Origin: Mesorhizobium loti R88b
GTDB lineage: Bacteria > Pseudomonadota > Alphaproteobacteria > Rhizobiales > Rhizobiaceae
Direction: 5' to 3'
Length of the DNA stretch: 64,000 bases
Assembly (NCBI RefSeq): GCF_013170845.1
Contig: NZ_CP033367.1
Coordinates: forward strand, 3,783,001-3,847,000
Below are positions 1 to 64,000 of the stretch, in pieces. The position numbers and the translations under genes are program-made. The notes below the pieces were generated by a model that saw only the letters and a list, made by a program, of their open reading frames with translations, made no database searches and was not told where the DNA came from. Positions within the stretch are counted from its first letter, which is position 1; the number at the start of each line of letters is the position of its first letter.

Positions 1-47
1 GGGGCAAGGTCTCCGGAAGGGAATCAAGGGGAAGCAGGCCAAGGCGA

Positions 48-827
48 TCAAGAGAGGGCGACGGAAGCGACGAGCAGCACCGCGATTTCGCTGACCTGCT
101 GCAAAGCGCCGATCGTGTCGCCGGTCTGGCCACCGATCTGGTTGAGGCAAAGGGCGTGGAAGGCGGCAAACAGCAGGCCAAGCAGGATCAGCGCGGCGAT
201 GGCGCCGCCGGGCCCAAGCAGCAGGAGCGGGATCGCGCCAAGCACGGCGCCGGCGATTGCCGTTTCAAGCGAGACCGTGCCGGCGCTGGCCGAGAGGCCG
301 TCGTCGCGCGCCGGCGGCAAGAGATGCATGAAGGCGCCGAGCACGCCACGCGAAGCCGTGTGGGCGGCGACAAGGGCGAAAAGGGCTTGCGTCGGGTCGA
401 CAAGTTGCGACAGCGCGCTCCAGCGGATGAGCAGCGACAGGGCAAGCGCCATCGCACCATAGGCGCCGATGCGGCTGTCGCGCATGATGTCGAGTTTGCG
501 GCCGCGTGATTTGCCGCCGCCAAAGCCATCGGCGACGTCGGACAGCCCGTCCTCATGCAGGCAGCCGGTGGTGAGCACGGTTGCGACAAGGGCAAGGGCG
601 GCGGCCGGCGCCATGGCAAGGCCGAACCTCTCAGCGGTGGCAAAGACAATGGCGCCGATCAGGCCGACGAGGAGCCCGGCGATGGGTGCGGCCCAGATCG
701 CGGCGGCGAGGCTGCGGCCGCGAAAGTCGAAGACGGGGAGCGGCAGCCTGGTGAAGAACACGAGGCAAAGCGCCACATCGTCGAGGATTTGGCGAGGCGA
801 AAGGGTCAAACTCCGCAGCTTGAGCAT
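48..827 (-). CDS. cobV: Adenosylcobinamide-GDP ribazoletransferase (cobalamin synthase)
   Basis: Joins adenosylcobinamide-GDP to alpha-ribazole (or its phosphate) to make adenosylcobalamin, the last nucleotide-loop step, at the inner membrane. The protein is polytopic and carries the family acidic signature HEDGLSDVADGFGGG near residue 90, followed by a conserved DSRIGAYG stretch. It is the last visible gene of the minus-strand cob string, just after cobB. I chose the ATG at 827, which has GGAG just upstream; an in-frame ATG at 860 would add 11 residues encoded entirely by a palindromic repeat. The family is clear; the start is uncertain. Also called cobS in enteric nomenclature. Confidence 0.93.
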   Translation of the reverse strand: MLKLRSLTLSPRQILDDVALCLVFFTRLPLPVFDFRGRSLAAAIWAAPIAGLLVGLIGAIVFATAERFGLAMAPAAALALVATVLTTGCLHEDGLSDVADGFGGGKSRGRKLDIMRDSRIGAYGAMALALSLLIRWSALSQLVDPTQALFALVAAHTASRGVLGAFMHLLPPARDDGLSASAGTVSLETAIAGAVLGAIPLLLLGPGGAIAALILLGLLFAAFHALCLNQIGGQTGDTIGALQQVSEIAVLLVASVALS

Positions 828-857
828 GATCTCCGAAAATCGGTTGCCACTTTTCGG
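822..857. repeat. RIME-like palindromic repeat at the cobB-cobV junction
   Basis: The segment contains CCGAAAATCGGTTGCCACTT followed by TTCGG, with arms CCGAAAA and TTTTCGG, and ends in GAGCATGATC. This resembles the short dispersed rhizobial palindromes with an AACCGGTTT-like core. On the minus strand it supplies GGAG and the ATG proposed as the cobV start. Family assignment is from recollection of rhizobial intergenic repeats, not from a search. Confidence 0.6.
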
Positions 858-866
858 CATCTAACT

Positions 867-2180
867 CTAGCCCCTCGCAATGGCGTGGAAGAAAGTGCCA
901 CTAACATGGCCGCGCCGGTAGCCGGAAGGGCCGATCGGATTGCCCTGGCCATCGGCGAGGTCGGCCAGCGGCTCGTCATTGCCGGTGGCCGTCATCTGCG
1001 CATAGTGGAATTCGTGACCCCGGATCAGCGCGCCTTGTGAGCCAAGAGAACAGTCGGCGCGCAGCCGTGCCTCGCGATAGCCGAGATTCATCTTGCGCTT
1101 GGCAAAGCTGGTGGAATGGCCAAGCAGGCCCAGCATGCGATGCGTTTCGTCGGAGGCGTCTTCCAGCGTTTCGCCCAGCACCATGAAGCCGCCGCACTCG
1201 CCATGGATCGGCTTCTTCGTCGCGAAATGCAGCATTCCGGCACGGAAATTCGTAGCGGCGGCGAGCTTGCCGGCGTGAAGCTCGGGATAGCCCCCAGGCA
1301 GCCAGCAGACATCGCAATCCTGGTCGGGCGCTTCATCGGCGAGCGGGGAGAACGGGACAAGTTCAGCGCCGGCCTGACGCCAGTAGGCGGCGACATGCGG
1401 GTAGAGGAAGGTGAAGGCGGCATCCTCGGCAAGCGCGATGCGTTGGCCTGGCGGCTGCAGCGCGTCCGCGAAGTCGCCCGCTGCCGGGGTGAGGGGCGTT
1501 GCCAGAGCCATGACGGCATCGAGGTCGAGCGACTTTTCCGCCATGTCGGCCAGCCGGTCGAGATGCGCCATGAGGTCATCATATTCGCCGGCCTGGACAA
1601 GGCCGAGATGCCGCTCGGGCAGGTTCAGGGTGGGGTCACGCAGGATGGCGCCGACGACAGGCAGGCCGATCGCCTCGATGGCGTCGCCGGACAGCCGGCG
1701 GTGGCGCTCGCTGCCCAGCCGGTTGAGCACGACGCCAGCCATGCGCACATCCGGATCGTAGGTGGCAAAACCCTTGGCGACGGCGGCTGCCGTGGTCGAT
1801 TGGCCTGATACGTCGAGCACCAGCAGCACCGGCAGGCCGTAGAGTCGGGCGAGATCGGCGGCCGAACCGGTTCGTCCCGGCGCGGCCGGAATGCCGTCGA
1901 ACAGGCCCATGGCGCTTTCGAGGATGACGAAATCCGTGTCGTCGGCCTGTTGCGCGGCCAGCGCGTTGAGCAGCGATGGCGGCATCGCCCAGCTGTCGAG
2001 ATTGACGCCGGACAGGCCGGTGGCGGCGGTGTGGAAACCGGGGTCGATATAATCGGGGCCGGATTTGGCGCCGCGCACCTTTAGCCCGCGCCGGGTGAGC
2101 GCGCGCAAAATGCCGATGGTGACGCTGGTCTTGCCCGAGCCGGAGCGCGGCGCGCCGATGATGATCGCGCGGGCCGTCAT
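867..2180 (-). CDS. cobB: Hydrogenobyrinate (cobyrinate) a,c-diamide synthase
   Basis: ATP- and glutamine-dependent amidation of the a and c side chains of hydrogenobyrinic acid, the step just before cobalt insertion in the aerobic pathway. The 437-aa protein starts with a P-loop, GAPRSGSGKTSVTIG, and has a C-terminal class I glutamine amidotransferase domain with the nucleophilic Cys in GECGGFMVLGE (about residue 330) and a His in GHEFHYAQ. Length matches the family. Its ATG overlaps the cobA stop as ATGA (2177-2180), and cobV follows a few bases downstream. Cytosolic. Confidence 0.97.
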   Translation of the reverse strand: MTARAIIIGAPRSGSGKTSVTIGILRALTRRGLKVRGAKSGPDYIDPGFHTAATGLSGVNLDSWAMPPSLLNALAAQQADDTDFVILESAMGLFDGIPAAPGRTGSAADLARLYGLPVLLVLDVSGQSTTAAAVAKGFATYDPDVRMAGVVLNRLGSERHRRLSGDAIEAIGLPVVGAILRDPTLNLPERHLGLVQAGEYDDLMAHLDRLADMAEKSLDLDAVMALATPLTPAAGDFADALQPPGQRIALAEDAAFTFLYPHVAAYWRQAGAELVPFSPLADEAPDQDCDVCWLPGGYPELHAGKLAAATNFRAGMLHFATKKPIHGECGGFMVLGETLEDASDETHRMLGLLGHSTSFAKRKMNLGYREARLRADCSLGSQGALIRGHEFHYAQMTATGNDEPLADLADGQGNPIGPSGYRRGHVSGTFFHAIARG

Positions 2181-2995
2181 GCCTGGCCCGCCAGTGCCGC
2201 GCGCATGGCGACGATGCCACCGACGACGATCAATGCCGGCGAGGCGAGGCCGGCGGCGGCGGCTTCCTCGGCAATGGTGGCAAGCGTGGCGACGACGATC
2301 CGTTCCTGTGGTGTGGTCGCGGCGACGATGACCGCTGCAGGCGTCGATGGCGCCAGCCCGCCGTCGAGCAATGCCGTGGCAATCAGGGGAAGGTTGGCCA
2401 TGCCCATATAGACCACGACTGGTTGGCCGGTGCGGGCGATTGCGCCCCAGTCGATGTCGTCATCGGTGCCGGCGGCGTGTCCGGTCGCCAGGATCACCGC
2501 CTTGTTGATGCCGCGCATGGTGGCCGGAATGCCGGTCGCGGCGAGCGCGCTCAGGCCTGACGTCAGGCCGGGCAGCACGCGGAACGGGATGCTTTCGCGC
2601 GCGAGCGCCAATGCTTCTTCGCCGCCACGGCCGAAAATATAGGGATCGCCGCCCTTCAGCCTGACGACGCGGCGGCCATCGCGCGCCAGCCTGACCAGCA
2701 GTGCGGTGATGTCGTCCTGCTTCATCGACGGCTTTCCGCCGCGCTTGCCGGCAAAGAACAGCTCGGCATTTTCGGCAACGGCGACGACATCCGGCGAGAC
2801 CAGCGCGTCGTAGACCAGCGCATCTGCTTCGGCCAACGCCGCCAGCACTTCCAGAGTCAGGCAACCGGGGTCGCCAGGGCCGGCACCGGCCAGCCAGACA
2901 TGGCCCGGCTCGAGCGGGCGCGGCTTGAAGTTCAGCCGCGACAGAGCCCGTTCGAGCGCGGCGTTTTCGCCTTTGTTTTTGGTGCTGCGGCTCAC
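2177..2995 (-). CDS. cobA: Uroporphyrinogen-III C-methyltransferase (SUMT)
   Basis: Methylates uroporphyrinogen III at C2 and C7 with S-adenosylmethionine to give precorrin-2, the branch point into B12 and siroheme. Visible motifs are the glycine-rich [14 protein letters not shown] near the N-terminus, [16 protein letters not shown] in the middle, and [16 protein letters not shown]. The GTG start at 2995 overlaps the cobM stop (GTGA, 2992-2995) and gives 272 aa, the usual length of a stand-alone SUMT. The longer open frame reaching 3499 is out of register with cobM and is not coding. It lacks the CysG oxidase/ferrochelatase domains, so it is the B12-type enzyme. Confidence 0.95.
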
Positions 2996-3756
2996 AATCC
3001 GTCCCGTCCGCGAAAACGCCGCTGATAGTGGGCGTCGTACAATGAACTCTCGCCAAAGCCTTCCGCCGCGAGTGAGCGGCCGACGAAGATGATCGCCGTG
3101 CGCTCCATCGGATCGGCGGCCAACAACGCCTCGATCGTGGCCAGCGTGCCGGTCAGCACGCGCTCGTCCGGCCAGGAAGCGCGAAAAACGATCGCCACCG
3201 GGCAATCGCCGCCATAGTGCGGTGTCAATTCGGCGACGACGCGATCGATGGCGTGGATGGCCAGATGGATGGCAAGCGTGGCGCCGGTGCGGCCGAAGCC
3301 GGCCAGTGTTTCGCCAGGCGGCATCTTTGAGGCGCGGCCGGAGATGCGGGTCAGCACCAGGCTCTGCGCGACCTCGGGAATGGTCAGTTCGCGGCGAAGG
3401 GCTGCGGCCGCGGCGGCGAACGAAGGAACGCCCGGCGTCAGCGTGTAGGGTATGCCGTGCTTTTCCAGCCGGCGGATCTGCTCGGCAACCGCGCTCCATA
3501 CCGACAGGTCGCCGGAATGCAGGCGGGCGACATCATGGCCGGCCTTATGTGCGTCGAGATAGGCGGCTTCGATCTCGTCGAGCGACATCGGCGCCGTGTC
3601 GATCAGCTTTGTTCCCGGCGCGCAGTGCTGCAGCAATTCGGGCGCGACGATCGAACCGGCGTGGAGACAGACCGGACAGCTTGCCAGCAGCCTGGCGCCA
3701 CGCAGCGTGATGAGATCGGCGGCGCCCGGGCCTGCGCCGATGAAATGGACGGTCAT
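2992..3756 (-). CDS. cobM: Precorrin-4 C11-methyltransferase
   Basis: SAM-dependent methylation of precorrin-4 at C11 to give precorrin-5. The 254-aa tetrapyrrole methyltransferase fold shows the N-terminal [18 protein letters not shown] motif, the [13 protein letters not shown] motif near residue 80, and the [12 protein letters not shown] segment, which fit CobM/CbiF. It overlaps cobE upstream and cobA downstream by 4 nt each, consistent with coupled translation. No unusual features. Confidence 0.96.
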
Positions 3757-4139
3757 GGCGCATCTCCGCTGATGGCGATGGCGCAGGTGACCGGGCCGAG
3801 CACGGTGCGCGGGCCAAGCAGTTTTGCACCGGCGCCGGCAACCGCAAGGGCGGATGCTTCGGAAACCGATGGTGTGCCTGCCCGTTTCTGTGAGAGGTTG
3901 GAGCTGCTGAGCGTGCGCGGCGAGGCGGCCTGAAGCGCTGCGTCATCGACGATGATGACGGGAAGGTTCAGCGTGCGGCCAGCCGCGGCGATCGCTTCTT
4001 CATCCTTCTTGAGCGTGGCGGTGGCCAGGGCTGAAAGCGCTGTCATCGCCAGTCCGTGCGCTTCGAGCGCGATTTCTACGGCGGCGAGCACGTCTTCAAC
4101 GCTCACGCCCTTTCGGCTGCCGATGCCAGCCACCATCAT
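3753..4139 (-). CDS. cobE: Cobalamin biosynthesis protein CobE (CbiG C-terminal type)
   Basis: Small protein (128 aa from the chosen start) of the CobE/CbiG C-terminal family. Its exact role in the aerobic pathway is unsettled; in the anaerobic pathway CbiG opens the delta-lactone of cobalt-precorrin-5A. Family motifs seen are [11 protein letters not shown] at the start and [10 protein letters not shown] in the middle, plus [17 protein letters not shown] at the C-terminus. The ATG at 4139 overlaps the cobL stop (ATGA), so I prefer it over longer in-frame starts up to 4184. It lies between cobL and cobM. Confidence 0.88.
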
Positions 4140-5371
4140 GGCTTCACCCATGTCCATTGGGTGATCGGCATAGCCGGCCGCCAAGCCTGCATCGAACCGA
4201 CCGGCGAAGCGCGGGAGATGTTTATCCGCGTGAGATCACCGCCCAGTTTCGTGTGCTGGGCCAGGAGCAGGGCTTCCATCTCCAGCGTCACCGCATTGGC
4301 GACGAGACGGCCGCCGGGGCGCAGCGCCTTGATGGCAGCCTTCAACACACCGGTGTCGCTGCCGCCGCCGCCGATGAAGATCGCATCCGGCGTGTCCAAC
4401 CCGGCGAGCGCCTTGGGCGCCCTGCCTTCCACCACCACAAGCCCGGGAACCCCGCAGGCGGACGCGTTGTGGCCAATGCGGACAGCGCGGGTCGGGTCGG
4501 CCTCGATGGCGATGGTGCGCATCGAGGGGTGGGCGAGCATCCATTCGATGCCGATGGAGCCGGAGCCGGCGCCGATATCCCAAAGCAATTCGCCGCGCCT
4601 TGGCGCCAGCGCTGAAAGGGTGACGGCGCGGATTTCGCGCTTGGTGATCTGGCCGTCATGGTCGAACAGATGGTCGGCAAGGCCAGCCGTCAGCGGCAGC
4701 ACCCGTGCCTGCGGATTTGAATCAATTTCGATCGCCAGCACGTTGAGCGGATTGATGTTTTCGAGATCGAAAGCGTCAGCGCGGGTGGAGCGCTGGTTCT
4801 CCTTTGGGCCGCCAAGCGCCTCCAGGACCGTCAGCCGCGATGCGCCGAAATCGAGTTCGGTGAGCAGGTGAGCAATTGCCGCAGGTGCCTCGGCATCGGA
4901 TGTCAGCGCCAGAATGCGTGCGGTGGGCTGCAGCAATGGCCGGATCAGGTCGAGCGGACGGCCATGCAGCGAGACCGCCTCGATGTCCTGGAGCGCCCAG
5001 CCCAGGCGAGCGGCCGCCAGCGAAATGGCTGATGGTGCCGGGATGACATGCATGTCCCGTGGCTTGACCTTGCGGGCGAGGGTAGCGCCGACGCCGTGGA
5101 AAAAGGGATCGCCGGAGGCGAGCACGCAGACTTTGCTGCCGGCAAGCGCCAATACATCGCGCATCTCGGCATCGAAAGGGACCGGCCAGGGACAGGGCTT
5201 ACCCTTGGCGAAGGACGCGACGAGCGCCAAATGCCGCTTGCCGCCGAAGATGAACTCCGCTTCGGCAATCCGCTGCTTGGCCTCGTCGCCGAGACCGGCT
5301 AAACCGTCCTCGCCGATGCCAACGACTGTCAGCCATCTCTGGTTGGCGCCGTGCGAACCCTCAGCAGGCAT
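4136..5371 (-). CDS. cobL: Precorrin-6Y C5,15-methyltransferase (decarboxylating)
   Basis: Bifunctional enzyme that methylates precorrin-6B at C5 and C15 and decarboxylates the C12 acetate to give precorrin-8X. The N-terminal CbiE-like half starts with WLTVVGIGEDGLAGLGDEA and contains LASGDPFFHGVG. The C-terminal CbiT-like half has the SAM motif LLWDIGAGSGSIGIEWM. The full-length fusion is 411 aa. The ATG at 5371 lies in the palindrome CATG shared with the start of cobK on the opposite strand, so there is no intergenic DNA between the divergent genes. Confidence 0.95.
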   Translation of the reverse strand: MPAEGSHGANQRWLTVVGIGEDGLAGLGDEAKQRIAEAEFIFGGKRHLALVASFAKGKPCPWPVPFDAEMRDVLALAGSKVCVLASGDPFFHGVGATLARKVKPRDMHVIPAPSAISLAAARLGWALQDIEAVSLHGRPLDLIRPLLQPTARILALTSDAEAPAAIAHLLTELDFGASRLTVLEALGGPKENQRSTRADAFDLENINPLNVLAIEIDSNPQARVLPLTAGLADHLFDHDGQITKREIRAVTLSALAPRRGELLWDIGAGSGSIGIEWMLAHPSMRTIAIEADPTRAVRIGHNASACGVPGLVVVEGRAPKALAGLDTPDAIFIGGGGSDTGVLKAAIKALRPGGRLVANAVTLEMEALLLAQHTKLGGDLTRINISRASPVGSMQAWRPAMPITQWTWVKP

Positions 5372-6140
5372 GATGACCCACCGCATTCTGATCCTCGGCG
5401 GCACCATGGAAGCCCGGCAACTTGCTGGAACGTTGGCCGCGCGTGCCGATTGCTCGGTTACGCTGTCGCTGGCCGGCCGCACTGAAAACCCGATCGCCCA
5501 GAACGTGCCGACAAGGGTCGGCGGCTTTGGCGGTGCTGGCGGGCTGGCAGCCTATCTCAATGACATGCGGATCGACCTGCTGATCGACGCCACGCATCCC
5601 TATGCGGCGCATATATCCGCCAATGCCGCGCAAGCCGCGCGCATGGCGGGGGCGCCGATTTTCGCCTTGCTGCGCCCCGGCTGGGACCCCGTCGAGGGGG
5701 ATCGCTGGTCGGAAGTAGATACGGTTGGCGATGCTGTGCAAGCGCTGAGCGCCAGGCCGCGTCGCGTTTTCCTGGCGCTCGGAAGGCAAGAGGTCGCCGC
5801 GTTCGAGGCAACGCCCCAGCACCATTATCTCATTCGCAGCGTCGATCCTGTCCAGCCGAAGCTGGCGGTGCCCGATGCCGACTATCTGCTGTCGCGCGGG
5901 CCGTTTCGCGAGGACGACGAACGCACGCTGCTCGAAAACCATCGCATCGATGTCGTCGTGTCCAAGAACAGTGGCGGCGCGGCGACCTACGGCAAGATTG
6001 CCGCTGCGCGGGCGCTTGGCATCGACGTGATCATGGTCCGCAGGCCCGTCCTGCCGGACGTGCCCTCGGCTGAAACCGTCGATGCGCTGGCCGCGATGGT
6101 CGATCATTTTGTCGAGCCCGCTGCCGAGCGTGGCGTGTAG
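5370..6140 (+). CDS. cobK: Precorrin-6A reductase
   Basis: NADPH-dependent reduction of precorrin-6A to precorrin-6B. The 256-aa protein begins HRILILGGTMEARQLA, the CobK/CbiJ nucleotide-binding motif, and has DLLIDATHPYAAHIS and KNSGGAATYGKIAAARALG, both family signatures. It is the only cob gene of the left cluster on the plus strand. Its start overlaps the cobL start (CATG at 5369-5372) and its last 37 bp overlap the 3' end of cobJ. A second ATG at 5373 is equally possible. Any promoter must lie inside cobL. Confidence 0.95.
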   Translation: MMTHRILILGGTMEARQLAGTLAARADCSVTLSLAGRTENPIAQNVPTRVGGFGGAGGLAAYLNDMRIDLLIDATHPYAAHISANAAQAARMAGAPIFALLRPGWDPVEGDRWSEVDTVGDAVQALSARPRRVFLALGRQEVAAFEATPQHHYLIRSVDPVQPKLAVPDADYLLSRGPFREDDERTLLENHRIDVVVSKNSGGAATYGKIAAARALGIDVIMVRRPVLPDVPSAETVDALAAMVDHFVEPAAERGV

Positions 6141-6868
6141 ACCAGCGCCGGTTTGTCGCCGCGCTTGATAATCCGGGTTTCCGGCGAACCGATGATGATG
6201 CAGGTCGCCATGTCGGCCTTTTCAGCTTCGACGTCAGCCAGCAAGAACACCTCGACGCGCTCGTCCGGACGGCCGGCGGCGCGGCCGAAGATGACCGGCG
6301 TGGTGCCGGGCAGGATCGCGGTCAGGCATTCGAAGGCACGGCCAAGCTGCCAGGGCCGTGCCTTGCTGATCGGGTTGTAGAGCGCGATGACGAAGCCGGC
6401 ACCGGCCGCTGCCAAGAGGCGCAACTCGATCAAATCCCACGGCTTCAGATTGTCGGACAGCGAGATGGCGCAGAAATCATGGCCGAGCGGCGCGCCGATG
6501 CGGGCAGCGACTGCCAGCATGGCGGTGATGCCGGGCACAACAGCGACATCGACCGCGCGCCATTCGGCCGGACCGGCCTCGATTGCCTCACAAACCGCCG
6601 CCGCCATGGCGAAGACACCGGGATCACCACCGGAGACGACGGCGACGTCATGGCCCTCGGCTGCCTTTGTCAGCGCGTCCTTGGAACGGGCGAGTTCCTC
6701 GCGATTGTCCGAGGCGACGCGAGTCTGGTCCGGGCGCAGTTCCAGCCGGTCGAGATAGGGCTTGTAGCCATAGAAGAATTTGGCTTCCGCGACGGCGCGG
6801 CTGGCTTCCGGAGTGACCTGATCGGCATTGCCCGGTCCAAGCCCGATGACGGTGAGACGGCCGCTCAT
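6104..6868 (-). CDS. cobJ: Precorrin-3B C17-methyltransferase
   Basis: SAM-dependent C17 methylation with ring contraction, converting precorrin-3B to precorrin-4. The 254-aa protein has LTVIGLGPGNADQVTPEA at the N-terminus, VVSGGDPGVFAMA near residue 80, and ALYNPISKARPWQL, characteristic of CobJ/CbiH. The ATG at 6868 overlaps the cobI stop (ATGA). Its 3' end overlaps the 3' end of cobK by 37 bp in convergent orientation. Length is normal for the family. Confidence 0.96.
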   Translation of the reverse strand: MSGRLTVIGLGPGNADQVTPEASRAVAEAKFFYGYKPYLDRLELRPDQTRVASDNREELARSKDALTKAAEGHDVAVVSGGDPGVFAMAAAVCEAIEAGPAEWRAVDVAVVPGITAMLAVAARIGAPLGHDFCAISLSDNLKPWDLIELRLLAAAGAGFVIALYNPISKARPWQLGRAFECLTAILPGTTPVIFGRAAGRPDERVEVFLLADVEAEKADMATCIIIGSPETRIIKRGDKPALVYTPRSAAGSTK

Positions 6869-7638
6869 GCCTGCGCTCCCATCGCGGTGGGCCGGCCGGA
6901 CCAGCCGGCAACCAGCACGATGGCGAAGTAGGGCGCCTTGTCGTCCTGCTTGTCGGCGAGCTTCATCGAGACGCTGCCGGCCATGGTGCCGCGCTCGACA
7001 TAGACGGCGCGCGTCAGCTTGCCGGTGGCTTCCAGTGCCCGCCTGATCTTGGGCAAGTTGCGGCCGACCTTCATGATGACGGCGGCGTCGGTGTCGGCTA
7101 GGCGACGCGTCAGCTCGAACTCGCTCATCGTGCCGGGCAGAACCGTCAGCACATCGTCGCCCTGGACGATGGGAACACCGGTCTGCGACCAACAGCCCGA
7201 CATGGCGGTGACGCCGGGGATAACCTCGGTCGGGAAACGATGCGCGAGGCGCACATGCAGATGCATGTAGGAGCCGTAGAACAGCGGATCGCCTTCGGAC
7301 AGGACGGCAACCATCCTGCCGGCTTCGAGGTGTTCGGCGACCTTCTCGGCCGACTCTTCGTAGAAACCGGTGATCTGCGAGCGGTAGTCGTCGTGATCCC
7401 TAGCGATTTCGGTGGTGACGGGATAGAGCAGCGGCAACTCCAGCATGTCTGGGCGGAAGCGCGCTTCGACGATGGCGCGCGCATTGCTGTTGTTGCCGCG
7501 CTTGGCGAAATACGCCACCACATCGGCTTCAGCCAAGGCCCGCGCGGCCTTCAGCGTCAAGAGTTCGGGGTCGCCCGGACCAGTGCCGACGCCGACGAGA
7601 CGGCCTGTTGCCGGAGCATCTTTGACAGGTGCGTTCAC
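6865..7638 (-). CDS. cobI: Precorrin-2 C20-methyltransferase
   Basis: Methylates precorrin-2 at C20 to give precorrin-3A. The 257-aa protein shows LVGVGTGPGDPELLTLKA, VLSEGDPLFYGSYMH and EVIPGVTAMSGC, the usual CobI/CbiL motifs. The GTG start at 7638 forms GTGA with the cobH stop and gives the family length; the open frame continues upstream only as a shadow of cobH. Part of the coupled G-H-I-J series. Confidence 0.95.
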   Translation of the reverse strand: MNAPVKDAPATGRLVGVGTGPGDPELLTLKAARALAEADVVAYFAKRGNNSNARAIVEARFRPDMLELPLLYPVTTEIARDHDDYRSQITGFYEESAEKVAEHLEAGRMVAVLSEGDPLFYGSYMHLHVRLAHRFPTEVIPGVTAMSGCWSQTGVPIVQGDDVLTVLPGTMSEFELTRRLADTDAAVIMKVGRNLPKIRRALEATGKLTRAVYVERGTMAGSVSMKLADKQDDKAPYFAIVLVAGWSGRPTAMGAQA

Positions 7639-8273
7639 AGACCCGGCCTCGCCAGCGAATTGAGCGCGGCCGCGGTCATGGCGCTGCCGCCGAGCCGGCC
7701 GCGCACGATGGCATAGGGCACGCCATAGGAATTCTCGGCCAGCGCATCCTTGGATTCGGCCGCACCGACGAAGCCGACCGGCATGCCGATGATGGCCGCC
7801 GGCTTCGGCGCGCCGTCGCGCAGCTTTTCCAAGAGATAGAACAAAGCGGTCGGCGCATTGCCGATGGCGACGACGGAGCCGGCCATCCGTTCGCCCCACA
7901 GGTCGATGGCAGCAGCCGAGCGAGTGTTGCCGATCGCCTTGGCGATGTCATGCGTGCGCGGGTCGCGCAAGGTGCAGATCACCTCGTTGCCAGCGGGCAG
8001 GCGGGCGCGGGTGACGCCATGCGAGACCATTTCCGCGTCGCAGAAGATCGGCGCGCCGGCGGCGAGCGCCTTGCGCGCGGCGGTGACGAAGTCAGGCGAA
8101 AAAACGAAATGGCTTGATGCTTCGACCTGGCCGCAGGCATGGATCATGCGGATGGCGACATCGGCCTCGGCTTCCGAGAAGCGCGTGAGATCAGCCTCGG
8201 CGCGGATGATGGCGAAGGAGCGTTCGTAGATCGCCGTGCCGTCGTGGATGTAGTCGTAGGCGGCCATGCTCAT
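7635..8273 (-). CDS. cobH: Precorrin-8X methylmutase
   Basis: Moves the methyl group from C11 to C12, turning precorrin-8X into hydrogenobyrinic acid. The 212-aa protein contains MIHACGQVE, which carries the catalytic His of CobH, then APIFCDAEMVSHGV and PVGFVGAAESKDAL, both highly conserved. The start overlaps the cobG stop (ATGA, 8270-8273) and the stop overlaps cobI. Nothing unusual. Confidence 0.97.
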   Translation of the reverse strand: MSMAAYDYIHDGTAIYERSFAIIRAEADLTRFSEAEADVAIRMIHACGQVEASSHFVFSPDFVTAARKALAAGAPIFCDAEMVSHGVTRARLPAGNEVICTLRDPRTHDIAKAIGNTRSAAAIDLWGERMAGSVVAIGNAPTALFYLLEKLRDGAPKPAAIIGMPVGFVGAAESKDALAENSYGVPYAIVRGRLGGSAMTAAALNSLARPGL

Positions 8274-9766
8274 TTCCGTTTTTCAGTTTGGGCCTGTCGG
8301 TAAGCCTCGGCGATTGCCGCCGGCCCGAGCCTTGTCAGGCAGTGGGCTGCGGTCTCGCCTTGATATCGTGCGCTGCGGATCACTGCCGCGACGCGACTGA
8401 CACCGCGCGCGGCGTCATAGCCCGGCCTGTAGCCGGCAGGAAGGGCCTTTGCCGTCGCGTTCACGACAAGTCCGGCCCCATTTTCGCCGCCGACGATTGT
8501 CAGCGCCGCTGGGCCTGGATGCGCGCAGCCCTTGGCGCAGCCGGAAATGTGCAGGGTGAAGTCGAGAATGTCAGCGTTTTCGGCGGCGATGGTTTCGGCG
8601 ATGTCGCGCGTGGCAATGTGGCCGGAGGCGCAGGCCGGTGTTCCGGGGCAGGCGGCGATGCGGGTGCGCGGGTCGGTGGGGGAGGTTACGAAGCCGAGGG
8701 TGGCGGCTGTGGTTTGGAGGGGGTGGTTGGCGGCTGATGGTTGGCCGAGGAAGAGGAGGGCACGGCCTGGGGCGAGGCGGATTTCTGAGGTGCCAAGTTC
8801 GGAGGCTTGGCTGGCAAGGTCTATGAGGTTTTGCGCTGGCATACTGCCGAAGGGTAGGCCGATGCCGAGGGCGTGGCCGGTGTTCAAGTCGAAGAGGCCA
8901 ATCGGCGGGCGGGAGCGCTCTACGGCGCCCCCCTCTGTCCTGCCGGACATCTCCCCCACGGGTGGGGAGATTGGCAGCTTCGGCGCCGGCGCTCCTTCTG
9001 CAACGTTGGTGATTGGCGAAGCCGGCGATGACAGCCCAATCTCCCCCCTCGTGGGGGAGATGTCCGGCAGGACAGAGGGCGGCGCCTCGCGCAAACCTGT
9101 CAAAAGCCAACCTGCGAGAGACGCCAGTTGCCTCTCGGACAAATCCCTCCCATGGGCGTCACGGCCCTTCTCGGCAACCATTCGGAGGGCCGCGACAGTA
9201 ATATCGCGTGCTGCATCGTCCTCAACCGTCGCAAGCCGTTTCGCCCTTTGGCCATCAACAGCGACAGATACAGTCCACAGGACGCCAGCGTCGGCTCGCA
9301 TCGCCTTCAGCCTGATGTCGGCCGTCACAGCATCCATCGTCAGTTGCCCACCGCCGTCGACAATCACCGAGACCTTCGGCCCCAGCCTCGTCGTCAGCCC
9401 TGCCTCTTCAATCGCCACCCTGATCCGCTCAGCCAGCGGCCACGGATCGGCAATCTCCTGCGGGTCGATTCCGGCCAGCGGCCCGGTCTCGACCGGCACC
9501 CCGATACGCACGGCAATGCCCAGCGCATCGACCTCCGCCGCCAGCAGTGCAGTTCTTTCCGCCGTTAGTCCACGTATCTGCAGGCTGCCGCGAGCGGTGA
9601 CTTCCATGATGCCGTTGCCATGCCGCAAGGCGGATTCGGCCAGTCCGATCAAAAGTTTGGGCGATAAGCCTCCAGCGACCGGGTTCAGCCGCACCAGCAG
9701 GCCATCGCCCGTCTGCATCGGCGCCGACAAAGCCGGGCAGGCGCCGCGCCTTGAAAAGGCGTTCAT
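8270..9766 (-). CDS. cobG: Precorrin-3B synthase, with a repeat-derived insertion
   Basis: Oxygen-dependent conversion of precorrin-3A to precorrin-3B; its presence marks the aerobic B12 route. It is a nitrite/sulfite-reductase-like protein: N-terminal ferredoxin-like half, then the cluster-ligating cysteines in CPGTPACASG and CAKGCAHPG near residues 370-425. Residues about 227-281 are encoded by an inverted-repeat element that keeps the frame open and inserts a Pro/Gly-rich stretch (APPSVLPDISPTRGEIG and its counterpart) at the junction between the two halves. The total of 498 aa is therefore longer than needed for the core. It overlaps cobN upstream by ATGA. Confidence 0.94.
   Translation of the reverse strand: MNAFSRRGACPALSAPMQTGDGLLVRLNPVAGGLSPKLLIGLAESALRHGNGIMEVTARGSLQIRGLTAERTALLAAEVDALGIAVRIGVPVETGPLAGIDPQEIADPWPLAERIRVAIEEAGLTTRLGPKVSVIVDGGGQLTMDAVTADIRLKAMRADAGVLWTVSVAVDGQRAKRLATVEDDAARDITVAALRMVAEKGRDAHGRDLSERQLASLAGWLLTGLREAPPSVLPDISPTRGEIGLSSPASPITNVAEGAPAPKLPISPPVGEMSGRTEGGAVERSRPPIGLFDLNTGHALGIGLPFGSMPAQNLIDLASQASELGTSEIRLAPGRALLFLGQPSAANHPLQTTAATLGFVTSPTDPRTRIAACPGTPACASGHIATRDIAETIAAENADILDFTLHISGCAKGCAHPGPAALTIVGGENGAGLVVNATAKALPAGYRPGYDAARGVSRVAAVIRSARYQGETAAHCLTRLGPAAIAEAYRQAQTEKRK
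8924..9086. repeat. Long inverted repeat inserted in frame inside cobG
   Basis: Two 51-nt arms, 8924-8974 and 9036-9086, are reverse complements with 48 of 51 positions matching by hand alignment, separated by 61 bp. Each arm has an inner palindrome of the form ATCTCCCC...GGGGAGAT next to TGTCCtgccGGACA, and the outer ends are GGCGCC. The insertion keeps the cobG frame open on the minus strand. The 21-nt outer part of the arm recurs inside cobN. Confidence 0.9.
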
Positions 9767-12700
9767 GCCGCCACCCCGAGCGCCTCGGCCTCGGCAATCA
9801 GCGCTGCAAGATCGTCGTCGATGGAATTGCGCAGGGGATGCCAGAGGCCGCGCCGACGCGCCGACAGGAAACGCTCGGCAATGACTTTCGCGGCCGCCGG
9901 GTTCTCGCGCAGGATGAAGGCGCGGACCAGGGGATCGCCGACATAGGCGTCGTGCACGGCCTCGATCAGCGAACCCGATATGGCATGGGTGGTTTCGGCG
10001 AAGCCGACCAGCCGGTCGACCGTCTCGGCGAATTCGGAGGCGCCGCGCGGGCCGTGGCGCATCTGGCCAGCGATGAAGCGAGCATTGACCGCGCGCGCCC
10101 GCACCACCCGCGATACGGCTTCGCTGACCGAGCGTGGCTTGGGCTTTTGCGGATCCGTGGTGTCGAGCACGATGACGTCGGCATTCCGGCCCAGCGCCGC
10201 AAGAGCGGCCGAAAAGCCGCCGATGAAAGCGACGTCGGCAGAGCCTTCCAGGATATCGCGGCCAGGATCGTCGCCGGTGTGGACGAGAAGGTCGGCCTCG
10301 GCGATGCGGGTTTCAAAGGCGCCGGGGGAGGCGATGCCTTCGCCCTCGGCGCCGCCATAGGCATGCGAGGTGGCGTCGAGATAGGCGCGGCCGATCTCTT
10401 CGCGCGCGCGCCAGTCGCCACGGGACAGGAGATCCTCGACGCCGGCACCGTAAGTGCCGGGCGAGGTGCCGAAGATGCGCGGGCTGATCTTGCCGTCGGC
10501 GCGGGTTTTGGCCGCGAGCGGGTTTTCCGAATCGTCCTCGTCGCGGGCGGCAACGGCATTGGCAGCGGCATCGATCAGCGCGATCTGGGTCGGGAACATG
10601 TCGCGGAACAGGCCCGAAATGCGCCAGGTGACATCGACGCGCGGGCGGCCAAGCGTGGCCGGCGGCAGTACTTCGATGCCGGTGATGCGGCCGGTGGCGG
10701 CGTCCCATTGCGGCCGGCAGCCCATCAGCGCCAGGCCTTGCGCGATCTCCTCGCCGCCGGTGCGCAGCGAGGCTGAGCCCCAGAGGTCGATGACCAGCGA
10801 GCGTGGCCAGTCGCCATGCGATTGCATATAGCCGCGCACGACCTCTTCCGCCGCGACCTTGCCCAGATCATAGGCGGTCGGCGTCGGCATGGTGCGCGGG
10901 TCCGAGGTGAACAAATTGCGGCCGGTGGGCAGCACATCGGAGCGGCCACGCGCGGGCGCGCCTGCCGGACCGGCCTTGACGTGACGTCCATCGAGCGCGG
11001 CCAGCAACGCCGTCTTTTCGGCCTCAGCGCTTTGGACGCGCATGGCATCGGGTTCGCTCTCGGCCGCACGGCCATAGATGTGCAGCCCGTCCTTGATGGC
11101 GAAATCCTTGAGGTCGCAGAGCCAGGCATCGATGCGGCGCAGCGCTTCGTCAGGCGCATCGGTCGTGGCGACGCCGGCTTCAGCAGCGAGGCCCGTCTTT
11201 TGCGCAGTCTCGACAATCAGTTTCGCCAGACGGTCGCGGCGACGGCGGTCGAGGCCGTCGGCCTGGGCGTATTCGTCGACCAGGCGTTCAAGTTTGTGCT
11301 GGTTTTCGTCCAGCCCAGCGCCGGCCAACGGTGGCGGCAGATGGCCAAGCGTGACGGCAGCGATGCGCCGCTTGGCCTGCGCGGCCTCGCCGGGATTGGA
11401 GACGATGAAGGGATAGATGACGGGCAGGGGACCCGTGACGATCTCGGGGAAGCAGTTTTGCGAGAGCGCGACCGTCTTGCCGGGCAGCCATTCCAGCGTG
11501 CCGTGGGCGCCGACATGGATCAGGGCGTGGACGCCGAGCGACTTGCGCAGCCACAGTCCGAAGGCGAGCAGGGCATGGCGCGGCGGGAGCGTCGGGTCGT
11601 GGTAGTCCGCGCGGCGGTCGGCGGAGCGGCCGCGGTCGGGGGGCAGGGCGACCGTGACGTTGCCGAAGGTAGCGGCGCGGAAGGGGAAGTGTCTTTCGCT
11701 TGTTGGCCGAGAAGGTCGGTGCGAGGCACCCCCCTCTGGCAGGACAGAGGGGGGCGCCTTGCGCAACCCTGTCTCGTCTTTTGCCTCGCCCCAAGCGCCT
11801 TCGACCGCAGTCATTGCCTCAATCGGCAATTCCTTCGAGAAGCGCAGATAGTCGTCCAGCCCCAGCCCACCATCGCCTCGCTCGAGCAAATCCAGCAGCG
11901 CGCGCGGCGATTGCGGAATCCCCTCAACGCCATAGCCCTGTTCGCTGAGGTCATGCAGCATGGCGAGCACGCTGGACGGCACGTCGAGACCGACGGCATA
12001 GCCGGTACGGCCAGGCGCGCTTGGGTAATCGGGGATCAGGATAGCCAGCTTTCGGTCGGCGCGGGGCGTCTCCTGCAGGCGAATGAACGCCGCGACGCGA
12101 TCAGCCACCTGCGCGATCCGGTCCGGCTCCGGCCGGTTGGCGAAAGCGCGGTGACCAAGCGCCGGATCAACTTCGCTCTCGCCCTTGAAGGAAATCGCTC
12201 CGGCGAGGATGCGGCCGTCGAGTTCGGGCAGTACGACATGCATGGCAAGGTCGGCAGGCGCCAGGCCGCGCTGGTTGTTTTCCCAGACATCGCGGCGGGT
12301 GGTGGCGACGATGACCTGGAAGACGGGCACGCCGGCGCGGTCGAACAGGGTTTCGACGCCGGGTTCAGCACCGGAGGCGAAAGCGGTCGCGGTGATGATG
12401 GCGGCGGGGTTTAGCGTGGCCAGCGCGGTTTCGACGAAGGCGAGGGAGGTCGGGTCTTTCAGGCTGGAGACGAAGATGGGGATCGGGGCGATGCCGCGCT
12501 GGCGGAGCGCTTCAAAAAGCGCGTCGATCGGCGCGACGTCGGCGGCGAGCAGCATCGAGCGATAGAACAGGATGGGGATGACACGAGCGTTGATGTTGTC
12601 AACGCCGGCGTTTGAAAGATCCAGTCGTTCCACAACTCCGCGCCCAGGCTCGTAAAATCCGGCCTTCGGCACTGCAACCGGCGCCGAAACCGTTGCTTCC

Positions 12701-13191
12701 CCTCCAGCCAAGCCTGCCAATCGCTGAACCAGCGCGCTCATATTGGCCGGGCCACCCTCGCGGAAATAGCCGAGCAGCGCGTCCAATTCCAGGCGCGGCA
12801 GCGTTGAGGCTTCGATCAGTCTGAGGTCCTCGTCATGGCTTTCACCCGGAAGCAAAGCCAGCTTGATGCCGCGTTCGCGGGCTGTCGAGGCAAGCTGGTC
12901 GCAGCCATAGCGCCACCAGTCGTAGCCGCCGAGGATGCGGACCAGGATGATTTTGGCGTGGCGCGCCACGCTGTCGACCCAGAGATCAACCGACATCGGG
13001 TGGCGCAGGTCGCGCAGAGCGGCCAGCCGCATCGAGGGCAGGCTGCCGGCATCGACCTTCCACGCGGCCGCCAGTCCGGCGAGATCGCTGTCGGTGAAGG
13101 ACAGCGCCACGATATCCGCCGGCGTCTGCCGCAGATCGATCGGCTCGGCGAGATCGTCGAGCGAGGCGGACGTGGTGGCGAGTATGTGCAT
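9763..13191 (-). CDS. cobN: Cobaltochelatase, CobN subunit
   Basis: Large subunit of the ATP-dependent CobN-CobS-CobT chelatase that inserts cobalt into hydrogenobyrinic acid a,c-diamide. The 1142-aa protein shows family blocks GGYDWWRYGCDQL, HDPTLPPRHALLAFGLWL, HVGAHGTLEWLPGK and RIFGTSPGTYGAGVEDL. It is somewhat shorter than the roughly 1270-aa classical CobN but runs continuously from an expected N-terminus to an expected C-terminus. Residues near 478-489 come from a palindromic repeat. CobS and CobT are not in the window. The start is preceded by a 100-bp repeat and has no clear ribosome binding site. Confidence 0.95.
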   Translation of the reverse strand: MHILATTSASLDDLAEPIDLRQTPADIVALSFTDSDLAGLAAAWKVDAGSLPSMRLAALRDLRHPMSVDLWVDSVARHAKIILVRILGGYDWWRYGCDQLASTARERGIKLALLPGESHDEDLRLIEASTLPRLELDALLGYFREGGPANMSALVQRLAGLAGGEATVSAPVAVPKAGFYEPGRGVVERLDLSNAGVDNINARVIPILFYRSMLLAADVAPIDALFEALRQRGIAPIPIFVSSLKDPTSLAFVETALATLNPAAIITATAFASGAEPGVETLFDRAGVPVFQVIVATTRRDVWENNQRGLAPADLAMHVVLPELDGRILAGAISFKGESEVDPALGHRAFANRPEPDRIAQVADRVAAFIRLQETPRADRKLAILIPDYPSAPGRTGYAVGLDVPSSVLAMLHDLSEQGYGVEGIPQSPRALLDLLERGDGGLGLDDYLRFSKELPIEAMTAVEGAWGEAKDETGLRKAPPSVLPEGGASHRPSRPTSERHFPFRAATFGNVTVALPPDRGRSADRRADYHDPTLPPRHALLAFGLWLRKSLGVHALIHVGAHGTLEWLPGKTVALSQNCFPEIVTGPLPVIYPFIVSNPGEAAQAKRRIAAVTLGHLPPPLAGAGLDENQHKLERLVDEYAQADGLDRRRRDRLAKLIVETAQKTGLAAEAGVATTDAPDEALRRIDAWLCDLKDFAIKDGLHIYGRAAESEPDAMRVQSAEAEKTALLAALDGRHVKAGPAGAPARGRSDVLPTGRNLFTSDPRTMPTPTAYDLGKVAAEEVVRGYMQSHGDWPRSLVIDLWGSASLRTGGEEIAQGLALMGCRPQWDAATGRITGIEVLPPATLGRPRVDVTWRISGLFRDMFPTQIALIDAAANAVAARDEDDSENPLAAKTRADGKISPRIFGTSPGTYGAGVEDLLSRGDWRAREEIGRAYLDATSHAYGGAEGEGIASPGAFETRIAEADLLVHTGDDPGRDILEGSADVAFIGGFSAALAALGRNADVIVLDTTDPQKPKPRSVSEAVSRVVRARAVNARFIAGQMRHGPRGASEFAETVDRLVGFAETTHAISGSLIEAVHDAYVGDPLVRAFILRENPAAAKVIAERFLSARRRGLWHPLRNSIDDDLAALIAEAEALGVAA
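11725..11758. repeat. Short palindromic repeat inside cobN
   Basis: A hairpin of two 14-nt arms (11725-11738 and 11745-11758, 13 of 14 paired) around the loop GCAGGA. The 21 nt reading GGCAGGACAGAGG followed by GGGGCGCC are identical to one end of the cobG element. Read on the minus strand it encodes KAPPSVLPEGGAS, in frame with CobN, in a spacer segment between two conserved blocks. Confidence 0.8.
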
Positions 13192-13200
13192 TGCGGTCTA

Positions 13201-13300
13201 GCGCGGTTCACCGTTTCACGGAAACGGCGAACCGCTCTATCTCCTTGTTTTTTGCGCAATTCCTGTGGGAAAACCGCTTCACACTTTTCCTGGAATTGCT
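13201..13300. repeat. Two-module dispersed palindromic repeat, copy A
   Basis: Fills nearly the whole cobW-cobN gap. Module 1 (13203-13235) is a hairpin with outer arms GCGGTTC and GAACCGC and inner arms CCGTTTC/GAAACGG. Module 2 (13254-13300) begins GCGCAATTCCTGTGGGAAAA and ends TTTTCCTGGAATTGCT, itself an inverted repeat. A second copy lies at 34641-34737 with module 2 matching at 43 of 47 positions. Confidence 0.85.
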
Positions 13301-13314
13301 TTGGCTGCTTGGCG

Positions 13315-14367
13315 TCAGCCGGCGAGTATAGCTTCGATTGCCGGGCGGTTCAGCCCCTTCAGGCCGATGACGACGAGACGCGAGCGGCGATCGTCCTCGG
13401 CCGTCCAGGCGCGGTCATAGTAGTGATTGACGCGCGGGCCGACGGCCTGCAGCAAAAGCCGCATCGGCTTGCCGCCGACTTCGACGAAACCCTTCACGCG
13501 CAGCACGTTTTCCTGTTCGGCGGCGGTGGCGACGCGCTTTGCCAGTTCGTCGGGATTGGCGATCGAGGGAATGTCGACGATGAAGGTGTCGAAGTCGTCA
13601 TGCTCGTGGTCGAAGGCGCCGTCATGATGGGACTTGCGGTTCTCGATGTCGTCCTCGACGGCGAGCCCGAGGCCGAGCAGCACGGAGGGATCGACCTTGC
13701 CATGCGATGTCGGCACGATTTTTACCGCGCGGGCGGAATGTTCATTGATGATGGCATTGGCGCGGGCCGAACCGGCGGCGTCCATCAGGTCGCTCTTCGA
13801 CAGGATGATCAGGTCGGCGCAGGCGATCTGATCCTCGAACACTTCCTCGACCGGGTCGTCATGGTCGAGGCTGTCGTCCTGAGCACGCTGCGCCTGCAGG
13901 GCGTCCATGTCGTTGGCGACGCGGCCTTCGGCCAGCGCGGGGCCGTCGACCACGGCGATGACGCCGTCGACGGTTACGCGGCTCTTTACCGACGGCCACT
14001 GGAAGGCCTGGACAAGCGGCTTGGGCAGGGCCAGGCCGGACGTCTCGATCAGGATATGGTCGACTTTCGGCGTCAGCGACAGGATCTTGTCCAGCGCCGG
14101 CACGAAATCGTCGGCGACGGTGCAGCAGATGCAGCCATTGGCCAGTTCGACTATGTTTTCCTCCGGGCAGGTGTCGATGCCGCAGCCCTTCAGGATCTCG
14201 CCGTCGATGCCGATGTCGCCGAACTCGTTGACGATGATCGCGATACGCTTGCCGCCGGCGTTTTCCAGGAGATGGCGGACCAGCGTGGTCTTGCCGGCGC
14301 CGAGGAAGCCGGTGACAACGGTGCAGGGTACTCGGGAGAGATTGCCGGCCGGATTTGGAGCGCTCAT
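13315..14367 (-). CDS. cobW: CobW family GTPase, putative metallochaperone for cobalt
   Basis: G3E-family P-loop GTPase thought to deliver cobalt to the chelatase. The 350-aa protein has VVTGFLGAGKTTLVRHLL (Walker A), VNEFGDIGIDGE, the metal-binding NGCICC motif near residue 80, and SKSDLMD as the guanine-recognition motif. A His/Asp-rich loop (HHDGAFDHEHDD) around residue 245 could bind metal. It sits directly upstream of cobN and overlaps DUF1636 by ATGA, so the chaperone assignment fits its context; biochemical function here is inferred. Confidence 0.93.
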   Translation of the reverse strand: MSAPNPAGNLSRVPCTVVTGFLGAGKTTLVRHLLENAGGKRIAIIVNEFGDIGIDGEILKGCGIDTCPEENIVELANGCICCTVADDFVPALDKILSLTPKVDHILIETSGLALPKPLVQAFQWPSVKSRVTVDGVIAVVDGPALAEGRVANDMDALQAQRAQDDSLDHDDPVEEVFEDQIACADLIILSKSDLMDAAGSARANAIINEHSARAVKIVPTSHGKVDPSVLLGLGLAVEDDIENRKSHHDGAFDHEHDDFDTFIVDIPSIANPDELAKRVATAAEQENVLRVKGFVEVGGKPMRLLLQAVGPRVNHYYDRAWTAEDDRRSRLVVIGLKGLNRPAIEAILAG

Positions 14368-14798
14368 GGTTGGTCCTTCAGCATGTCGAGAGGTGGAATA
14401 CGCGCCACGAGGCCGCGCTTGAGGGAATCAGGCCGGCCGCGCCATGGGATGAGGCCGTCGGTCGAGGTGGCGAAGAGTTTTGCGCCGGTGATAAGGTCGG
14501 GGCCGCTGGTCAAGGTCAGGTCGCCGAAGACATAGCTCCAGCAGCCATCGCGCAGGATCGCGGCGCTGAGCCGGCGCTTGCAATTGCCGAGACATTCGAC
14601 CGTGCGGACGCGGATATTGTCGGCCGCTGCGGCGCGGCGCGTATCTTCGGCCAAAAGTTCGCCGGCGCGGGGATGCGCGTCGGAGCCGGCCTCATTGCGG
14701 CAGGAGGCGCAGACGATGACGGTGACGCCGGCCAAGGCTTCACTGTCGCCGGACGCATTGTCCGCTGTGCCAGCCGAAAAACTGCTGTTCTGGTCCAA
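14364..14798 (-). CDS. DUF1636 (thioredoxin-like fold) protein, first gene of the cob operon
   Basis: A 144-aa protein of the DUF1636 family, often found beside cobW/cobN. It carries a C-x2-C pair in VIVCASCRNEAG and two further Cys in VECLGNCKRR, the pattern of a small [2Fe-2S] ferredoxin-like or metal-binding domain; activity is unknown. The start is TTG at 14798, nine bases after AAGGAG on the minus strand; both lie inside the terminator hairpin/T-tract region following the riboswitch. No ATG is available, so the start is uncertain. Overlaps cobW by ATGA. Confidence 0.8.
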   Translation of the reverse strand: MDQNSSFSAGTADNASGDSEALAGVTVIVCASCRNEAGSDAHPRAGELLAEDTRRAAAADNIRVRTVECLGNCKRRLSAAILRDGCWSYVFGDLTLTSGPDLITGAKLFATSTDGLIPWRGRPDSLKRGLVARIPPLDMLKDQP

Positions 14799-14837
14799 AA
14801 AGCCGGGCTCCTTGCCCGGAAACCCGCCGGGCGATCG
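14797..14837 (-). terminator. Intrinsic terminator / expression platform of the cob riboswitch
   Basis: On the minus strand CCGGGC (14819-14814), loop AAGGA and GCCCGG (14808-14803) form a six-pair GC hairpin followed after one base by five T. Just upstream, GCCCGG at 14831-14826 could pair with CCGGGC instead and act as anti-terminator. The loop contains the Shine-Dalgarno sequence of the DUF1636 gene, so the same hairpin could also block translation. Confidence 0.65.
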
Positions 14838-14849
14838 GATTCTTCTGTC

Positions 14850-15046
14850 GCAGACGGCAGGTCTCCTGGCTCGCGGGTCATCGCCTTGGATAGCCGCCTT
14901 CCCGGGAACTCCCAGTGGCTTTCGGCCTTGGCTCTTCGCTTACAGTTGCGGGGACAGCCGCGGATTTGAGATCGAAATCCCGCACCGCATTCCCTCTTAG
15001 CCCTTGCCGTTGCGGGCAAGGGACCGTCTGGACCGGATTTAGGCTT
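14850..15046 (-). promoter_or_regulatory. Cobalamin (B12) riboswitch upstream of the cob operon
   Basis: Read on the minus strand it shows the aptamer landmarks in order: AGAGGGAATGCGGTGCGGG, GCTGTCCCCGCAACTGTAAGC, AAGCCACTGGG, and the B12 box GAGCCAGGAGACCTGCC at about 14873-14856. It ends about 50 bases before the first gene and precedes a compact terminator. Expected to shut off DUF1636-cobW-cobN and the following cob genes when adenosylcobalamin is plentiful. Confidence 0.95.
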
Positions 15047-15098
15047 TTGCAGGTGGCGGTGTCAACGCGCGGTAGGCGAGATCGCCAACCAGCTGTAT

Positions 15099-15824
15099 TC
15101 AGCGCCGCAGGATTTTCTTGCCCAGCTGCGCCCAACGGCTCAGCGCAACCGGTCTCTCTTCTGGTAACGCAAGAATGACTTGGCGCACTGCCTGGTAGCC
15201 ATCGCCGTGATGCCAATCCTGGCCAACGAGAAGCTCCTGGCCTTCCGGCCATGTTTCGTTGTCCAGGACAACTTCGTGACCGACCATTGCTCCGTCATGG
15301 CTCGCCAGGAATATCCGCACAAAATGACTGCCGGGGCGAACATTGGCCGCGAACAGTCTTTCCAAACGGGCATAGAACGCCGGATATGCTTGGTTGAGCG
15401 TGGATTCTGCCGCAGCCTGGGTGATCACAGGTCCGCCAAAGACCTTCCAACCGGCATCATTCCGACGCCAGAACTCGATTTCGGCTTGCATGTTCTCGCA
15501 GACATGATGCGCGAGGCCCTCGATCAGCACATGAAATACGCCGATCAGGAACTTTCCGAATGCCTGGAATGTCGCTTCTTCGCGCGTGCTGCCCATGCCG
15601 ACAAACGATTCGATGGCTGGCTGAGTCTCCAGCAGGGGCGAGAAGATGTAGATCTCGACGACCAATCTGTGGGTAGAGTCTTGTTGCCCCCTGTTGAAAA
15701 TCTCGGCTTCGAAGCGCAGGTCCTCCAGTTCAAGCCGGACGTCGTACTGTCCACGTACGGCTTTGATCCCATGCGCGATAAGCGCTTCGTGGATCAGGTC
15801 GAGAACTTGTTGCGATGCCATCAT
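15099..15824 (-). CDS. Conserved hypothetical protein, possibly DUF6348 family
   Basis: A 241-aa soluble protein with no signal peptide or membrane segment. The N-terminal part (LIHEALIAHGI, then VRLELEDLRFEAEIF) and a central aromatic stretch resemble what I recall of the DUF6348 family, but this is a weak recognition. The C-terminal half contains SHFVRIFLASHDGAMVGHEV and a WPEGQELLVGQDWHHG segment. It lies between the cob riboswitch and the YcaQ-like gene, on the same strand as both; no functional link is evident. Either of two adjacent ATG codons may be the start. Confidence 0.6.
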   Translation of the reverse strand: MMASQQVLDLIHEALIAHGIKAVRGQYDVRLELEDLRFEAEIFNRGQQDSTHRLVVEIYIFSPLLETQPAIESFVGMGSTREEATFQAFGKFLIGVFHVLIEGLAHHVCENMQAEIEFWRRNDAGWKVFGGPVITQAAAESTLNQAYPAFYARLERLFAANVRPGSHFVRIFLASHDGAMVGHEVVLDNETWPEGQELLVGQDWHHGDGYQAVRQVILALPEERPVALSRWAQLGKKILRR

Positions 15825-15875
15825 TGAACCTGGGCTGACAAAAACGCCTCAAACGTCTGCGGCCGGCGGCTGATG

Positions 15876-17087
15876 TCAAGAGCGGCTCTGGCTGTTGAAC
15901 GCATCCAGCAGCGCCGGGCCTAGATCGCCGGCAGGCGTCACTTCCATGCGTTCAAGGCCAAGCCAGCCCTGCATCTGCTCCAATTCCTCGAAGAGCTGAG
16001 CAGCGGTCTCAGGCGGTGCGCCGAGTTCGGGGTAGGCGGCATGGACGCGCAGAATGCTCCCCGGTCGGTCGGCCCTGAGGTCGACTCGTGCCACGATCTT
16101 GTCGCCGAGCAGGAAGGGCAGGACGTAATAGCCGTATTGGCGCTTTTCGGCGGGCGTGTAGATTTCGATGCGATAGTGGAACTTGAAGAGCCGTTCCGAC
16201 CGCGACCGTTCGAAGACGACCGGGTCGAAGGGCGCCAGCAAGGCACGAGCCTCGATTTTCCGGGGCAGGCGGGCGTCCTTGTGAAGATAAGCCGGCTTGT
16301 CCCAGCCTTCGACGCGCACCGGGATCAACTCGCCGGTCTCGACCAATTCCTCCAACCGCCCCTTCATGTCGGCCGGCGAAAGTCGAAAATAGTCGCGCAA
16401 ATCGCCTGATGTCGCGATGCCGTGGGCGCGGGCCGAGATGCGCAGCAATTCGCGGTGCGCGTCCTCTGCAGCCGGCACCGGCAGGTCGAGGATCGCCTGA
16501 GGCAGAACGCGTTCCGGCAGGTCGTAGAAGCGCTCGAAGCCGCGGCGATGCGCGGTGGTGATGCGACCGGCCCAGAACAGCCATTCGAAGGCGTGCTTGG
16601 CGTGGCTCCAGCCCCACCAGCCGCCCGAACCTTTCTGGCCTTCCAACGCGGAAGCGGCGATCGGGCCGCGTGCGACGACCTCGCGGTAGATCTCTTCTAT
16701 ATAGGCGGCGTGCTCGCGACCCCATTTGGCCAGGCCGAGATACATTTCATCACCCTGCTCGGCGCGCTGCATGCGCCAGCGCATCAGCGGGTAGGTTTCG
16801 ACCGGCAGGAACGAAGCCTCATGCGCCCAGTATTCAAAGACCGTGCGCTTGCGGGTGACGGCGGCATTGTCGAGCAGAGCGAGCGGGTAGGGGCCAAGCC
16901 GCGAATAGAGCGGCATGTAGTGAGCGCGTACCACCGCGCTGACGGAATCGATCTGCAGCAGGCCGGTGCGGGAGAGCACCCGGGCGAAGTGGCGGCGGTC
17001 GGGCGTGCCACTTGGCCGGGGATCGAGAAACCCTTGAGCGGCGAGCGCGATGCGCCGGGCCATGGGGAGCGAGATCTTTTCCTTCAT
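15876..17087 (-). CDS. YcaQ/AlkX-like winged-helix DNA glycosylase
   Basis: Member of the HTH_42 (formerly DUF1006) family, whose E. coli member YcaQ unhooks DNA interstrand crosslinks. The N-terminal part ARRIALAAQGF is followed by LLQIDSVSAVVRAHYMPLYSR, which contains the Q-x-D catalytic motif; further blocks are EYWAHEASFLP, GWWGWSHAKHAFEWLFWAGRI and the C-terminal GYYVLPFLLGDKIVARVDLR. I take the ATG at 17087 (403 aa) because homology begins there; an in-frame ATG at 17132 would add 15 residues. It faces away from the nuo operon. Confidence 0.85.
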   Translation of the reverse strand: MKEKISLPMARRIALAAQGFLDPRPSGTPDRRHFARVLSRTGLLQIDSVSAVVRAHYMPLYSRLGPYPLALLDNAAVTRKRTVFEYWAHEASFLPVETYPLMRWRMQRAEQGDEMYLGLAKWGREHAAYIEEIYREVVARGPIAASALEGQKGSGGWWGWSHAKHAFEWLFWAGRITTAHRRGFERFYDLPERVLPQAILDLPVPAAEDAHRELLRISARAHGIATSGDLRDYFRLSPADMKGRLEELVETGELIPVRVEGWDKPAYLHKDARLPRKIEARALLAPFDPVVFERSRSERLFKFHYRIEIYTPAEKRQYGYYVLPFLLGDKIVARVDLRADRPGSILRVHAAYPELGAPPETAAQLFEELEQMQGWLGLERMEVTPAGDLGPALLDAFNSQSRS

Positions 17088-17132
17088 TCGTATGCGACTC
17101 TGAGGAGGTTCTGACGGCTGATTCCAGACCAT

Positions 17133-17408
17133 GCTAGCAGGGTTTTGCCGGCAACCATGTCAGGAGACAAAAGTGGAGTAGAAAATGAAGGAAATCAAAC
17201 AGGAGCCGATCGGACCAGTTTAGCGCGACATGCCGTCCAGGCCGGTGTTTTGAACAAGGTTTGACTTGCTTCGATGGAAGTGCTGCGCTAACCCTCGCCG
17301 CGTTGCAGCATAGGCTCCTTAAAACGGTTCAGCGGTTAAACTGTCACGCTTCCGCATTAAGGTCCGGTGCTGTAATCAAAGTGGATTGGCTCCAACGGAA
17401 AGCCGAGC
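17133..17408 (+). promoter_or_regulatory. Leader/promoter region of the nuo operon
   Basis: 276 bp between the divergent ycaQ-like gene and nuoA, with no gene of its own. The best promoter candidate is TTGACT at 17261-17266 with CGCTAA at 17286-17291 (19-bp spacer), a poor match, so this is only a suggestion. The rest shows no strong hairpin or riboswitch. Confidence 0.3.
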
Positions 17409-17774
17409 ATGAACGCACTTCTCAGTTCGTACCTGCCCATCGTCCTGTTCATCGGCGTGGCGCTGGTCGTCGGCCTGGCGCTGCTGGCCGCACCGTTCCT
17501 GGTGGCGTACCGCAACCCCGATCCCGAAAAGCTTTCCGCCTACGAGTGCGGTTTCAACTCGTTCGATGACGCCCGCATGAAATTCGACATCCGCTTCTAC
17601 CTGGTGTCGATCCTGTTCATCATCTTCGATCTGGAAGTGGCCTTCCTGTTTCCCTGGGCCGTCTCCTTCTCGAAGATCGGCATGCTTGGTTTCTGGTCGA
17701 TGATGGTGTTTTTGGCAGTGCTGACCATCGGCTTTGCCTATGAATGGAAAAAAGGAGCGCTGGAATGGGATTGA
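17409..17774 (+). CDS. nuoA: NADH-quinone oxidoreductase subunit A
   Basis: Small membrane subunit of complex I (121 aa). Three hydrophobic segments are visible and the family signature [29 protein letters not shown] lies between residues 48 and 77; the conserved Cys of the loop is present. It is the first gene of the complete 14-subunit nuo operon. Its stop codon overlaps the nuoB start by ten bases, indicating coupled translation. Confidence 0.97.
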
Positions 17775-18346
17775 ACGACAGTTCAGGTACCCTCGTCGCG
17801 CCGAAGCCCAAGGGCCTCATCGATCCCAACACCGGCCGGCCGGTGGGGGAGGACGATCCCTTCTTCCTCGAAATCAACAATGAGCTTGCCGACAAGGGCT
17901 TTCTGGTCACCTCGACCGAGGCGCTGATAACCTGGGCGCGCAGCGGCTCGCTGATGTTCATGACCTTTGGTCTGGCGTGCTGCGCCGTCGAGATGATCCA
18001 CACCTCGATGCCGCGCTACGATTCGGAGCGGTTCGGTGTCGCGCCGCGCGCGTCGCCGCGCCAGTCCGACATCATGATCGTCGCCGGCACGCTGACCAAC
18101 AAGATGGCGCCGGCGCTGCGCAAGGTCTACGACCAGATGCCGGAACCGCGCTACGTCATCTCGATGGGCTCCTGCGCCAATGGCGGCGGCTACTACCACT
18201 ATTCCTATTCGGTGGTGCGCGGCTGCGACCGTGTGGTGCCGGTCGACATCTATGTCCCCGGCTGCCCGCCGAGCGCCGAAGCCCTGCTCTACGGCATTCT
18301 TCTCTTGCAGAAGAAGATCCGCCGCACCGGCACGATCGAACGGTAA
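17765..18346 (+). CDS. nuoB: NADH-quinone oxidoreductase subunit B
   Basis: Carries the terminal [4Fe-4S] cluster N2 next to the quinone site. The 193-aa protein has the tandem cysteines in [13 protein letters not shown], then [12 protein letters not shown] and [14 protein letters not shown], giving all four ligands. The ATG at 17765 overlaps the end of nuoA; an earlier in-frame ATG at 17744 lies well inside nuoA and is less likely. Peripheral arm, cytoplasmic side. Confidence 0.97.
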
Positions 18347-18350
18347 AGCC

Positions 18351-18956
18351 ATGGCCGCATCCCTTAGCGAACTGTCGACCTATCTCGGCGAGAAGCTGAT
18401 TGGCCGCGTCAACGACGCGGCGATCGCCTTTGGCGAACTCACCGTTCATGTCGAGCCGCGCGATCTGGTCGAAGTGGTGACCTTCCTGCGCGACGATGCG
18501 CGTTGTCAGTTCATCTCGATCATCGATGTCTGCGGCGCCGATTATCCGTCGCGGGTCAAGCGCTTCGACGTCGTCTATCACCTGCTGTCTCCGAAGCAGA
18601 ATGTGCGTATCCGCGTCAAGGTTCTGGCCGACGAGGAGACGATGGTGCCATCGATCACTGGCGTGTTCCCGGGTGCCGACTGGTTCGAGCGCGAGACCTA
18701 CGATCTCTATGGCGTGCTGTTCTCGGGCCATCCCGATCTGCGCCGCCTGCTGACCGACTACGGCTTCGAAGGCCATCCGCTGCGCAAGGATTTCCCGCTG
18801 ACCGGCTTTGTCGAGGTGCGCTACGACGACGAAGCCAAGCGCGTCATCTACGAGCCTGTGGAATTGAAGCAGGAATTCCGCAATTTCGATTTTCTCTCGC
18901 CTTGGGAAGGCACGGACTATGTGCTGCCCGGGGACGAAAAAGCCAAGACGAATTGA
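18351..18956 (+). CDS. nuoC: NADH-quinone oxidoreductase subunit C
   Basis: Peripheral-arm 30-kDa subunit of complex I without redox centres. The 201-aa protein shows the family signature [20 protein letters not shown], followed by [17 protein letters not shown]. It is separate from nuoD, as usual in alphaproteobacteria (fused in E. coli). The ATG at 18351 lies four bases after the nuoB stop. Confidence 0.97.
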
Positions 18957-18965
18957 GGCGCCAGA

Positions 18966-20156
18966 ATGGCTGAAACCTCCGTCCGCAATTTCAACATCAA
19001 TTTCGGGCCGCAACACCCTGCGGCGCATGGTGTTTTGAGGTTGGTTCTGGAACTCGACGGCGAAGTCGTCGATCGCGTCGATCCGCACATTGGCCTGCTG
19101 CATCGCGGCACGGAAAAGCTGATCGAGGCAAAGACCTATCTGCAGGCGGTGCCTTATCTCGACCGGCTCGACTATTGCGCGCCGATGAACCAGGAGCATG
19201 CCTTCGCGCTCGCCGTCGAGCGCCTGCTCGGCATCGAGGTTCCGAGGCGCGGCCAGCTGATCCGCGTGCTTTATTGCGAAATCGGCCGCATCATGTCGCA
19301 CATCCTTAATGTGACGACACAGGCCATGGACGTCGGCGCGCTGACGCCGCCGTTGTGGGGCTTCGTCGAGCGCGAAAAGCTGATGGTGTTCTATGAGCGC
19401 GCTTCCGGTTCGCGTATGCATGCCGCCTATTTCCGCCCCGGCGGCGTCCATCAGGACCTGCCGCGCCAACTGGTCGAGGACATCGGCAAGTGGATCGACC
19501 CGTTCCTGAAGTCGATTGACGACCTCGATCGCCTGCTGACCGGCAACCGCATCTTCAAGCAGCGCAACGTCGATATCGGCATCGTATCATTGGCCGATGC
19601 CTGGGCCTGGGGCTTTTCGGGCGTCATGGTGCGCGGTTCGGGCGCGCCGTGGGACCTGCGCAAGTCGCAGCCCTATGAATGCTATTCGGAAATGGATTTC
19701 GACATTCCGATCGGCAAGAACGGCGACTGCTACGACCGTTATCTCGTGCGCATGGAAGAGATGCGCCAGTCGGCGCGGATCATGCGCCAGTGCATCGATC
19801 TGCTGCTCGGCAAGGAAAGCACCGGTCCGGTGTCGAACCTCGACGGCAAGATCGTGCCGCCGAAGCGCCAGGCGATGAAGCGCTCGATGGAAGCGCTGAT
19901 CCACCACTTCAAGCTCTACACCGAGGGTTATCGCGTTCCGGCGGGCGAGGTCTATGCGGCCGTCGAGGCGCCGAAGGGCGAATTCGGCGTCTATCTCGTC
20001 TCCGACGGCTCCAACAAGCCCTACCGCTGCAAGCTGCGCGCGCCGGGTTTCGCGCATCTGCAAGCCATGGATTTCCTCTGCCGCGGCCACATGCTGGCCG
20101 ACGTCACCGCTGTTTTGGGTTCACTAGATATCGTGTTTGGGGAGGTCGATCGATGA
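18966..20156 (+). CDS. nuoD: NADH-quinone oxidoreductase subunit D
   Basis: 49-kDa subunit that forms the quinone-reduction site with NuoB. The 396-aa protein contains [31 protein letters not shown], and the C-terminal [20 protein letters not shown], derived from the hydrogenase large-subunit fold. Complete and of normal length. Its TGA overlaps the ATG of a small secreted protein gene inserted before nuoE. Confidence 0.98.
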
Positions 20157-20389
20157 AACGCATTGCAATCGCAGCCCTGCTTACGACTTCAGCCGTGCTG
20201 TCAGCCCACGCCGAGGGCGTCACCGTCGATGCCTTGCTCAAGCAGGGCTTTGAGGTGAAGGCCGCAATCCCCAGCAATGCCGGTCCGGGCCTTGTCCTGC
20301 AGAAGGGCGATGCCGTGTTCATGTGCTTTGTCGCCGAGACCAAGACCTCCGGCGATATCGCCACTCAATATTGCAAGCCTGTTCACTAG
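20153..20389 (+). CDS. Small predicted periplasmic protein between nuoD and nuoE
   Basis: A 78-aa product starting with a clear Sec signal peptide (basic MKR, hydrophobic core, AHA-type cleavage site near residue 20). The mature part of about 58 residues has two Cys, in VFMCFVA and QYCKPVH, that could form a disulfide. Its ATG overlaps the nuoD TGA (ATGA, 20153-20156), and nuoE begins 10 bp after its stop, so it is expressed with the nuo genes. I do not recognise a family. A role in complex I assembly is possible only by position. Confidence 0.75.
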
Positions 20390-20399
20390 GTTGTCCTGA

Positions 20400-21713
20400 A
20401 TGTCAGTCCGTCGTCTCGCAGAAGCCAGCGTCCAGCCAGCATCCTTCGCCTTCAACCGGGCGAACGCGGCAGCGGCGAAGCTGTGGATCAAGAAGTACCC
20501 GAAAGGCCGCGAGCAGTCGGCGATTATCCCGCTTCTGATGATCGCGCAGGAGCAGGAAGGCTGGGTTACCAAGGCGGCGATCGAGACGATTTCGGATATG
20601 CTCGGCATGCCGCGTATCCGCGGGCTCGAGGTCGCGACCTTCTATACGCAGTACCAGTTGAATCCGGTCGGCACGCGGGCGCATATCCAGGTTTGCGGCA
20701 CCACGCCCTGCATGCTGCGCGGCTCGGAAGCGCTGATGGATGTCTGCCGTTCGAAAATCCACCACGACCAGTTCCACACCAACGACAAAGGCACCTTGTC
20801 GTGGGAAGAGGTCGAGTGCCTTGGCGCCTGCGTCAACGCGCCGATGGTCATGGTGTTCAAGGACACGTTCGAGGATTTGACGCCGGAACGGCTGGCCGAG
20901 ATCATCGATCTCTATGACGCCGGCAAGGGCGCCACAGTGGCGCCCGGACCGCAGAACGGCCGCACCGGCTCGGAGCCGGCCTCCGGCCTGACGACGTTGA
21001 AAAGCGAAAAGGCGATCCTCAAATCGACCCGTGACCGGGAAGCCAAGGCGGCGACCAAGGCAGCCCAGAATGCGGCGCCGGCCGCTGCCGCCGCTCCGGC
21101 CGCAGCCGCTCCTGCGGCGCAGGCACCGGCTGCCGCTTCTGTCGCGCCGTCCAATGCCAGCAAGCCGAAGACCGACGCGGCTGAAACCAGCCCGGCCTTG
21201 AAGACGCCTTCGGCGACCAAGGTGGCGCCGGCGGCGGAGACGGCGGCGAGCGTTTCGGCACCGCCGCTTTCGGCCGCCAACGCCAACACGGCAGCACCGG
21301 AAGTCGAGAAGGTCGTCAAGCAGCGCAATGGGCCGACGGCCAAGGCCGAACCAGCATCCGCCGTCAAGGCGCCGGAAGCCGAAGCGTCCGATGTTAAGGC
21401 AGCAGCTGCAAAGCCGGCAAAACCATCGCTGGAGGACAAGAACCGTCCGGCCGGTATCGACAGGCCGGCCGCGGTCGACGATCTCAAGCTGATCTCCGGT
21501 GTCGGCCCGAAGATCGAGGGCATCCTGCATACGCTTGGTATTTTCACCTTCGCGCAGGTCGCTTCCTGGAAGAAGGCCGAGCGCGAGTGGGTGGACGGCT
21601 ATCTCTCCTTCCACGGCCGCATCGACCGCGATGACTGGGTCAAGCAGGCCAAGGCGCTCGCCAAGGGCGGGGTTGCCGAATACATCCGCGTTTTCGGCAA
21701 GAAGCCGGTCTGA
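20400..21713 (+). CDS. nuoE: NADH-quinone oxidoreductase subunit E with long C-terminal extension
   Basis: 24-kDa [2Fe-2S] subunit of the NADH-dehydrogenase module. The thioredoxin-like core occupies roughly residues 1-175, with cluster ligands in [11 protein letters not shown] and [10 protein letters not shown]. It is followed by a low-complexity Ala/Pro/Lys-rich linker (about 190-360) and a helix-hairpin-helix-like domain at 365-424 ([17 protein letters not shown] and RDDW near the end). At 437 aa it is about twice the usual length. The same terminal domain occurs in the orphan protein at 23107-23802. Confidence 0.95.
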
Positions 21714-21723
21714 GGGACGAAAA

Positions 21724-23028
21724 ATGCTTCAGGACAAAGACCGCATCTTCAACAACATCTACGGCCTCTTCGACAAGTCGCTGGCCGGCGCCATGGCGCG
21801 CGGCGCCTGGGACAACACGCCGGGCCTCGTCGCCAAGGGGCGCGACTGGATCGTCAACGAGATGAAGGCATCGGGCCTGCGCGGCCGTGGCGGCGCTGGC
21901 TTCCCGACCGGCCTCAAATGGTCGTTCATGCCCAAGCAGAGCGACGGCCGGCCGAGCTACCTGGTCATCAATGCAGACGAATCCGAGCCCGGCACCTGCA
22001 AGGACCGCGACATCCTGCGCAACGACCCGCACACGCTGGTCGAGGGCGCCTTGCTCGCCGGCTTCGCCATGGGCGCGGTCGCTGCCTACATCTATGTGCG
22101 CGGCGAGTTCATCCGCGAGCGCGAAGCGCTGCAGCGGGCCATCGAGGAGGCCTATGAGGCCAAGCTGATCGGCAAGGGCAACACATCAGGCTACGATTTC
22201 GACGTCTACATGCATCACGGCGCTGGTGCTTATATCTGCGGCGAGGAGACGGCGCTGCTCGAAAGCCTCGAAGGCAAGAAGGGTCAGCCAAGGCTGAAGC
22301 CGCCATTCCCGGCCAATGTCGGCTTGTACGGTTGTCCGACGACGGTCAACAATGTCGAATCCATTGCGGTGGCGCCGACCATCCTGCGCCGGGGCGCGGC
22401 CTGGTTCTCGTCCTTCGGCCGGCCCAACAATGTCGGCACCAAGCTGTTTTGCATCTCCGGCCACGTCAACAATCCGTGCACCGTCGAAGAGGCCATGTCG
22501 ATCTCGTTCCGCGAACTGATCGAGACCCATTGCGGCGGCATTCGCGGCGGCTGGGACAATCTGCTCGCCGTCATTCCGGGTGGCGCCTCGGTGCCGCTGG
22601 TGCCGGCGGAGCAGATCATCGACGCGCCGATGGATTTCGATGCGCTGCGCGATCTCAAGTCGGGCCTCGGCACGGCGGCTGTCATCGTCATGGACAAGTC
22701 GACCGATGTGGTGAAGGCGATCGCTCGACTGTCTTATTTCTACAAGCATGAGAGCTGCGGCCAGTGCACGCCGTGCCGCGAAGGCACGGGCTGGATGTGG
22801 CGGGTGATGGAGAGGCTGGTGCGCGGCGAGGCGCAGAAGCGCGAGATCGACATGCTGCTCGACGTCACCAAGCAGATCGAAGGCCATACGATCTGCGCGC
22901 TGGGCGACGCTGCGGCATGGCCGATCCAGGGCCTGATGCGGCATTTCCGCGGCGAGGTGGAGCGCCGCATTGACGAGTTTTCGCGCAACGCGCATCGCGC
23001 CGAACCGGTGATGGTGGCGGCGGAATAG
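21724..23028 (+). CDS. nuoF: NADH-quinone oxidoreductase subunit F
   Basis: 51-kDa subunit that binds NADH, FMN and the N3 [4Fe-4S] cluster. The 434-aa protein shows [19 protein letters not shown] for nucleotide binding, [16 protein letters not shown] for [18 protein letters not shown], and the cluster ligands in [12 protein letters not shown] with a distant Cys in [12 protein letters not shown]. Length is normal. The ATG at 21724 follows a GAGGGACG-type ribosome binding site. Confidence 0.98.
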
Positions 23029-23106
23029 AGAATATGTGACTGCGGGCGAAAGCCCGAAGCGAGAAGTGCGGGGCGGGGCGAACGAAGAAACGACCAGGAG
23101 AACTCT

Positions 23107-23802
23107 ATGGCGCCGTATTCGACACCCTACCCAATGATGCCCAATTTGGACCAGATCGAGAAGATGAACCAGGACCTGACCAGGATGATGCCGAAGGAGA
23201 TGGCCAGCGCCGTCAACCTTTTCGTGCACCCTGTCGCGGGTGCGGCGGCGATGTCGGCGCTTGGCATCGGGCTCGCCAATCATGCGTTCGGCGTCTGGCT
23301 TGGCGCGCTTTCGGGCGCGGCCGAAGCCTCGCAGCGGCTCATGCAGCCTGTCGTCGATGATTTCGAGGCGCGCGTCGCGACCTTCGACGACACGAGCGTC
23401 TCCGCCACCAAGGCGCGGGCGACGGCCAAAACCGTGATCGCCGAGGCGCAGTCCTTTGCGCAGGAAGTCACCGATATCGCTGCCAAGGAAAGCGTCGTCA
23501 TTGCGCCGGCCGCAACTGCCGCCCCCGCAACGGGCGAGACCGCCGATGTGTTGCTGCCCGAGGATTTCAGGCAGCCCAAGGCGATGGACAAGCCGGCGAA
23601 ACCGTCGGACTTCAAGGCGATATCGGGCATCGGCCCGAAGCTGGAGAAGGTTCTGAACGGCCTGGGTATCTGGACATATGCCCAGATCGCCGCATGGTCG
23701 CCGCAAGAGATCGCCTGGGTTGACGACTATCTGTCGTTCAAGGGCCGCATCGGCCGTGATGACTGGACTGCCCAGGCGGCGGCTTTGGCCGCGAAGAAGT
23801 GA
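23107..23802 (+). CDS. nuo-operon accessory protein with HHH-like C-terminal domain
   Basis: A 231-aa protein between nuoF and nuoG. The N-terminal 130 residues include a hydrophobic Ala/Gly-rich stretch (AAAMSALGIGLANHAFGVWLG) and Ala-rich helical segments that resemble phasin-like coiled helices. The C-terminal 60 residues (172-231) match the NuoE extension with 36 of 60 identities by hand alignment (ISGIGPKLEKVLNGLGI). The match suggests a structural or docking partner of complex I in this lineage. Not a core subunit; function unknown. A 78-bp gap separates it from nuoF. Confidence 0.8.
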   Translation: MAPYSTPYPMMPNLDQIEKMNQDLTRMMPKEMASAVNLFVHPVAGAAAMSALGIGLANHAFGVWLGALSGAAEASQRLMQPVVDDFEARVATFDDTSVSATKARATAKTVIAEAQSFAQEVTDIAAKESVVIAPAATAAPATGETADVLLPEDFRQPKAMDKPAKPSDFKAISGIGPKLEKVLNGLGIWTYAQIAAWSPQEIAWVDDYLSFKGRIGRDDWTAQAAALAAKK

Positions 23803-23875
23803 ATGAAATGCCGGGCGCTGCTGAAGTCGCGCCCGGGAAATGAGATTGCGGGAAATCCGCAGAGGTTTGAGGCGA

Positions 23876-25957
23876 ATGGCAAAGCTCAAGGTCGACGGGA
23901 AAGAGATCACTGTACCCGACCACTACACGCTGCTGCAGGCGGCGGAAGAGGCGGGCGCGGAAGTGCCGCGCTTCTGCTTCCATGAGCGGCTGTCGATCGC
24001 CGGCAATTGCCGCATGTGCCTGATCGAGGTGAAGGGCGGACCGCCCAAGCCGCAGGCCTCCTGCGCCATGAATGTGCGTGATCTTCGCCCAGGCCCCAAT
24101 GGCGAGGCGCCGGAAATCTTCACCAACACGCCGATGGTCAAGAAGGCCAGGGAAGGCGTGATGGAATTCCTGCTCATCAACCATCCGCTGGACTGCCCGA
24201 TCTGCGACCAGGGCGGCGAATGCGACCTGCAGGACCAGGCGATGGCCTTCGGCGTCGATTCCTCGCGCTATCACGAGAACAAGCGCGCCGTCGAAGACAA
24301 GTATATCGGCCCGCTGGTCAAGACGGTGATGAACCGCTGCATCCACTGCACGCGCTGCGTCCGCTTCACCACGGAAGTCGCCGGCATTTCCGAACTCGGC
24401 CTGATCGGCCGTGGCGAGGATGCCGAGATCACCACCTATCTCGAAAGCGCCATGACCTCGGAACTGCAGGGCAATGTCATCGACCTCTGCCCGGTCGGCG
24501 CGCTGACCTCCAAGCCCTTCGCCTTCCAGGCGCGCCCTTGGGAGCTGACCAAGACCGAATCGATCGACGTGATGGACGCCGTCGGCTCGGCGATCCGCGT
24601 CGACAGCCGTGGCCGCGAAGTGATGCGCATCCTGCCGCGCGTCAACGAGCAGGTGAACGAGGAGTGGATCTCCGACAAGACCCGCTTCATCTGGGACGGC
24701 CTGCGCACGCAGCGCCTCGATCGCCCCTATGTGCGCAAGGACGGCAAGCTGGTTCCAGCAAGCTGGGCCGAAGCATTCGCCGCGATCAAGGACGTGGTGT
24801 CGAAGGCGGCGCCCGAGAAGATCGGCGCCATTGCAGGCGATCTCGCCGCTGTCGAGGAAATCTACGCGCTGAAGCAACTGATGGCGTCACTCGGTTCGAA
24901 GAACACCGACTGCCGCCAGGACGGTGCCGCTCTCGATCCGACGCTCGGCCGCGCCAGCTACATCTTCAACCCGACCATCGAAGGTATCGAGCAGGCCGAC
25001 GCGGTGCTGATCATCGGCGCCAATCCGCGCTACGAGGCCTCGGTGCTCAACGCCCGCATCCGCAAGCGCTGGCGGGTCGGCAATCTGCCGGTCGGTGTCA
25101 TCGGCGATGTCGGCGACACGCGCTATGACTACGAATTGCTCGGCGCCGGGCCGGATTCGCTGAAGGATTTGGCCGACGGCAAGGGCAAGTTCTTCCAGGT
25201 GCTCAAGAACGCGACGCACCCGCTGATCATCGTTGGCCAGGGCGCGCTGGCGCGTGCCGATGGCGCGGCCGTGCTTGGCCAGGCGGCGAAGCTCGCGGCT
25301 GCCGTGAACGCTGCCCGCGCCGACTGGAACGGTTTTGCGGTGTTGCACACTGCAGCCGGCCGCGTCGGCGGCCTCGATGTCGGCTTCGTACCGGGCGAGG
25401 GCGGCAAGGATGTTGCCGGCATGCTTGGTGAGACGGACGTGCTGTTCCTGCTCGGCGCCGACGAGATCGACATGGGCAGGACCGGCGGCGCCTTCGTCGT
25501 CTATATCGGCACCCATGGCGACCAGGGCGCGCATCGCGCCAATGTCATCCTGCCGGCGGCCGCCTACACCGAAAAGTCGGCCACCTATGTCAACACGGAA
25601 GGGCGTGTGCAGCAGACCAACCGCGCCGGCTTCGCGCCGGGCGATGCCCGCGAAGACTGGGCGATTCTCAGGGCACTGTCCGATGTGCTGGGCAAGAAGC
25701 TGCCATTCGATTCGCTGCCGCAGTTGCGTGCCAAACTCTATGGCGAATACCCGCATCTGGCCCGCATCGACCACGTCGAGTCGGGCAATGCCGAGGATAT
25801 CGCCAATGTGGCGAAGCTCGGCGGGCAGCTCAACAAGGGCACCTTCACCTCGCCGGTTCACGATTTCTATCTGACCAATCCGATCGCGCGGGCGTCCGCC
25901 GTGATGGCGGAATGCTCGGCACTGGCCAAGAGCGGCTTCAAGCAGGCGGCGGAATAA
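23876..25957 (+). CDS. nuoG: NADH-quinone oxidoreductase subunit G
   Basis: 75-kDa subunit holding one [2Fe-2S] and two [4Fe-4S] clusters. The 693-aa protein has an N-terminal ferredoxin domain ([20 protein letters not shown]), [18 protein letters not shown], and [10 protein letters not shown], followed by a molybdopterin-oxidoreductase-like domain that has lost its cofactor role. The ATG at 23876 gives [11 protein letters not shown], the usual alphaproteobacterial N-terminus; an upstream in-frame start at 23840 adds 12 basic residues and is unlikely. Confidence 0.97.
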
Positions 25958-25959
25958 GC

Positions 25960-27003
25960 ATGGAAACCTTCTTCTCCTTCTACGTGCTGCCGGCGCTGAT
26001 CATTCTGCTGAAATCGGTCGTGCTGATCGTTATCCTGCTGATTTTCGTCGCCTATATCCTCTATGCCGACCGCAAGATCTGGGCGGCGGTGCAGCTGCGG
26101 CGTGGTCCGAACGTGGTCGGTCCGTGGGGCACGCTGCAGGCCTTCGCCGACCTGCTGAAGTTCGTCTTCAAGGAGCCGGTGATCCCGTCAGGCGCCAACA
26201 AGGGCGTCTTTCTGCTGGCGCCGTTGGTTTCGGCGGTGCTGGCGATCTCGGCCTGGGCGGTCATTCCGGTCAATGAGGGCTGGGCCGTCGCCAACGTCAA
26301 TGTCGGCATCCTCTATGTCTTCGCCATCTCCTCGCTCGAGGTCTATGGCGTGATCATGGGCGGCTGGGCGTCCAACTCGAAATATCCGTTCCTCGGCGCG
26401 CTGCGCTCGGCGGCGCAGATGGTGTCCTATGAAGTCTCGATCGGCTTCGTCATCGTCACCGTGCTGCTCACCGCCGGCTCGCTCAACCTGACCGATATCG
26501 TGCTGTCGCAGCATGACGGAATTGGCACGCGGCTCGGCCTGCCCAACACGTTCCTCGACTGGAACTGGCTGTGCCTGTTCCCGATGTTCATCATCTTCTT
26601 CATCTCGGCGCTGGCCGAGACGAACCGTCCGCCCTTCGACCTGGTCGAAGCCGAATCGGAACTGGTCGCCGGCCACATGGTCGAATATTCGTCGACGCCG
26701 TTCCTGCTGTTCTTCCTCGGCGAGTATGTCGCCATCGTGCTGATGTGCGCCTTGGCCACCATCCTGTTCCTCGGCGGCTGGCTGCCGCCCTTCGACTTCG
26801 CCCCCTTCACCTGGGTGCCCGGTGTCATCTGGTTCGTGCTGAAAGTGTGTTTCGTGTTCTTCGGCATCTCCATGGTGAAGGCCTTCGTGCCCCGCTACCG
26901 CTACGACCAGCTGATGCGTCTCGGCTGGAAAGTGTTCCTGCCGATCTCGCTGGCTATGGTGGTGATCGTCGCCGCCTTCCTCAAGTTCACGGGGATGGCG
27001 TGA
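25960..27003 (+). CDS. nuoH: NADH-quinone oxidoreductase subunit H
   Basis: Membrane subunit that connects the quinone site to the proton-pumping arm (347 aa, about eight membrane helices). Family signatures seen are [27 protein letters not shown] and [20 protein letters not shown], which contain the conserved charged residues at the quinone chamber. The start lies two bases after the nuoG stop; its stop overlaps the next small gene as TGATG. Confidence 0.98.
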
Positions 27004-27212
27004 TGAGCAATTTGTCTATCGGCCTTTTGGGAGCAGCCGTCGGGCTTCTCATAGCGTTGTTCGAGTATCTGGTTTTGCTGCCTCGTATTCTGAAGCAGAT
27101 AAGCGCGGAGGCTGTAAAACCGATAACGTTCGTGTTCCGTGTCGTGACGCCGATCCTGTTTGGATGCGCTGGCTATTTCGTCGCGATAAACCTGTATGGG
27201 AGTGGCCAATGA
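27003..27212 (+). CDS. Small two-helix membrane protein between nuoH and nuoI
   Basis: A 69-aa hydrophobic protein with two predicted membrane segments: about residues 5-27 ([21 protein letters not shown]) and 45-65 ([21 protein letters not shown]). Its start shares one base with the nuoH stop (TGATG), and its stop overlaps the nuoI start (ATGA), so it is locked into the operon. I do not recognise the family. It could be an accessory membrane subunit or assembly factor of complex I; only context supports that. Confidence 0.75.
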
Positions 27213-27700
27213 ACGCTCTGTCTCAGGCCGCAAAATCGCTGCTGCTGCAGGATTTCGTCAGCGCCTTCTTCCTGTCGATGCGCCAGTTCTTCGCGCCGAA
27301 GGAGACGATCAACTATCCGCACGAGAAGGGGCCGACCAGCCCGCGCTTCCGGGGCGAGCACGCGCTGCGCCGCTATCCCAATGGCGAGGAACGCTGCATC
27401 GCATGCAAGCTTTGCGAGGCGATCTGCCCGGCGCAGGCGATCACCATCGAGGCCGGCCCACGCCGCAATGACGGCACGCGCCGCACGGTGCGTTATGACA
27501 TCGACATGGTGAAGTGCATCTATTGCGGCTTCTGCCAGGAAGCGTGCCCGGTCGACGCCATCGTCGAGGGGCCGAATTTCGAGTTCGCGACGGAGACGCG
27601 CGAGGAACTCTACTACGACAAGGACAGGCTGTTGGCGAATGGCGACCGGTGGGAGCGCGAACTGGCGCGCAACATCTCGCTGGACTCGCCCTACCGCTGA
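27209..27700 (+). CDS. nuoI: NADH-quinone oxidoreductase subunit I
   Basis: 23-kDa ferredoxin-like subunit carrying clusters N6a and N6b. The 163-aa protein has two typical 8Fe-8S motifs, [16 protein letters not shown] and [16 protein letters not shown], at about residues 63-74 and 102-113. The chosen ATG at 27209 overlaps the stop of the preceding small gene. Normal length and complete. Confidence 0.98.
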
Positions 27701-27736
27701 TATTTGCCGCATGGACGGGGCGAGGGGCCTCGTCCA

Positions 27737-27783
27737 GAGGATGATCCCGAAAAGTTGCAGACTTTTCGGACCAGATCATCCTC
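27737..27783. repeat. RIME-like palindrome between nuoI and nuoJ
   Basis: Arms GAGGATGAT (27737-27745) and ATCATCCTC (27775-27783), with inner arms CCGAAAAGT and ACTTTTCGG around TGCAG. This belongs to the same general rhizobial class as the element at 822-857. It sits inside the operon, downstream of the nuoI stop. Confidence 0.75.
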
Positions 27784-27798
27784 CGGGATGAAAGAGTG

Positions 27799-27846
27799 TC
27801 GCATGTTTCTTTCGATCGGGTCTTTCAACCCGATCGGAACATGCGA
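27799..27846. repeat. Strong hairpin-forming repeat between nuoI and nuoJ
   Basis: Arms TCGCATGTT (27799-27807) and AACATGCGA (27838-27846), with inner arms CGATCGGGT and ACCCGATCG around CTTTCA. There is no T-run after it, so it is not an obvious intrinsic terminator. It follows the RIME-like palindrome by 15 bp inside a 238-bp gap in an otherwise tightly packed operon. Confidence 0.75.
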
Positions 27847-27938
27847 TAGGAACACGAAACTTGCCGACCGGAGGCGGTCGCAAAGAATCGAACCGGGCAC
27901 GAGCGCCATGTTCGAACAGGAAACCCGGGGGATCCCCA

Positions 27939-28559
27939 ATGTTGAGTGGACTAGAGGCGGCCTTTTTCTACCTCTTCGCCTTTGTCGCGGTGGCGTCGGC
28001 GTTCATGGTCATTTCGTCGCGCAACCCCGTGCATTCGGTGCTGTTCCTGATCCTGACCTTCTTCAACGCCGCAGGCCTCTTCATGCTGACCGGCGCCGAG
28101 TTCCTGGCGATGATCCTGCTCGTCGTCTATGTCGGCGCGGTCATGGTGCTGTTCCTGTTCGTAGTCATGATGCTCGACGTCGATTTCGCCGAGCTGAAAA
28201 GCGGCGCCCTGCAATATGCGCCGATCGGCGCGCTGGTCGGGCTGATCCTGGCGGCCGAACTGATCGTCGTGCTCGGCGGCTACACATTCGCGCCGAAACT
28301 GGCCGCGACTGTTTCGAAGCCTATTCCCGATCTCGCGGCGCGCTCGAACACGGCAGCGCTCGGCGACATCCTCTATACCGACTACCTCTACTACTTCCAG
28401 GTTTCGGGCCTCATCCTGCTGGTTGCCATGATCGGCGCCATCGTCTTGACGCTGCGCCACAAGGAAGGGGTCAAGCGGCAGTCGATCGCAGCCCAGGTCG
28501 GCCGCACGCCGGCCACCGGCATGGAAATCCGCAAGGTCAAGTCGGGCGAAGGAGTCTGA
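27939..28559 (+). CDS. nuoJ: NADH-quinone oxidoreductase subunit J
   Basis: Membrane subunit of complex I (206 aa) with five hydrophobic helices. The family motifs are [20 protein letters not shown] and the pi-bulge helix region [25 protein letters not shown] with its acidic residues. The ATG at 27939 gives [15 protein letters not shown]; the open frame upstream reads through the repeat region and is not coding. nuoK begins two bases after its stop. Confidence 0.96.
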
Positions 28560-28560
28560 G

Positions 28561-28869
28561 ATGGTCGTCGGCATCGCACATTATCTGACCGTATCGGCGA
28601 TCCTGTTCACGCTCGGCGTGTTCGGCATCTTCCTGAACCGCAAGAACGTCATCGTCATCCTGATGTCGGTCGAGCTGATCCTGCTGGCGGTCAACATCAA
28701 TTTCGTCGCCTTTTCGGCCGCACTTGGCGATCTGGTCGGCCAGGTGTTCGCGCTGTTCGTGCTGACGGTCGCGGCGGCAGAGGCTGCCATCGGACTTGCC
28801 ATTCTCGTCGTCTTCTTCCGCAACCGCGGCTCGATCGCGGTCGAAGACGTGAACATGATGAAGGGTTGA
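28561..28869 (+). CDS. nuoK: NADH-quinone oxidoreductase subunit K
   Basis: Small three-helix membrane subunit (102 aa) of the antiporter-like proton-pumping arm. It has the [18 protein letters not shown] segment with the conserved membrane Glu, and a second membrane Glu in [14 protein letters not shown]. Complete and in the standard order between nuoJ and nuoL. Confidence 0.97.
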
Positions 28870-28879
28870 CGGAACCACC

Positions 28880-30853
28880 ATGTATCAGGCCATCGTCTTC
28901 CTTCCCCTGCTCGGCTTCCTGATCGTCGGCCTGTTCGGCAATTCGCTCGGCGCCAAGGCATCCGAATACATCACCTCCGGTTTCCTGGTGATTTCGGCCG
29001 TGCTGTCGTGGGTTGCCTTCTTCAGCGTCGGTTTCGGCCATGGCGAGGTGTTCGTCGTGCCGGTGCTGCACTGGATTCAGTCCGGCGGCCTCGACGTATC
29101 CTGGGCGCTCAGGATCGACACGCTGACGGTGGTGATGCTGGTGGTGGTCAACACCGTGTCGGCGCTGGTTCACATCTATTCGATCGGCTACATGCACCAC
29201 GATCCGAACCGGCCGCGTTTCTTCGCCTACCTGTCGCTGTTCACCTTCGCCATGCTGATGCTGGTGACAGCCGACAATCTGGTGCAGATGTTCTTTGGCT
29301 GGGAAGGGGTCGGTCTCGCGTCCTACCTGCTGATCGGCTTCTGGTACAAGAAGCCGTCGGCCAATGCCGCGGCCATCAAGGCCTTCGTCGTCAACCGTGT
29401 CGGCGATTTCGGCTTCGCGCTCGGCATCTTCGGCTTGTTCGTGTTGTTCGGCTCGGTCAATCTCGGCACCATATTTGCCAATGCAGCAACGTTCATTCCG
29501 GCTGAAGGCGCACCGCAAGGTCCCGCCGTGCTGACCTTCCTTGGCCATGCGCTGGACAAACAGTCGGCGATGACCGTCGTCTGCCTGCTGCTGTTCATGG
29601 GCGCCATGGGCAAGTCGGCACAGGTGCCGCTGCACACCTGGCTGCCGGACGCCATGGAAGGCCCGACGCCTGTTTCCGCGCTCATCCATGCCGCCACCAT
29701 GGTGACGGCGGGCGTGTTCATGCTGGCGCGGCTTTCGCCGCTGTTCGAACTGTCGCATTCGGCGCTGACGGTGGTCACCTTCATCGGCGCCTTCACCGCC
29801 TTCTTCGCGGCGACCGTTGGCCTCGTCCAGAACGACATCAAGCGCGTCATCGCCTATTCGACCTGCTCGCAGCTCGGTTACATGTTCGTGGCGCTCGGCG
29901 TAGGCGCCTATGGCGCTGCAATCTTCCATCTGTTCACGCATGCCTTCTTCAAGGCGCTGCTGTTCCTCGGCTCCGGCTCGGTCATCCATGCCGTCTCCGA
30001 CGAGCAGGACATGCGCAAGATGGGCGGCTTGCGGAAGCTGATCCCGACCACCTACTGGATGATGGTGATCGGCACGCTGGCGCTGACCGGCGTCGGCATT
30101 CCGGTAACCGTCATCGGCACCGCCGGCTTCTTCTCCAAGGACGCCATCATCGAGAGCGCCTTTGCCGGCCACAATTCGGTCGCCGGCTTCGCCTTCGTGC
30201 TGCTCGTGATCGCGGCCTGCTTCACCTCCTTCTACTCCTGGCGCCTGATCTTCATGACGTTCCACGGCAAGCCGCGGGCGAGCCATGAGGTTATGCACCA
30301 TGTCCATGAATCGCCGCCGGTGATGCTGGTGCCGCTGTTCATCCTGGCAGCCGGCGCGCTGTTTGCCGGCGTCATCTTCCACAGCTCCTTCATCGGCGAA
30401 GGCTATGCCGAGTTCTGGAAGGCATCGCTGTTCACGCTGCCGGACAACCACATTCTGCACCAGATCGAAGAACTGCCGCTGTGGGTCGAGCTGTCGCCCT
30501 TCATCGCCATGCTGATCGGCTTCGCGCTGGCGTGGAAATTCTACATCCGCTCGCCGGAAATGCCGGTGAACCTAGCTAAGCAGAATCGCGGGCTCTACGC
30601 CTTCCTGCTCAACAAGTGGTATTTCGACGAGCTCTACGACTTCCTGTTCGTGCGGCCGGCCAAGCGCCTCGGCTACTTCCTGTGGAAGACCGGTGATGGC
30701 ACCATCATCGACGGGCTCGGGCCGGATGGCATTTCGGCGCGCGTCGTCGATGTCACCAACCGCGTCGTCAAGCTGCAGACCGGCTACCTCTACCATTATG
30801 CCTTCGCCATGCTGATCGGCGTTGCCGCACTCGTCACCTGGATGATGCTCTGA
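28880..30853 (+). CDS. nuoL: NADH-quinone oxidoreductase subunit L
   Basis: Largest antiporter-like membrane subunit (657 aa), at the distal end of the membrane arm, with the long lateral helix in its C-terminal part. Conserved blocks include [45 protein letters not shown] and the lysine-containing [23 protein letters not shown]. The stop overlaps the nuoM start (TGATG). A 587-aa open frame on the opposite strand here is a codon-bias shadow. Confidence 0.98.
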
Positions 30854-32358
30854 TGACCGCCTGGCCAATCCTCTCGCTGGTCACCTTCCTGCCGCTGGTT
30901 GGTGTGCTGCTGATCCTGTTCATCAACGATGACAGCGAAAACGCACGCCGCAACATCCGCGCCATCGCGCTGCTGACGACGACGTTCACCTTCATCATCT
31001 CGCTGTTCATCTGGACCGGCTTCGACAACTCGCAGGCCGGCTTCCAGTTCGTCGAAAAGGTCGCCTGGCTCGACTCCGGTATCTCCTACCACATGGGCGT
31101 CGACGGCATTTCCATGCTGTTTGTCATCCTGACGACCTTCCTGATGCCGCTCTGCATCCTGGCCTCGTGGGAATCGATCGAGAAGCGCGTCAAGGCCTAC
31201 ATGATCGCCTTCCTGCTGCTCGAGACGCTGATGATCGGCGTGTTCTGCGCGCTGGACATCGTGCTGTTCTACGTCTTCTTCGAGGCCGGCCTGATCCCGA
31301 TGTTCATCATCATCGGCGTCTGGGGCGGCAAGCGGCGCGTCTACGCCTCGTTCAAGTTCTTCCTCTACACGCTGGCCGGCTCGGTGCTGATGCTGCTTGC
31401 CATCATGGCGATGTTCTATCAGTCCGGCACGACCGACATCCCGACGCTGTTGACGCACAGCTTCCCGGCCAACATGCAGACTTGGCTATTCCTCGCCTTC
31501 TTCGCCTCTTTCGCGGTGAAGATGCCGATGTGGCCGGTGCACACCTGGCTCCCCGATGCTCACGTCGAAGCGCCAACGGCAGGCTCGGTCATCCTGGCCG
31601 GCATTCTCCTGAAGATGGGCGGGTACGGCTTCCTGCGCTTCTCCTTGCCGATGTTCCCGCTGGCATCCGAAATGTTCGCGCCGCTGGTGTTCACGCTCTC
31701 GGTCGTCGCCATCATCTACACCTCGCTGGTGGCGCTGATGCAGCAGGACATGAAGAAGCTGATCGCCTATTCGTCGGTCGCCCATATGGGCTTCGTCACC
31801 ATGGGTATCTTCGCCATGAACCAGGAAGGCGTGCAGGGCGCGATCTTCCAGATGCTCAGCCACGGTCTGGTCTCGGGCGCGCTGTTCCTGTGCGTCGGCG
31901 TCATCTACGACCGCATGCACACACGTGAGATCGATGCCTATGGCGGCCTGGTCAACAACATGCCGAAATACGCCACCGTGTTCCTGATCTTCACCATGGC
32001 CAATGTCGGCCTGCCCGGTACATCGGGCTTCATCGGCGAATTCCTGACCATGCTCGGCGTGTTCCGGGTCAACACCTGGGTGGCGTTCTTCGCCGCCACC
32101 GGTGTCATCCTGTCGGCGGCCTATGCGCTCTGGCTCTACCGCCGGGTGATCTTCGGCGCGCTGACCAAGGACAGCCTGAAGGGCCTGCTCGATCTGTCGT
32201 TGCGCGAGAAGGTCATCATCTACCCGCTGGTGGTGCTGGTCATCTTCTTCGGCGTCTATCCTGCTCCCGTCTTCAACGCGACGGCCCAATCGGTCAAGTC
32301 GCTCGTCACCAATGTCACCGCATCCATCGGCGCCGCGCAGACCGCGGCGGCGAACTGA
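30853..32358 (+). CDS. nuoM: NADH-quinone oxidoreductase subunit M
   Basis: Antiporter-like proton-pumping subunit (501 aa, about 14 helices). Family blocks are [18 protein letters not shown], with the essential membrane Glu, [32 protein letters not shown], and [20 protein letters not shown]. It shares one base with nuoL and is followed 18 bp later by nuoN. Confidence 0.98.
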
Positions 32359-32376
32359 CCAGAGGTTTTGCGAACC

Positions 32377-33813
32377 ATGACGCCGGACCTTCTCTCCAGC
32401 CTGTCGCTCTCGACGCCCGAGCTGATCCTTGCCATCGGTGCGCTCGCGCTGCTGATGGTCGGCGCCTATTCGCGCGCCAATACCAGCACGCTGGTGACCG
32501 GCCTCGCCGTGGCCGTGCTGGTCGTCGCGGGCGCATGGCTGATCTTCCGGACCGGGGACGGCAGCGCTTATGGGCATGCCTTTATCCAGGATTCGTTTTC
32601 CCGCTTCATGAAGGTGCTGGCGCTGGTCGGCTCGGCCGTGACGCTGATCATGTCCGGGCGCTTTGCCAAGGCGGAACATTTCGACAAGTTCGAATATCCG
32701 GTGCTGATCCTGCTTTGCACGCTGGGCATGATGCTGATGATCTCGGCCAACAGCATGATCGGGCTCTATCTCGGCCTCGAACTGCAGTCGCTGGCGATCT
32801 ATGTGCTGTGCGCGATCAACCGCGACAATCTGCGTTCGACCGAGGCAGGCCTGAAATACTTCGTCCTCGGCGCGCTGTCGTCGGGCATGCTGCTCTATGG
32901 CATCAGCCTGGTCTACGGCTACACCGGCAACACCGGCTTCCAGGAAATCGCCACCGCTCTGGGTAGTGGCGAGCGCCAGCTTGGTCTCGTCTTCGGCCTG
33001 GTTTTCGTGCTGGCCGGCCTTGCCTTCAAGATCTCGGCGGTGCCGTTCCACATGTGGACACCCGACGTCTATGAAGGCGCGCCGACACCGGTGACCGCTT
33101 TCCTTGCGGCAGCCCCCAAGATGGCGGCGATGGCGCTGATCGTGCGCGTCACCATGGGTGCGTTCAAGCCGATTGCCGCCGACTGGCAGCAGATCATCGT
33201 CTTCATCTCGATCGCCTCGATGGCGCTCGGTGCCTTCGCCGCGATCGGCCAGACCAACATCAAGCGCCTGATGGCCTATTCCTCGATCGGCCACATGGGC
33301 TACGCGCTGGTCGGCCTTGCCGCCAACAGCCAGGCCGGCGTGCGCGGCGTTGCCATCTACATGCTGATCTACCTGGTGATGACGCTCGGCACCTTCGCCT
33401 TCATCCTCGCCATGCGGCGCAAGGAAGGCAATGTCGAGCAGATCAGCGATCTGGCCGGGCTTTCCTCGACCAATCCGATCATGGCGACCATCCTGACCAT
33501 CCTGATGTTCTCGCTGGCCGGCATCCCGCCGCTCGCCGGCTTCTGGGGGAAGTGGTACGTCTTCCTGGCCGCCATCAACGCGCATCTCTACGCGCTGGCG
33601 ATCATTGGCGTGCTGGCCTCAGTGGTGGGTGCTTATTACTACCTGCGCATCATCAAGATCATGTGGTTCGACGAGCCGGTCGGTGGCTTCGTGCCGATGG
33701 CCAGCGAATTGCGTGTCGTGCTCGGCGTCAGCGGCGCCTTCGTGCTGTTCTATGTGCTGATCGGCGGTCCGATCGGCACCTATGCCGAAGCCGCCGCCAA
33801 GACGTTTTTCTAG
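32377..33813 (+). CDS. nuoN: NADH-quinone oxidoreductase subunit N
   Basis: Third antiporter-like subunit of complex I (478 aa). Recognisable blocks are [50 protein letters not shown] and [18 protein letters not shown]. The ATG at 32377 has AGAGG at a suitable distance; an in-frame TTG at 32368 is too close to it. The downstream birA gene starts 5 bp after the stop, so the operon continues. Confidence 0.98.
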
Positions 33814-33818
33814 ACGGA

Positions 33819-34640
33819 ATGGCATTTCGGCTGGCCCCAACCTCGGCGTCGGAAGGCTTCCGGCTCGAGGATCATGAGACTATCGGCTCCACCAATACGG
33901 TGGCGCTGGACCATGCAAGGGCAGGCGACCCTGGTAAATTGTGGGTCGTTTCCAAGAAGCAGGAAAGCGGGCGTGGCCGGCGCGGCCGCGCCTGGGTATC
34001 GCACGAAGGCAATCTGGCCGCGACCTTGCTCGTCATCACCGGCGGTGAACTTCGCCTTGCCGCGACGCTCGGTTTCGTCGCTGGCCTGTCGCTTGCCGAC
34101 GCGCTCGATGCAGTGGTGCCGAAAGGCCGCATCGCCATCGGGCTCGATGGTGCGAGCCAGGGGCAAAACCGTTTCGAGCTGAAATGGCCGAACGACGTGC
34201 TGGCCTCCGGTGCAAAGCTCGCCGGCATCCTGCTGGAGTCGGCGATACTGGATGGCGGCCGCTTCGCGGTCGCCGTCGGCATCGGCGTCAATGTGGTGGC
34301 GCATCCCCCGGATTTGCCGTATCCCGCGACATCGCTGCAGGCTCTCGGCGCGACATGCGACGCGGAAACGCTGTTCCTGGCGCTGTCGGATGCCTGGAGC
34401 GAGAATGCCCGCCTGTGGGATGAAGGGCGCGGACTTGCCGCCGTCAGGCGGCGCTGGCTGGCGCGCGCGGCGGGGCTTGGCGGCGAGGTTGCTGTCAGAA
34501 TTGACGGTAATGTCGTGCGTGGGGTGTTCGAGACCATTGACGAAGACTGTCGTTTCGTGATCCGCGACGATGAGGGATCTGTTGTGACGGTCGCAGCCGG
34601 CGATGTGCATTTCGGCGCGGTTGCATCCGCCCGAGTCTAG
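33819..34640 (+). CDS. birA: Biotin--[acetyl-CoA-carboxylase] ligase
   Basis: Attaches biotin to carboxylase carrier subunits through biotinyl-AMP. The 273-aa protein has the biotin/ATP-binding motif ESGRGRRGRAWVSHEGNL, the KWPNDVL motif with the key Lys, and GIGVNV. It lacks the N-terminal winged helix of E. coli BirA, so it is the monofunctional type and should not act as a repressor. It follows nuoN by 5 bp and is probably co-transcribed. Confidence 0.95.
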   Translation: MAFRLAPTSASEGFRLEDHETIGSTNTVALDHARAGDPGKLWVVSKKQESGRGRRGRAWVSHEGNLAATLLVITGGELRLAATLGFVAGLSLADALDAVVPKGRIAIGLDGASQGQNRFELKWPNDVLASGAKLAGILLESAILDGGRFAVAVGIGVNVVAHPPDLPYPATSLQALGATCDAETLFLALSDAWSENARLWDEGRGLAAVRRRWLARAAGLGGEVAVRIDGNVVRGVFETIDEDCRFVIRDDEGSVVTVAAGDVHFGAVASARV

Positions 34641-34737
34641 AGCGGCTCATTGTTCGATATGAACAATGACGGCTATAACTGTTTGTTTATGCGCAATTCC
34701 TGTGGGAAAGCCGTTGCACGCTTTTCCTGGAATTGCT
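34641..34737. repeat. Two-module dispersed palindromic repeat, copy B
   Basis: Second copy of the element at 13201-13300, in the birA-rnj gap. Module 1 is a hairpin whose inner arms read CATTGTTC and GAACAATG instead of CCGTTTC and GAAACGG. Module 2 (34691-34737) begins GCGCAATTCCTGTGGGAAAG and ends TTTTCCTGGAATTGCT. The ribosome binding site of rnj (AGGAAGGA) lies just after it. Confidence 0.85.
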
Positions 34738-34774
34738 CCAACGGCTTGGCCTGAGGGCCAGGAAGGAAAAAATC

Positions 34775-36445
34775 ATGGCGAAAGCCGAAAACGCTGAACT
34801 CGTCTTCGTGCCGCTTGGCGGCGTGGGCGAGATCGGCATGAACTTCGCTCTCTATGGCTACGGCCCGCCGAGCGCCCGCGAATGGATCGTCATCGATGTC
34901 GGCGTCACCTTTCCAGATGCCAGCCTGCCCGGCGTCGACCTGGTGCTGCCCGACACGCGCTTCATCGAGGAAAATCTCGCCAATCTGCGCGGTATCATCA
35001 TCACCCATGCGCACGAGGATCATTACGGCGCGCTGCTCGACACCTGGCCGAGGCTGAAAGCACCGGTCTGGATGACGCCGTTCAGCGCCGGCTTGCTGGA
35101 CGCCAAGCGGCAAGGCGAACAAGGCGCGCCGAAGATCCCGGTGACGATCTACCGGGCCGGCGAAAAATTCACAGTCGGCCCGTTCGAGATCGAAGCCATT
35201 CCGGTGGCGCACTCGATCCCTGAGCCGATGTCGCTGGCGATCACCACGCCGGCCGGCACCGTCATCCATACCGGTGACTGGAAGATCGATCCGGAACCGA
35301 CGATCGGCCCCAAGACCGACGAGGCACGGTTCCGTGCCTATGGTGACAAGGGTGTGCTGGCGCTGATCTGCGATTCGACCAATGCGCTGCGCGAAGGCGA
35401 ATCGCCCTCGGAAGTCGCTGTCGGCGAGGGCCTCAAGGGCGTCATCCAGAGTGCTGTCGGCCGCGTCGCCGTCACCACCTTCTCCTCCAATGTCGGGCGC
35501 ATCGTTTCCATTGCCAGGGCGGCACGCGATGCCGGCCGCCAGTGCCTGGTGCTGGGCCGTTCGCTGAAGCGCGTCATCGATGTCGCCGACGAACTCGGCT
35601 ACATGGACGGCTTGCCGGAATTCATCGCCGAGGAAGATTTCGGCTTCATCCCGCGCGAAAACCTCGTCATCATCTGCACCGGCAGCCAGGGCGAGCCGCT
35701 GGCGGCACTGGCCAAACTGTCGCGCGACGAGATGAAATCGGTGTCGCTGACGGCGGGCGATACGGTGGTGTTTTCCTCGCGTACGATTCCCGGCAACGAG
35801 AAGGCGATCCTCGAGATCAAGAACCGCCTGATCGATCTTGGCATCAAGATCATCGAGGACGGCGATGCGCTGGTGCATGTCTCCGGCCATCCCCGGCGCA
35901 GCGAATTGCGCAAGATGTATGAATGGGTGCGCCCGCAGATCGGCGTTCCCGTGCATGGCGAGGCGGCGCATCTGGTGGCGCAGGGCTCGCTGATGTCGAC
36001 TTCGGGCATCGGCCAGGTGGCGCAGGTGCGTGACGGTGACATGCTGAGGCTCGCGCCCGGCCCGGCCACCATCATCGACCAGGTGCCGTTCGGCCGCATC
36101 TACAAGGACGGCAGGCTGATCGGCACAGACCAGGCGATGGGCATTCGCGACCGGCGCAAATTGTCGTTTGCCGGCCATGTCGCGGTCAATGTCGTGCTCG
36201 ACGACAAATATGAGCTGGCCGGCGACCCCGACCTGGTCGCCATTGGTGTCGCCGAGGCCGATGCCGGTGGCGAGGCGCTGGAAGATTTGATGATCGATGC
36301 GGCCGTCGGCGCTGTGGACTCGATTCCTCGCCAGCGCCGCAAAGACCTCGACCTGGTGCAGGAAGCGGTGCGTCGCGCGGTGCGCGGTGCGGCCAACGAA
36401 GCCTGGGGCAAGAAGCCGCTGGTGACAGTGTTCGTCACGCGGTGA
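34775..36445 (+). CDS. rnj: Ribonuclease J
   Basis: Metallo-beta-lactamase/beta-CASP ribonuclease with 5'-3' exo- and endonuclease activity, acting in rRNA and mRNA maturation in the cytosol. The 556-aa protein has GGVGEIGMN, the zinc motif ITHAHEDHYGA (HxHxDH), GDWKIDPEPT, and the beta-CASP motifs including CTGSQGEP, FSSRTIPGNE and VHVSGHPRR. The ATG at 34775 follows AGGAAGGA; the longer in-frame extension to 34733 runs into the repeat. Lies in the birA-rnj-mce series. Confidence 0.95.
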   Translation: MAKAENAELVFVPLGGVGEIGMNFALYGYGPPSAREWIVIDVGVTFPDASLPGVDLVLPDTRFIEENLANLRGIIITHAHEDHYGALLDTWPRLKAPVWMTPFSAGLLDAKRQGEQGAPKIPVTIYRAGEKFTVGPFEIEAIPVAHSIPEPMSLAITTPAGTVIHTGDWKIDPEPTIGPKTDEARFRAYGDKGVLALICDSTNALREGESPSEVAVGEGLKGVIQSAVGRVAVTTFSSNVGRIVSIARAARDAGRQCLVLGRSLKRVIDVADELGYMDGLPEFIAEEDFGFIPRENLVIICTGSQGEPLAALAKLSRDEMKSVSLTAGDTVVFSSRTIPGNEKAILEIKNRLIDLGIKIIEDGDALVHVSGHPRRSELRKMYEWVRPQIGVPVHGEAAHLVAQGSLMSTSGIGQVAQVRDGDMLRLAPGPATIIDQVPFGRIYKDGRLIGTDQAMGIRDRRKLSFAGHVAVNVVLDDKYELAGDPDLVAIGVAEADAGGEALEDLMIDAAVGAVDSIPRQRRKDLDLVQEAVRRAVRGAANEAWGKKPLVTVFVTR

Positions 36446-36456
36446 CGAACAGGGGA

Positions 36457-36539
36457 ATAAGGGAGTAGGGCAGTAGGGCAAGCAAGTCGTGTAGTACTCG
36501 GCCTTCAGTTCTTTTTCTCTACTGCCACCCTGCCTTATC
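36457..36539. repeat. Imperfect inverted repeat between rnj and mce
   Basis: ATAAGGGAGTAGGGCAGTAG (from about 36457) pairs imperfectly with CTACTGCCACCCTGCCTTAT (about 36519-36538), around a spacer that contains a five-T run. It may be a short dispersed repeat or a weak hairpin; no copy is seen elsewhere in the window. Confidence 0.45.
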
Positions 36540-36567
36540 GACCTACTCGCCTGATACGGAGCACTCC

Positions 36568-36972
36568 ATGCTCGGACGATTGAATCATGTCGCGCTTGCG
36601 GTGCCGGATCTGGAGGCGGCCATTGCTACCTATCGTGGCACGCTCGGCGCCGAAGTGACGGAGCCGCAGGCTTTGCCGGAGCATGGTGTCACCGTGGTGT
36701 TCGTCAATGTCGGCAACACCAAGATCGAATTGCTGGAGCCTTTGGGTGAGGGCTCGCCGATCGCAGCGTTCCTTGCGAAAAACCCGTCCGGCGGCATGCA
36801 TCACCTCTGTTATGAGGTCGACGACATCCTGGCCGCGCGCGATCAGCTCAAGGCTGCCGGTGCGCGCGTGTTGGGCGACGGCAACCCGAAGATCGGCGCC
36901 CACGGCAAGCCGGTGCTGTTCCTGCACCCGAAGGATTTCTTCGGCACGCTGATCGAACTGGAACAATCATGA
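36568..36972 (+). CDS. mce: Methylmalonyl-CoA epimerase
   Basis: Interconverts (2R)- and (2S)-methylmalonyl-CoA, feeding the B12-dependent methylmalonyl-CoA mutase. The 134-aa VOC-fold protein has NHVALAVPDLEAAIATY with the first metal His, MHHLCYEVDDI with the second, and IELEQ at the C-terminus with the metal Glu. Its pathway partner needs the cofactor made by the cob genes in this window, although the genes are not linked. The stop overlaps the next gene by ATGA. Confidence 0.93.
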   Translation: MLGRLNHVALAVPDLEAAIATYRGTLGAEVTEPQALPEHGVTVVFVNVGNTKIELLEPLGEGSPIAAFLAKNPSGGMHHLCYEVDDILAARDQLKAAGARVLGDGNPKIGAHGKPVLFLHPKDFFGTLIELEQS

Positions 36973-37247
36973 GCTGGATTTCGTTCACCGCCCTGTTTTT
37001 CGCGACCTGGTGGGTGGTGCTGTTTGTCGTGCTGCCGTTCAGCGTCAGGACGCAGGATGACGATCATGACGTGACGTTGGGCACGGTCGCGAGCGCGCCG
37101 CGTGGCCCGCATATGTTGCGCGCCGTGATCCGGACCACCATTGTCACGGCGATCCTGATGGGCATTTTCTACGGCCTGACGCATGGGCTGGGATACAGCG
37201 TCGACGACCTCGCGCGCATCATGCCGGATTTCGGCCCCGCGAAATAG
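36969..37247 (+). CDS. DUF1467 family small membrane protein
   Basis: A 92-aa protein of the DUF1467 family, common in Rhizobiales, with two hydrophobic helices (about residues 5-25 and 52-72). It begins SWISFTALFFATWWVVLFVVLPFSV and carries a short charged loop, QDDDHDVTLG. Its ATG overlaps the mce stop (ATGA). In related genomes this gene usually precedes proS directly; here a caspase-like gene lies between. Function unknown. Confidence 0.88.
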   Translation: MSWISFTALFFATWWVVLFVVLPFSVRTQDDDHDVTLGTVASAPRGPHMLRAVIRTTIVTAILMGIFYGLTHGLGYSVDDLARIMPDFGPAK

Positions 37248-37741
37248 ACCTCTCGGCAAAGGCGCTCCGACGCCATCGGTGCAATGCGGGTGGGGATCGC
37301 GATGCCGTCAGATTGCGCGGCCGTAAGCTTGCTGACGCAAGGTCATGTAACCTGTCAACTCACCGCGCTAATCACGTGATTGCACAAAAAAAATGCAAGG
37401 CACAAGGCCTTGCAATTAAACGCGTCCGATCTGTTTCCGTTTTCCGGCGGCAGCGAGTAACCGCGCCTAGATCGCATCCTCCCAAGACTTTGACCGCGTA
37501 GGAGAGCTGATTTTTCTCAACCCTCTCGGTTATCGCGGCACACTAGCCTAAGCCGAATGAAAATGTCACGAAGAATTTTGCCTCGAAACAGGCATTCTCG
37601 TGCTGCACTGCACAATAGAATGGCATGCTTTGCTTTCGAAACAACCAGCAGGCTTTTGCGGCATGTCCTGAATTGACGCGCGCAAAGAATTCGCGGCCAA
37701 ATCAGAAGACATTCGGCCTCCTCCACACAATCGGCTGAATG
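37248..37741. other. 494-bp intergenic region between convergent genes
   Basis: Lower GC than its surroundings, with no convincing gene. A minus-strand open frame of 69 codons at 37517-37726 lacks a ribosome binding site and recognisable features. The region holds one clear element, the intrinsic terminator at 37386-37414 reading on the minus strand. The space between the caspase-like stop and that terminator could be a long 3' leader or a small RNA. Confidence 0.6.
37386..37414 (-). terminator. Intrinsic terminator, minus strand
   Basis: Stem TGCAAGGC/GCCTTGCA (37394-37401 and 37407-37414) with loop ACAAG, followed on the minus strand by eight T residues (37386-37393). It fits a classical Rho-independent terminator for transcription arriving from the caspase-like gene or from a small transcript in the gap. 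Confidence 0.8.
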
Positions 37742-40273
37742 CTATTTGGCGACGCCGGCCTCCGCCATTGCCTTTTCGACCATGCCGATCCAGACCTCGT
37801 TGGCACCCGGCAGCCGTCCTTGCGATTTCAGGCCCGTCAGCATGGCCAGCGCCGCTTTGAGATTTGCCGGAGTGTCGACGCCGGCAATTGCCAGCTTGTA
37901 GCGGCTGAAGGCGGCATCGACCGTGCGCTGTGCATTGCCCGGGTCGGCTTGCAGCTGCGCCTTGGCGATGACGAAACCAGCCAGGTATTCCGCAGCCGCG
38001 CCGGTCTTGTCGCCCTTGCTCATCAGCATATCGCCGATGCGGTTGTGGCCGACCGCAAGGTCGCGCTGCCATTCGGCATTGTCGTGGTCGAGTTCGGCCA
38101 GATATTCCGCAATGGCCTGCGCGGAACGGCGGTCGGCGAGCGCTCCATCAACATCTCCGGCCTCGGCGCGGGCGTCGGATATCTTGCCCAGCGCAAGCTC
38201 GAGGTCACGCCGCCATAATGTGTTGCCGGGATCCCGCGCCACCAGCTTTTGCGCGATATCGACGCTGCGCTTGTAGGGATCGAAAGCTTTTTTGTTTTGC
38301 CCGGTCAGCCGCTGCAGGTCGCCGATAGCGGTGAGGCTGACGGTGATGTCACGCTGCAGTTCGGTGTCGTCAGGCAGCTTCTTCGCCAGCGCCTCGGTGA
38401 TCTGCAGGGATACATCGTATTCCGCGATCGAGCCTTCCAGATCGTTGGTCAGCCGGAGCGCCAGCCCGATCTTGGAATGGCTGACGGCAAGGTCGCGCCG
38501 GAAGCCGTCATCATCCGGCGCTTGCTCGACCAGGAACTCGGCAACCTTGAGCGCTGAACGGTAATTGGCCAGCGCGCCAGGCCCGTCGCCCGCAGTCCGC
38601 ATGGCGTCGCCGATGCGGTTGAAGCAGATGGCGTAGTCGCGCAAATAGCCAAAGGTAGGCTCCTTTTCGAGGATCGCCTTCATCGTCGCGAGAGCCTGCT
38701 GGTAAAGCGCGATCGCGCCGGCGCTATCGCCCATCGCCTTCTTGACGTCGGCCACCTTGTTCTGCGCTACGGCAAGGTCGCGCTGGTGATCGATCTTGTC
38801 GGGCTCGGCGGCCGCGCGTTTCTCGGCGGAGCGGACCATCGAATCGTAGGCTTTGCCGGCTTCCTGCAAATGGCCGACGGTCGTTTCCAGCGTGCCGATC
38901 AGTTCCCAGGACAATGTCTGCTGGTAGCGCGCGTCGTCCGGTATTGGAAAGCCCTCGACATCAGCATAGAGCGCCACAGCCTTGCGGTAGTCCTCGATGG
39001 CGAGGTCGTAGCGCAATTGCGCCTGCGAGGCGCCGCCGGCTAAATAGTGCGTCGTTGCCTCCGACAGCGTGCGCTCGATGAAGCGGGTTTTCAGATCGTC
39101 GCGCGACTTGCCGTCGATATCAGCCGCCTTGCCAAGCAGTGCGCGTGCCTCGTCGAACGAGCCGAGGGCCAATTGCGTCTCGGCCTGTTGGCGCAGCGCC
39201 GTCACTTGCGGGTCGGAAGAGGCGAAGTTGCGCAAATCGGCGCGGACCTTGATGAAAGCATCGGCCGCTTCCCTGAGTTTCTGCTGGCGCTGCCCTGGTG
39301 CCATCGCTTTGCTGTCGGAGGTGATGAGTGCGGCGTATAGCGGCGCCAGCGGCATGTCGGCGTGGGCCGCCACCGTTTCGACCTCGACGCGCAGATCCGG
39401 CGTGACATCGGCCATGGCGAGCAGCAGCCGATCGCGCTCGGGCAGGGCATCCTGGCTGGCCTGCGCGGCGAAGAAAAGTCGGGGCAAGCCGCTCTCGACA
39501 TAGGGAAGCTGTTTGCCGCGCGACAGATCGTAAACCTGCTGCTGCACCAGGGTCAGCACCGAGCGTATTTCCAGCCCGTCCGTGGGCAGGAACCTGGCCA
39601 ATGCGGCGGAGAATTCGGAGTTGCCGGATGCGCCGTCGGACGCTGTCTGCCCGGGCGCCGCGGAGAAGGCGAACAGCACGTTTTCGGCGGCGCCCATGCG
39701 TCCGAGCCCCGGCTTGGCTTCGGCTTTCACCTCTGGCGCGATGGACACCACGCCGCGTCCTTCGCCAGACTGGCTGTCTCCGGATTCGCTGCCCCCGGAC
39801 TGGCCAAATGGATCGTTGCGGCAAGCGTCGAGCACCACGAGGCCGATCTTGCCGACCGCGGTCACTGTCTCGCGCACCTCTTCGAGTGGAAGGGTTGTGG
39901 CCTTCAATCGGTCCAGCGAAGACGGATCGGCATCGACCGGCAGAAGGCGGTTGTCGCCCGCGATCTCGACGCCATGGCCGGAGAAGTAGATCAGCGCGAC
40001 ATCGGCGCCGGCGGCATCGTCGCGAAAATCCTCCAGCGCGCGGCGCATCCGCTTCAGGTCGCGGTTCGCTTCGGTGGTGACGTCGAAGCCGAGTTTTTGC
40101 AATGCGGCTTCGATCGTGCGGCTGTCGTTCACTGCATTCTTCAGCGGACGTACGTTGCGGTACTCGTCGGCCGCGATAATGAGCGCGACCCGCCGCTCGG
40201 CTTGCGCCGCCGAGACGAAAATGATCGCCAGCATGACTGCCAGGAGAAACCGCAATGACCCAATCCGCCCCAA
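37742..40273 (-). CDS. Exported caspase-like (peptidase C14) protein with TPR repeats
   Basis: An 843-aa protein. A signal peptide (residues 1-25, ending AAQA) is followed by a caspase p20-like domain at about 27-270, with catalytic His100 in YFSGHGVE and Cys151 in LDACRNDPFG. From about 330 on it consists of helical repeats resembling TPRs, with recurring RDLAVxxxKIGD-type units. Bacterial orthocaspases of this type are usually specific for basic residues; the substrate here is unknown. The frame opens with TTG at 40273; the internal ATG at 40234 would also leave a short signal peptide. It interrupts an otherwise conserved plus-strand gene series. Confidence 0.85.
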   Translation of the reverse strand: MGRIGSLRFLLAVMLAIIFVSAAQAERRVALIIAADEYRNVRPLKNAVNDSRTIEAALQKLGFDVTTEANRDLKRMRRALEDFRDDAAGADVALIYFSGHGVEIAGDNRLLPVDADPSSLDRLKATTLPLEEVRETVTAVGKIGLVVLDACRNDPFGQSGGSESGDSQSGEGRGVVSIAPEVKAEAKPGLGRMGAAENVLFAFSAAPGQTASDGASGNSEFSAALARFLPTDGLEIRSVLTLVQQQVYDLSRGKQLPYVESGLPRLFFAAQASQDALPERDRLLLAMADVTPDLRVEVETVAAHADMPLAPLYAALITSDSKAMAPGQRQQKLREAADAFIKVRADLRNFASSDPQVTALRQQAETQLALGSFDEARALLGKAADIDGKSRDDLKTRFIERTLSEATTHYLAGGASQAQLRYDLAIEDYRKAVALYADVEGFPIPDDARYQQTLSWELIGTLETTVGHLQEAGKAYDSMVRSAEKRAAAEPDKIDHQRDLAVAQNKVADVKKAMGDSAGAIALYQQALATMKAILEKEPTFGYLRDYAICFNRIGDAMRTAGDGPGALANYRSALKVAEFLVEQAPDDDGFRRDLAVSHSKIGLALRLTNDLEGSIAEYDVSLQITEALAKKLPDDTELQRDITVSLTAIGDLQRLTGQNKKAFDPYKRSVDIAQKLVARDPGNTLWRRDLELALGKISDARAEAGDVDGALADRRSAQAIAEYLAELDHDNAEWQRDLAVGHNRIGDMLMSKGDKTGAAAEYLAGFVIAKAQLQADPGNAQRTVDAAFSRYKLAIAGVDTPANLKAALAMLTGLKSQGRLPGANEVWIGMVEKAMAEAGVAK

Positions 40274-40472
40274 GCCGACAGCGTCCCACGGCTTTACGGT
40301 TCAGGCAAGCCGGCGCGAAGTGGCCCGGAAACCGGAGGATTGCGGGCACCACGGCGTCAATGTGCCGCCATGGCCGGGTTTCCATTGCGCCTTGAAATGG
40401 CTATGAAGCCGGGTCAAGCAAGCCTGCGTCGCGCCGATTCTGGCGTGGCCGTTCTCATTCACGGACCAGTCC

Positions 40473-41801
40473 ATGCGTTTGTCGCGCTATTTCCTGCCCA
40501 TCCTCAAAGAAAATCCGCGCGAGGCCGAGATCGTCTCGCACCGGCTGATGCTACGTGCCGGCATGATCCGCCAGCAGGGGCAGGGCAGTTTTTCCTGGCT
40601 GCCACTCGGCAAGCGCGTGCTCGACAAGGTATGCCAGATCATCCGCGAGGAACAGAACCGCGCCGGCGCGCTGGAAATCCTGATGCCGACCATCCAGTCA
40701 GCCGATCTGTGGCGCGAAAGCGGCCGCTATGACGACTACGGCAAGGAGATGCTGCGCATCAAGGATCGTCAGGATCGCGACATGCTCTACGGTCCGACCA
40801 ATGAGGAAGTGGTCACCGAGATCGTCCGCGCTTACGTCAAGTCCTACAAGGACCTGCCGCTCAATCTCTACCACATCCAGTGGAAGTTCCGTGACGAGGT
40901 GCGGCCGCGCTTCGGCGTCATGCGTTCACGCGAATTCCTGATGAAGGATGCCTATTCCTTCGACCTCGATTTCGAAGGCGCGAGAGCGGCCTATAACAGG
41001 ATGTTCGTTTCCTACCTCAGGACGTTTACGCGCATGGGCCTGCAGGCGATCCCGATGCGGGCCGACACCGGGCCGATCGGCGGCGATCTCAGCCATGAAT
41101 TCATCATCCTGGCCGACACCGGCGAAAGCCAGGTCTATTGCGATCGCGATTATCTGTCGCTCCAGGTGCCCGGCGAAAACACCGACTTCGCCAATGACGC
41201 CGAGATATCGGACATCGTCAAAACGTGGACGACGCCCTACGCCGCCACCGACGAGATGCATGACGAAGCGGCGTGGGACAAGCTCGGCGAAGCGGACCGT
41301 GTCTCGGCGCGGGGCATCGAGGTTGGCCACATCTTCCATTTCGGTGACAAATATTCCAAGCCCATGGGCGCCAAGGTGACCGGGCCCGACGGCAAGGATC
41401 ATTTCGTCTCCGGTGGCTCCTACGGCATCGGCCCGTCGCGGCTTGTCGCGGCGATCATCGAAGCCAGCCATGACGAGAACGGCATTATCTGGCCGGACAG
41501 CGTGGCGCCGTTCGACATCGGCCTGATCAACATGAAGGTGGGCGACGCCGATTGCGACCGCGTCTGTGACGAACTCTATGCCGCCTTCACTGCTGCCGGC
41601 AAGGATGTGCTTTACGACGACACCGATCAGCGGCCGGGTGGCAAGTTCGCCACCGCCGACCTGATCGGCCTGCCCTGGCAAGTGATCGTGGGGCCGCGCG
41701 GCGTTGCCGCCGGCGAGATCGAGATCAAGAATCGCAAGACCGGCGAGCGTGAAACGCTGCCGCTGGCCGACGCGAAAAAGCGCTTCGGTGCTGCTGCATG
41801 A
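40473..41801 (+). CDS. proS: Prolyl-tRNA synthetase
   Basis: Class II aminoacyl-tRNA synthetase that charges tRNA-Pro. The 442-aa protein is the short alphaproteobacterial form without the editing insertion between motifs 2 and 3. Visible are [25 protein letters not shown], the motif 2 region [28 protein letters not shown], and motif 3 [14 protein letters not shown]. The C-terminal anticodon-binding domain is complete. Its stop overlaps the start of the LolC-like gene (ATGA). Confidence 0.97.
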
Positions 41802-43084
41802 CCGAGGCGGCGGCGACAAGATCGGCGGGCGCCGGCCCGTTCTCCATCTTCGAACGCATGGTGGCGTGGCGCTATCTGCGCTCGCGGCGCAAGGAGACGG
41901 TGATTTCCGTCATCGCCTCGATCTCCTTCCTCGGCATCATGCTGGGGGTGGCGACGCTGATCGTGGTCATGGCTGTGATGAACGGGTTCCGCGCCGAGTT
42001 GTTGACGCGCATCCTCGGCGTCAACGGCCATTTGATCGTGCAGCCGCTCGATTCGCCGCTTGAGGACTACACCCAGGTTGCCGGCCGCATCAACGGCGTG
42101 CCCGGCGTCAAATACGCCATTCCGCTGATCGACGGCCAGGTGCTGGCGCAAGGCAATGTCGGCGGCGGCACCGGCGCACTGGTGCGCGGTATCAGGGGCG
42201 ATGATCTCGGCAAGATCTCGATCGTCGCCAGCAACATCAAGCAAGGCACGCTCGCCGATTTCGATACAGGCGAGGGTGTGGCCATCGGCAAGCGCATGGC
42301 CGAGAATCTCGGGCTGACGCTGGGCGACACCATTACGCTGATCTCGCCCGATGGCGACGTGACGCCGATCGGCACGACCCCGCGTATGAAGGGCTACAAG
42401 ATCGCGGCGATCTTCGAAGTCGGCATGTCGGAATATGACACTTCCATCGTCTATATGCCGTTTTCCGAAGCGCAGCTCTACTTCAACATGGATGGCCGCG
42501 CGCAGACGATCGAGATCTATGTCGACAATCCCGACGATGTCGACGCGCTGAAACCGAAGGTCGAAGAGGCAGCGCAGCGGCCGATCGACATGGTCGACTG
42601 GCGCCAGCGCAACGAGACCTTCTTTTCGGCGCTGCAGGTCGAGCGCAACGTCATGTTCATGATCCTGACGCTGATCGTGCTGGTGGCGGCGCTCAACATC
42701 ATTTCCGGGCTGATCATGCTGGTGAAGGACAAGGGGCACGATATCGCCATCCTGCGCACCATGGGCGCCTCACGCGGCGCCATCCTGCGCATCTTCCTGA
42801 TGACGGGTGCTGCGATCGGCGTCACCGGCACGCTGGCCGGCGTGCTGCTCGGCGTCGTCATCTGCACCAACATCGAATCGATCCGGCAGTTCTTCTCGTG
42901 GATGACCGGCAAGGTGCTGTTCAACCCGGAACTCTATTTTCTCAGCCAGTTGCCGGCCAAAATGGATCCGCGCGAGACGACCTATGTCGTCATCATGGCG
43001 CTCGGCCTGTCTTTCCTGGCGACGGTGTTTCCGGCGTGGCGGGCGGCTCGCCTCGATCCCGTCGAAGCCTTGAGGTACGAGTAG
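41798..43084 (+). CDS. lolC: Lipoprotein-releasing ABC transporter permease (LolC/LolE family)
   Basis: Inner-membrane permease that extracts mature lipoproteins for LolA. The 428-aa protein has one N-terminal membrane helix (about residues 25-50), a large periplasmic MacB-like domain, and three C-terminal helices. The family segment [35 protein letters not shown] is clear. A single permease gene beside lolD fits the alphaproteobacterial arrangement in which one protein replaces LolC and LolE. It overlaps lolD by one base. Confidence 0.93.
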
Positions 43085-43764
43085 TGGCTGAGGTCATTAT
43101 CGAGTTGAAGAGCGTCGAACGGCACTATGTCCAGGGGCCGCGCAAGCTGACCATTCTCAACGGCGCCGATTTTGCGCTGAAGCGCGGCGAGATGGTGGCG
43201 CTGGTGGCGCCGTCCGGCACCGGCAAGTCGACGCTGCTGCATACCGCCGGCCTGCTCGAACGCCCCGACGCCGGCGACGTGATCCTGTCCGGCCGGGCCT
43301 GCGGGCGATTGTCCGACGACGAGCGTACGTCAATCCGCCGCAACGATGTCGGCTTCGTCTACCAGTTCCATCATCTGCTGCCGGAGTTTTCCGCGCTGGA
43401 AAACATCATGATGCCGCAGCTGATCAAGGGGTTGAGCCGCAAGGAAGCGTCCGAGCGCGCGGCGCAACTGCTCGACTACATGCAGATCGGCAAGCGCGCC
43501 TCGCACCGGCCGTCCGAACTTTCCGGCGGCGAACAGCAACGCGTCGCCATTGCCCGTGCCGTCGCCAATGCGCCGCTGGTGCTTTTGGCCGACGAGCCGA
43601 CCGGCAACCTCGACCCGGTCACCGCCTCCTATGTCTTCGACGCGCTGAGCGCACTGGTCAAGCAATCGGGACTCGCCGCGCTGATCGCGACCCACAATCA
43701 CGACCTGGCCTCGCGCATGGACCGGCGCGTTACGCTGGCCGACGGCAAGGTTGTGCCGCTGTAG
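43084..43764 (+). CDS. lolD: Lipoprotein-releasing ABC transporter ATP-binding protein
   Basis: ATPase subunit of the Lol transporter (226 aa). Walker A is [11 protein letters not shown], the signature motif is [14 protein letters not shown], Walker B is [11 protein letters not shown], and the switch His is in THNHDLA. The GTG at 43084 shares its G with the TAG of lolC; the longer open frame upstream is a shadow of lolC. Confidence 0.96.
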
Positions 43765-44220
43765 GGATTTTGATCTCTCCGAGGGTCACTGGGGGATCAG
43801 AACCGCCAGTGAGCCTTCAGTGCGATCAGGGTGGAAGAGATCGCGATCATCACAAGGATGAGCAGCCAGGTTACGAAGTTGCGCGGGAGGCGCCACCGGC
43901 GGCCTTGCCTCATGCGCTTTCGCCAACGATCAGCTTGATTGGCGCCTTGGTGTTGCCCCACGTCCATCACTCGGTAGTCGTTCAGCTTGCCCACTATTGT
44001 CCCGGCTGAGATTAAGCAGGCGTTAATATAGCTTGCCCCAGGCGAGCAATCGCAATGGCTTGAAACGCGCCATGAGCCGCAAAAGGCTCATCCATACGCT
44101 ACGGGAAGAGGGCGTCGCCCACATCTTCCTGACCTGTTGATAGGTCCCGCGCCGTCAACCTTTCCTTAACCCTGCCGATTTGATCGCCCGGAGATTCTGG
44201 AGGCAGCCGGGTTCCGTCCG
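43765..44220. other. Intergenic region with one possible small gene
   Basis: After lolD the region holds only the weak minus-strand frame at 43797-43994. Further on there is a hairpin ATGAGCC/GGCTCAT at 44072-44091 without a T-run. Base composition becomes AT-richer towards 44200. No other coding signal is seen. Confidence 0.5.
43797..43994 (-). CDS. Possible small single-pass membrane protein
   Basis: A 65-codon frame starting with GTG. The N-terminal 40 residues are strongly basic (RWRKRMRQGRRWRLPRN), followed by one hydrophobic segment, FVTWLLILVMIAISSTLIAL, near the C-terminus. There is no clear ribosome binding site. The topology is plausible for a small inner-membrane protein, but the frame could be chance. 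Confidence 0.35.
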   Translation of the reverse strand: MGKLNDYRVMDVGQHQGANQADRWRKRMRQGRRWRLPRNFVTWLLILVMIAISSTLIALKAHWRF

Positions 44221-44255
44221 TTGACATTGAAACAAAATTAGAACAAATTGAGAAC
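44221..44255 (+). promoter_or_regulatory. Promoter with LexA (SOS) box
   Basis: GAAC-AAATTGA-GAAC at 44241-44255 is an exact GAAC-N7-GAAC, the alphaproteobacterial LexA operator. A TTGACA -35 element sits at 44221-44226, and a weak -10 candidate, CAAATT (44244-44249, spacing 17), lies inside the LexA box, so bound LexA would block the promoter. The only gene directly downstream on this strand is the 28-codon frame at 44278. Confidence 0.75.
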
Positions 44256-44277
44256 ATATCAACAACAGGAGAGAGTT

Positions 44278-44364
44278 ATGACCGATCTGGTTCAGGATGT
44301 CATCTCGCTGGTTTGCATGAGCACATTCCTCATTTCCATGGCGATCTGGATCGGCGCCATGTGA
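44278..44364 (+). CDS. 28-aa hydrophobic peptide, predicted SOS-induced
   Basis: The ATG at 44278 follows AGGAGAGA at ideal distance (six bases from GGAG) and opens a 28-residue frame ending TGA. The peptide starts MTDLVQDVISLV, contains one Cys, and its second half (STFLISMAIWIGAM) is a single hydrophobic helix, so it would span or sit on the inner membrane. The upstream LexA box suggests induction by DNA damage, like the enteric TisB toxin in logic though not in sequence. It is below usual gene-calling size. The lipB gene is convergent, 12 bp away. Confidence 0.65.
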   Translation: MTDLVQDVISLVCMSTFLISMAIWIGAM

Positions 44365-44376
44365 TTTGGCGAAGGC

Positions 44377-45120
44377 TCAACCGACCTTGCGCGCCGCTTC
44401 GACGGGCAAGGCCGTGGCGGGGCCGAACACGTCCTCGAAGGCTGATTTAAGCGCCAGATCAAGGTCGGCCATGCCAACGGGCAGACCGAGGTCGACGAGG
44501 CTGGTGACGCCGTGGTCCTGCACGCCGCAGGGTACGATGCCGCTGAAATGGGCGAGGTCCGGCTCGACATTGATGGCGATGCCGTGAAAGCTCACCCAGC
44601 GCCGCAGCCTGATGCCTATTGCGGCGATCTTGTCCTCCGCCGGCGAGCCGTCCGGCAAGGCAGGGCGATCGGGCCGCACCACCCAGACGCCAACCCGGTC
44701 CTCGCGGCGCTCGCCATGGACGTTGAAGGCAGCAAGCGTGCCGATGATCCACTGTTCGAGCGCGGCGACGAAAGCGCGCACGTCCTCGCGCCTCCGCTTC
44801 AGGTCAAGCATGACATAGGCAACCCGCTGGCCCGGCCCATGATAGGTGTATTCGCCGCCGCGTCCGGCCGCGAAGACCGGAAACCGGTCAGGCTCGATCA
44901 AATCCTCGATGCGGGCACTGGTGCCGGCGGTGTAGAGCGGGGGATGTTCGACCAGCCAGACCATTTCGCCGGCGGCCCCGCTGCGGATCGCCTCGGCGCG
45001 CGTCTCCATGAAGGCGATCGCATCGGGATAGGCGGTGAGATCAGGCTCGATGCGCCACTCGACCGGTGCCGAACCGGGGAGCGGCAGGAACGACGTGGCA
45101 ATCTGGCTGCGTTCTGGCAT
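44377..45120 (-). CDS. lipB: Octanoyl-[acyl-carrier-protein]:protein N-octanoyltransferase
   Basis: Transfers octanoate from ACP to lipoyl domains, the first step of lipoate synthesis. The protein (247 aa from the chosen start) has the [20 protein letters not shown] motif, [22 protein letters not shown] with the catalytic Lys, and the nucleophilic Cys in [14 protein letters not shown] chose the ATG at 45120; an in-frame ATG at 45162 would add 14 basic residues. Confidence 0.95.
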
Positions 45121-45347
45121 GGCTTTTCGTTTTTCGCTTGTGCCGCCGCGATCCGCTTGCACTTTCGGGCGACATGCATCTGCCTCCCATATGGCGTCAA
45201 TCGCTCAAAACGTCCAGTTCCTGCGCCGTATTCCAATCCTGTGGACCGTTATGCCAATCGGTTGAGATTATTGCTTGCCGCGCACTTGTTTCGCCGGAAA
45301 CGATTTGCTACACGCCGCGTGCCGGTCGGTTCCGGCTCCTACCACGT

Positions 45348-45432
45348 GCGGTCGTGGCGGAATTGGTAGACGCGCAGCGTTGAGGTCGCTGTGGGGCAAC
45401 CCGTGGAAGTTCGAGTCTTCTCGACCGCACCA
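45348..45432 (+). tRNA. tRNA-Leu (anticodon GAG)
   Basis: Acceptor arms GCGGTCG (45348-45354) and CGACCGC (45422-45428) pair completely, followed by discriminator A and an encoded CCA. The anticodon loop is TTGAGGT between CAGCG and CGCTG, giving GAG, which reads CUC and CUU. A long variable arm typical of class II tRNA-Leu is present, and the T-loop reads TTCGAGT. Total 85 nt. Confidence 0.97.
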
Positions 45433-45538
45433 TTCTCCCTCCCGAAATCCGATTTGTATCAGCCGCCGATGGCGGGCAGGGCGCATCTCGTTTGACGTGC
45501 CCGCGCATTACCCTTGGCATGCGACCGACGCCAAGCGT

Positions 45539-46864
45539 TCATGACGGCAGGATACCTGGTCCATTCGGCAGATCGACGGTAACGACGAGCCCGGTTGGCT
45601 GGTTGTCATGCAACTCGATCTTGCCGCCGTGACCCTGGATGATATCCGCTACGATCGACAGGCCCAGGCCGAAACCGTGCTTCGACGCAACGCCGCGTGA
45701 CATGTCCTCCTTGAAGAATGGTTCGAAGACGCGGGAGCGCGCCGTCATCGAAATGCCTGGTCCATCGTCGCCGATCGCGATGCGCGCCGCTGTGTCGGTC
45801 TGCGTCAATGCGACGGTGACGTTGCCAGCGAATTTGACCCCATTGTCGCACAAATTGGTGATCGCACGCGCCAGCGCATTGGGTTTGCACCAGCCAAGAA
45901 GCCTGTCCGGTCCGGAATAGGAAACCGAGAACCCGACATCGGAGAATTCGGCACAGACGGTTTGCAGCACGCTGGCAATGTCGGCTCGCTGCAGTTGTTC
46001 CGTCGAGACATCGTTGCGCAGATAGGTCAGCGTCTCATCGATCAGATCCTCGATGTGCTGGACATCGGACAGTATGGCGGTTCGAACGGGGCCATCCTCC
46101 ATGCGCTCGGCGCGAAGCCGCAGCCGCGTCAAAGGCGTGCGCAGGTCGTGGCTAACGCTGCGCAACATGCGCGTGCGATTTTCGATCATCGTCCGGATAC
46201 GCGTTCTCATCCTGTTTAGAGCACGGGCCAAGTCTATCATTTCGATCGAGCCGCGTTCGACGAAGAGCTCGTCGCTATTCTCAATCTCGGCCGAACTTAC
46301 AGCCGCCGAGATCCGCTTCAGCGGGTCCGTTACCGCCCATACCGCAAACAGCCAGATCAGGATGGGCAAGGCGACGAAAGCCATGAACCTGTAAAACGAG
46401 GCACGGACGAAGCCTGATGTCAGCCAGGAATCGGGCATGCCGAAATGCGCCAGGACGCTCTGCTGGTCCAGATCGACGACAAACGCGTATTGGCCGTCGA
46501 TCCTTATCCAGCGTCCATCAATGGGCCCACTGTCCATTCGAAAGAGCCATTCGATGCTCCGCCATTGCAGATAGGAATACGGAATGGCGCGGATCTGTTG
46601 GCTGGGCAGGATCTTGAAATCAAAGCCGGCGCGTGTCGCCGCGGCCAGAATCGCACCACGATCCTCCGTTGGTGTTTTGCGCAACAAGGCAGCGACAACG
46701 GCAGCTCGCCTGGCGCTGTCTTCCACGACTGGAAGGTCAACATTCTCTATCAAACCTTCGACGACCGATCCGACGGACATGATCGTAATCACCGCGGCGA
46801 AAATGATTGCCGTGAACTGCCCACGCACCGACTGGGGCAGGAAACGGCAGACCAAACCCCTCAC
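45539..46864 (-). CDS. Two-component sensor histidine kinase (EnvZ-like)
   Basis: Membrane-bound kinase of 441 aa. It has one membrane helix near residues 16-38, a periplasmic domain of about 120 residues, a second helix at about 158-178, and a HAMP domain. The dimerisation box is MLRSVSHDLRTPLTRLRL with His239, then the N box AITNLCDNGVKFA, G1 DDGPGIS and G2 GFGLGLSIV. The GTG start at 46864 overlaps the regulator stop (GTGA). It is the last gene of the mipA-regulator-kinase operon; the signal is unknown. Confidence 0.9.
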   Translation of the reverse strand: MRGLVCRFLPQSVRGQFTAIIFAAVITIMSVGSVVEGLIENVDLPVVEDSARRAAVVAALLRKTPTEDRGAILAAATRAGFDFKILPSQQIRAIPYSYLQWRSIEWLFRMDSGPIDGRWIRIDGQYAFVVDLDQQSVLAHFGMPDSWLTSGFVRASFYRFMAFVALPILIWLFAVWAVTDPLKRISAAVSSAEIENSDELFVERGSIEMIDLARALNRMRTRIRTMIENRTRMLRSVSHDLRTPLTRLRLRAERMEDGPVRTAILSDVQHIEDLIDETLTYLRNDVSTEQLQRADIASVLQTVCAEFSDVGFSVSYSGPDRLLGWCKPNALARAITNLCDNGVKFAGNVTVALTQTDTAARIAIGDDGPGISMTARSRVFEPFFKEDMSRGVASKHGFGLGLSIVADIIQGHGGKIELHDNQPTGLVVTVDLPNGPGILPS

Positions 46865-47646
46865 GCCTCCTCCACCGTCGCGGTGAAGATGTAGCCACCC
46901 AGCCGAACAGTCTTGAGGAGCACCGGGTCGCGCGCATCCTTTTCGATCTTCTGGCGGATCCGGCTGACATGGACATCGACGCTTCGCTCGATCGGCCCGG
47001 CAAGCCCGGCATGGGTTACGCTCAGAAGCTCCTCGCGCGAAAGAACCCGGCCGGCATTGCGGCAAAACGCCAGCAGCAGATCGAATTCATGCGTCGTGGT
47101 CGCAACCCGCGCATTGCTTGGGTCATGCAATTGCCGGCGAACGGGATCGAGGCGCCAGCCGTTGAAGCGCAGCACCTTCGATCGGTCCCGCTCGTCGGGC
47201 GCGTAAGCGGTGCGGCGCAGCAACGCCCGTATCCGTGCCGTCAGTTCGCGCGCGCTGAACGGTTTGGTCACGTAATCGTCGGCGCCGATCTCCAGTCCGA
47301 AGATGCGGTCGATTTCCTCGCCAAGCGCGGTCAGCATCAGGATCGGAACATTCGTGTGCGCACGAAGCCGGCGGCAGATGCTGAGGCCGTTCTCGCCAGG
47401 CAGCATGATATCGAGCACGATCAGATCGAATTTCTGGCTACGAAGTGCTGCGTTCATGCGCACGCCGTTGCCGGCGATCTCCACGATCATGCCGTTTTCG
47501 GTGAGTGTCTCGCCCAGCATGCGCGCGATCTCGATATCGTCTTCGACAATGAGGATATGCGGCTCGTGCCTCGGGGATTTGAACTCGGCGTTCAAATCGA
47601 TACGGCCGGCGTTTGCCGCAGCCTGCATTGGCAGATGTGTGGGCAT
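46861..47646 (-). CDS. OmpR family response regulator
   Basis: A 261-aa regulator with a receiver domain (about 30-145), acidic pair in VEDD, phospho-acceptor Asp79 in VLDIMLPG and Lys in DDYVTKPF, and a C-terminal winged-helix DNA-binding domain ending VRLGGYIFTATV. The ATG at 47646 shares one base with the mipA stop; the TTG just before it could also be read. It pairs with the downstream kinase and may control mipA. Confidence 0.92.
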   Translation of the reverse strand: MPTHLPMQAAANAGRIDLNAEFKSPRHEPHILIVEDDIEIARMLGETLTENGMIVEIAGNGVRMNAALRSQKFDLIVLDIMLPGENGLSICRRLRAHTNVPILMLTALGEEIDRIFGLEIGADDYVTKPFSARELTARIRALLRRTAYAPDERDRSKVLRFNGWRLDPVRRQLHDPSNARVATTTHEFDLLLAFCRNAGRVLSREELLSVTHAGLAGPIERSVDVHVSRIRQKIEKDARDPVLLKTVRLGGYIFTATVEEA

Positions 47647-48512
47647 CAAAACCTGTATCCGACAAGGAGCATCCCCGAGGGCTGGACCTTGTCGACGACC
47701 ACAGGGCTGTCGGCGGCATCCCCCACAAGAATGCCGACCCCCGCCTGGCCACGCACCATCCAGTTCTGATTGAGCATATATGTGGCGGAAATCGAAAAAT
47801 CGGCACGCTTCAATCCGGCGCCGGCATCATACTGGGCCAACCCCGAGCGAACCGATTGTTCGGGCGTGACGCCAAAATAGGCCTGCATGTATTTTTCGTC
47901 GGCGAAAACGACCGATGCGCTGGCGCCGACCATCAAGGATTGGGAGAGAGGCTGGGTCAGCTCAATGCCAAGCGTGCCCTCCAGGCCGTCGCTGCCGCCG
48001 ACGGTCTGGTCCAATTGCGCGAAGATTTCCGCCGGGCCGAACTTCAGCGCCGCCTTGCCGCCGACGATCGCGCCCATGTCGACATCCCCCAAGCCGCGCA
48101 GATGATCGGAATCGTCCTCCTTGCGGCCCATGTCATAGCCAAGCCGCGCGCTGAGTTCGAACGGCCCGTGTTCATAGACGGCGACGTTGGCGCCCGTCGG
48201 ATCGATCGTCACCGTATCGAGGAATGTCGCCGATACGAAAGGCACCGGCATGACCTTGAATTCGTTGCTGCCCTCGTATTTGGGGACGATGATGGCGCCA
48301 CCGCCAAGGACGACATGCCAGTCCGTCAGTTTCTGTTCGAAGCGCCCGAAGCGCGAAGGATCGGGCGGCGGGGTCAAATCCCCAGTATCGGCATCAGTGT
48401 CGACGGCAATGGCGTCCGCCGCCAGCACGATCCCCGGATGCGTTGAAAACAGGATTGCCATCGCGGCAAGAGAGGCCCGGCCGGCGAAGATTCCAGAAAT
48501 CATTTTGAACAT
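47646..48512 (-). CDS. MipA/OmpV family outer-membrane protein
   Basis: A 288-aa beta-barrel protein with a signal peptide in the first 32 residues (ending VLAADA). The family body includes WHVVLGGGAIIVPKYEGSNEF and SATYMLNQNWMVRGQAGVG, ending in an aromatic residue (VGYRF), the usual signal for outer-membrane assembly. MipA/OmpV members act as scaffolds or porin-like channels; the role here is not known. It leads the two-component operon, a frequent pairing. Confidence 0.88.
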   Translation of the reverse strand: MFKMISGIFAGRASLAAMAILFSTHPGIVLAADAIAVDTDADTGDLTPPPDPSRFGRFEQKLTDWHVVLGGGAIIVPKYEGSNEFKVMPVPFVSATFLDTVTIDPTGANVAVYEHGPFELSARLGYDMGRKEDDSDHLRGLGDVDMGAIVGGKAALKFGPAEIFAQLDQTVGGSDGLEGTLGIELTQPLSQSLMVGASASVVFADEKYMQAYFGVTPEQSVRSGLAQYDAGAGLKRADFSISATYMLNQNWMVRGQAGVGILVGDAADSPVVVDKVQPSGMLLVGYRF

Positions 48513-48805
48513 GCATGCTCCACAGCAGCGAGGCAGTAAGAGCCCCCTGATGCTGCGACTATTTCAGGCCAAAGTGGCTGCATGCGTGAAGTGATATTAA
48601 GTTTTGTTGCGCAATCTTGGTCTGATCTTGTCGCCTGCGCGGGCGCGCCGAAACGGCGGATCGTTAAATTCGGGGCGTGTTTGATAGCCTTCGCGCTGTG
48701 CAAATTCCTGAAGTCGATTTTCCAGGACACTGGCGGCGGGTCATGCCGACCGCGCCGCCGCCTCGTGTTTCCCGCAACAGCCTGGATACCGCCTGACAGT
48801 GGAAA
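48513..48805. other. Intergenic region between mtkB and mipA
   Basis: 293 bp upstream of mipA and downstream of mtkB, both on the minus strand. It contains an AT-rich segment around 48590-48615 that may carry the mipA promoter, but no good -35/-10 pair. A GCCTGA/TCAGGC hairpin overlaps the mtkB stop, without a T-run. No gene is seen. Confidence 0.4.
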
Positions 48806-49705
48806 TCAGGCAGCCTTCTTCATCCTGGTCAGCGTGTCAGCGACTACCTCACCAAAAGACGACGGCGTCGGCACGATGATGACGCCGGCCTCCTTCAGGA
48901 TCTCCACCTTCTCCTGCGCCGACTCGCCGAAGGCCGAGATGATGGCGCCGGCGTGGCCCATGCGGCGGCCTTTTGGGGCGGAAAGGCCGGCGATGTAGGC
49001 GATCAGCGGCTTGCGCATGTTGTCGCGCGCCCAGATCGCGGCTTCGGCTTCCTGCGGCCCGCCGATCTCGCCGATCATCACCACGGCGTCGGTGTCGTCG
49101 TCCTGTTCGAACAGCTTCAGCATGTCCTTGAAGGAGGAGCCGTTGATCGGATCGCCGCCGATGCCGACGCTGGTCGACACGCCGATGCCGAGCGCCTTCA
49201 TCTGCGAGGCGGCCTCGTAGCCCAGCGTGCCGGAGCGGCCGACAATGCCGACGCGGCCGGGCAGATAGATCGAGCCCGGCATGATGCCCATCAGCGCCTG
49301 TCCAGGCGTGATGACGCCGGCACAGTTCGGGCCGATCAGCCGCATGCGGTCCTCGTAGCGGTAGCGCAGCATGTAGCGCTTGACCTGCATCATGTCCTGC
49401 GAGGGGATGCCGTCGGTGATGCAGACGCAGAGTTTTATCCCCGCGTCCGCTGCCTCCATGATCGAATCGGCGGCGAAGGGCGGCGGCACGAAGACGATGC
49501 TGGCTTCCGCGCGGGTCTCGCGCACCGCGCCCTTGACTGTGTTGAAGACGGGCAGGCCGAGATGCTTCTGGCCGCCCTTGCCGGGCGTGACGCCGCCGAC
49601 CAGCTTGGTGCCATAACGTTTCATGTCCTCGGCATGGAAGCTGCCGATCTTGCCGGTAAAACCCTGGACGATGACCCGGGTGCTGCGATTGAGCAGGATT
49701 GCCAT
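48806..49705 (-). CDS. mtkB: Malate--CoA ligase subunit alpha (succinyl-CoA ligase-like)
   Basis: Alpha subunit of malate thiokinase, which forms malyl-CoA from malate, CoA and ATP. The 299-aa protein has VQGFTGKIGSFHAEDMKRYGT for CoA binding, VGRSGTLGYEAASQM, and the phospho-His in GRRMGHAGAI. The family is shared with SucD; the assignment to malate rests on its position beside malyl-CoA lyase and serine-glyoxylate aminotransferase. Fourth gene of the operon, 14 bp after mtkA. Confidence 0.88.
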   Translation of the reverse strand: MAILLNRSTRVIVQGFTGKIGSFHAEDMKRYGTKLVGGVTPGKGGQKHLGLPVFNTVKGAVRETRAEASIVFVPPPFAADSIMEAADAGIKLCVCITDGIPSQDMMQVKRYMLRYRYEDRMRLIGPNCAGVITPGQALMGIMPGSIYLPGRVGIVGRSGTLGYEAASQMKALGIGVSTSVGIGGDPINGSSFKDMLKLFEQDDDTDAVVMIGEIGGPQEAEAAIWARDNMRKPLIAYIAGLSAPKGRRMGHAGAIISAFGESAQEKVEILKEAGVIIVPTPSSFGEVVADTLTRMKKAA

Positions 49706-49719
49706 TTTTTCGACCTCCC

Positions 49720-50904
49720 TCAGGCTGCTTTTTTCTTGGTGGCCGCGCGCCAGGCGGCGACGGCTTTTTCGGCGGCTTCGGCCAGCGTGTCGGCAACGAT
49801 CACCGCCTCGCCGGAATCGGCCAGGATACGGCGGCCTTCCTCGGCCTTCGTCCCGGAAAGCCGCACCACCAGCGGCACGTTGACGCCGACCTCGCGTATC
49901 GCCTTGATGACGCCCTCCGCGACCCAGTCGCAGCGGTTGATGCCGGCGAAGATGTTGACCAGGATGGTCTCGACATTCTTGTCGCCGAGCACGGCGCGGA
50001 AGGATTTCGCCACCCGCTCGGGCGAAGCGCCGCCGCCAATGTCGAGGAAGTTGGCCGGCTCGCCGCCGGCGATCTTGATCATGTCCATGGTTGCCATGGC
50101 GAGCCCGGCGCCGTTGATGATGCAGCCGATGTTGCCGTCGAGGCCCACATAAGAGAGGCCGCGGTCGCTGGCGAAGGTTTCGCGCGGGTCTTCCTGGCTC
50201 TTGTCGCGCAGCTCGGAGATTTCCGGGCGCCTGAACAGGGCGTTCTCGTCGAACGACATTTTTGCGTCGAGCGCGATCAGATTGCCGTCGCGGGTCACCA
50301 CCAGCGGATTGATCTCCAGCATCGAGGCGTCGTAGTCGCGGAACACCTGGTAGCAGCTGAAGATGGTCTCGGTCGCCTTGCCGATCAGATTGTGGTCGAG
50401 GCCAAGCCCGAAGGCGATCTCGCGTGCCTGGAAACGTTGCATGCCGACGCCGGGATCGACCGATGTGCGCAGGATGGAATCGGGCGCCTTTTCGACGATG
50501 TCCTCGATTTCCATGCCGCCGGCGGCCGACGCCACGATCATCACGCGCTCTTCCTTGCGGTCGAGGACGAAGCCGACATAGAGCTCCTGCGCAATGTCGA
50601 CGGCTTCCTCGAGATAGAGCCTGGAGATCAGCTTGCCGCGCGGACCGGTCTGCTGCGTCACCAGCTTGCGGCCGAGCATCGCTTCGGCGGCACTGGAGAT
50701 CTCCTCGTCATTGGCGCAGAGCTTGATGCCGCCAGCCTTGCCGCGGGCGCCGGAATGCACCTGCGCCTTCAAGACCCATTTGCTGCCGCCGATCTCGCGC
50801 GCCCGGTAAGTCGCCTGCTCGGGGCTGTAGGCCAGTCCGCCGCGCGGCACATGCACGCCGTGGCGGGCGAGCAGTTCCTTGGCCTGATATTCGTGTATGT
50901 CCAT
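49720..50904 (-). CDS. mtkA: Malate--CoA ligase subunit beta
   Basis: Beta subunit of malate thiokinase (394 aa), with an N-terminal ATP-grasp domain ([20 protein letters not shown]) and a C-terminal CoA-ligase domain ([19 protein letters not shown] and [16 protein letters not shown]). It would read as SucC by family, but the mcl-sgaA neighbours favour the malate enzyme of the serine cycle. The ATG at 50904 follows GGAGG. Confidence 0.88.
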
Positions 50905-50941
50905 TTTGTCCTCCCTGAACAGTCGATGCGTGGCGCGGTCG

Positions 50942-51895
50942 TTAGCTAATCAGTTGGCCGGCGCGTTCGATGGCCTCGTTGACCACCAAGACATTCCTCG
51001 CCATGCGCTCCGACGCGGCGTCGATCATCTTGCCGTCTAGTGCGGCCGCTCCCTTGCCCTGCGCCTCGGCCTCCTTCAGCACTTCGAGGATGCGCCTGGC
51101 GCGGGTGACCTCCTTTTCCGGCGGCGAGAACACGTCGTTGGCGAGCGCAATCTGCGAGGGGTGGATCGCCCATTTGCCTTCGATGCCAAGCGCCGCGGCG
51201 CGCCTTGCGGCTGCCTTGTAGCCTTCCGGGTCGGAGAAATCGCCGAACGGTCCGTCAATCGCGCGCAGGCCGTAGGCGCGGCAGGCGACGGTCATGCGCG
51301 ACAGCGCGAAATGCCACTGGTCGCCGGGATAGTCGGGGTTGAGGCCGCCAATGTTGACGGTGCGCGCCTTGCAGCTCGCCGCGTAATCGGCGACGCCGAA
51401 ATGCATGGCTTCCAGCCGTCCTGATGTGGCGGCAATGGCCTCGACATTGGCCATGCCGAGCGCGGTCTCGATCAGCGCCTCCAGGCCGACACGGGTCTTG
51501 AAACCCTTGGCCATCTCGATCTGGTTGACCATGGCCTCGACCATGTAGAGGTCGGCCGGCACGCCGACTTTCGGCACCAGGATCGTGTCCAGCCGGTCGC
51601 CGGCCTGTTCCATCACGTCGACCACGTCGCGATACATGTAATGGGTGTCCAGCCCGTTGATGCGCACCGAGACGGTCTTGCCCTTGGCGCGCCAGTCGAT
51701 GTCGTTGAGCGCCTGGATAATGTTCCTGCGGGCGCGTTCCTTGTCGGGTGGGGCGACCGCGTCCTCGATATCGAGGAAGACGAAGTCGGCGGCGCTGTTG
51801 GCCGCCTTGTCGATCATCTCCGGGCTGGAGCCTGGAACCGCGAGCTCGCTGCGCTGCAGCCTGAGCTTCTTCAAATGATTGATGGTGTGGCTCAT
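50942..51895 (-). CDS. mcl: L-malyl-CoA lyase (CitE-like)
   Basis: Cleaves malyl-CoA into acetyl-CoA and glyoxylate. The 317-aa HpcH/HpaI-type barrel has SRFVFL-like [16 protein letters not shown] with the metal acidic residues, [14 protein letters not shown] with the CoA-binding Arg, [16 protein letters not shown] and [18 protein letters not shown], close to methylotroph Mcl. It lies 37 bp before mtkA, so products can flow malate, malyl-CoA, glyoxylate plus acetyl-CoA. Confidence 0.9.
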
Positions 51896-51908
51896 CGTCG
51901 GCTCCCCC

Positions 51909-53099
51909 TCAGGCCGCTTCGGCGACCGGCACGGCGGCAGAGGCGCGGAAATGCTGGATGGCGGCGCCGACGCCGGAGCCGGGCGCCAGCCGGACGCCGC
52001 AGTCGAGCAGCGCCATTTCGGCGGCCGACAGGGAGGCCAGCACCATCACCTCGTTCAGCCAGCCGAGATGGCCGATGCGGAACACCTTGCCGAACACCTT
52101 GTTGAGGCCGCCGCCGAGCGATGTCTGGTAGGTGGCGTAGGCGCGCCTGACGACATCGCCGCTGTCGATGCCATCAGGCACCAGGATGGCGCTGACCGTA
52201 TCGGAGTGCCATTTCGGCGCTTTGGCGCAGAGCTTCAGGCCCCAGGCATCGACCGCCTTGCGCACGCCTTCGGCGAGGCGATGGTGGCGGGCGAAGATGT
52301 TGTCCAGCCCTTCCTCAGCGATCAGGTCGAGCGAGGCGCGCAGGCCGCGCAACAGCTGTGTAGCCGGCGTATAAGGAAAATAGCCGGCATCGTTGGCGCG
52401 GATCATGTCTTCGAACGAGAAGAAGCAGCGCCGGTGGGTGGCGCCCCGCGAAGCGACGAGCGCCTTCTTGCTGACTGAGAGGAAACCGAGGCCGGCGGGC
52501 AGCATGAAGCCCTTCTGCGAGCCGCTGACGGCGCAGTCGACGCCCCATTCCTCCTGGCGGAAATCGATCGAGCCGATCGACGACACGCCGTCGACGAAGA
52601 GCAAAGCAGGGTGGTTTGCGTCGTCGAGTGCTGCGCGGCAGCCGGCGACGTCGCTGGTGACACCGGTCGCCGTCTCGTTCTGGGTGCAGAAGATGGCCTT
52701 GATGCGATGCGCCTTGTCGGCCTTCAGCCGCTCGGCGTAGAGCTCGAGCGGGACGCCGGTACCCCATTCGCAGTCGATGACATCGACCTCGAAGCCAAGC
52801 CGCTCGGCCATGTCGACCCACAGATGCGAGAACTGGCCGAAGCGCGACATCAGCACGCGGTCGCCGGGGCTAAGCACATTGGTCATCGCCGCTTCCCAGG
52901 CGCCGGTCCCGGAAGACGGGTAGATGAAGACGCGGCCGGTCTCGTTCTTGAAAACCTTTTTGATGTCCTCGAACAGCGGCAAAGTAAGATCGGGGAAGGA
53001 TGCGGCGCGCATGTCCTCCATCGGCAGGTTCATCGCCTGCCGGACCTGTTCGGGAATGTTGGTCGGCCCGGGAATGAAAAGATGGGTGAAACCGGCCAT
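51909..53099 (-). CDS. sgaA: Serine--glyoxylate aminotransferase
   Basis: PLP enzyme that converts glyoxylate and serine to glycine and hydroxypyruvate in the serine cycle. The 396-aa class V aminotransferase has SSGTGAWEAAMTNVLSPGDRVLM, LLFVDGVSSIGSIDFR with the PLP Asp, and the Schiff-base Lys in SGSQKGFMLPAGLGFLS. First gene of the operon, preceded by 124 bp that hold a perfect 13-bp palindrome, and 13 bp before mcl. Confidence 0.93.
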   Translation of the reverse strand: MAGFTHLFIPGPTNIPEQVRQAMNLPMEDMRAASFPDLTLPLFEDIKKVFKNETGRVFIYPSSGTGAWEAAMTNVLSPGDRVLMSRFGQFSHLWVDMAERLGFEVDVIDCEWGTGVPLELYAERLKADKAHRIKAIFCTQNETATGVTSDVAGCRAALDDANHPALLFVDGVSSIGSIDFRQEEWGVDCAVSGSQKGFMLPAGLGFLSVSKKALVASRGATHRRCFFSFEDMIRANDAGYFPYTPATQLLRGLRASLDLIAEEGLDNIFARHHRLAEGVRKAVDAWGLKLCAKAPKWHSDTVSAILVPDGIDSGDVVRRAYATYQTSLGGGLNKVFGKVFRIGHLGWLNEVMVLASLSAAEMALLDCGVRLAPGSGVGAAIQHFRASAAVPVAEAA

Positions 53100-53203
53100 G
53101 GTGCGAACTCCTCCTGATCCAGCAAAGCGGTGGTGGGGAGTTTCGTTTCGACGGCTAATGCCAACAACACCTTGGCGGGTAACATCTCGCCGCGCGCGGG
53201 TGG

Positions 53204-53229
53204 GGGTAGCCTACCCGGTTGACCTACCC
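53204..53229 (-). promoter_or_regulatory. Candidate operator upstream of sgaA
   Basis: GGGTAG-c-CTACCC at 53204-53216 is a perfect 6+1+6 palindrome, and a further CTACCC half-site follows at 53224-53229, thirteen bases on. The second half-site overlaps the stop codon of the upstream LuxR-type gene. The cluster lies about 105 bp before sgaA. It could be a regulator binding site; no binding protein is known. Confidence 0.45.
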
Positions 53230-53892
53230 GAAAGGCTGCTTCTGGGTACGCCGCTCTCGCGAATATAGCGCGACGGCCATCGCCCGGTTGCGGACATCAA
53301 GCTTGTCGTAGAGATTCTTGAGGTGGTACTTCACCGTGTTCTCGGAAATCCCGGTCCGCGTCGCGATCTGCAGATTGGTCCAGCCGTCGGAAAGCACCGC
53401 CAGCAACTCGCGCTCGCGCACCGTGAGCAGCGCCAGGGGTGTATCGTTGACCTTGTTGATGTCGATGTAGGGGATGCAGATGCGTCCATGCGCGACCGCC
53501 AGGATCGTCTCGAAGATGATCGAGGGATCGTCGAACTGGAAGCAGTAACCCTGGGCTCCAAGCCGCACGCACTGTTTCAGGATGCCGATGTCATGATCGT
53601 TTGAAAACACCGCGATGCGCACATTGAGCTTGCGGCTGTGAACCTCGGCCAGGACGTCCGCGCCATCCATGTCGGCGAGCTTCCAGCCGATCACGGCGAC
53701 GTCGAATTCGCCCGCCATTGCCAGTTCCAGGAAATGCCTGCCGCTTTGCACCGAAGCCAGGAGTTCGAAGCGCCCGTCGCATTCCAGCATTTCGCGCAGA
53801 GCCGATACGACGAGCGGATTGCGTTCGGCGACGACCACGCGAACGCGCCGCTCCTCGATTTCCTTGTCCGCTGTCTGCGACCTGATCTTCAA
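53224..53892 (-). CDS. LuxR-type regulator with a degenerate receiver domain
   Basis: A 222-aa protein with an N-terminal receiver-like domain (about 17-130) and a C-terminal LuxR helix-turn-helix (LLTVRERELLAVLSDGWTNLQIATRTGISENTVKYHLKNLYDKL). The usual phospho-acceptor position reads VAVIGWKLADMDG, with Gly where Asp is expected; the acidic pair is Glu-Arg (AERNP), and the conserved Lys is absent (GAQGYCFQF). It should therefore not respond by classical phosphorylation. It lies on the same strand 124 bp upstream of sgaA and is the likely regulator of the serine-cycle operon. Confidence 0.85.
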   Translation of the reverse strand: MKIRSQTADKEIEERRVRVVVAERNPLVVSALREMLECDGRFELLASVQSGRHFLELAMAGEFDVAVIGWKLADMDGADVLAEVHSRKLNVRIAVFSNDHDIGILKQCVRLGAQGYCFQFDDPSIIFETILAVAHGRICIPYIDINKVNDTPLALLTVRERELLAVLSDGWTNLQIATRTGISENTVKYHLKNLYDKLDVRNRAMAVALYSRERRTQKQPFG

Positions 53893-54264
53893 GGTTTTCC
53901 GGCTGTTCTGGTTTACGGTTGGGCGGGTCGAGCAAGTGGCTGACCTGCATCATGACAATTCTGCCTCAACCGTGCAGGGGTGCTCTTTCCCCAGCGACAT
54001 CAGCTGTCGCGCGGCTTGAAGCTGGCGTTGCATCATCTTTTGACGAAATCGGGATCGCCAGGCGACGCAGCGAGGTAAAAATCGGCACCGATGGGCAAGG
54101 CTGCTTTTCACTCAGAAATCCAGTGGGTTAGAGTGGCGGGCTGCGAAGCCGAATGGCCTCGTATCCCTGTCTTTCTTCTGTGTTGAGGGTTGGGCTTAAA
54201 ACCGGTTTCCCCTTTTTGGGATCATGGTCTAGACCTGACAGGGACCTTTTTGGGATTCTGACGG
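53893..54264. other. Divergent intergenic region with a degenerate repeat
   Basis: Between the LuxR-type gene (minus) and mgtE (plus). Around 54196-54228 it has AAAACCGGTTTCCCCTTTTT then GGGATCATGG, resembling a decayed RIME-type palindrome; the piece CCTTTTTGGGAT recurs at 54246-54257. No Mg2+ riboswitch and no clear promoter could be recognised. Confidence 0.45.
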
Positions 54265-54276
54265 CGGGAGGCGCTG

Positions 54277-55689
54277 GTGGAGGACAAGCAGACGACCTCC
54301 GCCAAGGCGGCTGACGACGCCCGCGCCGACATCTATGGCGAGGACGGTGCGGTCCTGTCGTCCTTCCTGGCGCAGATCGGCGCGGCCATCGCCGATCGTG
54401 ACACGCTGACGCTGAAGCGCGACGTCGACGATCTGCACCAGTCGGAACTCGGCGATCTCATCGAGGCTCTACATCCCGAACAGCGTCGTGCCTTGGTCGA
54501 GCTTCTGGGCACGGACTTCGACTTTTCGGCGCTCACCGAGGTCGACGAGACGATCCGCCGCGACATCGTCGATCATCTGCCCAACGCGCAGATCGCCCAG
54601 GGCGTGCAGGAGCTCGATACCGACGACGCGGTCTACATTCTCGAAGACCTTGAAAAGGAAGATCAGGACGAGATCCTGTCGCAGCTGCCGTTCACCGAAC
54701 GGATCAGGCTGCGCCGCTCGCTCGACTATCCCGAAGAGACCGCCGGGCGGCGTATGCAGACGGAGTTCGTCGCGGTGCCGCCGTTCTGGACCATCGGCCA
54801 GACCATCGACTATATGCGCGAAGACAAGAACCTGCCTGAGCGCTTCAGCCAGATCTTCGTCATCGACCCGACCTTCAAGCTGCTTGGCGCCATCGACCTC
54901 GACCAGATTCTGCGCACCAAGCGCACGGTCAAGGTTGGAGAGGTCATGCACGAGACGCGCCACGCCATTCCGGCGACGATGGACCAGGAAGAAGCGGCGC
55001 GTGAGTTCGAGCAGTACGATCTTCTCTCCGCTGCCGTCGTCGACGAGAACGAGCGGCTGGTCGGCGTGCTGACCATCGACGATGTCGTCGACGTCATCCA
55101 GCAGGAGGCCGAGGAAGATCTGCTGCGCATGGGCGGCGTCGGCGACGAAGAGCTTTCCGACAGCATTTTCTCGACGTCGCGCTCGCGTGTTCCCTGGCTG
55201 CTGATCAATCTCTTGACCGCATTCCTCGCGGCTTCGGTGATCAGCCTGTTCGACCGCACGATCGAGCACATCGTGGCGCTTGCCGTGCTGATGCCGATCG
55301 TCGCCGGCATGGGCGGCAATGCCGGCTCGCAGACCATGACCGTCACCGTGCGGGCGCTGGCGACCAGGGATATCGACATCTACAATGCCGGCCGCATCAT
55401 CCGCCGCGAAATGGGCGTCGGCTTCATCAACGGCGTCATCTTCGCTGTCCTGATCGGCATTGTCGCTGCGGCCTGGTTCCAAGATCGCAATCTGGGCGGC
55501 ATCATCGCGGCGGCGATGATCATCAACATGTTCGTGGCAGCACTTGCCGGCATCCTAATCCCGCTGCTGCTCGACCGGTTCAAGATCGACCCGGCGGTCG
55601 CTTCTGCCGTCTTCGTCACCACGGTGACCGATGTCGTCGGCTTCTTTGCCTTCCTCGGTCTCGCCACATGGTGGTTCGCCGTGCCGTGA
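54277..55689 (+). CDS. mgtE: Magnesium transporter MgtE
   Basis: Mg2+-selective channel/transporter of the inner membrane (470 aa). The order is an N-terminal helical domain (about 30-140), paired CBS domains (about 150-270) that sense cytoplasmic Mg2+, a connecting helix, and five membrane helices from about 305 on, with MPIVAGMGGNAGSQTMTVTVRAL, the pore signature. The start is GTG at 54277, preceded by GGGAGG. Confidence 0.95.
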   Translation: MEDKQTTSAKAADDARADIYGEDGAVLSSFLAQIGAAIADRDTLTLKRDVDDLHQSELGDLIEALHPEQRRALVELLGTDFDFSALTEVDETIRRDIVDHLPNAQIAQGVQELDTDDAVYILEDLEKEDQDEILSQLPFTERIRLRRSLDYPEETAGRRMQTEFVAVPPFWTIGQTIDYMREDKNLPERFSQIFVIDPTFKLLGAIDLDQILRTKRTVKVGEVMHETRHAIPATMDQEEAAREFEQYDLLSAAVVDENERLVGVLTIDDVVDVIQQEAEEDLLRMGGVGDEELSDSIFSTSRSRVPWLLINLLTAFLAASVISLFDRTIEHIVALAVLMPIVAGMGGNAGSQTMTVTVRALATRDIDIYNAGRIIRREMGVGFINGVIFAVLIGIVAAAWFQDRNLGGIIAAAMIINMFVAALAGILIPLLLDRFKIDPAVASAVFVTTVTDVVGFFAFLGLATWWFAVP

Positions 55690-55714
55690 AGGCCGAAGCG
55701 TCTCTCAATTGACT

Positions 55715-55724
55715 TTTACGTAAA
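55715..55724 (+). promoter_or_regulatory. Palindromic operator candidate for the MerR regulator
   Basis: TTTACGTAAA is a perfect palindrome inside TTGACTTTTACGTAAATG (55709-55726), about 120 bp upstream of the merR gene. Published LiuR-type motifs have a similar TTTACGTAAA-like core as I recall, so autoregulation by the adjacent gene is plausible. Confidence 0.4.
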
Positions 55725-55842
55725 TGCCGTGCGAGGCTTGCGCGGGGTGCCATGTCGATTCCGCCATGGCACGGGTTTGGTTCGGGACGGAAGGGCGCGC
55801 CGCCTTGGCGACCGCCTTGAATTCCGGGGTGCGGGAGTGACA

Positions 55843-56229
55843 ATGCGGGAATATTATTCGATCACCGAGCTGACCCGCGAATTCGACGTGTCGACGCGGA
55901 CGCTGCGGTTCTATGAGGATGAGGGGCTGGTGCAGCCGGTACGGCGCGGGCGTACGCGGCTGTTTCGTCCGTCCGACCGCCATCTCATCCGGCAGATCAT
56001 GCGCGGCAAGAGGCTCGGCTTCTCGATCAACGAGATCCGCGAAATCATCCAGATGTACAAGGAACCGCCCGGCGAGGTCGGTCAACTCAAGCTGATGATC
56101 AAGCGCATCGAGGAAAAGCGTGAGGATTTAAGGCAAAAGCGCCGCGACCTCGAGGAGACGCTGGCCGAACTCGACCAGGCCGAGGAATCCTGCGTCGAGC
56201 GGCTGGTGGAGCTCGGCGTCAACACCTGA
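55843..56229 (+). CDS. MerR family transcriptional regulator (LiuR-like)
   Basis: A 128-aa regulator starting YYSITELTREFDVSTRTLRFYEDEGL, the MerR winged helix, then RRGRTRLFRPSDRHLIRQIMRGKRLGF and a long C-terminal coiled coil (about 75-118). It has only one Cys, near the C-terminus, and no CueR-like metal site. The sequence is closest in character to LiuR-type regulators of branched-chain amino acid and fatty acid breakdown, but no liu genes are adjacent. The longer frame upstream has no start support. Confidence 0.82.
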   Translation: MREYYSITELTREFDVSTRTLRFYEDEGLVQPVRRGRTRLFRPSDRHLIRQIMRGKRLGFSINEIREIIQMYKEPPGEVGQLKLMIKRIEEKREDLRQKRRDLEETLAELDQAEESCVERLVELGVNT

Positions 56230-56237
56230 GCCGCTGT

Positions 56238-56714
56238 TCAAATCCAGCGCCGCACCCGTTTGGCGTAGTCCCGGTATTTCTTGCCGAACTTCGCCGCCAG
56301 GATCTTTTCCTCGCCCTCGATGGCGACCTTCTGCGTGACGAAGGCGGCAATGAAGGCAAACAGGAAGAACCAGGCTATCCCCGAGACAAAGGCGACACCG
56401 ATCAGCATCAGCGTCAACCCCAGATAGATCGGGTTGCGGGTGATGCCGAATGGGCCTGAGGTGACGAGATGCTCGGGCAAGGCGGTCGGACTGAGCGTGG
56501 TCTTGGCCCGCATCATGGTGCGGATGGCGGTGACCCAGAGTGCCGCTGCGCCGAACAGCACCACCCAGCCGGCGGCGAACAGCAGGTCGCCCAGCAGGTC
56601 GCCGATCCAGGGCAGCGGATAGAGCATGCCGAGGATGACGCTGATGGCGATTGCCGCGGCGTAGATCACCGGTGGCCAAGGTATTACCCCGGGCTTCGGC
56701 TGTGTTTCGGTCAT
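56238..56714 (-). CDS. Isoprenylcysteine methyltransferase-like (ICMT/PEMT) membrane protein
   Basis: A 158-aa membrane protein with about four hydrophobic segments and the SAM-binding C-terminal motif LVTSGPFGITRNPIYLGLTLMLIG, followed by EGEEKILAAKFGKKYRDYAKRVRRW, typical of small ICMT/PEMT-fold methyltransferases. The substrate is unknown. The ATG at 56714 overlaps the DUF1624 stop (ATGA), so the two are co-translated. Confidence 0.85.
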   Translation of the reverse strand: MTETQPKPGVIPWPPVIYAAAIAISVILGMLYPLPWIGDLLGDLLFAAGWVVLFGAAALWVTAIRTMMRAKTTLSPTALPEHLVTSGPFGITRNPIYLGLTLMLIGVAFVSGIAWFFLFAFIAAFVTQKVAIEGEEKILAAKFGKKYRDYAKRVRRWI

Positions 56715-57709
56715 TGCGTTCCTCCCTCGTCCACCTTGTCTTCGGTCTGGGCCGTGCAACTGGCGGCCAGATCGCCCAGATGCGCCCGGAATTCCGCAGT
56801 CTGGTCGTTGTTGTAGAGCCGATCAAGAGAGCCTTCGCCCTGCAGCGTCGTTAGCATGCAGCCGCAATAGCTCGAACAGAAGGTCGCGTTGCGCGTCTGT
56901 TCGCACGACACTTGGCAGGTTTTCAGGAACTCCACCTGCGGGGTTTCGGCCGGGGCGGGCATCACCTGCGAAAAAAGCCAGACGCAGCCGAACAGTATCG
57001 GTTGGTGGATCAGGTAGAAGGCAAGGCTGTGCCGGCCGATGAAGAGCAAGGGATTGGCCCAGCGGCCGGGCGTAAGGCTCGCCAGCCGCTCCAGCAGACC
57101 CGAGGTAGAGGCAAGCTTGGCCACTGCGAGGCCGGCAAGCACCACGCCGAACCACGGGAACAGCGGCACGTAGTCGTTGGAGCGCGGATTGATGGCCGAA
57201 AGGCCGACCCACCACAGCCAGGGATGATCGAAGGATTCCAGACTGACATAGAAGGGCACCACGATAATCACCGCCGATACCAGCAAGGTGAGCAGTGCCG
57301 GCAGGCGCAGGAAGGCGAGGCCGAGCAAGCTTGCCAGCGCTATCTCGTGCAGGATGCCGAAGAAGATGAAACCGCCTGGCGTAACGAACCAGGTGACTGC
57401 AGATATGGCAATCGCCGCCACGGCGACCATCGCGAAGCGTTTCCAGAAGCCGGTCCAGCGGATCTGTCTGCCGTGAGCGAGGAACAGGCTGACGCCGACC
57501 AGGAACAGAAAGGTCGAGGCGATGCAGCGCGCGTAGATCTTCCACCCGCCGAAGGCGGTGAGGCCGGGATCGGTGTAGTGAAAATTCTCCAGGTCCCAGG
57601 TGAAATGGTAGCTCGCCATGGCCAGCAGCGCGATGCCGCGCACGATGTCGATGGCGACGATGCGCCTGGATGGCTCCGGAACGGGTGCGGTCGGCGTATG
57701 GATGGTCAT
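56711..57709 (-). CDS. DUF1624 (heparan-alpha-glucosaminide N-acetyltransferase-like) membrane protein
   Basis: A 332-aa polytopic protein beginning RIVAIDIVRGIALLAMASYHFTWDL, the DUF1624 signature with the conserved His, and containing LLFIGRHSLAFYLIHQPILFG. The C-terminal 75 residues form a soluble Cys-rich tail (KTCQVSCEQ, FCSSYCGCML, ASCTAQ) that is not part of the core family. The ATG at 57709 is preferred; an upstream start at 57796 adds 29 residues without family support. Confidence 0.85.
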   Translation of the reverse strand: MTIHTPTAPVPEPSRRIVAIDIVRGIALLAMASYHFTWDLENFHYTDPGLTAFGGWKIYARCIASTFLFLVGVSLFLAHGRQIRWTGFWKRFAMVAVAAIAISAVTWFVTPGGFIFFGILHEIALASLLGLAFLRLPALLTLLVSAVIIVVPFYVSLESFDHPWLWWVGLSAINPRSNDYVPLFPWFGVVLAGLAVAKLASTSGLLERLASLTPGRWANPLLFIGRHSLAFYLIHQPILFGCVWLFSQVMPAPAETPQVEFLKTCQVSCEQTRNATFCSSYCGCMLTTLQGEGSLDRLYNNDQTAEFRAHLGDLAASCTAQTEDKVDEGGTQ

Positions 57710-57929
57710 GGTCTCGCGATCTGATTCAGCCCTTGCCTGAGGACTATCACGGTTGGGCGGGACAGAAGAAGGCCGGGAACACGGCGATGCCGGCATCGAG
57801 CGGCGCTTTAGGCCAGAGCCGGGAAGCCTTTGACCGGTTTCGCTTTTTGCCGGTTACGCGTCGGTTTCCTCTTAATCGCCGGGGAATGGCCACGGCAGAT
57901 TTGACCGGTGATTCTGCTTTGGGGAAGCA

Positions 57930-59129
57930 ATGTCCACCCATGTGCGCCATCCGATCTGGCTCCCGGCCCTCAAGGCCGCGGATGCGCGCACCTTCGCCTC
58001 GCTCTACGCGGTCGAATCATTTGCCCGCGCCACGGTGTCGAGCGTCATCCCGATTCAGGCCTACGAAATCCTCCACAACGAGCAGATCGTCTCGATCCTC
58101 TACACGGTTGTGGCGATGATGGGCCTGTCGGTGACCTTGTTCATGCCGATGCTGATCCGCCGCTTTGCCCGGCGCTGGGTCTACACCGCGGGTGCCTGTC
58201 TGCTGGCGATCGGCTCGCTGTTCTTCGTCACCCATACGCTTGCCGGGCAAATCGCCGGTATGCTGTGCCGCGTCATGGGCGCCAGCGCGCTGTCGATCAC
58301 GCTCAACCTCTACATCATGGATCACATCCGCAAGACCGACTTCATGCAGGCCGAATCGCTGCGCATGGCGTGGTCGATGTTTGCCTGGACCGGGGGGCCG
58401 ACGCTCGGCATCTTTCTCTACGCGCATTTCGGCATCTATGCCGCGCATGGCGCGGTGGCCGTGTTTGCGATGGCTTTGCTGGCGCTGTTCTGGTTCTATC
58501 GGCTGAGCGACAACCAGTCGATCCAGCCTGGCAAGACACGACCGGCCAATCCGCTCGCCAATATCGGCCGTTTCGTCGCACAGCCGAGGCTGAGACTGGC
58601 GTGGCTGATCGCCTTCGGCCGCTCCTGTTTCTGGTCGACGTTCTTCGTCTATGGGCCGCTGTTCATGGTCATCACCGGGCAGGGCGCTATTGTCGGCGGC
58701 CTCTTGGTCTCGGCCGGCAACGCACTGTTGTTCATGGCCATCTTCTGGGGGAAGGCTGGAAAACGCTTTGGCGGCCGGCGGACCATGACCTTTGCCTATT
58801 TCGCCATGTCGGCCATGCTGCTGGCCGCGGGCACGGTGGGAGCGACCGCGCCGTTGCTGACGGGGGCCTTCCTGCTTGGTGGCGCGTTCTTCACCATCGC
58901 GCTGGACGCATTGGGTTCGACCGCCTTCATGCGCTCGGTACGCTCCTATGAGCGGGCGCAGATGGCGGCGGTCTACCGCACCTATCTCGATTTCTCAGAA
59001 CTGACGCCGCCGCTGGTCTATTCCGTCGTGCTGATCTTCTTCGGGCTGGGCTCGGTGTTCATCACGCTCAGCCTGCTGGCGGCGGTGTGCGGCTTCGTGA
59101 CCTGGCGCTATCTGCCGAAGTCCCTGTGA
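57930..59129 (+). CDS. MFS transporter
   Basis: A 399-aa protein with twelve predicted membrane helices. Recognisable features are the short basic loop after helix 2 (RRFARRW), a central cytoplasmic loop near residue 200, and GKRFGGRRTMTF in the second half, a typical MFS loop. The substrate cannot be deduced. It is transcribed away from the DUF1624 gene and converges on the Rieske oxygenase, with 3 bp between stops. Confidence 0.85.
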   Translation: MSTHVRHPIWLPALKAADARTFASLYAVESFARATVSSVIPIQAYEILHNEQIVSILYTVVAMMGLSVTLFMPMLIRRFARRWVYTAGACLLAIGSLFFVTHTLAGQIAGMLCRVMGASALSITLNLYIMDHIRKTDFMQAESLRMAWSMFAWTGGPTLGIFLYAHFGIYAAHGAVAVFAMALLALFWFYRLSDNQSIQPGKTRPANPLANIGRFVAQPRLRLAWLIAFGRSCFWSTFFVYGPLFMVITGQGAIVGGLLVSAGNALLFMAIFWGKAGKRFGGRRTMTFAYFAMSAMLLAAGTVGATAPLLTGAFLLGGAFFTIALDALGSTAFMRSVRSYERAQMAAVYRTYLDFSELTPPLVYSVVLIFFGLGSVFITLSLLAAVCGFVTWRYLPKSL

Positions 59130-59132
59130 CGA

Positions 59133-60308
59133 TCAGACAGAAAGCGCTGCGTGCCGCTCACGCACCCAGTTGTGGAAGCGGTGCAGTTCATATTCCTCGG
59201 GCATCAGCACGCCGGCTTCATGGCGCATCGAGCGCAGGCCCCTCTGGTTGACCTCGCAGATCGCCGCATCCTCTTCCAGCACCTGCGTGCCGAAGGCGAC
59301 GATGTTGTCGATGTCGGTTGATGGGTCGCTGAGCGCCTCGGGCGTGAACAGCCATTCGGCGACAAGCTCCGTCTGTTCGGGACCGAGCGGCACCAGCCGC
59401 ACGGTCCTGACATAGTCGACATGACCGACGATGAACATTGAAGGCAGGCTGGTGGCGTAGGTCTGGCCGGCTGCACGTTCGGCTGGTGTCAGCACCGGGA
59501 AAACTGGTCCATGGGCCTGGCCATCACGCGACCAGGTTTCGGCCCCGGCGCGCAGGCCACCGGAAAACTCCGGCGCGTCATTGTCGGCATGGCGCGTCCA
59601 TTCGGGATCGTCGTGGCGGCTCATCAGGCCGCGACCATAGATCGGCACCAGCCGCGACAAATCCTTGTGAACGCCCGGGCAATGCAGGCACTCGTTGAAG
59701 TTTTCCCAAAAGATCTTCCAGTTGCAGTTCATCACCTTGCGCAGCACATGGCCAGAGACCAGCGCTTCCAGCGGCCAGTTGCCGAGATTGCCGGAGGCAG
59801 GGTCGAAGGATGCCTGCGCCGAGCCTGCCGCGTCTTCCTGCAGATTGATGAACACGAAGCCGCGCCACACCGAAAGGGCGACGCGATAGAGCGGGTGGTC
59901 GGCCTTGTCGAAACCATCAGGCAGCGATTTCGACGGCACGCGCACGAGGTCGCCGCGCAGCGAATAGGACCAGGCGTGATAGGGGCAGGTGATCAGCCGC
60001 GCCTTCAGCCGGCCCTCGCTCTCCTGGCAAAGCTGCGAACCGCGATGCCGGCAGGTGTTGTGGAAGGCGCGCAGCTCGCCAGTGTCGTCGCGCAGGACGA
60101 CGATGTCCTGCGTGCCGATGCGGAACCGACGGAAAGCCAGCGGCTGGGCCAGATCGGCCTCGCGACAGACGAGCAGCCAGTTTTTGTACCAGATGGCATT
60201 AAGGTCGCGCTGATAGGCTGCCGCATCCCAATAGGCCGATGAGGGCAGCGTCGGCTCGGCCCGGGTCAGGCCGTTATAGGGATCGCGCTCGCTGGCAATG
60301 GGCTGCAT
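59133..60308 (-). CDS. Rieske [2Fe-2S] aromatic-ring-hydroxylating-type oxygenase, alpha subunit
   Basis: A 391-aa oxygenase. The Rieske motif C86-x-H88 (CRHRG) and C108-x2-H111 (CPYHAW) is intact. The mononuclear iron region NWKIFWENFNECLHCPGVHKDL resembles glycine-betaine/stachydrine demethylases (GbcA-type) more than benzene dioxygenases. No reductase gene is adjacent, so it would borrow one. I use the ATG at 60308; a start at 60353 would add 15 residues. Confidence 0.87.
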   Translation of the reverse strand: MQPIASERDPYNGLTRAEPTLPSSAYWDAAAYQRDLNAIWYKNWLLVCREADLAQPLAFRRFRIGTQDIVVLRDDTGELRAFHNTCRHRGSQLCQESEGRLKARLITCPYHAWSYSLRGDLVRVPSKSLPDGFDKADHPLYRVALSVWRGFVFINLQEDAAGSAQASFDPASGNLGNWPLEALVSGHVLRKVMNCNWKIFWENFNECLHCPGVHKDLSRLVPIYGRGLMSRHDDPEWTRHADNDAPEFSGGLRAGAETWSRDGQAHGPVFPVLTPAERAAGQTYATSLPSMFIVGHVDYVRTVRLVPLGPEQTELVAEWLFTPEALSDPSTDIDNIVAFGTQVLEEDAAICEVNQRGLRSMRHEAGVLMPEEYELHRFHNWVRERHAALSV

Positions 60309-60469
60309 GGCTGGCTTCCTGTGAGGACGCCAGCCGACACCCGGCCAGCACAATTGTCAATTGTCGTGCCCAGGACCACTGGTCTTGTCGGCATGGCGCA
60401 ATCGCGCTGCTTGCCGACGGAATTTGGTTTGCCGCGTGTCGTGATTTTCCCTATAGTCACGCAGTCGTC

Positions 60470-60640
60470 GGTTCCGTTTTGGAGCCAAGAGGGAATGCGG
60501 TGCGGGCTCGTTTGTTGCCCAATGCCGTGGCTGCCCCCGCAACTGTGTGCGGTAGTCCTCTCCATATGCCACTGAAGATTCGTCTTCGGGAAGGTGGAGA
60601 AGGGCGCTGATCCGCGAGCCAGGAGACCTGCCGGCGACGG
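60470..60640 (+). promoter_or_regulatory. Cobalamin (B12) riboswitch upstream of cbtB
   Basis: Landmarks in order are AGAGGGAATGCGGTGCGGG (60489-60507), GGCTGCCCCCGCAACTGTG, ATGCCACTGAAG, and the B12 box GAGCCAGGAGACCTGCCGG (60616-60634). A small CCCTC/GAGGG hairpin at 60654-60668 lies just before the cbtB ribosome binding site, which suggests translational control. Expected to repress cobalt uptake and the following cob genes when B12 is abundant. Confidence 0.95.
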
Positions 60641-60682
60641 CAAAACTGACAGGCCCTCGGGTGGAGGGTGAAAGGACAAGAT

Positions 60683-60862
60683 ATGACTACTGCTTCCGTC
60701 TCCCTCGGCGCCTCCGTCTCCTCGCAGTCGCGCTTCATGCAGCTGGCGCTTGCCGCGCTGCTCGGCACCTTCATCATCGGGTTTGTCGGCTTCTCGCATA
60801 TCGATGCGGTCCACAATGCTGGTCATGACAACCGCCATTCGATGGCATTTCCCTGCCACTGA
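60683..60862 (+). CDS. cbtB: Cobalt transporter subunit CbtB
   Basis: A 59-aa single-pass membrane protein with a hydrophobic helix at about residues 18-40 and a His-rich C-terminus (HIDAVHNAGHDNRHSMAFPCH, about 39-59), which is the expected metal-binding tail of CbtB. It partners CbtA, whose gene starts 15 bp downstream. The ATG at 60683 follows AAAGGA. Confidence 0.93.
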   Translation: MTTASVSLGASVSSQSRFMQLALAALLGTFIIGFVGFSHIDAVHNAGHDNRHSMAFPCH

Positions 60863-60877
60863 CGAGGATCTGACATC

Positions 60878-61681
60878 ATGAATCTGTTTCGCAACGTCGT
60901 GTTCATCGCGGCGATCGCAGGGCTCGTGGCCGGCGTCGTTCTTGCCTGCATGCAGGCCTATGCCACCGCCCCTCTCATCCTCCAGGCCGAAGTTTACGAA
61001 AAGGCCGGCGCCGGCCATCAGCACGACCATGCCGCGGCACCGGCCGAGAACGCTGCTGGCACCAATGCCGCCAGCAGCACCGCGCCCGCTGCAAACACCA
61101 TGAGCATGGCGCCAGCCGCCGCGACTGCGCCCGAACATGAGGATGAGGGCTGGGAGCCTGCCGACGGCTTCGAGCGTCACGCATACAGTGCGGTTTTCAA
61201 TGTCGCCACCGGCATCGGCTTCGCGCTGATCCTGGTTGCGGTTTCCGAATTCGCAGGCGGCATCGGCAATTGGCGCCAGGGCGTGTTCTGGGGGTTGGCT
61301 GGTTTCGCCGTGTTCACGCTGGCGCCCGGTCTCGGCCTTCAGCCCGAACTGCCGGCGATGCCTGCGGCCGATCTCTTGCCGCGCCAGATATGGTGGACGG
61401 CAACGGCAGTGGCGACAGCGATCGGTCTCGCTTTGATTGCTTTCCGCAGATCGCTGCCGCTGGTGATCCTGGCAGTGGCGTTGATCATTGCACCGCACAT
61501 CGTCGGCGCACCACAGCCAGACAGCTTCGAGACACCGATCCCGGAAGGCCTGCACCACCAGTTCGTGGTGGCGGTGACGTTGACCAATCTGGTGTTCTGG
61601 CTGGTGCTCGGCGCTGTCGTTGGCGTGGTGCGTGGACGCTTCACCGGCACCGCGAGCAGCCTGCGCGACAGCTTTGCCTAA
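60878..61681 (+). CDS. cbtA: Cobalt transporter subunit CbtA
   Basis: A 267-aa membrane protein with about five to six helices. It begins LFRNVVFIAAIAGLVAGVVLACMQAYATAPLILQAEVYE, the CbtA signature, followed by a His-containing loop (GHQHDHAAA) and an Ala-rich linker. The segment HHQFVVAVTLTNLVFWLVLGA is near the C-terminus. The riboswitch and cob neighbours support cobalt import. Confidence 0.93.
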   Translation: MNLFRNVVFIAAIAGLVAGVVLACMQAYATAPLILQAEVYEKAGAGHQHDHAAAPAENAAGTNAASSTAPAANTMSMAPAAATAPEHEDEGWEPADGFERHAYSAVFNVATGIGFALILVAVSEFAGGIGNWRQGVFWGLAGFAVFTLAPGLGLQPELPAMPAADLLPRQIWWTATAVATAIGLALIAFRRSLPLVILAVALIIAPHIVGAPQPDSFETPIPEGLHHQFVVAVTLTNLVFWLVLGAVVGVVRGRFTGTASSLRDSFA

Positions 61682-62189
61682 TCGCAGCAAGCTGACCTTC
61701 ATCATCGGCGGCGCGCGCTCCGGAAAGAGCGCGCACGCCGAAATTCTTGTGACGGCCTCGCCCTCACCATGGGCGTATATCGCCACAGCGCAAGCCTATG
61801 ACGACGAGATGCGCGAGCGCATCGCACTGCACCGCTTAAGGCGCGGCGAGGGCTGGACGACCATCGACGCAGCGCTCGACCTTGCCGGTGCGCTCGAGGC
61901 CTTGCCCGACAACCAGCCGGTGCTTGTCGACTGCCTGACGCTGTGGCTGACCAATCACATGCTGGCCGAGCACGACCTTGTCGCCGAATGCCGGCGGCTG
62001 GCGGATGTGTTGTCGCGGCCGCGTGGACCCTGGTTCGTGGTATCCAATGAAGTCGGGCAAGGCATCGTGCCCGACAATGCGCTGGCTCGCCGTTTTCGCG
62101 ATGACGCCGGTCGGCTCAACCAGCAGGTTGCGGCAGTTGCCGATACGGTGCTGCTGATGGTGGCGGGGTTGCCCCTCAAGGTGAAATGA
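61674..62189 (+). CDS. cobU: Bifunctional adenosylcobinamide kinase / adenosylcobinamide-phosphate guanylyltransferase
   Basis: Phosphorylates adenosylcobinamide and attaches GMP. The 171-aa protein has KLTFIIGGARSGKSAHAE (P-loop), YIATAQAYDDEMRERIALHR with the guanylylated His, VDCLTLWLTN and SNEVGQGIVPDN, all CobU/CobP signatures. There is no ATG; the TTG at 61674, inside the end of cbtA, gives the usual N-terminus. Known as cobP in Pseudomonas denitrificans nomenclature. Confidence 0.93.
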   Translation: MPNRSKLTFIIGGARSGKSAHAEILVTASPSPWAYIATAQAYDDEMRERIALHRLRRGEGWTTIDAALDLAGALEALPDNQPVLVDCLTLWLTNHMLAEHDLVAECRRLADVLSRPRGPWFVVSNEVGQGIVPDNALARRFRDDAGRLNQQVAAVADTVLLMVAGLPLKVK

Positions 62190-62190
62190 C

Positions 62191-62805
62191 ATGACCGACA
62201 TCGACGATAAGGACGAAGAGCGCCATCGCGCCAAGATGGCCAAGCGCAAGGCGGTGCAGGACGCCGAGGTGGCGAGCAAGACGGTCGAGAAAGGACTGCT
62301 GATCGTCAACACTGGTCCGGGCAAGGGCAAGACGACAGCCGCCTTTGGCCTGGCGTTGCGGATGCTCGGCTATGGCAAGCGCGTCGGTGTCGTCCAGTTC
62401 ATCAAGGGTAAGTGGCATACCGGCGAGAAGGATGCTTTCGCCGCCTTCGGCGACCGCGTCGTCTGGCATGCGATGGGCGAGGGCTTTACCTGGGAGACGC
62501 AGGATTTGAAGCGCGACGTCGCGGCGGCGGAAGCCGCATGGGCCAAGGCGCTTGAGTTAATCGCCGATCCCTCGATCAGCCTCGTCGTGCTCGACGAGTT
62601 GAACATCGCGCTGCGCTACGACTATCTCGATCTCGACACGGTGGTTGGCGCGCTAAAGGCGCGTCGCGAAGGCCTGCATGTTGTCGTCACTGGCCGCAAT
62701 GCCAAGCCGGCGCTGGTCGAGGCGGCCGATCTGGTCACCGAGATGGGCGTGACCAAACACCATTTTTCGGCAGGCGTGAAAGCGCAGCAGGGGATCGAGT
62801 TCTAG
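62191..62805 (+). CDS. cobO: Cob(I)yrinic acid a,c-diamide adenosyltransferase
   Basis: Adds the adenosyl ligand to the cobalt of the corrinoid. The 204-aa protein has LLIVNTGPGKGKTTAAFGLALR (P-loop), VVQFIKGKW, and VVLDELNIALRYDYLD (Walker B), as in CobO/BtuR. The ATG lies two bases after the cobU stop. Its TAG shares the palindrome CTAG (62802-62805) with the stop codon of cobD on the opposite strand. Confidence 0.96.
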   Translation: MTDIDDKDEERHRAKMAKRKAVQDAEVASKTVEKGLLIVNTGPGKGKTTAAFGLALRMLGYGKRVGVVQFIKGKWHTGEKDAFAAFGDRVVWHAMGEGFTWETQDLKRDVAAAEAAWAKALELIADPSISLVVLDELNIALRYDYLDLDTVVGALKARREGLHVVVTGRNAKPALVEAADLVTEMGVTKHHFSAGVKAQQGIEF

Positions 62806-63776
62806 AACGCCAGAACCGTGATCGCCGAGACCAAACCGAACAGCGCGATCAGTAGATAATCGGCGACGCGATAGAGCGTCAGCGCCCGCCTGATGTCGCC
62901 GCTGTCGACGTCGCGGCGGCCGCCTTCGCCCATGAAAACATCGTCGACCACGATGCCGCCATAGCTGCGCGGTCCGGCAAGTGCCAGGCCAAGCGCGCCG
63001 GCCATCGCCGCCTCCGGCCAGCCGGCATTGGGCGAGCGGTGCTTCTTCGCGTCGCGCCACACCGCTTGCTGGGCGCTGCTGGGATCGGCGCCCTTGACCA
63101 GGAAAGCCGCCAGCACGATCAGCAAAGCTGTCAGCCGCGAGGCCGGCAGGTTGATCCAATCATCGAAGCGCGCGGCGGCCCAGCCGAAGGCCTCGTGACG
63201 CGGGGTGCGGTGGCCGATCATCGAATCGGCGGTGTTGGCGGCCTTGTAGGCGGCACCGCCGGCCAGACCGCCGACACCCGTCCAGAAGGCGGGGGCGACG
63301 ATGCCGTCGGAAAAATTCTCGGCCAGGCTTTCGATCGCCGCCCGGCAGACGGCGGCGCGGTCGAGCGCCTCGGGATCGCGGCCGACGATGCGCGAGACGG
63401 CGACGCGGCCCATGGCCAGGCCGCCCGAGTCAAGCGCGTCAGCCACGGCCTCGACATGGTCGTAGAGGCTTTTCTGCGACAGCAGCGATGTCGCCAGAAG
63501 GGCGGCAATGAACAGCCCGAACGGAACGAACCAGAGCAGAACAAGCTGCACGCAGAGACCAATCACCGCCGGCAGCAGCACGATGACCAGCAGCGCCCGG
63601 ACACCATTTTGGCGACGCAGCGCGTCGGGATCAGTGGCGCGGTTGAGCCTGATGTCGAGAAAGGATATCAGCCTGCCGAACCATGTTACGGGATGGCCGA
63701 TGGCGCGGAACAGCCAGTCCGGATAACCCAGGACGAATTCGACGGCCAAAGACAGGAAAGCGATCAGGACTGACAT
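62802..63776 (-). CDS. cobD: Adenosylcobinamide-phosphate synthase
   Basis: Attaches the aminopropanol (or aminopropanol phosphate) arm to adenosylcobyric acid; also called CbiB. The 324-aa membrane protein shows GHPVTWFGRLISFLD, AAIESLAENFSDGIVAPAFW and YKAANTADSMIGHRTPRHEAFGWAAARFDDW, the family core. It is antisense between cobO and cobC: its stop shares CTAG with cobO, and its ATG shares CATG (63774-63777) with cobC. Multiple membrane helices. Confidence 0.95.
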   Translation of the reverse strand: MSVLIAFLSLAVEFVLGYPDWLFRAIGHPVTWFGRLISFLDIRLNRATDPDALRRQNGVRALLVIVLLPAVIGLCVQLVLLWFVPFGLFIAALLATSLLSQKSLYDHVEAVADALDSGGLAMGRVAVSRIVGRDPEALDRAAVCRAAIESLAENFSDGIVAPAFWTGVGGLAGGAAYKAANTADSMIGHRTPRHEAFGWAAARFDDWINLPASRLTALLIVLAAFLVKGADPSSAQQAVWRDAKKHRSPNAGWPEAAMAGALGLALAGPRSYGGIVVDDVFMGEGGRRDVDSGDIRRALTLYRVADYLLIALFGLVSAITVLAF

Positions 63777-64000
63777 GAAGCTTCTTGATGGAGCGGTGGA
63801 CCACGGTGGAAGTCTTGGCCGGGCGAGGGTGCTTTTCCCCAACGCGGTGCTGCCTTTCGTCGACCTCTCGACTGGTATCAATCCGCACTCCTACCCGCTT
63901 TTCGACCTGCCCGCCACCTCGCTATCGCGATTGCCGGAAGCGGGACGCGGGCGTGAGCTGACAGAAATCGCGGCCAGAACCTACGGCGCGCCGTCGCCTG
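63775..64000 (+). CDS. cobC: CobC, L-threonine-O-3-phosphate decarboxylase-like aminotransferase (partial)
   Basis: Only the first 75 codons are in the window; the gene continues beyond 64000. The N-terminus reads LDGAVDHGGSLGRARVLFP then FVDLSTGINPHSYP, the start of the PLP-fold CobC/CobD family that makes the aminopropanol arm. The ATG at 63775 overlaps the cobD start codon on the other strand. Confidence 0.85.
   Translation, partial: MKLLDGAVDHGGSLGRARVLFPNAVLPFVDLSTGINPHSYPLFDLPATSLSRLPEAGRGRELTEIAARTYGAPSP

Follow-up and report, generated by a model that had tools for sequence, protein, structure and literature searches.

The window analysed here, a stretch of 64,000 nucleotides from the genome of Mesorhizobium loti R88b, contains between lolD and lipB a short open reading frame that appears to be a real, unannotated gene and, as judged from comparison with its relatives, is apparently induced by DNA damage (Table 1). 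The frame starts with ATG, terminates with TGA at 44362–44364 and encodes a membrane peptide of 28 residues, MTDLVQDVISLVCMSTFLISMAIWIGAM, which is devoid of Lys and Arg and reaches a best 19-residue Kyte–Doolittle mean of 2.13. The peptide matched no family in Pfam or NCBIfam, and tblastn of the 28-mer against plasmids gave no matches. On its upstream side lies the predicted LexA box GAACAAATTGAGAAC. The product of lolD is the best match to the LolD model in this genome, yet it scores under the model cut-off; its ABC_tran domain was matched. On the other side lipB converges on the peptide gene at a distance of 12 nt.

A preliminary description of this DNA had already read a LexA-controlled membrane-peptide frame at this place, and comparative evidence now strongly supports that reading. 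Direct inspection confirmed the exact GAAC-N7-GAAC motif, and both the good ribosome binding site (AGGAG) and the hydrophobic 28-codon frame were found as described. The proposed promoter stands only in part: the hexamer TTGACA is present, but a simple sigma-70 scan of the upstream region called no promoter, so that the -10 element must be weak or off-consensus. A further, degenerate half-site, which was absent from the earlier description, is situated one register upstream of the box.

Table 1. Sequence features of the peptide locus and its neighbours (window coordinates).
Feature	Position	Strand	Basis
-35-like hexamer TTGACA	44221..44226	+	read from sequence
Third LexA half-site, degenerate (AAAC), at N7 spacing before the box	44230..44233	+	GAAC here in 30/40 genus loci
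Predicted LexA box, exact GAAC-N7-GAAC, overlapping presumed -10	44241..44255	+	sequence, conservation
Shine-Dalgarno AGGAG, 6 nt before ATG	44267..44271	+	read from sequence
Membrane peptide of 28 aa, SidA-type; proposed inhibitor of division in the SOS response	44278..44364	+	conservation, dN/dS
lolD, neighbour fixing the slot (start approximate)	43087..43764	+	LolD-model match, ABC_tran
lipB, convergent neighbour	44377..45162	-	LplA-B_cat domain

The box alone is not beyond chance. Two exact copies of GAAC-N7-GAAC were observed in the window against 1.68 expected, and the whole host genome (7.2 Mb, one contig) contains 163 against 196 for the reversed control pattern; with counts near or under the control, significance from the box alone was rejected. 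The second exact copy in the window lies at 63528–63542, and the number of copies is about that given by chance. It is conservation that carries the significance. In the 100 nt upstream of the peptide an exact box (in either strand sense) was found in 40 of 40 loci of the genus versus 23 of 7242 random stretches from the same loci, and in 73 of 81 other loci of the family versus 34 of 14769. With up to one mismatch the latter count rises to 77 of 81, and the eight family loci outside the genus that lack the exact box include two prophage copies. All these loci were retrieved by peptide search alone with no DNA used, at a random control level of 0.2–0.3%. The sequence TTGAC occurs in the same 100 nt in 40/40 genus loci and 69/81 other family loci. 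The triple half-site GAAC-N7-GAAC-N7-GAAC is present in 24 of the 40 genus loci; the window has AAAC as its first half-site. One further genus locus with an exact box (L126) was omitted from the 40, another locus (L099) is absent from the box counts as its upstream sequence is missing, and L038, L039 and L040 were omitted from the family counts of box, length, start and selection. The host genome has lexA, and the motif GAAC-N7-GAAC at G000:C1:4431643-4431657, approximately 70 nt upstream of the lexA match, fits, as expected, a putatively autoregulated LexA that would read the same motif.

The peptide frame itself is coding and under strong purifying selection. The preliminary description had named loss of the frame in close relatives, with the promoter kept, as evidence against its reading; no such loss was seen. 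In a protein search of 61 genomes the full frame is kept in 37/37 genomes of the genus, and 1/24 genomes of other families matched (E = 0.95). The 40 genus loci represent 37 different DNA sequences and 17 different peptides; among them dS amounts to 0.594 and dN to 0.054, a ratio of 0.090, and the variable columns are distributed over codon positions 1, 2 and 3 as 12, 3 and 22. A length of exactly 28 aa is shared by 120 of the 122 family loci; an ATG start is found in 121 of 122 and a Shine-Dalgarno-like sequence in 115 of 121. The family loci include 60 hand-picked regions and 25 new loci supplied by a search with a 16-sequence profile, which matched 289 of 394 family genomes at E <= 1, the weak matches including chance ones. 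At E <= 0.001 approximately 140 places in about 136 genomes remain by our own count of the printed table.

The place of the gene is conserved as well. LolD or LipB adjoins 109 of 123 family members. Wherever LolD was found (90 of 123 loci) it is upstream and in the same orientation, and LipB, found in 62 loci, is always on the opposite strand, in 40 of them less than 500 nt from the peptide start. In 19 of 146 rhizobial loci a DnaE motif lies 162–751 nt beyond the start of the peptide, and one locus (L352) displays the order lolD-peptide-dnaE. A peculiar arrangement was observed in L123 (genome G160, peptide at oriented position 2001), where the peptide adjoins an SSB gene upstream instead of lolD; GAAC half-sites are present upstream there, and the exact box is missing.

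Besides these chromosomal genes, a second copy of the peptide in phage-like surroundings was found in six genomes (L346–L351), and an IMG/VR record (L345, peptide at 3263–3340) encodes a peptide identical to that of L349. Among the 100 nt upstream of the seven phage-type copies no LexA box was found, the best candidates agreeing in 5 or 6 of 8 bases; the chromosomal copies L352 and L353 carry the box. Two contexts can be distinguished. In L347 (peptide at 7938–8033, + strand) the neighbours are an exonuclease VIII-like protein, a RecT-like protein and a CI/S24 repressor; RecT is also near the copy in L348, and the copies in L346 and L351 (L120) lie beside a PDDEXK protein whose Pfam family is represented in L347 too. 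In the other context (L090/L350, L038/L349 and L345) a small gene directly precedes the peptide, and in L090/L350 and L345 a DUF5131 (phrog_2045) gene lies downstream of it. A tblastn search of phages with the prophage 28-mer returned no matches.

Peptide sequence similarity alone, as judged by profile searches, reaches little past the order, in which members of the family are sparser than in the family of the host. A 61-row wide profile matched 50 of 347 genomes of the order at E <= 0.05. From this search 20 further loci were obtained, 18 outside the family of the host and 2 within it, which have an exact box in 14 cases and one with up to one mismatch in 17; three of them (L127, L137 and L138) look like chance matches and were retained in these box counts. 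In a class-wide profile search 9 of 385 genomes matched, and boxes were found, besides the host, at L147 (same order) and L148 only. A variation was seen in five loci from Afipia, Tardiphaga, Rhodopseudomonas and Bradyrhizobium (L268, L271 and L304–L306), which contain 32-aa versions of the peptide and, before the start, tandem LexA boxes in opposite orientations, GAAC-N7-GAAC and GTTC-N7-GTTC.

Gene order extends the distribution to further named alphaproteobacterial genomes. For 29 genomes, chosen via 80 loci of named genomes and all with LolC, the region after lolD was searched for hydrophobic frames of 26–36 aa (hydrophobicity cut 1.4) accompanied by a box agreeing in 7 or all 8 of its bases, up to 4 kb past lolC in 19 genomes and only about 0.8 kb past lolD in 10. 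A candidate was found on the forward strand in 21/29 genomes versus 2/29 in the reverse-strand control, and with exact boxes only in 16 versus 0 of the 29. The positive genomes include Oryzicola, Aurantimonas, Bradyrhizobium, Rhodopseudomonas, Microvirga, Methylobacterium and Devosia as well as Phenylobacterium, Asticcacaulis, Robiginitomaculum and four Caulobacter. No candidate was found in this slot in 8/29 genomes (two Hyphomicrobium, two Methylobacterium, three Brevundimonas and one Xanthobacteraceae); among these, one Brevundimonas has a boxed frame of 29 aa with a hydrophobicity of 1.35 versus the cut of 1.4, and in another the boxed frame is over-long.

The Caulobacter genomes connect this slot with a known protein. 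In Caulobacter hibisci lolC and lolD are followed by an antisense gene for a nucleoside hydrolase (Pfam IU_nuc_hydro), then by a boxed frame of 29 aa and by dnaE (Pfam DNA_pol3_alpha), and in three further Caulobacter genomes this boxed frame likewise precedes a DnaE motif. Within the genus of C. hibisci the slot peptide was found in 60 of 61 genomes at E <= 10 and in 59 at E <= 1.7e-7; in the best 30 loci it has 29 aa and starts 135–161 nt before the DnaE motif. The sidA gene is given as CCNA_02004 (PMC11034885) and an inosine-uridine nucleoside hydrolase as CCNA_02005 (PMC3667746). These tags are consecutive, hence sidA adjoins the hydrolase as in the slot read here. SidA is described as an inner membrane protein of 29 aa that inhibits division via FtsW (PMC4211646). 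In an older numbering dnaE is CC1926 (PMC1839093), a tag that by itself does not fix its distance to CCNA_02004, and adjacency of the two genes is presumed from related genomes. The Caulobacter slot peptide is thus very probably SidA, identified by its length, its LexA box and the neighbouring locus tag.

The window peptide and SidA are probably orthologues, chiefly on the basis of place, promoter and size. They are similar in length (28 versus 29 aa) and have a single hydrophobic helix each; a LexA box lies at the promoter of sidA, and a conserved predicted one at that of the window gene. The lolD–dnaE neighbourhood is shared, in the window on its lolD side, whereas lipB and not dnaE follows there. 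Similarity of the profiles is weak and in register, aligning start to start (wide profile columns 1–21 onto 1–21). Against 19 Caulobacterales peptides the wide rhizobial profile scored 16.29, as high as which only one of 300 column-shuffled profiles came, and the narrow profile scored 13.2 (7 of 300 shuffles as high); hhalign gave the narrow profile pair a weak probability of 7.5%. Differences are found in the low residue identity, in Arg residues near the N terminus of the Caulobacter peptide (the window peptide has neither Lys nor Arg) and in the tandem half-sites of the window gene.

By analogy with SidA, the rhizobial peptide is likely an orthologue that is repressed by LexA and inhibits septal wall synthesis (FtsW/FtsN) from the inner membrane, as a division checkpoint upon DNA damage, and we hold this reading with considerable confidence. 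With LexA on the tandem half-sites across the promoter the peptide gene would be silent, and after DNA damage RecA-stimulated cleavage of LexA would release it. The 28-residue peptide would then insert into the inner membrane and keep the late septal peptidoglycan complex (FtsW with FtsI/FtsN) inactive, and the cell would grow undivided until repair restores LexA. What the comparisons show is coding selection, a conserved box of the LexA type, the conserved place beside lolD (and ahead of dnaE in some of the genomes), size and hydrophobicity; that LexA binds, that the peptide inserts into the membrane, that it targets FtsW/FtsN and that division is blocked we infer from the analogy. FtsW is present in the host genome. 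Binding of SidA to transmembrane helix 7 of FtsW is a low-confidence prediction of a 2026 study (PMC13396833). SulA was rejected as identity of the peptide, which matches no Pfam family, and a search of the host genome for SulA (PF03846) gave no matches. YneA, SosA and ChiZ are likewise SOS-induced small membrane inhibitors of division; YneA acts at FtsW and SosA and ChiZ are predicted to do likewise (PMC13396833). However, a LysM domain is part of YneA and ChiZ and an extended helix is part of SosA, and the 28 residues of the window peptide are too short for either.

The preliminary description had compared the peptide with SOS-induced membrane toxins such as TisB. A depolarising toxin like TisB or DinQ, possibly paired with an antisense RNA and making persisters, would be of similar length and would equally consist of a single hydrophobic helix under a LexA box. 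In Escherichia coli TisB is a toxic peptide under antisense RNA control. The same applies to DinQ (PMC3567139). An antisense RNA would thus be expected with such a toxin. Around the window gene Rfam, which covers described RNAs only, gave no match at the gathering threshold in 43700–44500, and an RNA of a kind not yet described may be present. A fixed place and strong purifying selection are moreover unexpected for a type I toxin of sporadic occurrence, and the conserved slot matches that of Caulobacter sidA. The toxin analogy is therefore the poorer fit and was rejected as best reading after the blank Rfam search; we consider such a toxin unlikely.

Even less likely, in our estimation very much so, is a leader peptide or upstream ORF that controls a gene following it, for example dnaE. 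The short distances to the DnaE motif in the 19 rhizobial loci and in the best 30 loci of the Caulobacter genus would be compatible with it, and sORF25, a translated small ORF in the 5'-UTR of dnaE1 in Sinorhizobium meliloti, was suggested to be a leader (PMC10117765). That 5'-UTR corresponds to the slot held by the peptide family in some rhizobia, and sORF25 may itself be the S. meliloti member of this family, as its slot suggests. In the window, however, lipB is convergent, so that nothing lies downstream to lead and the peptide can be no leader of the next gene there; opposite-strand lipB within 500 nt in 40 loci argues in the same direction, and the residues are conserved as well as the frame. 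A leader of the next gene was rejected on the opposite orientation of lipB wherever this gene was found. A LexA-regulated modulator of another membrane protein outside the divisome, for example of the neighbouring Lol exporter, agrees with the frequent presence of LolD upstream, but the peptide has its own promoter and SOS control, and a Lol-linked role would leave the prophage copies unexplained; hardly any probability can be assigned to it.

The prophage copies lead to a broader view of the SidA-type peptides. Lambda Kil stops division of the host on induction. To the following proposal we give about an even chance. SidA-type peptides would represent an SOS division checkpoint that is ancient and widespread in Rhizobiales and Caulobacterales and has been overlooked, and temperate phages of rhizobia would have captured the peptide at least twice, once in a lineage with RecE/RecT-like proteins and a CI/S24 repressor and once in the DUF5131 lineage. 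The LexA box would have been dropped in these events, and the phage peptides would stop host division on induction like Kil.

Searches of the open-licence literature showed us neither a SidA counterpart described from Rhizobiales nor an SOS division inhibitor named for rhizobia. If the proposed reading of the window peptide is true, the SidA-type gene would provide plant symbionts, and many alphaproteobacteria besides, with an SOS division checkpoint, in a host in which SulA was not found. The peptides would also provide a natural series of candidate FtsW/FtsN inhibitors of 28–34 residues for mapping the minimal binding determinants, and the translated small ORF of S. meliloti may be a gene in its own right and not a leader of dnaE.
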